Origin: an uncultured cyanobacterium
GTDB lineage: Bacteria; Cyanobacteriota; Cyanobacteriia; Gloeomargaritales; Gloeomargaritaceae
Assembly: GCA_937936705.1 (NCBI GenBank)
Contig: CALHCP010000134.1
Location: 1-38,802, forward strand
Direction of reading: 5' to 3'
Length of the DNA stretch: 38,802 nucleotides
The translations under genes and the position numbers were made by a program. This document shows, in pieces, positions 1-38,802 of the stretch. Within the stretch, counting starts at the first letter, position 1. Each line of letters begins with the position of its first letter. Under the pieces are notes generated by a model. It saw nothing but the letters and a program-made list of their open reading frames with translations, searched no databases and was not told the origin of the DNA.

Positions 1-1
1 G

Positions 2-151
2 CTCCGTTCGGCCGGTTATGCCACCCTCAACCGCATCGCCCGGAATGCGGTGGCCAGCCATTCCTTTGCCGAATACGCCGCCGACACCGTCCAAGCCGTG
101 ATGGTGGAAGTGAACTGGGAAAATGTTTGCGCCGGGGAATCGGGAAATTGA
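2..151 (+). CDS. C-terminal fragment of an unrecognised protein
   Basis: An open frame runs in from the left edge and ends at TGA (149-151), giving the last 49 residues of a protein. Third codon positions are strongly C/G biased, like the other genes here, which supports real coding. The tail is rich in Ala and Val and ends Cys-Ala-Gly-Glu-Ser-Gly-Asn. I do not recognise the family from so short a piece. The start and most of the gene lie outside the window. Confidence 0.5.
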   Translation, partial: LRSAGYATLNRIARNAVASHSFAEYAADTVQAVMVEVNWENVCAGESGN

Positions 152-167
152 CCAGGCGCGCGGCAAG

Positions 168-210
168 CCCCGCCGTACCGCTTCGCAAAAAGCAAGCCCG
201 TAGGGCGGGG
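168..210. other. GC-rich hairpin after the first gene
   Basis: CCCCGCC (168-174) pairs with GGCGGGG (204-210), with a partly pairing interior around a CGCAAAAAGC turn. It lies 17 bp after the stop codon of the edge gene and could end its transcript. No T-tract follows, so a standard rho-independent terminator is not shown. Confidence 0.35.
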
Positions 211-245
211 ACGGCGCAGCCTTTCTATTAATGAATGAAATGAAT

Positions 246-382
246 TTAAGGGAACCTCTATTAATTCAGAATGAGCGGTCGCAGGGGGGCACCCTCCGTC
301 TCTGGTTCTCCATAAACTCAGGATTCTAGCGAGATCATTTTCTACTGGTTGCAATAAATAGAGGAAATAGAGGTGCCCTTAA
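246..382. repeat. MITE-like repeat, family A, full copy
   Basis: This is a 137 bp element bounded by imperfect inverted ends: TTAAGGGAACCTCTATT on the left, and on the right AATAGAGG followed by TGCCCTTAA. The outermost TTAA appears on both sides. The internal GC-rich core (GCGGTCGCAGGGGGGCACC, then GGTTCTCC, about 274-311) recurs in reverse or forward orientation across the window. The right part (TTTTCTACTGGTTGCAAT) matches the fragments near 770-800 and 36150-36190. It carries no coding potential. Confidence 0.75.
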
Positions 383-526
383 TTAATTTGTCACCGCTAC
401 CCAAGGCGACCTACGGCAGAACATTACGAGCAGCGGCTGCGCCCTCGGCTCAGGAACCCGCCGTTGGCTGCAGCGGGACGGAGTCCCCACGGACTCAGGA
501 GCGGCAACGCACCGCCCTTGAGAGCA

Positions 527-563
527 GTAAGAATCTTCAGCCTTCAGGCCGGGGAGGAGGTCA
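527..563 (+). other. Possible decayed right end of an IS200/IS605-type element
   Basis: The 383-610 gap holds no convincing gene. At 535-554 an imperfect hairpin (CTTCAGCC, TTCA loop, GGCCGGGG) is followed by AGGAGGTCAA. That layout resembles the hairpin plus GGATGTCAA right end that follows tnpB in IS200/IS605 elements. The sequence just upstream has no intact tnpB frame. The identification rests on pattern memory only and could be chance. Confidence 0.25.
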
Positions 564-610
564 ACGGAACCCTCACCCCGCAGGCCGGAGCATTTTCCCT
601 GTGGCTTTGC

Positions 611-710
611 TATAGCAGTCTGGCCGAATTGGCGAACAAAGATTTGGGAGAACCAAGTCGGGGGCGGCGCCCCTGCCACCGGCATTCTCAACTCAGGTAG
701 GATTGCTATA
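611..710. repeat. MITE-like repeat, family B, full copy
   Basis: This is a 100 bp element with ends TATAGCAG and ATTGCTATA forming a terminal inverted repeat. Inside is the shared core GGAGAACC-AAGTCGGGGGC, then GCGCCCCTGCC-ACCGGCATTCTCA. The closest relative is the copy at 8804-8904. No reading frame is present. Confidence 0.75.
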
Positions 711-809
711 GGAACCCTCGATTGATGAGGGACAAGCTCTGGGTTCCTCGCAATCCGGTCGTTTCTGCGAGATAATTTTTTGCTGATTGCAATCCATAAG
801 GTGCCCATA
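711..809. repeat. Degenerate family A repeat fragment
   Basis: It begins GGAACCCTCGATT, like a worn left end of family A. It ends GCTGATTGCAATCC-ATAAGGTGCCC, which matches the right end of the copies at 246-382 and 36138-36190. The GC-rich core is missing or rearranged. It lies directly against the family B copy at 611-710. Confidence 0.5.
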
Positions 810-873
810 AATCGCTGGTAAATTACCCGGCACTGAGCTTACACTACAGTGTGGGTCTCCAGCCCGAAGAAAG

Positions 874-1221
874 ATGAACTTACCCTCTATCTATCTGCAA
901 CTGCAACAATTTTTAGATGCTATTCAGCAGGGGGCCATCACTCTGGATGACCCCGCTTTGCTCTCCCAACAAATCGAAAGATTCATTAGCGAAATTCCCC
1001 GTACTTTCAATGAACTCGAATCTCTGCCCCGCTCTCTTGGCGTAGAAACTCATAAGCAATTAAATTTGCTGAACCATGATCTGTTATTTTGGCGGGCGGC
1101 TCGCACTGCCGCAACCCAAAGCCAACGTCGGCAAAAAATTGCAGAACGATTAAGTATTTTAACCACCTATATGCAACAATTAGCTGACATGAGCAAACCG
1201 GCCGGTGAATCATCCCCATAA
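874..1221 (+). CDS. patD: PatD-like conserved cyanobacterial protein
   Basis: This 115-residue, mostly helical, Gln-rich protein fits the length and pattern of the PatD family. PatD was named for an effect on heterocyst frequency in Anabaena, but homologues occur in cyanobacteria without heterocysts. The conserved-looking part is the C-terminal half, with HKQLNLLNHDLLFWRAARTA around residues 60-80 and a run of Gln/Arg before the last helix. No enzyme motif or membrane segment is visible, so it should be cytosolic. ATG at 874 follows AGAAAG. An ACACT-AC-AGTGT inverted repeat lies just upstream (841-852). The stop is 7 bp before fmt, so the two are probably co-transcribed. The function in this organism is unknown and the family call is from memory of its sequence pattern. 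Confidence 0.6.
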   Translation: MNLPSIYLQLQQFLDAIQQGAITLDDPALLSQQIERFISEIPRTFNELESLPRSLGVETHKQLNLLNHDLLFWRAARTAATQSQRRQKIAERLSILTTYMQQLADMSKPAGESSP

Positions 1222-1228
1222 GTTCATC

Positions 1229-2230
1229 ATGCGTCTTGTCTTTTTCGGAACTCCCGATTTCGCCATCCCCACCTTAGCGGCATTACTCAACCAATCCCCA
1301 TTTGAGTTGCTCGGCGTGGTTACCCAACCCGACCAACCCCAAGGACGCGGCCAAAAAATCCAACCCTCCCCGGTCAAGGTTTTAGCGCAAAAACATCACC
1401 TCCCCCTTTGGCAACCGCAACGCCTGCGCCAGGATTTAGCGGTGCAACAGGCATTAAATTCCTTAAAGGCCGATGTCTTTGTGGTGGTTGCCTACGGCCA
1501 AATTCTCCCTCCTGAAGTTTTAGCTATGCCGCGGTGGGGCTGTGTGAACGGGCATGCTTCCTTACTACCGAAATACCGGGGGGCGGCGCCGATTCAATGG
1601 GCATTGGTGAACGGTGAATCCCGCACCGGCATTACGGTCATGTTAATGGATCAAGGCATGGATACCGGGCCAATCTTAGCGATGCAAGAAGTGGCGATTG
1701 ATCTATTTACTTCCCTGCCGGAATTGTGGCAGGAATTATCCGAATTAACCGCCCAATTATTAATGAAAACCCTCCGCCAACTCCCTGCCCTGACTCCGCT
1801 GCCCCAGGATGATAGCCAAGCCACCTATGCGCCTTTAATTCAACCGGAGCATTATTGGATTCATTGGCAAAAAACTAGCTTACAGATACACAATCAGGTG
1901 CGGGGATTTTACCCCAACTGTTGGGGATTATTTCAGGGTCAACGGGTGAAAATTCTAGAGACCATTCCCCTGACCGGCGCGCTTTTGCCCCAAGTCCACA
2001 GCCGCTTTCCCGAATTAAAATTATTCGACCCGCCTCCACAAACAAACCCCGGTACGGTGATCGCCTTAGAAAAAAAACTGGGTCCTGTGGTCACGACCCA
2101 GGACGGTAGCATTATTCTCAAAACCGTGCAACCACCGGGCAAACGGGCGATGTCGGGTGGGGATTGGTGGCGGGGCCTCCGCCTAGAAATTGGGGAGAAG
2201 TGGACGGAAACTCCTCCCCTAGGCGATTAA
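1229..2230 (+). CDS. fmt: Methionyl-tRNA formyltransferase
   Basis: The enzyme transfers a formyl group from 10-formyl-tetrahydrofolate to Met-tRNA(fMet) for translation initiation. The 333-residue product has the typical start [16 protein letters not shown], the folate and active-site region with [17 protein letters not shown] (near 105-121), [10 protein letters not shown], and the C-terminal OB-like domain ending with [12 protein letters not shown]. The length is normal. I chose ATG 1229 because the alternative ATG at 1205 adds eight poorly conserved residues and overlaps the upstream gene. No strong ribosome site is seen, which suits coupling to the patD-like gene 7 bp upstream. The TAA stop (2228-2230) shares the palindrome TTAA with the stop of the convergent ferredoxin gene. 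Confidence 0.95.
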
Positions 2231-2529
2231 TACAGGTTTTCTTCTTGGTGGGTTTGAATGGTGCAGTCGCCGGTGGGATAGGCCACACAGGTCAGCACAT
2301 AGCCTTGGCTGATTTGGTCGTCATCCAGGAAGGACTGGTCGGACTGGTCGGGGGCGGCCCCATCCACCAACTTACCGGCGCAGGTCGAGCAGGCACCCGC
2401 CCGACAGGAGTAGGGCAAGTCCAACCCGGCACTTTCGGCGGCATCCAGGATGTACTCATCGTCGGGGCAGTCAATCACGGTATCAATGCCTTGCTCCTGA
2501 TTGATCAAGCGCACCTTGTAAGTAGCCAT
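2227..2529 (-). CDS. petF: Plant-type [2Fe-2S] ferredoxin
   Basis: This soluble electron carrier takes electrons from photosystem I and passes them to FNR and other reductases. The 100-residue protein has the cluster ligands Cys42, Cys47, Cys50 (CRAGACSTC) and Cys81, the [16 protein letters not shown] segment, and the acidic C-terminal end EENLY of photosynthetic ferredoxins. Two extra Cys (21 and 89) are not cluster ligands. The gene stands alone, divergent from the penicillin-binding protein and convergent with fmt, sharing 4 bp of stop codon (2227-2230). Its Shine-Dalgarno sequence lies in a small hairpin directly before the ATG. Which paralogue this is (main photosynthetic or minor) cannot be settled from this window. 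Confidence 0.93.
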
Positions 2530-2542
2530 AGGAGTTTCTCCT
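2530..2542 (-). promoter_or_regulatory. Ferredoxin ribosome-binding hairpin
   Basis: In the petF mRNA, AGGAG is followed by AAA and then CUCCU immediately before AUG, so the ribosome-binding sequence can pair with its own complement. The stem is 5 bp with a 3-base loop. This could dampen initiation or simply be weak and transient. Confidence 0.4.
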
Positions 2543-2812
2543 CAGAATGAATTTAGGAACACAGGTTTGCTCCATTCATCACCATAAAACGGATCAGGCG
2601 GATTGTCTGCACCCAATCGGATTTGTAATCAAAACCGGATTTGTGTCCAGTTTTTCTTATAGGTCGCCCCCGGATTGGGTAATCGGAGCTACCGTTTCGG
2701 GCGGGGAACTGAGCCGCCGGTGTCGCTCGTCCTGTGGATCGGCGGCCGGGTGACGGGAGCCGGACCGGGGATTTCCGGCTCACTCGTTACAATTGGTCTC
2801 AGGAAATGATGA

Positions 2813-5014
2813 ATGTATGGTTCTATGGCACCTCCCTCTCGCTTGGGGTTGAGTCAATTGATTCAGACGTTTTACGCGGGGAAAGCCGCCCTCAAACCGC
2901 ACGCCCGGGTGCCGCAATTGTGGATTTATTACCCGGAAAGTCGGCAGCCGCAGGTGGTGCCGTTGGTGGGGGAACGCTACCTGTTCGGGCGCAGTACCCG
3001 CAACTGTGATATTCCGGTGCGGTCGGATTTGGTGAGTCAGGTGCACGGGTTACTGGAACGGCGGGGGCGGAGCTATGTCTTGGTGGATCAAAAGTCCACC
3101 AATGGCATCTACCGGGGGCGCCGTCCCATTCAACAGCAGATGCTGCGGCATGGGGACCGCTTCACCCTGGGGCCGCCGGAGTTGGCGGAGGTGGTGCGGT
3201 TGGTCTATGTTGACCCCCCCCGCTGGTATGTGCGGGGCATTCGTTACGTGCTGGGGGCAATGGGTCTGGGACTGGCCGGCTTGGGGGCATGGGTAGCGGT
3301 GGAATGGCAAAAGGTGGATGTCACACCGCTGCCCGCGGGGGCGCAAGGGGCGTTGGTGATTGTCTCCGGGGATGGGCAAACTCCCCTGCGGTCGCCTTGG
3401 CATAATGACCACCGAGAGCTGGCCCGCTTGGAGGATTTTTCCCCCTATTTGCCGCAGGCGGTGGTGGCTTCCGAAGATAGTCGCTTTTATTGGCATCCGG
3501 GGGTGGATGGGGTGGGGGTGCTGCGGGCGGTGCTGATTAACCTGTGGAACCGGGAAGTGCGGGAGGGAGCCAGTACGATTACCCAGCAGGTGGCGCGCAG
3601 CTTGTTCCGGGAGTACGTGGGGACGGAGGATTCCGCCGGACGCAAATTGCGGGAAGCGGTGGTGGCTCTCAAATTAGAAGCCCATTACGATAAAAAAACC
3701 ATTCTGACGGTGTACCTCAATAAGGTGTACCTGGGGATAGCGGGTTATGGGTTTGAGGATGCGGCGCGTTTTTATTTTGATAAATCGGCTCGGGATTTAA
3801 CTATTGCGGAGGCGGCGACCCTGGTGGGGATGCTCCCGGCGCCCAATCAATTTAACCCGGTGCAAAATTACGACACGGCCTTGAGGCTCCGCAACCGGGT
3901 CATTGACCGCATGGAAGCCCAGGGGATGATCACGGCCATGGAGGCACACCGCGCCCGGCGTTCCCGGATTGAGATTAGCCCCCGGGCCACGACTGATTTA
4001 CAAAGTACCATTGCTCCCTATTTTTACGACACAGTGCTGGCGGAATTGCAACAACTGCTGGGCAAAGGCTTGGCGCAAGAGGGCAATTTTATCGTGGATA
4101 CGGGCTTGGATATGGGGTTACAAAAACGGGCGGAAGACCACCTGGCTCGTTTTGTGGCCGCCTACGGTTCGACCTATGGCTTTGACCAGGGAGCCTTGGT
4201 CATCATTGACTCCCAAACCGGAGCAGTACGGGCATTGGTCGGCGGCAAAAACTATCAACAAAGTCAGTATAATCGCATTACCCAAGCCCAGCGTCAACCG
4301 GGTTCGGTGTTTAAGGTGTTTGTCTATGGGGCGGCGCTGGAGCAGGGGATTGCTTTGGAAACCACGTATGACTGTACGCCGTTGGTGTGGCAGGGGGTGC
4401 CGTTTAGCGGTTGTCGCTCCGGCAGTACCCCGTTGGATTTGACCCAGGCTTTGGCGCTTTCGGAAAATGTGGTGGCTTTGCGGTTGGCGCAACAGGTGGG
4501 TTTGGCACAAGTAGTCCGGTGGGCAAAACGCTTGGGGATCACGGCCAAACTCGACCCGGTGCCCGGTTTGGTGTTAGGACAAAGTGAAGTCACGCCCTGG
4601 GAGTTGACGGGCGCGTTTATGGCTTTGGCCAATCAGGGGATTAAACATGCGCCCCACACGATTACCCGTATCCGTGATAGCAGTGATTGTACCGACCGCA
4701 ACCGCCTGGAAACCTGTCGAGAGCTTTATCGCACTCCCCCCGGTCAGCCGGTGATTGCCCCGGAGGTGGCCGCCACCTTGACCGCCATGTTACAAACGGC
4801 GGTGGCGAATGGTACGGGGCGGGCGGCCTTTTTGGGTCGGGGAGAAGCGGGTAAAACCGGTACGACCAACGAGGCACGGGATATGTGGTTTGTGGGGTAT
4901 CGGCCAGGGGGGCTGGTGATGGGGGTATGGCTGGGCAATGACCAGAATCAACCGACTAAGGGGGGCAGCGGTTTGGCGGCGCAGTTGTGGGGCGAAGTCA
5001 TGGGCGGGGTGTAA
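2813..5014 (+). CDS. Class A penicillin-binding protein with N-terminal FHA domain
   Basis: This bifunctional peptidoglycan synthase polymerises glycan strands and cross-links stem peptides on the periplasmic side. Residues about 55-125 form an FHA phosphothreonine-binding domain (GR60, Ser75 and His78 in SQVH, N97-G98). A membrane anchor follows at about 143-163. The GT51 transglycosylase has Glu221 in the ASEDSRFYWHPG motif and STITQQVAR. The transpeptidase has Ser498 in GSVFK, SEN at 550-552 and KTG at 681-683, so all catalytic boxes look intact. Total length is 733 residues. ATG 2813 has AGGA 8 bp upstream; ATG 2825 is an alternative start. FHA-PBP fusions are known in cyanobacteria. The cytosolic FHA domain suggests control by a Ser/Thr kinase, which is inference; one such kinase is encoded at 26.2-27.7 kb. 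Confidence 0.93.
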   Translation: MYGSMAPPSRLGLSQLIQTFYAGKAALKPHARVPQLWIYYPESRQPQVVPLVGERYLFGRSTRNCDIPVRSDLVSQVHGLLERRGRSYVLVDQKSTNGIYRGRRPIQQQMLRHGDRFTLGPPELAEVVRLVYVDPPRWYVRGIRYVLGAMGLGLAGLGAWVAVEWQKVDVTPLPAGAQGALVIVSGDGQTPLRSPWHNDHRELARLEDFSPYLPQAVVASEDSRFYWHPGVDGVGVLRAVLINLWNREVREGASTITQQVARSLFREYVGTEDSAGRKLREAVVALKLEAHYDKKTILTVYLNKVYLGIAGYGFEDAARFYFDKSARDLTIAEAATLVGMLPAPNQFNPVQNYDTALRLRNRVIDRMEAQGMITAMEAHRARRSRIEISPRATTDLQSTIAPYFYDTVLAELQQLLGKGLAQEGNFIVDTGLDMGLQKRAEDHLARFVAAYGSTYGFDQGALVIIDSQTGAVRALVGGKNYQQSQYNRITQAQRQPGSVFKVFVYGAALEQGIALETTYDCTPLVWQGVPFSGCRSGSTPLDLTQALALSENVVALRLAQQVGLAQVVRWAKRLGITAKLDPVPGLVLGQSEVTPWELTGAFMALANQGIKHAPHTITRIRDSSDCTDRNRLETCRELYRTPPGQPVIAPEVAATLTAMLQTAVANGTGRAAFLGRGEAGKTGTTNEARDMWFVGYRPGGLVMGVWLGNDQNQPTKGGSGLAAQLWGEVMGGV

Positions 5015-5031
5015 TGATAATGTCTAGTTGA

Positions 5032-5100
5032 TATAGCAATTCCCCTTGAATTGGACACAAGGGTCGCAGGGCACCGCCCCGTTTTGGTTCTCCAGAATCT
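5032..5100. repeat. Partial family B repeat
   Basis: It starts TATAGCAATTCC, like the family B end. It then holds the core in reverse orientation (GGGTCGCAGGGCACCGCCCC, GGTTCTCC). The far end is unclear. Downstream, around 5131-5165, lies CCCTTCACC followed by GGGTGAGGGAAGGGG, an imperfect palindrome of the kind common between cyanobacterial genes. Confidence 0.55.
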
Positions 5101-5215
5101 TGAGGCGACAAACTTACCTGAGCGATAGCATCCCTTCACCTGTTCCCATACGGGTGAGGGAAGGGGAAAGCGGTCATGAAAATACGAGACTGGGAATTTT
5201 TGCCAATTTGGGCGC

Positions 5216-5242
5216 AAAAAAAATGCCCCCCTGAAGGAGGCA
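5216..5242 (-). terminator. psbA rho-independent terminator
   Basis: On the minus strand TGCCTCC pairs with GGGGGCA around a 5-base loop (one G-T pair), and eight T follow at 5223-5216. It lies about 50 bp after the psbA stop codon, which fits a strong intrinsic terminator for a highly expressed gene. Confidence 0.8.
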
Positions 5243-5294
5243 GTCAAACTAATTCAGTTTTTGCTTCAAATGTCTCAGAAATTAACCTCAGAAA

Positions 5295-6445
<1,151 letters not shown>

Positions 6446-6479
6446 GGACTGTTACAAGTTTTTTATATTTTTATGATTT

Positions 6480-6887
<408 letters not shown>

Positions 6888-6930
6888 CTAAATCGAGAAA
6901 TTTTTTGTTAAAAATCTCCAAAGATTCACC

Positions 6931-7800
6931 ATGCTTACCAACCAGGACCGCGTGCAGGTACTCAGCGAGGCCCTGCCCTACATCCAAAAATTTGCCGGGC
7001 GCACGGTCGTGATCAAGTACGGCGGCGCAGCCATGCGGGAGGAATCCCTCAAACAGCAGGTGATCAGCGACGTGGTGTTTATGTCCTGCGTGGGGTTAAG
7101 ACCCATTCTGGTGCATGGGGGTGGCCCGGAGATCAATACCTGGCTGGACAAATTGGGCATTGCCCCTCAGTTCAAAAACGGTCTGCGGGTAACGGATGCA
7201 GCCACGATGGACGTGGTGGAAATGGTCTTGGTGGGGCGGGTCAACAAAGAAATCGTCCGCTTGATCAACCAAGCCGGGGGCAAAGCGGTGGGGATTGCCG
7301 GCACCGACGGCAATCTCATTCAAGCCCGCCCGGAAGGTTCCGATGACATCGGTTTTGTCGGGGAAGTCAAAAGTGTGGAAACCCACCTATTAGAAACCCT
7401 GATTCAGGCGGGGTATATCCCGGTGGTCTCGAGTGTCGCCGCCGATGAAACCGGCCAAGCCTACAACATTAATGCCGATACCGTCGCCGGGGAACTCGCC
7501 GCCGCCTTGGGAGCCGAAAAATTAATTTTGTTAACCGATACCGCCGGAATTTTACATAATCCTAAGGATGTCAGCACGCTGTACCACTTTCTCAATATCC
7601 AACAAGCCCGGCAGTTAGTGGAACAAGGGATTATTAGCGGTGGCATGATTCCCAAAGTGAATTGTTGTGTGCGTTCCCTGGCTCAGGGAGTTAAAGCGGC
7701 ACATATTTTGGATGGTCGTTTGCCCCATTCTTTATTGCTCGAAATTTTCACCGATACGGGGATTGGTTCGATGATTGTGGCTTCGGGGATGGGTCATTAA
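6931..7800 (+). CDS. argB: N-acetylglutamate kinase
   Basis: The enzyme phosphorylates N-acetyl-L-glutamate, the second and controlled step of arginine synthesis. The 289-residue product shows the amino-acid kinase fold signatures: [11 protein letters not shown] near 25-35, VHGGGPEIN near 62-70, [20 protein letters not shown], and ISGGMIPKV toward the C-terminus. In cyanobacteria and plants this enzyme is relieved from arginine inhibition by PII; the partner is not in this window. ATG 6931 has no clear Shine-Dalgarno sequence. The TAA stop touches the end of a family A repeat (ATTAAGGGCATCTCTATT), so the repeat inserted at, or forms, the 3' boundary of the gene. Confidence 0.96.
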
Positions 7801-7896
7801 ATTAAGGGCATCTCTATTTATGGGAACCCGGAGAAAATGCCCTCGCTGGCATACCGAGTTTATGGAGAACCAGAGACGGCTGCTCAAGCGACCTGC
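7801..7896. repeat. Repeat copy joining argB and the hydrolase gene end
   Basis: It starts with the family A end (TTAAGGGCATCTCTATT) right after the argB stop. It continues with CTGGCATACCGAGTTTATGGAGAACC, whose middle recurs at 23031 and 24911, and a degenerate core (GACGGCTGCTCAAGCGACC). The core reaches into the 3' end of the convergent hydrolase gene and supplies its stop codon and last residues. Confidence 0.55.
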
Positions 7897-8735
7897 GGCG
7901 CCGACACCGCCTGATTCACCCACAACCGCACCCGTTGCGCCACCAATTCCGGGTACTCTAGCATGGCAAAATGCCCACAGTTGGGCACTTCCCAGACAAT
8001 CTCTTCCCCCGCCCGAAAGCGCGGATGAAAACTGGCCAAATGCCGCACATACAGACAGGGCATAATCTCATCCCGTTGCCCCCCCACCAAGTACAAGGGT
8101 TGGGACAAATGACTGACAATTTGGGGTAAACGATGCACCTCTGTTTCCGTCGTGGAGGTGAGTAAGGTTGCCTGCGCCGCTTGGGGACAAGCTCCCAACC
8201 AATCCTGCAACCGTTGTTTACCCCACTTGCTGTCCAGCGGTTGAACCACACTGCTGCGGGCGAATAACCAGCCCCAAAAGGGAAGAAACTGCAACCAGCG
8301 CGGGCGAAAACGCACCAACTGCACCCCCACTTGGCGAAACCGGTCAAATTCCTGTTGCAGATAAATCCCGCCACCGGCGTTGATGCCGATGACCCCGCCC
8401 ACCCGCTCAGGATAGTGCGCCGCCGTCAACAAGGCGATACTTCCCCCTAAAGAATGTCCGACGACCCAACAGCGGTCAATGCCTAAGTGGGAGAGTAACT
8501 CATCTAAATCTTGGGCATAACTATCCAAAGTAAATTCATCACTTTTAATCGTCGGTTGGGACGCCCCAAATCCCCGCAAATCATAACTGATGCAAGTAAA
8601 ATCATTTTTCAATAAATCAATTAACGGTTGCCAATAATGACGACTTAACAACCAGCCATGAATCAATACAAGGACTTGCCCCTGACCCACCACCTCATAA
8701 GCATGAGGGACACCCCGAATCACCGCAGTGGGCAT
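7884..8735 (-). CDS. Alpha/beta hydrolase
   Basis: This 283-residue single-domain alpha/beta hydrolase has the nucleophile elbow GHSLGG (Ser95), a probable acid Asp222 in GGQRDEIMP and catalytic His255 in CGHFAMLEYPE. The oxyanion strand LVLIHGWLL is near 22-30 and YDLRGFGAS at 51-59. It lacks a signal peptide, so it should be cytosolic or membrane-associated. The substrate cannot be predicted. I start at ATG 8735; the open frame extends to a GTG at 8798 but that would add a poorly conserved stretch. The last four codons and the stop lie in a dispersed-repeat core, so the native C-terminus may have been replaced by the repeat. Confidence 0.88.
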   Translation of the reverse strand: MPTAVIRGVPHAYEVVGQGQVLVLIHGWLLSRHYWQPLIDLLKNDFTCISYDLRGFGASQPTIKSDEFTLDSYAQDLDELLSHLGIDRCWVVGHSLGGSIALLTAAHYPERVGGVIGINAGGGIYLQQEFDRFRQVGVQLVRFRPRWLQFLPFWGWLFARSSVVQPLDSKWGKQRLQDWLGACPQAAQATLLTSTTETEVHRLPQIVSHLSQPLYLVGGQRDEIMPCLYVRHLASFHPRFRAGEEIVWEVPNCGHFAMLEYPELVAQRVRLWVNQAVSAPQVA

Positions 8736-8803
8736 AAAAACAAAAACCGGAAAGGTAATCTTAAACTCTACTTTGTATCTTAGCAGACTTGACGGCACCT
8801 CTA

Positions 8804-8904
8804 TATAGCAACATAACTTGATTTATGAACAGATACGCTGGAGAACCAAGGACGGGGGCTGCGCCCCTGCGACCGGCATTCTAAACTCATTTAGGATTGC
8901 TATA
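8804..8904. repeat. MITE-like repeat, family B, full copy
   Basis: A 101 bp element with perfect 8-bp terminal inverted repeats, TATAGCAA and TTGCTATA. The core reads GGAGAACCAAGGACGGGGGC, then TGCGCCCCTGCGACCGGCA. It is the cleanest copy in the window and has no coding capacity. Confidence 0.85.
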
Positions 8905-9012
8905 TTTATGGGAGCCAAGTGGCAATTCTCTGGCCAGAACGCCTAAATTACGGAGAACCCAAGCGGGGGGTGCCGCCCGGCGACCCCTCATTCTGAATAA
9001 ATAGAGGTTTCC
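8905..9012. repeat. MITE-like repeat, family A, copy abutting family B
   Basis: It reads TTTATGGGAGCCAAGTGGCAA, then GGAGAACCCAAGCGGGGGGT and GACCCCTCATTCTG, and ends AATAGAGGTTTCC. The middle part (CCTAAATTACGGAGAACCC) matches the copy at 23118-23236 closely. The left terminal repeat is missing where the family B copy begins. The stretch 9013-9097 holds nothing else I can identify. Confidence 0.65.
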
Positions 9013-9097
9013 TTGGGTGAATTTCGCCGAGATTCTCTAGGGTTTTCAGGAATGCCCCCATTTCCTGATGCAGCAATGCTTTTGCCGCCAATGCCCC

Positions 9098-9649
9098 CTA
9101 ATACACCTGCAAGGAATTCACCACCTGTTGCAAAGTCGTTGCCAGCTTCGGCCAACGGGATTCCGGGACAGAAGCGTTCAAGGTGTACAGCTTACCCCGA
9201 CTGGTGGTAATGGTCGCAATGTTGTGGCGGGCACCCGTGGGCGTATTCACTACAAATTCGAGTGTGTAGTACAACTGCTGGTCATCTTGATGACTCTCGG
9301 CACTGACCAGTTGCGGTTTCTGATCCACCGCCGCTTGGGCTAAAGCCGTATTCATGAGCCGTTCTCCCAACTCCACCGGCGAACCCAACTCCGCCAGGGT
9401 TTTCCCTGATTTCACCGGGCTGATGACGACACTGACCGTTTCACCGGGGTCGATCAGGTCGTGGAACAAAATATCCGGCCCCTCGGCGGCTTGAATCTTC
9501 ACCCAGCCGTTGGGATAAAGGAACTGATACCCATCCGCCGTATCAATGTAGGGGTTTAACCCCGCCGTAGCCACACTACAGCCCCCCAAACCCAAAGCCA
9601 ACAACATCAACCCCACCCAAATCCAGCGCATGGAACAACTCAGAATCAT
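9098..9649 (-). CDS. psbP2: CyanoP, PsbP-family photosystem II lipoprotein
   Basis: This lumenal lipoprotein of the PsbP family is linked to photosystem II assembly or stability. A hydrophobic signal ending in the lipobox LGGC (Cys24 from the first ATG) predicts lipid attachment. The PsbP fold follows: YQFLYPNGWVKI, DLIDPGETVSVVISPV near residues 65-80, then the C-terminal strand pattern with RHNIATITTSRGKLYTLNAS and VPESRW. The 183-residue length is normal. ATG 9649 and ATG 9631 (MRWIWVGL) are both possible starts; neither has a strong ribosome site, and the shorter form has the better signal peptide. The gene is divergent from the carotenoid oxygenase gene. Confidence 0.88.
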   Translation of the reverse strand: MILSCSMRWIWVGLMLLALGLGGCSVATAGLNPYIDTADGYQFLYPNGWVKIQAAEGPDILFHDLIDPGETVSVVISPVKSGKTLAELGSPVELGERLMNTALAQAAVDQKPQLVSAESHQDDQQLYYTLEFVVNTPTGARHNIATITTSRGKLYTLNASVPESRWPKLATTLQQVVNSLQVY

Positions 9650-9749
9650 TGATTTACAGTTTTGATTTTAATTTTGATTGTGCCACCCAAGGGCATGACC
9701 CCCACGCTAAAATCAAAGTATTACGATTCTTTAACATTGTTTGTGCCCT

Positions 9750-11180
9750 ATGACCGCCACCACCCGCCCTACTTATCGTCTGGAGGATTGGCAGGGGGGA
9801 CACCGCACCCAGCCCCAGGAATTTGCCTACGAGATTGAGGAAGTGACCGGACAAATTCCGACCGATTTAACCGGGACGCTCTTTCGCAACGGGCCAGGGC
9901 GGCTCGACCGGGGGGGACAGCGGTACCACCATCCCTTCGACGGCGACGGCATGATCAGCCAGGTGAGTTTTCAAAACGGGCGAGCCTTTTACCGCAATCG
10001 TTATGTACAAACGCCGGAATTGCAAGCGGAGCAACAGGCGGATCAAATCCTCTACCGGGGGGTATTCGGCACCCTCAAACCCGGTGGCTGGCTGCACAAT
10101 ATCTTTGATTTACGGTTGAAAAATATCGCCAATACCAATGTGATTTACTGGGGCGGCAAATTACTGGCCTTGTGGGAAGCGGCACAACCCTATCGGCTGG
10201 CTCCCCGCACTCTGGAAACCTTGGGGTTAGATGATTTAGGGGGAATCGTGCTTGCCGGTCAAGCCTTTTCTGCCCATCCCCGTTTTGATCCCCAAGGGAT
10301 TTTGGTCAATTTCGGTCTCAAAGCCGGCCCTAATAGTCAAATTAACTTGTATGAATTTAATGCGGATTGGCAACTCCTACGCCACCAGCAACACCCCATC
10401 GGCGGCTTTGCGTTTCTGCATGATTTTATCCTGACAGAACACTACACCATTTTCTTTCAAAATCCGGTGAATTTTAATCCCATTCCCTACGTTTTGGGCT
10501 GGACGGGGGCGGCGCAATGCTTACACTTTGACCCGGAGCAACCCACCCGCATTTTAGTCATCCCCAGAGAGGGGGGAGCAGTGCGGGTGTTTTTCACCGA
10601 CTCCTGTTTTGTATTTCACCACGCTAACGGTTATGAGCAGGGGGATGAACTGATTTTAGACTCGATCTGTTACAGCCATTTCCCCACCATTGACCAGCAA
10701 ACCGATTACCGAACGATTGATTTTGCCTCCTTGCCGAGCGGCCAACTCAAACGGTTTCGGGTGAATTTAACCACCCATCAAGTGCAGACTTCGTTGCTGT
10801 TGGAACGGTGTTGTGAATTTCCGCAGGTGCATCCCCAACGGGTAGGCCGAGCCTATGAACGGGTGTACCTGGGGGTGGCGGCTGACCCCATTGCGAATGC
10901 GCCTCTACAAGGGATTATGAGCTTGGAGGTAGAAACCGGGCGGCAAAAGCTGTGGCTGGCGGGCGCACAAGGGTTTGTGGGTGAACCGGTGTTTGTTCCC
11001 AAGGGGGATGCTGAGGAGCAAGGCTGGTTACTGACGGTTGTCTATAATGCTGCCCGTCAATGTAGTGATATTGTCATTCTCGATGCCGAGACGATGACGC
11101 CGGTGGCCACCCTGCACCTGAAGCATCACATTCCCTATGGGTTACACGGTTCGTTTACGCCGGAGTATTTTGGCCCGTAG
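9750..11180 (+). CDS. Carotenoid oxygenase (apocarotenoid-cleaving type)
   Basis: This non-haem iron dioxygenase of the RPE65/CCD family cleaves carotenoid or apocarotenal double bonds, probably giving retinal-like products as in Synechocystis ACO/Diox1. The 476-residue protein has four Fe-binding His: 176 (SAHPRFDP), 224 (FLHDFILTEHY), 290 (FHHANGYE) and 466 (GLHGSFTPEYF). The blades start with FRNGPGRL and HPFDGDGM. No signal peptide is present, consistent with a soluble or membrane-associated enzyme. ATG 9750 is preferred over an in-frame TTG at 9741. The next gene starts 14 bp downstream, so the half-size transporter pair may be co-transcribed, though a functional link is not evident. Confidence 0.9.
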   Translation: MTATTRPTYRLEDWQGGHRTQPQEFAYEIEEVTGQIPTDLTGTLFRNGPGRLDRGGQRYHHPFDGDGMISQVSFQNGRAFYRNRYVQTPELQAEQQADQILYRGVFGTLKPGGWLHNIFDLRLKNIANTNVIYWGGKLLALWEAAQPYRLAPRTLETLGLDDLGGIVLAGQAFSAHPRFDPQGILVNFGLKAGPNSQINLYEFNADWQLLRHQQHPIGGFAFLHDFILTEHYTIFFQNPVNFNPIPYVLGWTGAAQCLHFDPEQPTRILVIPREGGAVRVFFTDSCFVFHHANGYEQGDELILDSICYSHFPTIDQQTDYRTIDFASLPSGQLKRFRVNLTTHQVQTSLLLERCCEFPQVHPQRVGRAYERVYLGVAADPIANAPLQGIMSLEVETGRQKLWLAGAQGFVGEPVFVPKGDAEEQGWLLTVVYNAARQCSDIVILDAETMTPVATLHLKHHIPYGLHGSFTPEYFGP

Positions 11181-11194
11181 AACTAGGTGATAGG

Positions 11195-11566
11195 ATGAGA
11201 CAGCCACATGTTTTGCCCTCTGAAAAAATGCCTGAGAAACCGGATTCCCTCCACCCCAAAGCTGAGGAGCGTCAGTCAGCCGGGCTGAAAGTTTTGCTGG
11301 GTAGTTTTGCCACGGTTTTACTGGCCGAATTGGGGGACAAGACCCAAATTACCACCCTGTTGATGACCGGTTCTTCCAGTCAGCCTTGGAGCGTGTTTAT
11401 CGGGGCGGCATTGGCGTTAATGGCGACCAGCTTGCTGGGGGTTTTGGTGGGGCAATGGTTGCACCAACGCCTTGATCCCCGTCGGGTTGAGGTGATTTCC
11501 GGTCTGATTTTCCTCTTGGTGGCGGGGTGGCTCACTTTAGATATGCTGCGGGTAGGGCATTCATGA
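11195..11566 (+). CDS. Half-size UPF0016/Gdt1 cation transporter, first subunit
   Basis: The UPF0016 family (GDT1, TMEM165, Mnx, MneA) exports Mn2+ or Ca2+. Most cyanobacterial proteins of the family carry two copies of the three-helix module with the motif Glu-x-Gly-Asp-Lys-(Ser/Thr). This 123-residue protein carries one copy, ELGDKT near residue 45, after a hydrophilic N-terminal tail of about 30 residues, with three predicted membrane helices. The second copy is encoded by the next gene, whose start overlaps this stop as ATGA (11563-11566). The pair therefore probably forms a heterodimer. The true start could also be ATG 11228 (MPEKPDS). The likely role is manganese export across the thylakoid or plasma membrane, which is inference from the family. 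Confidence 0.85.
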   Translation: MRQPHVLPSEKMPEKPDSLHPKAEERQSAGLKVLLGSFATVLLAELGDKTQITTLLMTGSSSQPWSVFIGAALALMATSLLGVLVGQWLHQRLDPRRVEVISGLIFLLVAGWLTLDMLRVGHS

Positions 11567-11844
11567 ATTGGCAATTGTTGGGACTGACCTTTATCACGGT
11601 GTTTTTGGCGGAAATTGGCGATAAAAGCCAGTTGGCAACCATTGCTTTGAGTGGGCGTGCTTCTGCCCCCGGTTGGGTATTGCTGGGGACGGCCGGGGCG
11701 CTGATCGTTTCCAGTTTTTTCGGCGTATTTTTGGGAGAACGATTGACACAAATTTTACCCCTCGATGCCCTGCAAGTGATTGCTGCCGCTGGTTTTTTCA
11801 TCCTCGGCATTCGCAGTTTGTGGCCGAAAAAGGTGGAAAAATAA
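11563..11844 (+). CDS. Half-size UPF0016/Gdt1 cation transporter, second subunit
   Basis: This 93-residue membrane protein has the second family motif EIGDKS near residue 18 and three hydrophobic helices, ending in a basic tail (RSLWPKKVEK). It begins at ATG 11563 overlapping the previous stop by 4 bp, so translation is probably coupled. Its sequence differs clearly from its partner (the first motif is ELGDKT), which fits antiparallel heterodimer assembly rather than duplication of one gene. Alone it is half the size of a full Mnx-type exporter. Transport specificity (Mn2+ or Ca2+) is not visible in the sequence. Confidence 0.85.
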   Translation: MNWQLLGLTFITVFLAEIGDKSQLATIALSGRASAPGWVLLGTAGALIVSSFFGVFLGERLTQILPLDALQVIAAAGFFILGIRSLWPKKVEK

Positions 11845-11879
11845 GAAAGAAAATAAAAGAAAATAAAAGAAAATAAGAC
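11843..11879. repeat. Short A-rich tandem repeat
   Basis: The motif AAAATAAAAG occurs about three times just after the second UPF0016 gene, ending against a family A repeat. It may reflect slippage. No function is evident. Confidence 0.6.
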
Positions 11880-11880
11880 A

Positions 11881-11953
11881 AGGGAACCTCTATTAATTGG
11901 CGATAGGCGGTCGCCGGGGCGCAGCCCCCGGCCTTGCTTCTCCAGCATATCTG
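11881..11953. repeat. Family A repeat, left half
   Basis: It reads AGGGAACCTCTATTAATT followed by the reversed core GCGGTCGCCGGGGCGCAGCC and CTTCTCC. The right terminal repeat is absent, so this copy looks truncated. A second GCGGTCGCGGGCG lies at about 11973-11985. The remaining gap to psbB holds only the hairpin at 12034-12058. Confidence 0.6.
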
Positions 11954-12033
11954 TTTACGCATCAAAACCCAATCAGCGGTCGCGGGCGTAGGGGTCTGGT
12001 CAAGGTTTTGCACCCATTCAGGCCAAATCAATA

Positions 12034-12058
12034 GGGAGCCAGGCAACCCCTGACTCCC
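12034..12058 (-). terminator. Hairpin after psbB
   Basis: On the minus strand GGGAGTCAGG pairs with CCTGGCTCCC (10 bp, one G-T pair, 5-base loop), 24 bp after the psbB stop. The following TATTGATTT is only weakly T-rich, so it may act as a terminator or as a 3'-end stabiliser. Confidence 0.6.
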
Positions 12059-12082
12059 CATACTGGTTTAGAGATGCAGTAA

Positions 12083-13618
12083 TTAAACCGCTGTTTCTTC
12101 GGTGCGGCGGGTGGATTTGTCGCCCACTTTCAAGAAGGCACCAAATTCCACCTGCTCGGTCACGCTTTCATCAATCCCGGCGAACACATCCCGGAAGAGG
12201 GTGCGAGAACCGTGCCAAATATGGCCGAAGAAGAACAACAGGGCAAACGAGGCATGGGCAAAGGTAAACCAACCCCGGGGACTGGTGCGGAACACCCCGT
12301 CGGAGCCGAAGATTTCCCGGTCAAAGGCAAAGGGTTCACCCAATTGGGCTTTCCGGGCAAATTGCTTGACCAATGCCGGGTCGGTAAAGGTTTTCCCGTT
12401 GTTTTCGCCGCCGTAGAAGGTGACGGTCACCCCCGTCTGCTCGATACTGTACTGGGAATCCGCCCGCCGGAAGGGAATATCCGCCCGTACGACCCCATCT
12501 TGATCCACCAGGACCACCGGGAAGGTTTCAAAGAAGTTGGGCAAACGCCGCACCGTCAAAACCCGCCCCTCGGCATCCTTAAATTCCGGGTGACCCAGCC
12601 AACCCTGAGCCAGCCCATCCCCTTTGTTCATCGGCCCGACCCGGAACAAGCCCCCCTTGGCCGGACTGTTGCCCACGTAGTCATAAAAAGCCAACTTCTC
12701 GGGAATCTGCGACCAAGCCTGCTCCGGGGTGAGACCCGCAGCCAGACCCGCCTGTACCCGCCGTTGAATTTCCTGCTGGAAGTAGCCCTTATCCCACTGG
12801 TAACGGGTGGGGCCAAACAATTCCACCGGGGTCGTCGCCGAACCGTACCACATCGTCCCCGCCACCACAAAAGCAGCAAAGAATACAGCCGCAATACTGC
12901 TCGACAGCACGGTTTCAATATTCCCCATCCGCAACGCCCGGTAGAGCCGTTGGGGCGGCCGTACGGTCAGGTGGAACAACCCGGCAATAATCCCCACGAT
13001 CCCGGCGGCAATGTGGTGCGCTACCACCCCGCCCGGATTAAAGGGGTTAAAACCTTCCGGCCCCCAAGCGGGCGCCACAGGCTGGACATGGCCGGTCAAA
13101 CCATAGGGGTCAGACACCCACATCCCCGGCCCGAACAGACCCGTCAGGTGGAACGCCCCAAACCCAAAACACAGCAACCCGGATAAAAACAGGTGAATGC
13201 CGAACATCTTGGGCAAATCCAAGGCCGGTTCGCCCGTGCGGGGGTCACGGAACAATTCCAAATCCCAATAAACCCAGTGCCAAATCGCCGCCAAGAACAA
13301 TAAACCCGACAAAATAATATGAGCGGCCGCTACGCCTTCAAACGACCAAATGCCGGGGTCAGCCGCCGGTGCCCCGGAGATGCTCCAACCGCCCCAGGAA
13401 TCCGTCACCCCCAAGCGCACCATGAACGGCAATACAAACATCCCCTGCCGCCACATGGGGTTCAACACCGGGTCGCTGGGGTCAAAAATCGCCAGCTCGT
13501 ACAAGGCCATCGAACCGGCCCAGCCCGCCACCAGCGCCGTGTGCATCAAATGCACGGAAATCAGCCGCCCCGGGTCATTGATGACGACTGTATGAACACG
13601 ATACCAGGGTAGTCCCAT
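12083..13618 (-). CDS. psbB: Photosystem II CP47 core antenna protein
   Basis: CP47 binds chlorophyll a with six membrane helices and passes excitation to the photosystem II reaction centre. The 511-residue length and the start [19 protein letters not shown] are typical, as are [20 protein letters not shown], the large lumenal loop (about 260-450) and [19 protein letters not shown] near the C-terminus. A strong Shine-Dalgarno sequence AAGGAGG (13635-13629) lies 10 bp before ATG. A possible -10 TACAAT lies at 13673-13668, without a clear -35. In many cyanobacteria psbT follows psbB; no psbT reading frame is seen here. The gene is divergent from the radical SAM gene. Confidence 0.98.
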
Positions 13619-13822
13619 TGACTACACGCCTCCTTCGTCTTAAATCTCTTTTCTACCGACAGCTTCGATTGTAAGGGTTAAGTTAACCGGCAGAACCGGT
13701 CGTCGCCCCCATCGCCGGTGGAACGGCCACGAAACTTGAGTTACATTTTACTAAGAATACCCGCGCACCCCCTAGGGATTTCGTAACATTGCTTAACATC
13801 AAACTTAGAAAGGCAATTTGGG

Positions 13823-15493
13823 TTGACCGCCATGAGTTTGCCTTGGGCGGATGAAATTCGTTTATTTACCCCGGCGGTGTCGGCAGCAGGCGCGATACCG
13901 GTGGTGTGGGCTTTTCCGAATACTTATCCAGTGGGAATGACCAGCCTGGGGTATCAATTGATTTGGGCAATGTTAGCCCAGCGAAGCGATGTGCAGGTGC
14001 GGCGTCTCTTTACCGATGGGGGGGAGTCCTTACCGGTTCAGCCGGAGTTGGTGGGGTTTTCCTTGGCCTGGGAATTGGATTATGGGCATCTTTTGGATTT
14101 GTTAGAAAAATTGGCGGTTCCCCTGCGCAGTTGCGAGCGGGCAGAGGCACATCCGTTGGTGTTTGCCGGTGGCCCGGTGTTGAGTGCCAACCCGGAACCG
14201 TTTGCCGATTTTTTGGATGTCGTTCTCCTGGGGGATGCAGAAGTCTTGATCCCGAATCTATTGGATCATTACCAAGCGGTTCGCCATACCCGGCGCAGGG
14301 AAAAATTATTAAAACTGGCTCAGGTTCCGGGGGTGTATGTGCCCCAGTTTTATCAACCGATTTATGCCGCCAGCACCGGGGCCATGCAAGCGCTGGTTCC
14401 CCACCCGGAAGTGCCGGCGACGGTTAAACGGCAAGTCTATCAAGGCAATACCCTGGCGACTTCCACCGTGGTGACGCCCCATGCCGCCTGGGAAAAGATC
14501 TACCTGGTGGAAGTGGTGCGCAGTTGCCCGGAAATGTGCCGCTTTTGCCTGGCCAGTTATCTGACGTTACCCTTTCGCCCGGCGGACGTGGCCACGGGTT
14601 TGCTGCCGGCGATTACCCGGGGATTGCAGGTAACCCATCGGATTGGTTTATTGGGCCCATCCGTGACCCAACATCCCGAATTTAGGGATTTATTAACCTA
14701 TCTCAACCAACCGGCCTGGGATGGGATGCGCCTGAGTCTGGCCTCGGTGCGGGCGGCCACCGTGGATGAATTGTTGGTGGCAACCTTGGTGCGGCATCAG
14801 ACCCAATCCTTGACCATTGCCGTGGAAAGCGGCTCGGAGCGCCTGCGGCAGGTGATGAATAAAAAACTGGCGCAAGGTGACATTTTCCGGGCTGCCCAAA
14901 TCGCCCAACAAGGCGGCTTGAAGGGCTTAAAGCTCTACACCATGGTGGGACTGCCCACGGAAACGGAGGCGGATGTGCAGGCGACGGTTGAGCTGGCCCA
15001 AGCCCTCCGCCAAACCGCCCCCCGCCTACGGTTGACCCTGGGTTGCAGTACCTTTGTCCCCAAAGCCCAGACCCCTTGGCAGGGGTTGGGGGTGAATCCC
15101 CAGGCGGAGAAACGGTTGCAATTTCTGGGCAAACAATTGGGGAAAATGGGGGTGGAACTGCGCCCGGAACCCTATAAAGACTCCCTGGTGCAAGCGCTGA
15201 TTTCCCGGGGCGACCGCCGCTTAACGGAAGTATTACTCTTGACTCGCCATTACGGCGTGTCTTGGGGGGGGGTCCGCCGGGCGTTTAAGGAATTGCGGGG
15301 GCAACTGCCACCCCCGGATTTTTATGTGCATCAGGATTGGCCGGACAATGCGTGTTTACCCTGGCAGCATTTGACCGGCACGGTGGCCTCGACGACTTTG
15401 ACTGAGCATCGCCACCGTTCCTTATCTATGCCCAAACCACCTGCCCCACCCGCTCCCGAATTGCCTGTAAATTCACCTGAATCCCCCGGCTGA
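13823..15493 (+). CDS. B12-binding-type radical SAM protein (YgiQ/TIGR-type, function unknown)
   Basis: This 556-residue protein has an N-terminal cobalamin-binding-like Rossmann region (NTYPVGMTSLGYQLI, then FAGGPVLSANPEPF and VVLLGDAE near 110-140). A radical SAM core follows with the cluster motif Cys235-x3-Cys239-x2-Cys242 (SCPEMCRFC). Later parts include AVESGSERLRQVMNK and LYTMVGLPTET, common in this branch. The C-terminal about 40 residues are Pro-rich. The substrate is unknown. Start: GAAAGG (13808-13813) favours the TTG at 13823 (9 bp spacing); ATG 13832 is the alternative and removes three residues. The last 68 bp overlap, tail to tail, the START-like gene on the other strand. Confidence 0.88.
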   Translation: MTAMSLPWADEIRLFTPAVSAAGAIPVVWAFPNTYPVGMTSLGYQLIWAMLAQRSDVQVRRLFTDGGESLPVQPELVGFSLAWELDYGHLLDLLEKLAVPLRSCERAEAHPLVFAGGPVLSANPEPFADFLDVVLLGDAEVLIPNLLDHYQAVRHTRRREKLLKLAQVPGVYVPQFYQPIYAASTGAMQALVPHPEVPATVKRQVYQGNTLATSTVVTPHAAWEKIYLVEVVRSCPEMCRFCLASYLTLPFRPADVATGLLPAITRGLQVTHRIGLLGPSVTQHPEFRDLLTYLNQPAWDGMRLSLASVRAATVDELLVATLVRHQTQSLTIAVESGSERLRQVMNKKLAQGDIFRAAQIAQQGGLKGLKLYTMVGLPTETEADVQATVELAQALRQTAPRLRLTLGCSTFVPKAQTPWQGLGVNPQAEKRLQFLGKQLGKMGVELRPEPYKDSLVQALISRGDRRLTEVLLLTRHYGVSWGGVRRAFKELRGQLPPPDFYVHQDWPDNACLPWQHLTGTVASTTLTEHRHRSLSMPKPPAPPAPELPVNSPESPG

Positions 15494-15947
15494 TCCGCCC
15501 TTCAATCAACCGCACCGGCAAACTCACCCGGGGGCGCAAATGCACCGTGTAATGCAAGCGGGTGCCATTCCCCTGGGGTTGCAAATGCCAGGCGCCGTCG
15601 AAGCGGCTGAAATCCCCGGCCACACAGGTAAAACCAATCCGTTCGGGATAAATTTCTTCAATATCCACCACCACCCGCGCCCGAAAGTTAATCTTTTGCA
15701 AAAGCGTCTGCGCCCCCACCTGTTCCAAACGAATTTTGGCCTGCGGGTGCTCGACCCGCCGACTCACCGTCAAATTGGGCAGGAAATCCGCCAGGGCTTC
15801 ATAATCCGTCAACACCCGCCAGACCGGCTCCACCGGATGGGGAATGGTAATCTCCGCCTGAATCCGCCGCTCCCAGCGGTTTAACCGCTCCACCACCACC
15901 TGCACGTCCGATGCCGCCGGCTCTAAGGTATCCCCTTCCTGATCCAT
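15426..15947 (-). CDS. SRPBCC/START-like (polyketide cyclase-type) protein
   Basis: This 173-residue protein has the SRPBCC lipid- or ligand-binding fold. ITIPHPVEPVWRVLTDYEAL and ADFLPNLTVSRRVE (about 45-75) are the usual N-terminal helix-strand pattern, and GFTCVAGDFSRFDGAWHL is the central strand. The C-terminal helix is cut by the end of the frame. Such proteins may bind isoprenoids, lipids or chlorophyll-related ligands; nothing specific is shown here. ATG 15947 has AGGGGAG 5 bp upstream, so the longer frame to 16097 is not needed. It follows the HAD gene by 22 bp, suggesting co-transcription, and its end overlaps the convergent radical SAM gene by 68 bp. Confidence 0.85.
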   Translation of the reverse strand: MDQEGDTLEPAASDVQVVVERLNRWERRIQAEITIPHPVEPVWRVLTDYEALADFLPNLTVSRRVEHPQAKIRLEQVGAQTLLQKINFRARVVVDIEEIYPERIGFTCVAGDFSRFDGAWHLQPQGNGTRLHYTVHLRPRVSLPVRLIEGRISRGIQVNLQAIRERVGQVVWA

Positions 15948-15969
15948 AAACTCCCCTGACCCCCCGCCG

Positions 15970-16683
15970 TTAAAGTAGCACAGATTCGGGAACCAGATGC
16001 CGAAGCCGAGCAAGTACCACCTCTGCTCCGTGTTTTTGTAATGTTTTTGTATAGTCATCCACCGCCTCGACATGGGGGGGGAGAATCCCGACGGCAATCC
16101 AGCGGTAGGCGGGTTGGGCTTGGCGCGCCGCCTGTACGGTTAACATATCCGCCACCGTATCGCCCGCGTAAATGACCGGCGTGCCTTGCGGGCAAGACCA
16201 GTTGTCGAGCATAGCCAACAGGCCGGTCGGATCGGGTTTTGCCGGGGCATCCTCCATCGCCACCAGGGGAGCGGTGGCGAGTCCCAAGCGTGCCAGGGCG
16301 TAGCGGGCTTCGCGGCGGGGGGCACCGCTAAAAAATCCCCAGCCCCAGCCCCGCTGGGTGAGTTGGTGAAAATAATCGGCGGTCACCAGCAGTTCTTCCT
16401 GGGTAATCAAACCCGTGGGCTGCTCCGTCTCTCCCCAGTAGAGGCTTTGAAAATGCTCGGTCACGGCAGGCAAGGGTACATCGGCTCCCCACCGGCGCAG
16501 TAATTCCTGGGTAGCCGACCAGTCATTGTTCCAAATCCCTTCGCTTTTGAGGCGGTCAATATCGGTCAGCGTCGGTTCGTACTGCTCCTGGGTAAAATGA
16601 GCCACGGTTCTCTGGATCGCCCGCCGGTAGGAATGGCGCACATCCCGAATCACCCCATCAATATCACAAATACAAATCCCCAT
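15970..16683 (-). CDS. HAD-superfamily hydrolase (IA type)
   Basis: This 237-residue predicted phosphatase has motif I CDIDGVIRD (nucleophile Asp7, acid Asp9), motif II FFSGAPRREARYAL, the Lys in APAKPDPTGLL, and motif III YAGDTVADML. All four catalytic parts are present, so it should be active on a small phosphorylated substrate, not identifiable here. It resembles a cyanobacteria-rich HAD group next to histidinol-phosphate/phosphoglycolate-type enzymes. ATG 16683 is used; a GTG at 16692 has a better Shine-Dalgarno sequence (AGAGG, 7 bp) and may be the real start, adding three residues. It is divergent from ycf65 and 22 bp upstream of the START-like gene. Confidence 0.85.
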   Translation of the reverse strand: MGICICDIDGVIRDVRHSYRRAIQRTVAHFTQEQYEPTLTDIDRLKSEGIWNNDWSATQELLRRWGADVPLPAVTEHFQSLYWGETEQPTGLITQEELLVTADYFHQLTQRGWGWGFFSGAPRREARYALARLGLATAPLVAMEDAPAKPDPTGLLAMLDNWSCPQGTPVIYAGDTVADMLTVQAARQAQPAYRWIAVGILPPHVEAVDDYTKTLQKHGAEVVLARLRHLVPESVLL

Positions 16684-16782
16684 CTGAGGCACAGGCGCAC
16701 CTCTCTGGCTAAAAGTAGGCAAAATTAGCTAAGATCGTTTACCGTAAAAAGTTATCATGAATCGTACAAAGGGGAGGTTCTT

Positions 16783-17088
16783 TTGCTCAAATTTCAGTTG
16801 AAAGCCCTGTGGTTGCAGAAAGATGTGGGGTTGGCGGTGGATCAGATTGTCGGGACGGGCAGTAGTCCCTTGACCTGCTACTTTTTCTGGCCGCGGGATA
16901 ACGCCTGGGAGCAACTCAAAAACGAACTGGACGCAAAATCCTGGATTCCCGAAGCGGATAAAGTAGAATTGTTAAATCAGGCGACGGAAGTGATTAACTA
17001 TTGGGAGGAGGGAAAATCCACCCGCTTCCACACCCTCCACGAAGCTCAAAACCGCTTTCCCAATGTCATTTTTGCCGGGAGTAATTAG
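16783..17088 (+). CDS. ycf65: Ribosomal protein PSRP-3 / Ycf65
   Basis: PSRP-3 is a small protein of the 30S ribosomal subunit found in cyanobacteria and plastids. The 101-residue product has the family pattern [18 protein letters not shown] (about 34-51) and [19 protein letters not shown] (about 64-82). The start is TTG at 16783, supported by GGGGAGG (16771-16777) at 5 bp spacing; no ATG occurs in this frame nearby. It opens a + strand run with the SPOR-like gene, the PspA-like gene and recF, with gaps of 57, 10 and 3 bp. Confidence 0.9.
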
Positions 17089-17145
17089 CGGCGAGCGACT
17101 GGTTTTGCTCCTTTCCCTAAACCTGAATTTCGGTGAGGTGTGACC

Positions 17146-18288
17146 ATGGCGACGACGACGGAGCAAACGACCTTGATGGGGGCTTTGGCCTGCCTGGATG
17201 TTGATTTAGAACGGGAGTTGCACCAGTTCCAGCAGGAACGGGCGACTTGGGCACCGGGATTTCTGGTGTCGCTTTTGGGCAGTAAACCGACCCCCCCGCC
17301 GGAGTCCGCCTGGACATTTCCCCCGGCGGCCAGTGCCGATGAATCGTTGGCCGCCACAGAGGCGGTGACGGAGTCCGCCCAACCTCTGGCGGTACCGGAT
17401 GTACCGGATGGAGAGGCAAACGTCATCATGGAGCCGGGGGAAGCAGTGGTGGATCCGGACGCAACGGTGGCGTTGGTGCCTCCGGCCGACCCCTCCGGCG
17501 GGGTAGAGCTGGCGGAGTTCCCCGGTACTTTGGCGCTGACGGATGCGGGTGAAGATGAAACCACCGACAAGATGATGGCGTTGCTCAAGGGTGAGTTGCC
17601 GGATGGGCAAAATGAACCCGATGAACCCGATGAACCGGTTGAAACCGAGGTTGCCCTCGGCTTGGGAGAGCAGCGGCCTTCTTGGTCCGAACGGTTGCAT
17701 CGCGTATTTGCCCGCCGCCACGTCCAAGACCCGGCGGGAGCCTTAGCCGTTGCGGAAGCGGCCGTGACCGACCCGTGGCTAGAAACCTTCCCTGCCCCTC
17801 AGCAGCGGACGATGGTACCCCGGGGGTTGCAGCATCCCGTGTTGGGGTTTGCCATCGGGCTGACGGTGGCTACCCTGGGCACCCTGGCCGGGTTATACCT
17901 CCTGAACCCAAAACGCCCCAGCCAGACGGTTGCCCCGCAACTGAGTGTACCGGCGCCGCCCCCGGAAACGGCCGTAGTGCCCCCTCCCCAAACGGCGCCG
18001 GTGCCCAATCTGGCGCGGAAAGAATTGCCGGATTTGAGTGCCATCCCCACTGCCAGCCCCCAGGCCAGTCCGGCGGCCACGGCAACGCCGGGGTTGTACT
18101 ATGTGGTCACGGACTATCAGAATGAGCAAAGCCTTATCGAAGCGCAAAAAATTGTCCCAGAAGCCTTTGTTTGGCAATTTCCCGCCGGTGTGAAGGTACA
18201 ACTGGCCGCCTTCGAGCTGCGGGATCAGGCCGAGCAATTTGTGGCAGACTTAAAAACTAAGGGCGTGAATGCCCGTGTTTATCCCTAG
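17146..18288 (+). CDS. Membrane protein with C-terminal SPOR-like domain
   Basis: This 380-residue protein has a long acidic, Pro/Ala-rich cytoplasmic part (1-230), one membrane helix (about 232-253), a Pro-rich linker (260-310) and a C-terminal SPOR-like fold. In the last part YYVVTDYQNEQSL, VQLAAFELRDQAEQFV and KGVNARVY resemble the beta-alpha-beta pattern that binds denuded glycan strands. By analogy it may act at the septum or wall, but the domain match is only visual. ATG 17146 is chosen because GAGG sits 7 bp upstream; GTG 17140 is too close to that site. It ends 10 bp before the next gene. A DEPDEP tandem stretch lies near residues 163-170. Confidence 0.7.
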   Translation: MATTTEQTTLMGALACLDVDLERELHQFQQERATWAPGFLVSLLGSKPTPPPESAWTFPPAASADESLAATEAVTESAQPLAVPDVPDGEANVIMEPGEAVVDPDATVALVPPADPSGGVELAEFPGTLALTDAGEDETTDKMMALLKGELPDGQNEPDEPDEPVETEVALGLGEQRPSWSERLHRVFARRHVQDPAGALAVAEAAVTDPWLETFPAPQQRTMVPRGLQHPVLGFAIGLTVATLGTLAGLYLLNPKRPSQTVAPQLSVPAPPPETAVVPPPQTAPVPNLARKELPDLSAIPTASPQASPAATATPGLYYVVTDYQNEQSLIEAQKIVPEAFVWQFPAGVKVQLAAFELRDQAEQFVADLKTKGVNARVYP

Positions 18289-18298
18289 AGGCACTCCG

Positions 18299-18766
18299 GT
18301 GAATCTGTGGCCTTGGCGCAATTCCCCTGACCCGGAACGACTGCTGGAGCAGTGGGTCAACCATTTACAGCGGCAACTCCGGCAGGTGAAACGGGCGGTG
18401 GCCTTGGTGGTGGCCACCCAACGCCGGCTCCGCCGACAGATGCAAGGGGCGGGGTGTCCCCAACTGCGGCAGGAATTGCAGCAAGCCTTGGCGCACCAGA
18501 GCGTCCATTGTCGGCAACTGCAGCAACAACTGCACCATCTGGAACAGCAGGTACAGGCGATCCAAGCCAAGCGGGAAGTTTTGACGGCGCGGGCTTCCAC
18601 CGCTACCGCCCGCAAAGCCATCTGCGACCTACGCCAGTACATCCGTGAGGGCAGTCTGCCCGCTGTGCTGGAAGATACCGAGGAATGGGTGTATCGTCTG
18701 GAAGCGGAAGTGGAATTGTGGGAACAAAGTCTAGGGGAATACGCTCCCACGTTTTCCCAGCGGTGA
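18299..18766 (+). CDS. Short PspA/IM30-like coiled-coil protein
   Basis: This 155-residue helical protein has an N-terminal NLWPWRNSPDPERLLEQWV that mimics the amphipathic helix and D-PE-xLEQ start of PspA/Vipp1, then long Gln/Arg-rich coiled coils (about 30-110) and an acidic end. It is much shorter than PspA (about 220 residues or more), so it is a reduced or distant member. The start is taken as GTG 18299, with AGAGG 8 bp upstream; an ATG at 18269 would overlap the SPOR-like gene by 20 bp. It sits 3 bp before recF. A membrane-surface role is inference only. Confidence 0.65.
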   Translation: MNLWPWRNSPDPERLLEQWVNHLQRQLRQVKRAVALVVATQRRLRRQMQGAGCPQLRQELQQALAHQSVHCRQLQQQLHHLEQQVQAIQAKREVLTARASTATARKAICDLRQYIREGSLPAVLEDTEEWVYRLEAEVELWEQSLGEYAPTFSQR

Positions 18767-18769
18767 CCG

Positions 18770-19873
18770 GTGTATTTGCGCCATCTCCAGTTGTGGCACT
18801 TCCGTAACTACACCGAACAGGCCATCACCTTCAGGGGCAATCAGACCATTCTCTTGGGGGACAACGCCCAGGGCAAATCCAATCTACTGGAGGCGATTTT
18901 GTTCCTGGCGACCCTGCATTCCCCTCGGGTGCAACGGGATGCGGATTTAGTCCAAGCCGGGCAGACCTGGGCACGCATTCAGGCCGAGGCGGAGCGGCAA
19001 CCCGACCCGGCGCAATTAACCTTGACCCTCAGAGTCAACGGCAGGCGGACCCTGGCGGTGAATCAGCAAACCCAGCGGCGGCAGATGGATTTTTTAGGCT
19101 ATTTGCGGGCGGTCTTTTTTTCCTGCCTGGATTTGGAACTGGTGCGGGGCAGCCCCGGCCAACGGCGGGACTGGCTGGATCAAACCCTGGTGCAGATTGA
19201 ACCCCTGTACAGCCAACTCCTCCAGGATTACCAACGGGTTTTGCGGCAGCGGAATGCCCTCCTGCGTCAGGAAAACCTCCGTCCCGACCACCTCACCCCC
19301 TGGAATGAGCAATTGATTCACATCGGGACGCGCTTGATACGCCGCCGCTATCGTTTGGTGCAACGCCTGCAACCCCTGGCGCACACCTGGCATCAACGCA
19401 TCAGCCAGGCCGCCGAAACTTTGACCGTCACCTACACCCCCTGCGTCCCCGTCCCTGAAGACAATAGCCAGGTGATTGCCGAGCAATTTCACAACCAACT
19501 AACGGCCAAATTCCCCGCCGAAATAGGGCAAAAAACCACCCTGGTGGGCCCCCATCGGGACGAGGTCAAACTCAGCCTCAACGGTTATCCCGCCCGAGCC
19601 TACGCCTCCCAAGGGCAACAGCGGACGTTAGTCCTGGCTCTCAAACTGGCGGAATTGGAACTATTGGAAAGTCTTTTGGGCGAGACCCCGATTTTACTCC
19701 TGGATGACGTGCTGGCCGAACTCGACTTGAAACGGCAACAGCACCTGTTGACGGCCATCGGCGAACGGGTGCAAACCATCATTACCGCCACCGACCTGGA
19801 GCGGTTTGATCCCCGCTGGCTGCTGGGGGCGCAACAATTTCAGGTGCTGCAGGGGCAACTGTGCCTGCGTTAA
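18770..19873 (+). CDS. recF: DNA repair/recombination protein RecF
   Basis: RecF is an SMC-like ATPase that helps load RecA at gaps with RecO and RecR. The 367-residue product has the start LRHLQLWHFRNYTEQ, Walker A GDNAQGKS (30-37), the hallmark YASQGQQRTLVLALKLAE signature and Walker B ILLLDDVLAELD. The length is normal. It uses GTG 18770, 3 bp after the previous stop, and no ribosome site of its own is clear, so translational coupling is likely. It is not next to dnaA or dnaN as in many bacteria, which is common in cyanobacteria. Confidence 0.95.
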   Translation: MYLRHLQLWHFRNYTEQAITFRGNQTILLGDNAQGKSNLLEAILFLATLHSPRVQRDADLVQAGQTWARIQAEAERQPDPAQLTLTLRVNGRRTLAVNQQTQRRQMDFLGYLRAVFFSCLDLELVRGSPGQRRDWLDQTLVQIEPLYSQLLQDYQRVLRQRNALLRQENLRPDHLTPWNEQLIHIGTRLIRRRYRLVQRLQPLAHTWHQRISQAAETLTVTYTPCVPVPEDNSQVIAEQFHNQLTAKFPAEIGQKTTLVGPHRDEVKLSLNGYPARAYASQGQQRTLVLALKLAELELLESLLGETPILLLDDVLAELDLKRQQHLLTAIGERVQTIITATDLERFDPRWLLGAQQFQVLQGQLCLR

Positions 19874-19917
19874 TGCTTGCCGAAGGGTACCCAGGCTCGT
19901 TATCATAGAAAACGCAT

Positions 19918-19989
<72 letters not shown>

Positions 19990-20014
19990 TTAGAAACCGG
20001 GCAAGCAGCTCATT

Positions 20015-20190
20015 TTAGTCATCCGGCGGTTGTCGGTTGCGCCATAGGGGTATGCCCAACCGCAGCAACTGCTGAGAGAGCTGCAACGGATGGATGCTGG
20101 AGGTGGTGATCATCGCTTGCAAGAGCGTGCCCTGATCATCAACAAGTTACCGCTTGCCATCTTTTTGCTTTGAGCAGAACTTTAGGGAAA
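20015..20190 (-). pseudogene. Possible remnant of a gene C-terminus
   Basis: On the minus strand a frame ending at TAA (20017-20015) reads LVDDQGTLLQAMITTSSIHP then LQLSQQLLRLGIPLWRNRQP. This is protein-like, with an amphipathic helix and a normal composition. It is interrupted by an in-frame TAA (20149-20147) and before that reads KFCSKQKDGKR. It has no start, and its upstream side runs into the repeat at 20194. I do not recognise the parent family. Coding by chance is possible in only 44 codons. Confidence 0.3.
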
Positions 20191-20193
20191 CCC

Positions 20194-20286
20194 TATTGCA
20201 ATCCTCCATGAGTTGAGAATAGTGGTCGCCGGGGCGCGACTTGGTTCTCCAAAATCTTAGTTCTCAAATCAAGTCAGACTGCCATA
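20194..20286. repeat. Family B repeat, reverse orientation
   Basis: It starts TATTGCAATCCT and ends ACTGCCATA, a worn form of the family B terminal repeats. The reversed core is AGTGGTCGCCGGGGCGCGAC with GGTTCTCC. The segment TTCTCAAATCAAGTCAGACT matches the copy near 30232-30250. Confidence 0.6.
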
Positions 20287-20415
20287 AGCCATCTTCTCGC
20301 CGATGAGTTTACAAGACCGAACAGCCTCAATCAAGATAAAATCAAGACACCCTTTGGGTACAGTAACCGTCAGTTGGTCTATTTGTTGGATCGTTCCATC
20401 CTGGAGGACAAGGTA

Positions 20416-21642
20416 ATGAGTACAACCCCGCTTCCCCCGCCCCCCCGTGGCGGTATTCCCCCGGTTCCCCCCGTTCCTCCCCGGCCGGTTGCCCCGCCCC
20501 CGCCGGTTACGGTGACTGCCCCGGTGCCGCCCCCGGTGCCGAAAGCTCCCCCGGCGGCTCCTAGCCGAGGTTCTCGGATTCCCTCGATGGAAGAATTGGT
20601 CTTTCGGGCGCAAGACGAGGGGGTATCCGACATCCATGTCGGGGTGAATGAACGCCCGCGCTTCCGCAGACGGGGCGTTATGGAAATTATCGAAGATTTG
20701 CCCGTCACCGATTTGGAAACCTATGACCGCTGGGTGGCGGAAATGCTCCAACCGGAACAAATCGAACAGTTCCGCAAAAACATGGAATTCGACGGTGCTT
20801 GTACCTTCCAAGACAAAATTCGGGTGCGGATTAATCTGTTTATTTCCCTGCGCGGGCCGGCCTTAGTGCTGCGGTTGATCCCTCTGAAAATTCTCACCAT
20901 TGAACAACTCAATTTACCCTCGGTTTTCAAGGATTTATGCCATTACCACAAGGGGTTAATTTTGGTCACCGGGCCGACCGGTTCCGGGAAATCCACCACC
21001 TTGGCCGCCATGGTGGACTACATCAACCAAAATTTAGCCAAGCACATCATTTCCATCGAAGACCCGGTGGAATTTGTCCATTTCAGTAAAAAATCCTTAA
21101 TCCGCCAACGGGAAGTGGGCATCCACACCCTCAAGTTTGACAATGCCCTGAAAGCCTCGCTGCGGGAAGACCCGGACGTGATTCTGATCGGGGAAATGCG
21201 CGACCGAGAAACGGTGAATACGGCCATGAAAGCGGCCCAAACCGGCCACTTGGTGTTTGGGACTCTGCACACCAACAGCGCCGTGAAAACCATTGACCGG
21301 ATTCTCAACCTGTATGAACCCTCAGAACAGCCGCCCATGCGGGTGCAAATCGCCGAAACCCTGGTGGCGGTGATTGCCCAGGCGTTGGTACGTACCACCG
21401 ATGGCAAGCGGGCGGCCATCCACGAAATCATGATCAACACGGATGCCATCAAGGACTATATCCGCCGGGACGAAGTGGAGGAAATTGAACAAATCATTCC
21501 CCGTTCCGGTTTTGACGGCATGTGTACCATGAACCAATGCCTGCAACGGCTCTACGAGGAAGGCCGCATCACGGAAGAAACCGCCCTGGAATCTTCCCCC
21601 AAACCCAACGAAATGGCAATGATTCTCCGGGGTCGTGCCTAG
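20416..21642 (+). CDS. PilT-family type IV pilus retraction ATPase
   Basis: PilT hexamers drive pilus retraction for twitching motility. The 408-residue product has a Pro-rich leader (about 5-58), an N-terminal PAS-like PilT domain (SDIHVGVNERPRFRRRG), Walker A GPTGSGKST (186-194), Asp-box residues after IISIEDPVEFVH, Walker B VILIGEM (255-261) and the His box GTLHTNSA (His285). The C-terminal end carries AIHEIMINTDAIKDYIR, as in other family members. The Pro-rich leader suggests PilT2-like rather than PilT1, but paralogue assignment is uncertain. ATG 20416 has GGAGG upstream. The stop codon shares CTAG with the stop of the convergent deaminase gene (21639-21642). Confidence 0.9.
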   Translation: MSTTPLPPPPRGGIPPVPPVPPRPVAPPPPVTVTAPVPPPVPKAPPAAPSRGSRIPSMEELVFRAQDEGVSDIHVGVNERPRFRRRGVMEIIEDLPVTDLETYDRWVAEMLQPEQIEQFRKNMEFDGACTFQDKIRVRINLFISLRGPALVLRLIPLKILTIEQLNLPSVFKDLCHYHKGLILVTGPTGSGKSTTLAAMVDYINQNLAKHIISIEDPVEFVHFSKKSLIRQREVGIHTLKFDNALKASLREDPDVILIGEMRDRETVNTAMKAAQTGHLVFGTLHTNSAVKTIDRILNLYEPSEQPPMRVQIAETLVAVIAQALVRTTDGKRAAIHEIMINTDAIKDYIRRDEVEEIEQIIPRSGFDGMCTMNQCLQRLYEEGRITEETALESSPKPNEMAMILRGRA

Positions 21643-22163
21643 AGCATCTGGGGCAAACGCGAGGTTGGCTGCTGCAAAAATTCCAGCGCCCGCCGCAACG
21701 CTGCCGGTGTCAGTTCGACCCGGCGCATTTGCACCAGCCCCTCGCCGATGAAACCGGCCTGCACCGTATTGTCCCCGTGGAAGGCGGTTTCATACACCAC
21801 CTCCCGGATGCCCGCCGAAATGATCAGTTTCAGGCAGGACAAACAGGGTGCCAAGGTGACGTAGATGGTCGCCCCCTCGGTAGCAATGCCATGACGAGCG
21901 GCTTGGGCAATGGCGTTGGCTTCGGCATGGATCGCCCGGGAAGGTAAAGTGCGGCTGGCATCACAACTGGGCAGCCCCGGATAGCAAAAACCCTGTGCCG
22001 TACAATGAGGGGACCCGGACGGCGGGCCATTGTATCCGGTCGCCAAGACCTGTCGTTGTTTGACAATCACCGCTCCCACCGGCACCGCCAAGCAGGTGGA
22101 ACGGGTGGCTGCCAATTTGGCCAGCATCAAAAAATACTCATCCCAACTGGGGCGGTTATCCAT
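21639..22163 (-). CDS. dCMP deaminase-family (ComEB-like) protein
   Basis: This 174-residue zinc enzyme of the cytidine/deoxycytidylate deaminase fold has the Zn ligands His79 and Glu81 in HAEANAIAQAA and Cys107/Cys110 in APCLSC. An insert with Cys54, Cys60 and Cys67 is typical of dCMP deaminases. It probably converts dCMP to dUMP for dTTP synthesis. It follows the secreted-protein gene by 6 bp on the minus strand, so they should be one transcript, and it overlaps pilT by 4 bp at the stop codons. Confidence 0.88.
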   Translation of the reverse strand: MDNRPSWDEYFLMLAKLAATRSTCLAVPVGAVIVKQRQVLATGYNGPPSGSPHCTAQGFCYPGLPSCDASRTLPSRAIHAEANAIAQAARHGIATEGATIYVTLAPCLSCLKLIISAGIREVVYETAFHGDNTVQAGFIGEGLVQMRRVELTPAALRRALEFLQQPTSRLPQML

Positions 22164-22169
22164 CTACCC

Positions 22170-22844
22170 TTACCGGGGCGCCGGCGCCGGGCTAGGTGCG
22201 GGTGACGGTTGCGCCGGACGAGATTGGGGTTGGGCGGGTACCACCGGCGTGGATGGCTTCGGAGCCGTATCCCCAAAGCGGGGGAAAGGAACATCCACAA
22301 ACCCAATTTCCAGCAATTGCTGATAGGCTTTTTGTCCCAATTCCCGGGTGGGCTGTTGACTGCGGATGATTTGCACCAACAGCGGCACCGCCAAATCCGG
22401 TTCCTGTTGCGCCCGATGCACCAGCGCCAGTTGGTAGGTCGCCTGATCCCGCATTTCCGCCGCTTCCCCAGCGCGACGGCGCTGACTTTCCGCCACCTGA
22501 TTATCAATCCCGGTAAAACTGCTCACCAACTGCGAATGGAAGGTGGACACCTGGTTAAACACCTGCCGGGCATCCTGCAACTTAGATACCGCCAACTTAT
22601 AGTCATTACGGGCAATGGCCTGCGCCGCTTCATCCATCAATTTCCGACCACCCGGCACGCTCAGCAACTTTGGGGGTGAGACCGTTGCATCTAGGGGGTC
22701 AACTCCAATCGGATTGGTCGGTTGATTGGCCGAAGCCGGCTTTTGCGCCTGAGATAACCCCGTTGCCCCCAAAATCACCAGCCCGGTAATCGCTAACACC
22801 ACCAGGAGCGTCCGCAGCCATCGCAGAGAGTGACGAACACGCAT
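22170..22844 (-). CDS. Conserved cyanobacterial secreted or membrane-anchored protein
   Basis: This 224-residue protein has an Arg-rich N-terminus, a hydrophobic segment (about 10-30, WLRTLLVVLAITGLVILGA) ending in LSQAQ, which may be a signal peptide or anchor, then a helical domain with repeated Ala/Gln (about 60-175) and a Pro/Ala-rich tail. The helical part (MDEAAQAIARNDYKLAVSKL) resembles TPR-type units but I cannot confirm it. The function is unknown. ATG 22844 is preferred to the open frame reaching 22934. The Pro-rich C-terminus and 6-bp spacing to the deaminase gene suggest only shared transcription, not shared function. Confidence 0.65.
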   Translation of the reverse strand: MRVRHSLRWLRTLLVVLAITGLVILGATGLSQAQKPASANQPTNPIGVDPLDATVSPPKLLSVPGGRKLMDEAAQAIARNDYKLAVSKLQDARQVFNQVSTFHSQLVSSFTGIDNQVAESQRRRAGEAAEMRDQATYQLALVHRAQQEPDLAVPLLVQIIRSQQPTRELGQKAYQQLLEIGFVDVPFPRFGDTAPKPSTPVVPAQPQSRPAQPSPAPSPAPAPR

Positions 22845-22941
22845 GAACAGTAACCCAAAAAGGAATTCATCTGGTATGATAACAAGACTGTACCGAAAGG
22901 ATGTAATTGTTACACTGGAAAGTGTCGGTTCCATTCCGGTT

Positions 22942-23014
22942 GGGCATGTAGCTCAGTGGATAGAGCACCAGATTCCGGTTCTGGGTGTCGGGGGTTCAAA
23001 TCCCTCCATGCTCG
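22942..23014 (+). tRNA. tRNA-Arg (CCG)
   Basis: The 73 nt cloverleaf has acceptor stem GGGCATG/CATGCTC (one G-T pair), D-arm with AGCTCAGTGGATAGAGC, anticodon stem CCAGA/TCTGG with loop bases TTCCGGT (anticodon CCG), and T-arm GGGGG-TTCAAAT-CCCTC. The discriminator base is G and CCA is not encoded. Confidence 0.95.
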
Positions 23015-23030
23015 TTAACTAACTTCTCGC

Positions 23031-23110
23031 CAGCATACCGAGTTTATCCATATCCCGCGCGGCAGAGCCGTGGAGCAAAGACGGGGGTTGCGCCCCGGCG
23101 ACCGCTGAGC
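23031..23110. repeat. Degenerate repeat copy
   Basis: It reads CCAGCATACCGAGTTTATCC, then GGAGCAAAGACGGGGGTTGC, then GCCCCGGCGACCGCTGA: the shared core with changes. The CATACCGAGTT part recurs at about 7852 and 24916. No clear terminal repeat is seen. Confidence 0.5.
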
Positions 23111-23117
23111 CGTTAAA

Positions 23118-23236
23118 GGGGACCTCTATTGATGGGAACCAAGCGGAAATTTTCTGGCTCGAACTCCCAAATTACGGAGAACCCAAGCGGGGGGTGCCCC
23201 CCTGCGACCGCTAATTTTGAATTAATAGAGGTTGCC
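23118..23236. repeat. MITE-like repeat, family A, full copy
   Basis: A 119 bp element with inverted ends GGGGACCTCTATT and AATAGAGGTTGCC. The core is GGAGAACCCAAGCGGGGGGT, then GCCCCCCTGCGACCGCTAAT. It lies 9 bp from the ndhL stop codon. Confidence 0.75.
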
Positions 23237-23245
23237 TGTAGTCAT

Positions 23246-23455
23246 TCAGGACAAGGAGCGGGGTTGATTCCGGAAATTCAGCAGTGGCCCCCACAGGAGC
23301 AGACCGGGGAAAAAGAAAAACACCAGAAAATACATAAACCCCCGCTCCACCGAACTCGCCACATACCAGCGTTGTTTGAGATAAAAATAAGTAGCCAACG
23401 GCAATACCAGGAGATACGCCCCCGTCAGAGCCAGATAGAGCAGTAAAACCACCAT
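23246..23455 (-). CDS. ndhL: NDH-1 subunit L
   Basis: NdhL is a small membrane subunit specific to the cyanobacterial/chloroplast NDH-1 complex of cyclic electron flow, CO2 uptake and respiration. The 69-residue product has two membrane helices with the conserved loop [20 protein letters not shown] between them and [14 protein letters not shown] plus LLNFR at the end. I use ATG 23455 ([10 protein letters not shown]), which matches the family start; an in-frame ATG at 23473 would add six residues. The start codon overlaps the start of the divergent gene in a CATG. Confidence 0.93.
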
Positions 23456-24809
23456 GCGCTTACCCCAAACCATACCCTTTTATCCTAATGCCTTCGGGAG
23501 CGGCCTGCTGATCCTAGCCAGCAGCACTTTCCCCTTCCTCGGCCAGCCCCAACCCTTGGCCACCCAAGCCGCCCGCCAAGCCCAACTGCAACAGGAACAA
23601 CAACGCCTGCAACCCGCCCATTACGACCTGAACCGCTACCCTCTGACGGAAACGCATCAAACCCATTGGCGCCGATTACTCTGGGCAACCGCCTTGCAGC
23701 AACCCCAACAGCCCTACGTTTTTCAGGCATTGCACCCAATGCTCCGGCGGGCGGCAGCCCAAAATCTGACTCCCACCGAAATGTCAATCATTACCCAAGC
23801 CTTGCAAGTGAGTAATTTGTATGTCCGTCAACATCCCCAAACCCGTGCCCCATTACAGGCCGGTTTACTCCAGGTGGTGCGCACCAGCCCCCACCCCCGC
23901 TGGGTCGCCTTGGCACTCAATGCCTTGGCTCGCAGTGGCAGCCTCACCCCTGCCCAACAAAGTCAACTGATTGCCCAAACCCGCCAACGCTTTCCCCAGC
24001 CCCCGGATTTACTCACCGTTGTCCTGCAAGATTTAGAACAACCGCCCTCGCCCTTGCCCCCGTTAGAAGCCTTACTGAACTGGCAGGCGCAACCGGGTCA
24101 GGTGCAACTGTATGTCTTTTGTCGAAATGATCGCTGGCGACCCTGTACCTTGATCGTCAAGGATAACCAGGGGGAATTTTACCGAGAAGCAGGGCAAATC
24201 TGGTCGCGGCAATTGTTACTCCAATCGGTGTACGGCTTGGACTGGGCTTTTACCTACGGGCAGACGCCCCAGGGGTTGCAGCGGTTGGCGGGGATTACGG
24301 AAACGCGCGCCGGGGAGTTATTTCGTGCCTATGGGCAGTTTCCGTTGGTGAAATTGTTTTTGCCGTTTGAGCCGGGGGTGCCGGAATTTTTCCCTGGCCA
24401 ACCGTCGCCTTGGCGGGGGACGTTGGCCGAGTACCAGGAACGCCTGCCCCCCGGTTGGCGGGATTACCCTGCTTTGCATCAGAGTTATCAGGCGGGGCGG
24501 TTGGGGCGGAGCTTACTAAGAATTCACGGGACGGGGGATGCGCCGGAATTGTTTGCCCGTCCCCAGGGGGTGACTCATGAGTGGAACCCGGCGTTGGGCT
24601 GCCTGACGGCGTTGGAGGTTTATACCTCGGCGGGGGAATTGCGCCAGGGGGATATGGCGGACATTTTACGGGTGTTGGCGCAGGCAAGTGACGGCACGTT
24701 TTTGGGCTATTTGCTGGTGGTGGAATTGCCGGATACGGTGGCAATGAGCGGGGGAACGGCCTGGTTGCAGCCTTACTTGGAAACGGCAGGGGAGCCGGTT
24801 CGCCCCTAG
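23454..24809 (+). CDS. Unknown secreted-looking protein
   Basis: This 451-residue protein is rich in Gln, Pro and Leu. A hydrophobic N-terminal part (about 15-33, [16 protein letters not shown]) may be a signal peptide, followed by a Gln-rich helical region (about 40-200) and a C-terminal half with many Trp and Phe ([20 protein letters not shown] near 223-242). Two Cys near 225 and 232 could form a disulfide. Codon use is like the neighbours, so it is a real gene. I do not recognise the family. ATG 23454 is the only usual start before the hydrophobic part and makes the start overlap that of ndhL. Its promoter must then lie inside ndhL. Confidence 0.7.
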
Positions 24810-24847
24810 GGTTTACCTCATGCCGCAGGGTACCTGTATTTACCTCT

Positions 24848-24887
24848 ATTTTTTATTTTTATTTTTTATTTTTATTTGGTATTTATT
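24848..24887. repeat. T-rich tandem tract
   Basis: ATTTTTT and ATTTTT units alternate over about 40 bp, 40 bp after the preceding gene. It may help end transcription, but no hairpin precedes it. Confidence 0.5.
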
Positions 24888-24900
24888 CGGAGCCAGCAGC

Positions 24901-24993
24901 AAATCATCTCACTGGCATACCGAGTTGATGGAGAACCCAAGTCGGGGGCTGCGCCCCTGCGACCGCCATTCTAAATTGAACTAGGATTGCTAA
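24901..24993. repeat. Family B repeat, right part
   Basis: It reads CTGGCATACCGAGTTGATGG, then AGAACCCAAGTCGGGGGCTG, then CGCCCCTGCGACCGCCATTC, and ends GGATTGCTAA. The left TATAGCA end is absent. The core is nearly identical to the copy at 25118-25236. Confidence 0.6.
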
Positions 24994-25054
24994 TTACTGG
25001 TATTTACGATGCCAAATCAGGGGCGTAGGGCACTGCCCTGTTTGGGTTTTGTCT

Positions 25055-25079
25055 CCCCTCTCCTGCTCTGGGAGAGGGG
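25055..25079. repeat. CCCCTCTCC palindrome
   Basis: CCCCTCTCC (25055-25063) and GGAGAGGGG (25071-25079) form a perfect 9-bp stem with a 7-base loop, followed by CTGGGGGTGAGGG. This is a widespread cyanobacterial intergenic palindrome. A second copy, split by the IS, lies at 35191-35210 and 36106-36125. Confidence 0.75.
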
Positions 25080-25117
25080 CTGGGGGTGAGGGTTTCCCAA
25101 AAAGGTAACGTAAGTCC

Positions 25118-25236
25118 TGTAGCAGTACAACCGGGCTTGAGAACAAAGATTCTGGAGAACCCAAGTCGGGGGCTGCGCCCCTGCGACCGCCATTCTAAAT
25201 TAAATACTTCTAAATATTCAATACAGGATTGCTATA
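25118..25236. repeat. MITE-like repeat, family B, full copy
   Basis: A 119 bp copy from TGTAGCAG to ATTGCTATA. It includes TTGAGAACAAAGATTCTGG, then the core AGAACCCAAGTCGGGGGCTG and CGCCCCTGCGACCGCCATTC. The TTGAGAACAAAGATT part is shared with the copy at 35031. Confidence 0.75.
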
Positions 25237-25347
25237 GGTCAGCTGGCTGAAGGAGGAACCCCGCGCTGGATGTGTGGCATCAGCTTTGGGGGGATGTCAG
25301 AATGATCAACGGTTGCAGATTGAGGTACACAATCGGCGGGGTGGCTG

Positions 25348-26250
25348 GTGCGCGGGGAATGGGCAGCGCTGGGGGCGGCTTTGCTGTGGGCGAGTATGTC
25401 CCGGATTTATGCGGACTGGGGCAGAACGTTTGCGCCGCTGTTGTTGAATTGGCTGAAAGGGGTACTGGCGCTGGCGATGTTTGCCCTGACCTTGGCGGGT
25501 CGGGGGGAAGGGTGGCCGCCGGTGGGGGGGTGGCCGTTGGTGGGCTTGGCGGTGAGTGGGATTTTGGGGATTGGGGTGGGGGATACGGCTTTTTTTGCGG
25601 CGTTAAATTCCCTGGGGGCGCAGCGAACCTTATTGATGGATACCCTGTCGCCGATGTTGGTGACGCTGCTGGCCTGGCTGACGCTGGGAGAACAGATCGA
25701 GCCGGTGCGGTTGCTGGGTATGGTGCTGACGGTGACGGGGGTGGCGGTGACGGTGACGGAACGGCCGGTGACGGTGCGAGAGCGGTTTCATCTCTGGCCG
25801 GGGCTGGCCTGGGGAATGATTTTTGCGCTCTCCCAGGCGGCGGGGGTGGTGCTGTCGCGGTGGGCGTTGGCGGATTCGCCCCTGACGCCGGTGTGGAGTA
25901 CCACGATTCGGCTGACGGCGGGGGTGCTGGTGTTGGGGTTGGGGGTGGCGCGGCCGGAGTGTGCCCCCGGTTGGCGGGCGCTGCGGAAACACCCCCGTTG
26001 GCTGTGGGGGTTAGCCGGGACGGCGTTTCTGAGTACTTATGTGGGGATTTGGCTGCAGCAAACGGCTTTGAAATGGGCACCGGCGGGGATTGCCCAAACC
26101 CTGAGTAGTACCAGTCCCCTGTTTGCCCTGCTGTTGGCGCGGGCGGCGGGGGAACGGGTGAGTCGGCGGGCGTGGTTGGGGGTGGGGATGGCGCTGGTCG
26201 GTTGCGGGTGGTTATTTAGGATATTTTCACCTGTTGGGAGAGGCGGCTGA
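25348..26250 (+). CDS. EamA/DMT-family transporter
   Basis: This 300-residue inner-membrane protein has about ten hydrophobic helices in two EamA repeats, typical of drug/metabolite transporters. GIGVGDTAFFAALNSLGAQR and TLLMDTLSPMLVTLLAWL (near 75-110) are the family-like first repeat, and GIAQTLSSTSPLFALLLARA is the second. The substrate cannot be told. It starts with GTG 25348; no strong ribosome site is visible. The 3' end overlaps the convergent kinase gene by 35 bp. Its GC content is high, so long shadow frames exist in other frames, but only this one has the membrane pattern. Confidence 0.85.
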   Translation: MRGEWAALGAALLWASMSRIYADWGRTFAPLLLNWLKGVLALAMFALTLAGRGEGWPPVGGWPLVGLAVSGILGIGVGDTAFFAALNSLGAQRTLLMDTLSPMLVTLLAWLTLGEQIEPVRLLGMVLTVTGVAVTVTERPVTVRERFHLWPGLAWGMIFALSQAAGVVLSRWALADSPLTPVWSTTIRLTAGVLVLGLGVARPECAPGWRALRKHPRWLWGLAGTAFLSTYVGIWLQQTALKWAPAGIAQTLSSTSPLFALLLARAAGERVSRRAWLGVGMALVGCGWLFRIFSPVGRGG

Positions 26251-27748
26251 TGATCTGGGGTTTGAGCCGTTCGTATTCTCGGCGCAGCAGGTCTCTGCTC
26301 AGGTCGGGGGCGGGAGCGAGACGAGAAACTTGCCCCTGGTCGGCCCATTCTTGCAACAGGGGACGCTGGGCGGTGGCGATGGAAACCTCCAAACGATGGC
26401 GAAATTTATCCGGTTCTTCCAAACTGAATAACAGCAGATAGTAATGGCCGATTTCCCCCAAATAGCGGCAGATTTCCTGGCCTTCAGGGCGTTTCAAGTC
26501 CAGATAGCAGGGGAGCCAGCGGGGGTCTTGCTTGATTTGGTACAGGGCGGTAATCCACAGCACCATCGGGTGGGGAGTCGAGACGAAGAGAAATTGGTTG
26601 TAACAGCGATTCAAAACCCGTTGGTTGATTTCATCCTGGGGCAACATCGCCCACAGGCTGGGGATGCGGGAGGAACCGACGGGGATGAGCTTGGGAAAGA
26701 CGATTTTTTGGACGGGTTTATCCGCAGGCCAACTGAGTAAATCCCAGGATTCCACCGCGTGCTCCACACTGGGGCCGGTGGACACTTGCGGGTGGTAGGT
26801 GTGGTCGTCGGGGGCGCTCGGCCGGGGCAGAGGCGGCACCGGTTGGGGACGCAGGCTTTGTTCAACCCGGTCTAACCCCTGGATGACTTCGGCCATGTTG
26901 GCCGGACGGTCTTGGGGGTCTTTGGCAAGGCAATGTTGGATGAGCTTTTCGAGTTCGCTATTTTTGGGCAGTTTGGGGTTGATGGACTGCAGCGAGGGGG
27001 GAGCTTGCATGTGGTGGGCGCGATACCAAGCCCCGATGGATTCGATGGGGGCTTGGATGGGCACCTGGCCGGTGAGCATTTCAAACATCATCACACCCAG
27101 GCTATAGATGTCGGAGCGTTGGTCTAAACTGCGACCTTCGAGTTGCTCCGGCGAACAGTAGGCCAAGGTGCCGGTAAAGTGGGAAGTCTGATTGCTTTCC
27201 GGGTTTTCGTTGACAAACTTGGCAATGCCAAAATCTAAGATTTTCGCCAGCATGCCCAAACCGGGGTCCCGCACCACAAAGATATTGCTGGGTTTAATAT
27301 CCCGGTGGACGACGCTCCAAATCCGCCCGTCCACCTCAATCCCCTGGTGCGCGACCTGCAGACCGCGGGCGATCTGTTGGGCTAAGGGCAAAAACTGCTC
27401 CAGGGTTAAAGGCTGGACATCAATCATTTCCCGCAGGCTTTCCCCCTGCAAATACTCCATCACATAAAAGGGCAGTTCCGTCTCGTCCACCCCGTAATCC
27501 ATGACTCGGACAATGTGGATACTTTTATTCCCCAACAAAGCGCAGGCGCGGGCTTCGCTGGCGAACCGCTCCTTGCCTTTCTCATCCATCAGGGCTTGGG
27601 AGAGAAACTTGACCGCCACCGCCACCCCCCCCAGCAGCGTATCGGCGGCCTGATAGACCTTGCCCATGCTGCCACGCCCGACGATGGCCTGCAACTTATA
27701 ACGTTTAGCCAATAACCGCCCGATCCAGGGGTCTTGCGCCTTGGTCAT
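26216..27748 (-). CDS. Ser/Thr protein kinase with extra C-terminal domain
   Basis: This 510-residue protein has a Hanks-type kinase domain (about 17-290): glycine loop GRGSMGKVY (24-32), Lys47, HRDIKPSNIF (148-157, catalytic Asp150), DFGIAK (172-177), SPEQLEGR in the activation segment and DIYSLGVMMFEMLTG. All catalytic residues are present. Residues about 300-340 are Pro-rich; 340-510 form a second region (WDLLSWPADKPVQKIVFPKL onward) that I do not recognise. No membrane helix is seen, so it is cytosolic. ATG 27748 is preferred to TTG 27766. It is 56 bp after the FHA-cyclase stop, in a probable operon, and overlaps the EamA gene by 35 bp. FHA proteins are natural partners of such kinases. 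Confidence 0.9.
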   Translation of the reverse strand: MTKAQDPWIGRLLAKRYKLQAIVGRGSMGKVYQAADTLLGGVAVAVKFLSQALMDEKGKERFASEARACALLGNKSIHIVRVMDYGVDETELPFYVMEYLQGESLREMIDVQPLTLEQFLPLAQQIARGLQVAHQGIEVDGRIWSVVHRDIKPSNIFVVRDPGLGMLAKILDFGIAKFVNENPESNQTSHFTGTLAYCSPEQLEGRSLDQRSDIYSLGVMMFEMLTGQVPIQAPIESIGAWYRAHHMQAPPSLQSINPKLPKNSELEKLIQHCLAKDPQDRPANMAEVIQGLDRVEQSLRPQPVPPLPRPSAPDDHTYHPQVSTGPSVEHAVESWDLLSWPADKPVQKIVFPKLIPVGSSRIPSLWAMLPQDEINQRVLNRCYNQFLFVSTPHPMVLWITALYQIKQDPRWLPCYLDLKRPEGQEICRYLGEIGHYYLLLFSLEEPDKFRHRLEVSIATAQRPLLQEWADQGQVSRLAPAPDLSRDLLRREYERLKPQIISRLSQQVKIS

Positions 27749-27804
27749 GCCTGTAACCTGCTGCAACCGTGCCCCATCACGCGCTCAGTGACACTGACTC
27801 TATC

Positions 27805-28857
27805 CTACACAAAGCCACGGCCTTCGGATATGGGATTTTGGGTGGGGGGTTCAACGAAGCCGTAGGTGTGCAAAAATTGCTTTAATTCCGCATAGGTACT
27901 GCCCCAAATCGGCACCGGTTCCGGTTGATATTTCAGTTGTAGCCAGTGGCGGGTGAGCCAGCCGGCTAGATCGCCGGCCGATAAATGTTCATAGGTCGTT
28001 GCCCCCAGGAGAACGTCCAGGTTGAGGGTCTTGGTCGCCGCTTCCAGTTGAAAGGCCAAATTCACCGTATCCCCAATGGCGGTATAGTCCGGGCGCTGGC
28101 CGCTGCCCGTGTTGCCGACCATGGCATAGCCGGTATTGATGCCAGTGCCGAGCCGCAACGCAAAAGGCAAAGGGTACTGCAAATGGAGATTACTGGTGGT
28201 TTTTTCGGTGCCCAAGACCGCCTTGAGGATGCGTAACAAATCGTAAGGATGCGGCGCATTCTGGGGATGAATCCAGACCGCCATCACCGCATCGCCAATG
28301 TACTTATCCACCCGGGAGCCGTACCGTTGGAGAATATCCCCCACTTGGCGAAACCAGGTTCCCACCACCTGCGCCAGCAATTCCTCCGGCACCTGCCGAG
28401 CCAAGGGCGTAAAATCCCGCAAATCCATCACCACCACCGTAATCAAACACCGCACCTTCATTGCCGACGTGGCTTTGTCCCATTCCTCCTCCCATTCCGG
28501 CTTGAGGGGTAGGTTGAGGCGGGGGGCTTGACAGATAAACTGCATCCGGGTCTCGCCAAACATGACCTCATCCCGGTGTTGCAAACGTACCGGCACCGTC
28601 ACCCGGTGACCATTCACAAAACTGCCATTGCGACTGCCCAAATCAATCAGATAGAAGCCATCCTCCGGCAACCATTGGATGAGGGCGTGCATCCGGGAAA
28701 TCCAGGGATTATTCAGGACAATCGCCGCCCGGTCACTGCGCCCCACCGTCCAAGACGTCGCCCCCACCAAGCCAAAGGTCTCGCCGGGCTTTCCTTGCGG
28801 CGTCAAGCGTATTAATTGGGCAGAGGGGGCAGATGGCAGCACAAGACACACCGGCAA
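27805..28857 (-). CDS. Class III adenylyl cyclase with N-terminal FHA domain
   Basis: The 350-residue protein resembles Synechocystis Cya1-type FHA cyclases. FHA domain about 27-105: GR40S, Ser54-x-x-His57, N77-G78. Cyclase domain about 135-320: metal Asp145 (VVMDLRDFT) and Asp189 (KYIGDAVMAVW), Lys185, Asp257-Tyr258-Thr259 (PDYTAIGDTVN), and Asn266. The Arg expected four residues after this Asn (N-x3-R) is Gln270 here (NLAFQLE, codon CAA). That Arg stabilises the transition state in class III cyclases, so activity may be reduced or lost. Start: TTG 28857 is the first codon of the pattern; GTG 28851 is the alternative. It sits 22 bp after the MltA-like gene and 56 bp before the kinase gene. 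Confidence 0.88.
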   Translation of the reverse strand: MPVCLVLPSAPSAQLIRLTPQGKPGETFGLVGATSWTVGRSDRAAIVLNNPWISRMHALIQWLPEDGFYLIDLGSRNGSFVNGHRVTVPVRLQHRDEVMFGETRMQFICQAPRLNLPLKPEWEEEWDKATSAMKVRCLITVVVMDLRDFTPLARQVPEELLAQVVGTWFRQVGDILQRYGSRVDKYIGDAVMAVWIHPQNAPHPYDLLRILKAVLGTEKTTSNLHLQYPLPFALRLGTGINTGYAMVGNTGSGQRPDYTAIGDTVNLAFQLEAATKTLNLDVLLGATTYEHLSAGDLAGWLTRHWLQLKYQPEPVPIWGSTYAELKQFLHTYGFVEPPTQNPISEGRGFV

Positions 28858-28879
28858 TGAGGGTCACAGCAGCGGGACG

Positions 28880-29983
28880 TCAATCCTTTTTAACTAAAAC
28901 ATAAGCTTGGGTATATTCCGGTAAACGGCGGTTGTAGGCAAAAAACTCCTGACGGCCATCAAAAATGCCGGCCAAGTAATCCAATTGCGCCAGATTGGGC
29001 AAAAATGCCCCCCCCGTATCGGCGATTGCCCCCAGCATCAACTGCCCCGGCGCGCGTTCCAGCACTACTATCCGTCCCAGCCCGACATTCCAAACATCCC
29101 CGGCGAAGGTTACACCGGGGCGGATGGCAATTTTATTCCCGATTTCACTGCCATAACCGCGGATGGCATCCACCTCCCGAAAGTACCAGTACCGTTGTTG
29201 CTCCCAGGGGGGCACCCCCCGGACAAAGGCAATCCCATTATGGCGATCCACATTGAAATAACGGGTCGTCCGGTCGGGAAACTGGATGAGAATCGTCCCC
29301 TGCAATAAGGCTTCCTCCAACCCGGCGCGGGTTAAATAGGCCAAGGGGGTCACCTTGGCCGCCTCCGGGCGACCGGGCGCATACACCCCGCTCAAAACCT
29401 CTTGCTTGGTGTATTTCTGGTAAAACTTTTCGGCTGCCCACTCCTCGTTAATGCTGTACAAAGCATGGACATACTCCCCCTGGGGTTGGCGACGACCAGG
29501 ATGCCGAAACACCGCATACTTAGTCAGGCGCAACTGCGGGGAGGGGTTGCCTTGCGGATGATATGCCCGCCAGCCCAGCACCCGGAAATGCTGCCGCAGA
29601 AACTCCGAATTCTGAAGACGAATCGGTTGCGCTTCGGTCAAATCCGCCAGCAGCACATCAATCATAAAATCCAGCGTGCGGGTCACATCCGCCACCTGTA
29701 CCCCCAGCCCCCCCAAGAGACCGGGGCGTTGGATCACCACATCCCGCTCCCCCTGCTCCCGGAAGTAACGGCGGGTGTTGATTAAAACGATCAACAACTC
29801 CTGGGGGTCAAAGGTCACTTGCCCTGGCGGTAAGGTGCGTTCCTGAAAAATCGCTTGGGGATTGACCCGATACCGGCTCTGACCGAATTCATCCACCACC
29901 GCATAGTCACCGGTGGCTCTGGCGGGTTGTCCCGTCAACAGTAGCGTCGCCCCCAGCAGGGCAGACCAAAGGCAGCGGCTCAT
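28880..29983 (-). CDS. MltA/3D-domain-like secreted protein
   Basis: This 367-residue protein has a signal peptide (MSRCLWSALLGATLLLTGQP, cut near residue 23) and a C-terminal region with ADTGGAFLPN (Asp322), the Asp-Thr-Gly-Gly motif of MltA and 3D-domain lytic transglycosylases. The N-terminal half (LDFMIDVLLADLTEAQPIRL) and central ILIQFPDRTTRYFNVDRHNG fit the MltA-like fold. The likely role is to cleave peptidoglycan glycan strands in the periplasm, but I am not certain of the family. ATG 29983 is used, as the longer frame needs TTG 30019. It is the first gene of the minus-strand cluster with the cyclase and kinase. Confidence 0.55.
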   Translation of the reverse strand: MSRCLWSALLGATLLLTGQPARATGDYAVVDEFGQSRYRVNPQAIFQERTLPPGQVTFDPQELLIVLINTRRYFREQGERDVVIQRPGLLGGLGVQVADVTRTLDFMIDVLLADLTEAQPIRLQNSEFLRQHFRVLGWRAYHPQGNPSPQLRLTKYAVFRHPGRRQPQGEYVHALYSINEEWAAEKFYQKYTKQEVLSGVYAPGRPEAAKVTPLAYLTRAGLEEALLQGTILIQFPDRTTRYFNVDRHNGIAFVRGVPPWEQQRYWYFREVDAIRGYGSEIGNKIAIRPGVTFAGDVWNVGLGRIVVLERAPGQLMLGAIADTGGAFLPNLAQLDYLAGIFDGRQEFFAYNRRLPEYTQAYVLVKKD

Positions 29984-30152
29984 GGAATTGATGCAGTACA
30001 ATACCTGAGAGTGAAGCAAACTATATCAGTTATACAGTTTTATGTAATTCAGAAGAGGGGTCGTAGGTTGATGTGCCCATCGGCTCACCGAGCTACATCT
30101 AAAATTAAAATAAATATAAATAAAAAATTAACAGCACCTCTAGCGCCATCCT

Positions 30153-30251
30153 CAGCGCCATCCTACATGAGCTTAAAATAGCGGTCGCCGGGGCGCGATT
30201 CCCGATTGGGTGCTTCGCAATTTGGGTTCTCAAATCAGGTCATACTGCTAT
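30153..30251. repeat. Family B repeat, reverse orientation
   Basis: It reads CAGCGCCATCCTACATGAGC, then the reversed core TAGCGGTCGCCGGGGCGCG, and ends ATACTGCTAT. It is related to the copy at 20194-20286. A TGCTTCGCAATTTGGG stretch is inserted before the GGTTCTC motif. The flanking 30020-30140 is AT-rich with no gene. Confidence 0.5.
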
Positions 30252-30282
30252 CGCAATATCAGCAATATAATGGGATGGGTGA

Positions 30283-30363
30283 GCTAAGCTTCTGGAAAAC
30301 CCCGAACGGGGGCTGCGACTGTTGGTCTTTAGAAAATAAATAATTAATTCAGGTTCCCTATAG
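30283..30363. repeat. Degenerate family A repeat
   Basis: CTTCTGGAAAACCCCGAACG, then GGGGCTGCGACTGTTGGTCT, and TTAATTCAGGTTCCCTA at the end. The core is shortened. It lies against the promoter region of the next gene. Confidence 0.4.
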
Positions 30364-30400
30364 GCAGCGGGGCTTGGATTCTCCTTCCATCCGCCCACGG

Positions 30401-30428
30401 TGGACATTTCCGATTTCTCTTGGTATAG
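30401..30428 (+). promoter_or_regulatory. Promoter of the 30466 gene
   Basis: TGGACA (30401-30406) and TATAGT (30423-30428) are 16 bp apart, a sigma-70 type arrangement. The predicted start point is near 30435, about 30 bp before the ATG at 30466. Confidence 0.55.
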
Positions 30429-30465
30429 TGCCGTCACTGGGTTATTTTTTTTAATAAAAGTATTT

Positions 30466-30882
30466 ATGCTCTCTCCCGTATCGCCGATTCCCCGTGTAGT
30501 GGCCGAGGTCGCGCCTCTGCTGGTGCGGTATCGGTATGAACCGGATGAGACGCAGGCGGCTCAGCTGGTGGAGGCCTGGGCAAAGCAGTATCCGGAGGAG
30601 TGGATTCGCCCAGCGGTGGTGGAAACCCTTTATCAAGCCCGCTACAAAAGTATTTCCGTGGAGCAGGTGTTGAATCTCTGGCAGCGGCAGGGACGACCGC
30701 ACCCCCACTATCCTGGGGATTTTGAGCGGTTGGTGAGTCGCTCCAGTCCCGAACGGAGCGGGAGTCCTTTGCCCCGGGTGGTTTCCCGGCCGCCCCTGGG
30801 GGTATTGCCCGCCAAGGTCACCGAACCTCAGTATCAGAAATTGCGTACCCTGGCGGCAGTGCAGCCGGTGCGAGAGTCCTGA
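30466..30882 (+). CDS. Conserved hypothetical protein
   Basis: This 138-residue cytosolic protein has a helical N-terminal part (VVAEVAPLLVRYRYEPDETQ and the following helix), a segment YQARYKSISVEQVLNLWQRQ (about 57-76) that looks like a helix-turn-helix or DnaD-like region, and a basic, Pro-rich tail. I do not know its function. ATG 30466 is chosen over upstream frame extension to 30400 because the promoter lies in that extension. The stop TGA overlaps the next start as TGATG (30880-30884), so the two are translationally coupled. Confidence 0.65.
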   Translation: MLSPVSPIPRVVAEVAPLLVRYRYEPDETQAAQLVEAWAKQYPEEWIRPAVVETLYQARYKSISVEQVLNLWQRQGRPHPHYPGDFERLVSRSSPERSGSPLPRVVSRPPLGVLPAKVTEPQYQKLRTLAAVQPVRES

Positions 30883-31577
30883 TGGGGCAGCCGGGGGCGA
30901 TTTTTGTGGATGCGGTGGGCACCCTGTTCGGCGTGCGGGGTTCGGTGGGGCAAATTTACAGCGAATGGGCGGCCAAAATTGGGGTCACGGTGTCGCCAGC
31001 TGCTTTACAACAGGCGTTTATCCAGGTTTTCCAGGCGGCTCCTGCCTGTGCCTTCCCGGAGCTTGCCCCTGGTGAGATTCCGGCGGCGGAGTACCGATAC
31101 TGGTATCAGATCACGGAGCAAACCTTCGCCCAGGCGGGGGGCTTAGCTGCCCTTGGGGATTTTGCCGCCTTTTTCCCCGCGGTGTATGCCGCCTTTGCCA
31201 CCGCCGACCCTTGGGAATTATACCCGGATGCCCTGCCCGCATTGCAGGCTTGGCAGGCGCAGGGGATTCCGGTGGGGGTCATTTCTAACTTTGATGGGCG
31301 GCTCTACCGGGTTTTGGATGCTTTGGGGCTCAGCCCGTGGCTACAGAGCGTGACCATTTCCAGCCACGTGGGGGCAGCGAAACCGGACGCGCGGATTTTT
31401 CAGGCGGCGTGGCAAGCGCTGGGACAACCGGAACCGCCCCTATGGCACATTGGCGATAGCTGGACGGCGGATGTGTTGGGAGCCAGAGCGGTGGGCTGGC
31501 GGGGGATTTATCTGTGCCGGGACGGGGGTAAGCTGGAGACAGACCGGGTGCAACGGTTGACGGATGTACTCGCTTAA
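30882..31577 (+). CDS. HAD-superfamily protein, HDHD3/haloacid dehalogenase-like
   Basis: This 231-residue protein has motif I FVDAVGTLF, where the nucleophile Asp10 is kept but the second Asp (Asp+2) is Val12, a feature of dehalogenase-like and HDHD3/REG-2-like groups rather than classic phosphatases. Motif II is VISNFDGRL, the Lys lies in HVGAAKPDARIF, and motif III is HIGDSWTADVLGA. Its reaction is therefore uncertain; phosphatase activity should not be assumed. It overlaps the previous gene at TGATG and is 6 bp upstream of a small membrane protein gene. Confidence 0.82.
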   Translation: MGQPGAIFVDAVGTLFGVRGSVGQIYSEWAAKIGVTVSPAALQQAFIQVFQAAPACAFPELAPGEIPAAEYRYWYQITEQTFAQAGGLAALGDFAAFFPAVYAAFATADPWELYPDALPALQAWQAQGIPVGVISNFDGRLYRVLDALGLSPWLQSVTISSHVGAAKPDARIFQAAWQALGQPEPPLWHIGDSWTADVLGARAVGWRGIYLCRDGGKLETDRVQRLTDVLA

Positions 31578-31583
31578 GCGTCG

Positions 31584-31889
31584 GTGAGGGTATTACGGTT
31601 TTATTTGACCACCATGACGGTGGTGTGGCTGGGGGTACTGCTGGCGGTGGTGGTGCCGGCGTGGGCAAAGGGGTCGCTGCTGGCGATTGGGGAAGCGGGA
31701 ACGCCAGCGGCGCAGTTGCTGGCCGCAGCCGTACTCACCTTACCGGCGACGTTGGTAGCGGCGATGATCCTCAGTTGGTGGTGCTATGGGCGCAGGTGGG
31801 AACGCTGGGCATTCTATTGTTCCCTGTTGCCCGTGCTGAATGTCTTGGTGGCGGGACTGGCGTGGGTGTGGGCGATGCCAACCCGCTGA
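31584..31889 (+). CDS. Small membrane protein, unknown
   Basis: This 101-residue protein has three hydrophobic stretches (about 10-30, 43-66, 76-98) and a basic GRRWERWAF loop between the second and third. GTG 31584 is the first start, 6 bp after the HAD gene; ATG 31614 is the alternative. No family is recognised. The position suggests the same transcript as the HAD gene. Confidence 0.55.
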   Translation: MRVLRFYLTTMTVVWLGVLLAVVVPAWAKGSLLAIGEAGTPAAQLLAAAVLTLPATLVAAMILSWWCYGRRWERWAFYCSLLPVLNVLVAGLAWVWAMPTR

Positions 31890-31959
31890 TGGCCGGACTC
31901 AGCCAGAACCGGTGCCGGGGGCAGTGCGGATGATTTACGCCGGCAGCCACGGGGTGCCC

Positions 31960-32124
31960 CTAACGCCGCCCGTTTGCCGGGCGCGAACGCCCTTGCACTT
32001 GTTGCCGCCGTCGTTCCCGCCACTCTGCCCAGGTGAGATACCCCACCCCCAAGGTCACGCCCCCCAACAGAATCAGTGCCAGCCCAAATAACCCGAGAAA
32101 TAGCAGGTTGGGCATTGCGACCAT
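31960..32124 (-). CDS. 54-residue single-helix membrane protein
   Basis: This small open frame reads MVAMPNLLFLGLFGLALILL followed by GGVTLGVGYLTWAEWRERRR, a single hydrophobic helix (about 5-30) with a strongly basic C-terminal end. A GGAGGG sequence lies 9 bp before ATG 32124. It follows the plastocyanin gene by 18 bp on the same strand. The family is not recognised; the hydrophobic helix, basic tail and ribosome site together support a real gene. It could be a small thylakoid or plasma-membrane subunit. Confidence 0.6.
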   Translation of the reverse strand: MVAMPNLLFLGLFGLALILLGGVTLGVGYLTWAEWRERRRQQVQGRSRPANGRR

Positions 32125-32142
32125 GACGGATGACCCTCCCGA

Positions 32143-32544
32143 TTAACCTTGCACCACGATTTTACCCTGCATGCCGGCGCCCCGATGGGGGGTGCAGTAG
32201 TAAGTGTAGGTGCCGGTGGGCAAATCGCCGTTAAAAGTAATGCGGAAACTGTCCCCCACCTTGTACACCAAAGCCTGCCGCGATAGCTTGGCAGCCAGTT
32301 CCTTATCTCCATTAGGGACAGCACTGAAGATCACATTGTGGGGGGGTAATTTATTGTTCAACCACTCCACCGTATCACCTACCTGAATGGTCAATTGGGC
32401 GGGTTGAAAGGCCAACATACCATTGTCGGCTCCCATTTTAATCTGATAAGTTTGGGCAAAAGCCGCCTGACCCATGCCCAACCAAGTCAGCACCAGCGCC
32501 AGCCCCACTACCAAGCCCCGCATCAGTTCAGCCAACATCAGCAT
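32143..32544 (-). CDS. petE: Plastocyanin
   Basis: This copper protein of the thylakoid lumen carries electrons from cytochrome b6f to photosystem I. The 133-residue precursor has a signal peptide ending AFA (residue 30) and a mature 103-residue cupredoxin with copper ligands His69 (PPHNVIF), Cys117, His120 and Met125 (YYCTPHRGAGM). GGAGG sits 3 bp before ATG 32544, which supports this start over internal Met at 3 and 8. A short inverted repeat in the leader (32574-32588) could control expression. It is followed by the 54-residue membrane-protein gene and is divergent from chlB. Confidence 0.95.
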   Translation of the reverse strand: MLMLAELMRGLVVGLALVLTWLGMGQAAFAQTYQIKMGADNGMLAFQPAQLTIQVGDTVEWLNNKLPPHNVIFSAVPNGDKELAAKLSRQALVYKVGDSFRITFNGDLPTGTYTYYCTPHRGAGMQGKIVVQG

Positions 32545-32571
32545 GACCTCCCATTTGAGCGTGATTCGAGC

Positions 32572-32588
32572 AAAAACCCTCCGGGTTT
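32572..32588 (-). promoter_or_regulatory. Hairpin in the plastocyanin leader
   Basis: In the petE transcript AAACCC-GGA-GGGTTT (32588-32574) is followed by two more T, a 6-bp stem with a 3-base loop and short U-run. It could be a weak attenuator. The stem is short and the U-run is only five, so this is tentative. Confidence 0.3.
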
Positions 32589-32833
32589 AAGGTTCTCCAA
32601 GAAAGTTTATATTTACTTAATAGTTTAGCAAATGTTGGCGGGGCAAGTCCCCGCTGGTAGCCCGAAACAAAACCGGTACCCCCATGACCAGGGCAAGCCC
32701 TAGATGGGTTGGGCTTCACCGCGCCGGTCACCTGGACTAAACATTAAAAATCCTTGCATCTTGAGGGAAAGAGCCACTGCTGCACCCTAATCTGATAGAA
32801 GTCTGTTAGAAGCCATTTCCCCCCGCAACCCCC

Positions 32834-34360
32834 ATGAAACTTGCCTATTGGATGTACGCCGGCCCTGCCCACATTGGCACCTTGCGGATTGCCAGTTCCT
32901 TTCGCCGGGTACATGCGATTATGCACGCTCCCTTGGGGGATGACTATTTCAACGTCATGCGTTCGATGCTGGAGCGGGAGCGCGATTTTACCCCCGTCAC
33001 CGCCAGCATCGTGGACCGGCATGTATTGGCTCAGGGTTCGCAGGAAAAAGTGGTGAACCAGATCACCCGCAAGGATGCAGAAGAGCACCCGGATTTGATC
33101 GTCCTGACGCCCACCTGTACGTCCAGCATTTTGCAGGAGGATTTGCAGAATTTTGTCGAACGCGCCACGGAGCAAACCCGTTGTGATGTGCTGTTGGCCG
33201 ATGTCAATCACTATCGGGTCAATGAGCTGCAAGCCGCCGACCGCACTCTGGCGCAAATCATTCGCTTTTACCTACAAAAAGCGGCGAAAAACGGGCATCT
33301 CGTGACCGAAAAAACCGCGCAGCCTTCGGTGAATATTCTGGGCATCACCACCCTGGGATTTCATCATCAACACGATGTGCGGGAATTGACAAAATTGATG
33401 CATGATTTGGGTATCCAGGTGAATGTTGTCCTGCCCCAGGGAGCAATGGTGGCCGAAATTGCTCGGTTACCGCAGGCGTGGTTTAATCTCGTCCCCTACC
33501 GGGAAATCGGTCTGCTGGCAGCCCAGTATCTCCAACAGGAATTTGGCCTACCGCTGGTGCAAACTGCACCCATAGGGGTGATGGCGGTGGCGCAGTGTAT
33601 CCGAGAAATTCAACAGGTCTTAAACCGGCAGGGCTATGCCGCCGATTATGAACCCTTTATTGATGAGCAAACCCGTTTTGTTTCCCAGGCGGCCTGGTTT
33701 TCCCGTTCGATTGATTGCCAAAATTTAACCGGCAAAAAAGCGGTCGTGTTTGGGGACAATACCCATGCTGCCGCCATGACGCGAATTTTAGCGAGAGAGA
33801 TGGGGATTCATGTGGTCTGGGCGGGGACGTATTGTACCGACGATGCGGATTGGTTCCGGGCGCAGGTGTCCCCCTACTGCGACCAAGTGCTCATTACCGA
33901 TGACCATACCCGGGTTGGGGATGCCATTGCCCAGGCGGAACCGGCGGCGATTTTTGGTACCCAAATGGAACGCCATGTCGGCAAACGGTTGCACATTCCC
34001 TGTGGGGTGATTTCGGCGCCGGTGCATATTCAAAATTTCCCCTTGGGCTATCGGCCTTGGGTCGGCTATGAAGGTACCAACCAAATTGCCGATTTAGTGT
34101 ACAACTCGTTTACTTTAGGGATGGAAGACCACCTATTAGAAATTTTTGGCGGCCACGACACCAAAGAAGTGATCACCAAAACCCTTTCGGCGGACACGGA
34201 TTTAGCTTGGACAGCGTCAGCCCAACAAGAATTAAACAAAGTGCCGGGCTTTGTGCGGGGCAAAGTCAAACGCAACACGGAAAAATTCGCGCGGGAGCAG
34301 GGGTTGACCACCATCACCGTGGAAGTGATGTACGCCGCCAAAGAGGCGGTGGGGGCTTAG
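32834..34360 (+). CDS. chlB: Light-independent protochlorophyllide reductase subunit B
   Basis: ChlB with ChlN forms the catalytic part of dark-operative protochlorophyllide reductase, nitrogenase-like, in chlorophyll synthesis; ChlL is the electron donor. The 508-residue product has Asp36 (APLGDDYF), which in known structures is a cluster ligand, Cys95 (TPTCTSSI), the [20 protein letters not shown] region, and [20 protein letters not shown]. Length and key residues are normal. chlL and chlN are not in the window. It has no clear ribosome site. The stop shares 4 bp (TTAG, 34357-34360) with the convergent Fur-family gene. Confidence 0.97.
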
Positions 34361-34752
34361 GCGGGGTTCGCATCTTGGCAGTTTTGGCACAGACCGAAAA
34401 ACTCTAGGGTATGGTAGTACACCTGAAAATTGTGCGTCTGATGGAGGTAATCCTCTAAGTTTTGCACCGGGCAGTCCCCCAGAGGAATCGAGCAATTGCA
34501 GCGCAGGCAGGTCAGGTGGTGGCGGTCATCGGCTAAAACGCTGTACACCGCTTCCCCGGTTGGCAATAACCGGGCTTGGACGGCTCCCCTTTTTTTCAAC
34601 ACTTCTAAGGCTCGATAGACCGTGGCCAAACCAACCCCCTGGCGCAGTTGTTTCAAGCGCAGATAAATCGCTTGCGCCGAGAGGGCTTGAGTTTGCCCCT
34701 GCAGAAGTTCCAGGATGCGCTGCTGACTCGGTGTCAACTGGGCGGTCGCCAT
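34357..34752 (-). CDS. Fur-family metalloregulator, Zur-like
   Basis: This 131-residue DNA-binding repressor of the Fur superfamily has a winged-helix region with [10 protein letters not shown] (43-52), His-rich DDRHHLTC and the structural zinc site Cys82/Cys85 and Cys122/Cys125. The C-terminal [14 protein letters not shown] resembles cyanobacterial Zur (FurB) more than Fur or PerR, but this is a judgement by eye. Extra Cys87 is present. It is 31 bp after the small conserved gene on the same strand. If Zur, it would sense zinc; no Zur box was identified in the window. Confidence 0.85.
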
Positions 34753-34783
34753 CGCAATCGGGTCCTGAATCCTGCCAGCGATC

Positions 34784-34990
34784 TTAGCTCAATTTCAGGG
34801 CGGTCACGGGCACCTGTTCCCAGGATTCCACCGGACGCAGGCGGGCTTGCCAGCCGTTGGCACGCTGTTCGGGGGTCAGATTCGTCTCAAAATTAGCATG
34901 GCATTGACGCGCCACCTCTTCGTCACAGGTCGCTAAACAAGCGTGGACTAACCCCCCCGGGTCGAGTTGTTCATTCACCCAAATCACCAT
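34784..34990 (-). CDS. Small conserved cyanobacterial protein
   Basis: This 68-residue protein starts MVIWVNEQLDPGGL and ends VESWEQVPVTALKLS, with three Cys (18, 22, 30) and a helix NLTPEQRANGWQARLRPV. I recall similar hypothetical proteins from cyanobacteria but no function. ATG 34990 has GGGAA upstream. It precedes the Fur-family gene by 31 bp and may share its transcript; the Cys residues make a metal role conceivable, though unsupported. Confidence 0.6.
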   Translation of the reverse strand: MVIWVNEQLDPGGLVHACLATCDEEVARQCHANFETNLTPEQRANGWQARLRPVESWEQVPVTALKLS

Positions 34991-35030
34991 TGTTTGGTTC
35001 CCAAAACCGTAGGTCTATTGTACCGCTCTA

Positions 35031-35128
35031 ACAATGTGACTGGATTTGAGAACAAAGATTTTGGAGAACCAAGGACGGGGGCTGCGCCCCGGCGACCGCT
35101 GTTCCTCAATTCACAGAGTTTCCCCTAG
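35031..35128. repeat. Mixed repeat copy
   Basis: TTGAGAACAAAGATTTTGGA and the core GAACCAAGGACGGGGGCTGC, GCCCCGGCGACCGCTGTT are followed by AATTCACAGAGTTTCCCCT. The left part is shared with family B copies and the right end looks like a worn family A end. Confidence 0.55.
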
Positions 35129-35215
35129 CAACGTGACCGGATTATAGCAGTACCCATTCGTATTAGGACGCCCTATCACCGCTCCGTTTCGGTTTTGACT
35201 CCCCTCTCCCGTTCT

Positions 35216-36100
35216 GGGCTATCCATTACGCAAAAGTCAGCAGAACTCTCTCTAGGCTTAGGTTGTAGGAGCAAGTTGCGCTCCTGCCCGTAAATGATGC
35301 AGTACCCCCAGCCCTCGCCAAAGCGTCTTGAGACCAGGTTCACCATCCCCCTTTCGAGCCAGAAACCCTCCCAATTGAGCCATCCAACCTATTGCTTGCC
35401 GCATAGTCGGTGGCCGCTGAGAGCGATTTTTCGGCTCAAACTTACGCCGCAGTAACCGCCATTCTGCCGGAAACAAAATGCTCTGACACGATTGCTCAGG
35501 GAAGAGTCTGGCGCAATAAGTCAGCCACATCAATCGCCATGCCACAATCGCATAAGTGGCCAAGGCGTTGAGTAATCCCTCCGCCGTTTCGAGCTGAAGT
35601 TGTTCAATCCGACAACCACTTTTCAGCGTGTAATGAAAGCGCTCAATTAACCATCTCGTGCTATACCAGCGCACCCATTGCCAAGCTTGCTCAAAACATT
35701 CAATTGCCAGAGTGGTCAGCAACAGCCACCGAATCGGTTGCCCCTGTTCCGGTGGTGTGACTTCTTCAAGCAGTAAGGCATTTAAGGTAACAGGTTGGCA
35801 CTTTAATGATGACTGGCATGGCTCGTAGCGTTAAGGTTGCCTGTCGAGCGGGACGTTCGGGATGACGCTCTCGCTCAATGGTGCATTCTCCCAGAACCGG
35901 TGCTTGCTCGATAGCGGGGATCAGATAGCCCAACTCATGCTGTACTTTACGGTTATGTTCAGCTCGAATCAACAGGTCACTAATATTTCTACGTAAAAGT
36001 CGTTGCAAGCGTTAGTGGAACTGGATCGATCTTTGCACAAGGAAATGAACAAATTCGCTTCTAGAAGGAGTTTCAGAAGGATTTGCGTAATGGATAGCCC
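35216..36100. mobile_element. Degenerate IS4-family (Tn5-like) insertion sequence
   Basis: An 885 bp element with perfect 19-bp terminal inverted repeats, GGGCTATCCATTACGCAAA at 35216-35234 and its complement at 36082-36100. It carries a broken transposase gene on the minus strand. Full-length relatives with this type of transposase are about 1.4-1.5 kb, so the 5' half is mostly deleted. No clear direct target repeat is seen (left flank CCGTTCT, right flank AAGCTGG). The intact ends mean it could still be moved by a helper transposase. Confidence 0.85.
35258..36008 (-). pseudogene. Broken Tn5-like transposase
   Basis: The C-terminal piece (from 35722 down to 35258) has the IS4-family Y-(2)-R-(3)-E-(6)-K signature in YSTRWLIERFHYTLK, with the catalytic Glu. 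The upstream piece (36008 to 35766, QRLLRRNISDLLIRAEHNRK) continues into it only after a one-base shift near 35797-35803. After that shift the frame reads QPVTLNALLLEEVTPPEQ. The first Asp region and N-terminal DNA-binding domain are absent. The shift is in the +1 direction, not at a slippery A-run, so programmed frameshifting is unlikely. Confidence 0.85.
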
Positions 36101-36137
36101 AAGCTGGGAGAGGGGGTCAAAAACCAAACGGGTTGAT

Positions 36138-36190
36138 TCTCGATGAATTCGGTATTTTCTGCTGGTTGCAATCAATAGAGGTGCCCTTAA
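36138..36190. repeat. Family A right end at the alaS stop
   Basis: TATTTTCTGCTGGTTGCAAT, then CAATAGAGGTGCCCTTAA. The last bases include the alaS stop codon (TTA, 36187-36189). It matches the end of the copy at 246-382. The region 36101-36137 holds only the palindrome arm. Confidence 0.6.
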
Positions 36191-38802
36191 GAATGAGCCA
36201 ATTGTTGCCGCAATGTCTGCCGTGCCCGTTCTAACGCCTGGGGCAGGGCTTGCGGGTCTTTGCCTCCGGCTTGGGCGAGCTGGGGACGACCACCGCCGCC
36301 CCCGCCGCAAAGTTTCGCCCAATCCCCCACCAGCCGCCCCGCGTGTAACCCCAGTTTCACGACTTCGGGGCTGAAGGCGGCTACCAAGGTGACCTTATCG
36401 GTGGCGGGAACGGCACCTAAGACGACTGCCCCTGAACCCAGTTTTTGCAGCAGTTCTTGGGCGGCATTTTTGAGGGCTTCCCCATCGGTTTGGCCTAGGT
36501 TGCCGACCAATAAACGGTAGCCGTTCACGGTTTCGGCTTCGTTGAGCAATTGCAGGGCTTGGGTACGCGCCAGTTGGGTGTGCAGTTGCTCAATTTGTTT
36601 GGTTTTGGCTTTCAGTTCCTGCTGCCATTCCCGCACCCGCTCGCCGATTTCTTCGGGTTTAACTTTGAACAGTTCGGTTAATTCTTTCACCACCCGGTCG
36701 CGTTGACTCAAATAATCCAAAACTGCCCAACCCACCACCGCTTCCATGCGGCGAATCCCGCTGGCGATACCCGTTTCCGACACGATTTTACATAAGCCAA
36801 TCTCATGGGTATTCAACACATGGGTGCCGCCGCACAGTTCCATCGAAACTCCGGGAATGTCAATCACCCGCACCGGGTCGCTGTACTTTTCCCCAAACAT
36901 GGCCAGCGCCCCCCGCGCCTTGGCCTCCGCCAGGGGCAAGGTTAACACCTGCGCCGGATGCCCTTCGGCAATCCATACATTCATCTGCCATTCGATCTGC
37001 TGCAATTCCTGGGGGGTCAGGGGACGGGCGCAGTTGAAATCAAACCGCAACCGCTCCGCCGTCACCAACGAACCCGCCTGGCTAATGTGCGGGTCGATCA
37101 GCTTTTGTAAGGCGGCTTGCAGTAAATGGGTGGCCGTGTGATGCGCCTGGGTGCGATAGCGCTGCCAGCGATCCACCTGCGTGTAAACCGGCATGCCTAC
37201 GGTCAATTCGCCGCACTCCACCCGACCGTAATGCACCCACAGGTCGGCCTTTTTTTGGACATCCACCACCCGGAATTGGGTCTCTCCGTCGGTACTTTGG
37301 ATGTAGCCTGTATCCGCCACCTGCCCCCCGGATTCGGCATAAAAGGGCGTTTCCGGGAGAATCACCAGTAAATCGCCGCCACTTGCATCCCCGCGACTGA
37401 CCCGCTCGCCGGCCTGTAAAATGGCCTGGACGGTTGTTGTGCCGGTGATATTTAAGTACCCGGTAAATACGGTGGCTCCCAGCTCATCCGCGAGTTCGTG
37501 CCACTGATTAGCGGCCAACACATCCACCGTTTCCTGCCCTTCGCGGGACAATTGCCGGTGCTGGGTCATGGCCTGTTCGTAGGCCGCCAGGTCAACCGTC
37601 AAGCCCTGTTCAGCCGCCATTTCCGCCGTCAGCTCCACCGGAAAACCGTAGGTAGCCGCCAAGTCAAAGGCGACTTTACCGCTGATCACCGCAGGTTTTT
37701 GGGCGATCACCTCAAACAGCAATTGCTCCCCCACGTCCAGGGTTTTCAAAAATTGCTGTTCTTCCCGGTTGAGTTCATTTTCAATGGCCGTCGCCCGTTC
37801 CTGCACGTGGGGATAGGCCGAAGCGGCCAAGGCAATCGCCGTCTGAGCCAACTCAGCCGTAAACGGCCGCCGCAACCCCAGCAAACGCCCATGCCGCACC
37901 AACCGCCGGATCAACCGCCGCAACACGTAACCCCGGCGGACATTGCTGGGAATCACCCCGTCGGCAATCAGATGCACCACCGCCCGGATGTGATCCCCGA
38001 TGATTTTCAGAGATAACCGTTGCTCGGCGCTGGCTTGGGCATAGTTGAGATTCACCCACTCGGCGGTTTGGGCAACCAAGGGAAAAATCAAATCGGTTTC
38101 GTAGTTACTCGGCACGTCTTGCAGAATGCGCGCCAGGCGTTCTAATCCCATGCCGGTATCAATGTTCTTGTGGGCTAAAGGCGTCACTTGCCCGGCTGCA
38201 TCCCGGTTCAATTCCATGAACACCAGGTTGTAGATTTCCACAAACCGTTCCTCGTCGGTCAGGTCAACCGCACCGGCTTGGGGGGCAAAATCGTAATAAA
38301 TCTCCGAGCAGGGGCCGCAGGGGCCGGTCGGACCTGCCGCCCAAAAATTGTCCGCGGCTCCCATTTTTTGGATGCGCTCCGGCGGTAAACCCACTACCTC
38401 CTGCCAGAGGGCAAGGGTTTCCGCATCTTCCGCAAACACGCTGACCGCGAGATGCTCCGGCGGCAGGCCAAACCCCTGGGTCACCAGTTCCCACGCCCAG
38501 GCGATGGCTTCGGCTTTGAAATAATCCCCAAAGCTGAAATTGCCCAGCATCTCGAAAAAGGTGTGGTGCCGGGCGGTGCGCCCCACGTTGTCAATGTCAT
38601 TGGTGCGCAAACAGCGCTGCGCCGTGGTCACCCGCGGGTGGGGAGCCGCCTGCTGACCCAAAAAAATCGGCTTGAAGGGCAACATCCCGGCGATGGTCAA
38701 CAGCACGGTGGGGTCACTGGGAATCAACGAGGCACCGGGTAAAACCTGATGCTGCCGCTGCGCGTAAAACTCCAGAAACTGCTGACGAATGGCATCACCG
38801 GT
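36187..38802 (-). CDS. alaS: Alanine-tRNA ligase, 5' end outside window
   Basis: AlaRS charges tRNA-Ala and edits misacylated Ser. The visible 871 residues run from the start of the catalytic domain (TGDAIRQQFLEFYAQRQHQV) to the C-terminus; a few residues with the Met lie beyond the right edge. Present are the class II motifs (FEMLGNFSFGDYFKAEAI; TGMGLERLARILQ), the editing-domain zinc motif His-x3-His (HTATHLL) with CGGTHVLNTHEIG, a coiled coil and the DHHA1-type end with a Gly-rich GGGGGGRPQLAQAGG. Editing and aminoacylation parts look intact. The stop codon is formed at the end of a family A repeat, with the usual AHS end before it. Confidence 0.96.
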   Translation of the reverse strand, partial: TGDAIRQQFLEFYAQRQHQVLPGASLIPSDPTVLLTIAGMLPFKPIFLGQQAAPHPRVTTAQRCLRTNDIDNVGRTARHHTFFEMLGNFSFGDYFKAEAIAWAWELVTQGFGLPPEHLAVSVFAEDAETLALWQEVVGLPPERIQKMGAADNFWAAGPTGPCGPCSEIYYDFAPQAGAVDLTDEERFVEIYNLVFMELNRDAAGQVTPLAHKNIDTGMGLERLARILQDVPSNYETDLIFPLVAQTAEWVNLNYAQASAEQRLSLKIIGDHIRAVVHLIADGVIPSNVRRGYVLRRLIRRLVRHGRLLGLRRPFTAELAQTAIALAASAYPHVQERATAIENELNREEQQFLKTLDVGEQLLFEVIAQKPAVISGKVAFDLAATYGFPVELTAEMAAEQGLTVDLAAYEQAMTQHRQLSREGQETVDVLAANQWHELADELGATVFTGYLNITGTTTVQAILQAGERVSRGDASGGDLLVILPETPFYAESGGQVADTGYIQSTDGETQFRVVDVQKKADLWVHYGRVECGELTVGMPVYTQVDRWQRYRTQAHHTATHLLQAALQKLIDPHISQAGSLVTAERLRFDFNCARPLTPQELQQIEWQMNVWIAEGHPAQVLTLPLAEAKARGALAMFGEKYSDPVRVIDIPGVSMELCGGTHVLNTHEIGLCKIVSETGIASGIRRMEAVVGWAVLDYLSQRDRVVKELTELFKVKPEEIGERVREWQQELKAKTKQIEQLHTQLARTQALQLLNEAETVNGYRLLVGNLGQTDGEALKNAAQELLQKLGSGAVVLGAVPATDKVTLVAAFSPEVVKLGLHAGRLVGDWAKLCGGGGGGRPQLAQAGGKDPQALPQALERARQTLRQQLAHS

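Follow-up and report, generated by a model that had tools for sequence, protein, structure and literature searches.

Control of the cell wall by Ser/Thr kinases is known from Gram-positive bacteria, where the PASTA kinases (PknB/PrkC/Stk1) act in a cell-wall context. In mycobacteria, FhaA/FhaB are encoded beside PknA/PknB, a PBP and PstP. Among cyanobacteria, the class III cyclase Cya1 (slr1991) presumably bears an N-terminal FHA domain. The available passages of the literature describe Cya1 as the main soluble adenylyl cyclase of Synechocystis PCC 6803 (PMC10117731), connect Ser/Thr PASTA kinases with the cell wall, and place FHA and kinase genes in clusters in M. tuberculosis (both PMC1262709). 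Nothing joining slr1991 to FHA was found in the open-access literature, and the accessible text of a 2025 review on cyanobacterial Ser/Thr phosphorylation contains neither 'peptidoglycan' nor 'cell wall' (PMC11863333). How does a cyanobacterial gene row with an MltA-like protein, an FHA protein and a Ser/Thr kinase compare with these systems? The window analysed here is a stretch of 38,802 nucleotides (contig CALHCP010000134.1) from an uncultured cyanobacterium of the Gloeomargaritaceae, with the following features.

2813..5014, plus strand: class A penicillin-binding protein with an N-terminal FHA domain, a possible client
26216..27766, minus strand: Ser/Thr protein kinase, 516 aa
26219..26734, minus strand: conserved domain of about 170 residues at the C-terminus of the kinase
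27805..28857, minus strand: 350-aa protein combining an FHA domain and a degenerate class III cyclase domain
27979..28443, minus strand: cyclase-like domain, with Gln at residue 270, the position of the transition-state Arg
28555..28752, minus strand: FHA domain, with the phosphothreonine-binding residues Arg40, Ser54, Arg55, His57, Asn77 and Gly78 present
28880..30019, minus strand: MltA-like gene, 379 aa when counted from its first TTG; the likely start is 29983, as the first-pass annotation had it
30400..31577, plus strand: divergent upstream neighbours (a 160-aa protein of no known function and a HAD hydrolase)

The minus-strand cluster of three genes described in that annotation stands: the ORFs at 28880-30019, 27805-28857 and 26216-27766 encode the MltA-like protein, the FHA-cyclase and the kinase, with a gap of 22 bp followed by one of 38 or 56 bp, depending on which start codon is chosen for the kinase. 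Conservation of the gene order had been proposed as a check, and the order does hold in close relatives. It is kept in all seven genomes of the genus Gloeomargarita (7/7), each with gaps of tens of bp, and this conservation exceeds chance expectation. The FHA-kinase pair is also retained in the sister genus, and in the genome G007 the MltA-like gene is not adjacent to the FHA gene. The reading frames of the row are intact in 8/8 copies, and one flank varies while order, strand and short gaps persist; the genes of the 160-aa protein and the HAD hydrolase adjoin the row in the 6/6 genus genomes whose contig reaches that far. The row is probably co-transcribed. No minus-strand terminator-like site was found between or inside the three genes in a scan whose terminator-like total was below expectation (3 versus 5.5, sd 2.3). 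Promoter-like sites were at background level (5 versus 2.6 expected, sd 1.6), and those on the minus strand include one upstream of the MltA-like gene and one within the FHA gene. The penicillin-binding protein with an FHA domain, which had also been pointed out, is likewise real: it matches Transgly, Transpeptidase and FHA, lies 21 kb from the row, and its FHA domain retains GR, SxxH and NG. As in mycobacteria, an FHA gene adjoins a Ser/Thr kinase gene, but here the FHA domain shares its polypeptide with a degenerate cyclase, and the row's wall gene is related to MltA. No report of such a row was found among the titles and abstract openings of the open-access literature.

Is the middle gene an FHA-adenylyl cyclase, as it was first called? 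Both domains are present, but cyclase activity is doubtful. The FHA domain matches PF00498 (E 1e-21), and its phosphothreonine-binding residues are complete in 8/8 cluster copies. The cyclase domain matches PF00211 (E 3e-9, 37 bits versus a cut-off of 21.9) and belongs to the class III fold. The window copy keeps Asp145, Lys185, Asp189, Thr259 and Asn266, which we take to be catalytic together with an Arg at residue 270. This transition-state Arg is missing from all eight cluster cyclases, and the complete set of six residues occurs in none of them (0/8). Five of the eight are without the Arg only and keep the metal Asp, Lys, Thr and Asn residues, while further catalytic residues are gone in the other three (all six in G003, three or more in G006 and G007). 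In contrast, all six are found in 55/55 relatives, that is, in 7/7 Gloeomargaritaceae paralogues and in 48/48 other cyanobacterial proteins, the latter being a non-random selection from similarity-search matches with one member truncated in the FHA part. The cluster copies therefore lack the set of residues (two metal Asp, Lys, Thr, Asn, Arg) by which an active class III adenylyl cyclase is recognised. Their layout is common to the 55 intact cyanobacterial FHA-cyclases, and they may be likened to Cya1, also a class III cyclase, by description rather than by sequence; the difference from Cya1-type cyclases lies in the lost Arg and, in some copies, in further losses.

An intact FHA-cyclase paralogue, with about 50% identity to the cluster protein, occurs in each of G001-G007; the genome of the window, 83% complete, yielded none. 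In the tree, the cluster copies of G007 and G003 were flagged as long branches of unsure placement. The cluster FHA protein is the fastest-evolving of the three row proteins in most pairs compared. Nevertheless, pN/pS of its cyclase domain is 0.07-0.36 in five pairs, well below 1, and the FHA domain is not clearly under stronger constraint than the cyclase domain. By its sequence the cluster cyclase resembles a pseudo-cyclase, and a role of the FHA protein as adaptor seems likelier, because the FHA residues are intact throughout and purifying selection acts on the gene. Since the window copy is without the Arg only, some cyclase activity is possible, either residual or in a heterodimer.

The kinase domain matches PF00069 (E 9e-45) and is of the Hanks type, with the Gly loop, Lys, HRD, DFG and PEQ intact in 8/8 cluster kinases. 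Its best NCBIfam match is the PASTA kinase family NF033483. Assignment to that family was rejected, as the score (250 bits) is below the cut-off (450), the kinase part alone is matched (positions 1-276 of 563) and PASTA repeats are lacking; neither a predicted extracellular part nor a PASTA match in Pfam was found. What the row kinase has instead is a different C-terminal domain. The first-pass annotation called this an unrecognised region of 170 residues, and rightly so: no Pfam family is matched and there is no clear PDB match, while the predicted fold is confident (pLDDT > 85 between about residue 21 and residue 190 of the model). A profile search of PDB sequences gave chance-level matches (E 1.7), and a fold search gave no PDB match at E <= 0.001. 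The best second-look fold match was MRP1/MRP2 (Z 3.4 over 94 residues), and one unnamed viral predicted protein was matched at E 6.9e-4 (TM 0.50/0.56). Weak or missing matches of this kind do not establish a new fold.

The MltA-like label of the first gene needs more care. The window protein itself has no Pfam match to PF03562 or PF06725 at E <= 1, and so, unlike MltA, it falls below Pfam detection, but its homologues and a profile comparison back the relationship. PF03562 (MltA) is weakly matched by 12 of 27 homologues (best E 2.9e-4) and PF06725 (3D) by 9 of 27 (best E 0.04). Against 20 canonical cyanobacterial MltA sequences, 7 of which are without the DTG(G)A pattern and were still kept in the alignment, the profile reached a probability of 85% in local and 82% in global comparison, versus 0.2% and 0.7% for two unrelated control profiles. 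The local alignment spans query columns 73-294, outside the 3D part. In the profile comparison the row protein is collinear with the MltA insert domain. It likewise has a 3D-type C-terminus, where Asp 308, 334 and 347 are invariant in 27/27 aligned homologues (27 of 30 sequences, excluding L028 with an in-frame stop, L026 and L079); the Asp residues of the 3D domain are presumably catalytic in MltA. The spacing from DTGGA to Asp is 13, versus 12 in canonical MltA. In the PDB, a sequence search gave chance-level matches only (peptide deformylase, E 0.12) and a profile search gave no match; a structure model built from 4 sequences was too poor for use (mean pLDDT 46). From the sequence comparisons, then, the relationship to MltA is distant but has support. 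A separate canonical MltA was found in 7/8 Gloeomargaritaceae genomes. The N-terminus of the row protein resembles a signal peptide by eye, and if the protein is exported as predicted, the kinase cannot act on its mature form.

Independently of the window, a peptidoglycan link of the kinase gains support from its neighbourhoods in other cyanobacteria, where orthologous kinases lie directly downstream of anmK (anhydro-MurNAc kinase) and a 150-aa gene. AnmK was found at 48 of the best 80 of 392 kinase loci, a Nostoc-rich sample, always on the strand of the kinase. Among the matches listed, which are not a census, anmK and the orthologous kinase are close together in 33 of the 96 genomes for which both are listed; distances were measured between the AnmK match and the match of the C-terminal domain and include the kinase catalytic domain. 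The linked genes are on the same strand in 33/33 cases and come from 12 families, which share ancestry; the next distance is 53 kb. In one linked genome (G014), anmK is broken into several frames. No report of the kinase-anmK link was found in titles and abstract openings of the open-access literature. In Gloeomargaritaceae, by contrast, anmK is located away from the row, and its 150-aa neighbour was not found in the 6/6 Gloeomargarita genomes searched. Elsewhere, in 22 of 23 neighbourhoods from other families, the kinase does not have the MltA-like gene next to it. Thus the two wall links were not found together outside Anabaena sp. 4-3, the sole case with both.

What could such a row do? The reading we favour, tentatively and at somewhat less than even confidence, is that of a Gloeomargarita-specific, probably co-transcribed set which would attach phosphothreonine signalling to wall turnover with the FHA protein as adaptor. 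The kinase would autophosphorylate on Thr, and the FHA protein would bind this phosphothreonine and bridge kinase and clients, its cyclase domain now serving mainly as a dimerising body. The penicillin-binding protein with its own FHA domain would be a plausible cytoplasmic client, while the MltA-like enzyme, being predicted as exported, would be tied to the set through joint expression instead of direct contact. The phosphothreonine/cAMP link to peptidoglycan suggested in the first-pass annotation is thereby divided. Its phosphothreonine part is a reasonable hypothesis, given the intact FHA sites in the eight copies and the penicillin-binding protein, the MltA-related first gene and the kinase-anmK adjacency; its cAMP part is opposed by the Arg, missing from every cluster cyclase and kept in every relative. 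A fully working FHA-adenylyl cyclase is therefore not favoured, and a direct cAMP connection to the wall is very improbable, even with an intact FHA domain and five of six catalytic residues in the window copy.

Another explanation, rather unlikely in our view, is that the cluster FHA protein is a half-active or dominant-negative heterodimer partner of the intact paralogue and tunes cAMP by kinase state. In such a dimer, the five of eight copies without the Arg only would leave one competent site; the paralogue is there in G001-G007, and the cyclase domain is still constrained. However, the gene order persists in G003, G006 and G007 after heavier losses, the paralogue was not found in the window's genome at its 83% completeness, and the two proteins have diverged to about 50% identity. 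It is also possible, though unlikely, that three unrelated genes are neighbours by chance and have stayed together because rearrangement is slow and the genus small, while the FHA-cyclase decays. The rapid evolution of the FHA protein, the separated MltA-like gene of G007 and the single adjacency (1/23) of MltA-like gene and kinase outside the family would fit this, but all seven genomes (7/7) keep order, strand and short gaps despite a changing flank, with reading frames intact in 8/8 copies and pN/pS well below 1. A wider and quite improbable version of the adaptor reading is that the kinase family with its own C-terminal domain is the cyanobacterial counterpart of PASTA kinases, sensing wall turnover from inside the cell, for example by a recycled muropeptide bound to the C-terminal domain, and that a dead FHA-cyclase was recruited as adaptor. 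This would explain why the kinase accompanies anmK in many lineages and, in Gloeomargarita, an MltA relative.

Gloeomargarita is considered the lineage closest to the ancestor of plastids. For this genus, the conserved row and a cyclase-like protein with lost catalytic residues suggest that wall turnover may be tied to phosphorylation rather than cAMP. With its link to anmK across 12 cyanobacterial families, and to an MltA relative in this genus, the kinase family offers a concrete gene to test. An FHA protein that is kept although its cyclase site has eroded would also illustrate clearly how an enzyme can turn into an adaptor in nature.

The three genes in question were examined together with a penicillin-binding protein (PBP) gene in the same window, and were found as follows.

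28880-30019, minus strand, MltA-like ORF, no Pfam match
27805-28857, minus strand, FHA-cyclase ORF, Pfam FHA and, weakly at 37 bits, class III cyclase
26216-27766, minus strand, Ser/Thr kinase ORF, Pfam protein kinase domain
2813-5014, class A PBP with an N-terminal FHA domain in which GR, SxxH and NG are present

The gaps in the row are 22 bp and then 38 or 56 bp, depending on the start codon chosen. The first-pass annotation described the row correctly, and the FHA-PBP it named is present. This protein would be an obvious candidate for the client of a Thr kinase. In the relative G004 (fetched stretch L065, 2029-5353) the end of its gene is 0.4 kb away from the HAD gene adjacent to the row; the distance in the window is about 21 kb. 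There are ten FHA matches altogether in the window's genome, two of them in one 939-aa open frame (G000:C30:5686-6231).

Is the row conserved? The window's genome (2.05 Mb, 169 contigs, 83% complete) is placed in one genus with G002 and G006. All 7/7 genomes of this genus (G000-G006) have the three genes side by side in identical order and strand, tens of bp apart. The gene order, which the annotation had proposed to check in cyanobacteria, is kept in these close relatives, and the row is real and conserved inside the genus. A divergent upstream pair, a 160-aa protein of unknown family and a HAD hydrolase, is retained in all 6 genomes whose contig reaches that far, and the downstream EamA gene is not near in every genome. 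The 160-aa protein beside the row in the window (30400-30882) has only a sub-threshold DUF6895 match. A 451-aa protein (23454-24809) matches nothing in Pfam or NCBIfam; the stretches fetched from G003, G004 and G006 also carry it near the row. In G007, from the sister genus, the FHA gene adjoins the kinase gene and the MltA-like gene sits on a different short contig, where the 767 bp downstream of it hold no FHA-cyclase ORF. The MltA-like gene is present in 51/291 genomes, 8 of them Gloeomargaritaceae. Among 23 of its neighbourhoods, fetched from 43 gene-bearing genomes of other families, neither the complete row nor a nearby FHA-cyclase was found in any, and the kinase was near in one; there, in Anabaena sp. 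4-3, anmK and a gene for a 150-aa protein lie in between.

The kinase motifs (Gly loop, Lys, HRD, DFG, PEQ) are whole in the 8/8 row kinases of the two genera, and Thr residues of the activation loop are conserved across them. Its C-terminal region was detected in 30/39 relatives and 195/291 class genomes, and among the matches listed the carriers are mostly ORFs of kinase length. For this region, unrecognised in the first reading, the Pfam matches among 24 members were weak and each confined to a single member, and a model built from 53 sequences (mean pLDDT 88.7) found no PDB fold at E 0.001 or better. The best second-look Z was 3.4, and one viral predicted protein matched at E 6.9e-4. According to a 2007 survey, many cyanobacterial kinases carry no additional domain and fall in the class 'cbSTKI-other' (PMC2176072).

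What lies beside this kinase in other cyanobacteria? Among the best 80 of 392 loci encoding the C-terminal domain, a Nostoc-rich set, 48 contain AnmK, 56 the 150-aa protein and 50 a PP2C phosphatase, on the kinase strand in 48/48, 56/56 and 1/50, respectively. Pfam confirms the AnmK (E 1.5e-105) and PP2C neighbours. Among the matches listed in wider scans, 96 genomes have both anmK and the kinase gene, 54 of them on one contig. In 33 of the 96, from 12 families, the two matches lie 1.5-2.3 kb apart, a distance that takes in the kinase's own catalytic domain, and always on the same strand (33/33); the next distance is 53 kb. Stretches L108-L178 from many cyanobacteria (e.g. L175, 2883-8810) show as recurrent neighbours AnmK, the 150-aa protein (which has no match in Pfam), the kinase and, in convergent orientation, PP2C. 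The substrate that AnmK phosphorylates, 1,6-anhydro-MurNAc, is made by lytic transglycosylases. Orthologues of the kinase are thus linked with muropeptide recycling elsewhere and, in this row, with an MltA relative. In Gloeomargaritaceae anmK is present in 8/8 genomes, away from the row's contig stretch, and the 150-aa protein was found in 0/6 Gloeomargarita genomes searched.

For the MltA-like protein, Pfam weakly matched MltA in 12 and 3D in 9 of 27 homologues, and Asp 308, 334 and 347 are invariant in 27/27. Profile alignment against 20 canonical cyanobacterial MltA proteins gave 85% probability, against 0.2% and 0.7% for two unrelated control profiles. A separate canonical MltA is encoded at another locus in 7/8 Gloeomargaritaceae genomes, which would make the row's protein a second and diverged member of the MltA kind. 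Its N-terminus reads by eye as a signal peptide, which would put the mature form out of reach of a cytoplasmic kinase.

The FHA-cyclase was compared in an alignment of 63 proteins at six catalytic positions, with roles as in class III cyclases: the two metal-binding Asp residues, Lys, Thr, Asn and Arg. All six residues are present in 48/48 proteins of other cyanobacteria and in 7/7 Gloeomargaritaceae paralogues at other loci, and the set is complete in 0/8 row copies. The Arg position holds Gln in five, His, Ala and Asp in one each. It is the sole loss in G000, G001, G002, G004 and G005; G006 also lacks one metal Asp, Thr and Asn, G007 also Lys and Asn, and G003 retains none of the six. Judging from these residues the row cyclase looks dead, which weakens the cAMP part of the annotation's idea. 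Intact FHA-cyclases are widespread (L014-L022 and others), with a match at E <= 1e-45 in 203/291 class genomes; a paralogue was searched for in the window's own incomplete genome and not found. A maximum-likelihood tree, in which the program flags long branches, puts the row copies in one group (97/84) and the paralogues in a second (96/90). Over G001-G007 the mean pairwise identity is 0.63 for row copies versus 0.89 for paralogues in the cyclase domain, and 0.68 versus 0.87 in the FHA domain.

Is the gene retained? The row gene is maintained despite its eroded site: its frame is uninterrupted in 8/8 and the cyclase-domain pN/pS in five genome pairs is 0.07-0.36 (kinase, 0.04-0.10). The six FHA residues are present in 8/8 copies. 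One proposal is that the kinase, with the FHA pseudo-cyclase as adaptor, might act on wall outputs. The FHA-domain pN/pS (0.06-0.34) shows no clear excess constraint over the cyclase domain, and this similarity counts against a simple adaptor picture. As to the proposed phosphothreonine/cAMP link to peptidoglycan metabolism, the independent anmK link of the orthologous kinases supports its peptidoglycan side, while the cAMP side loses support.
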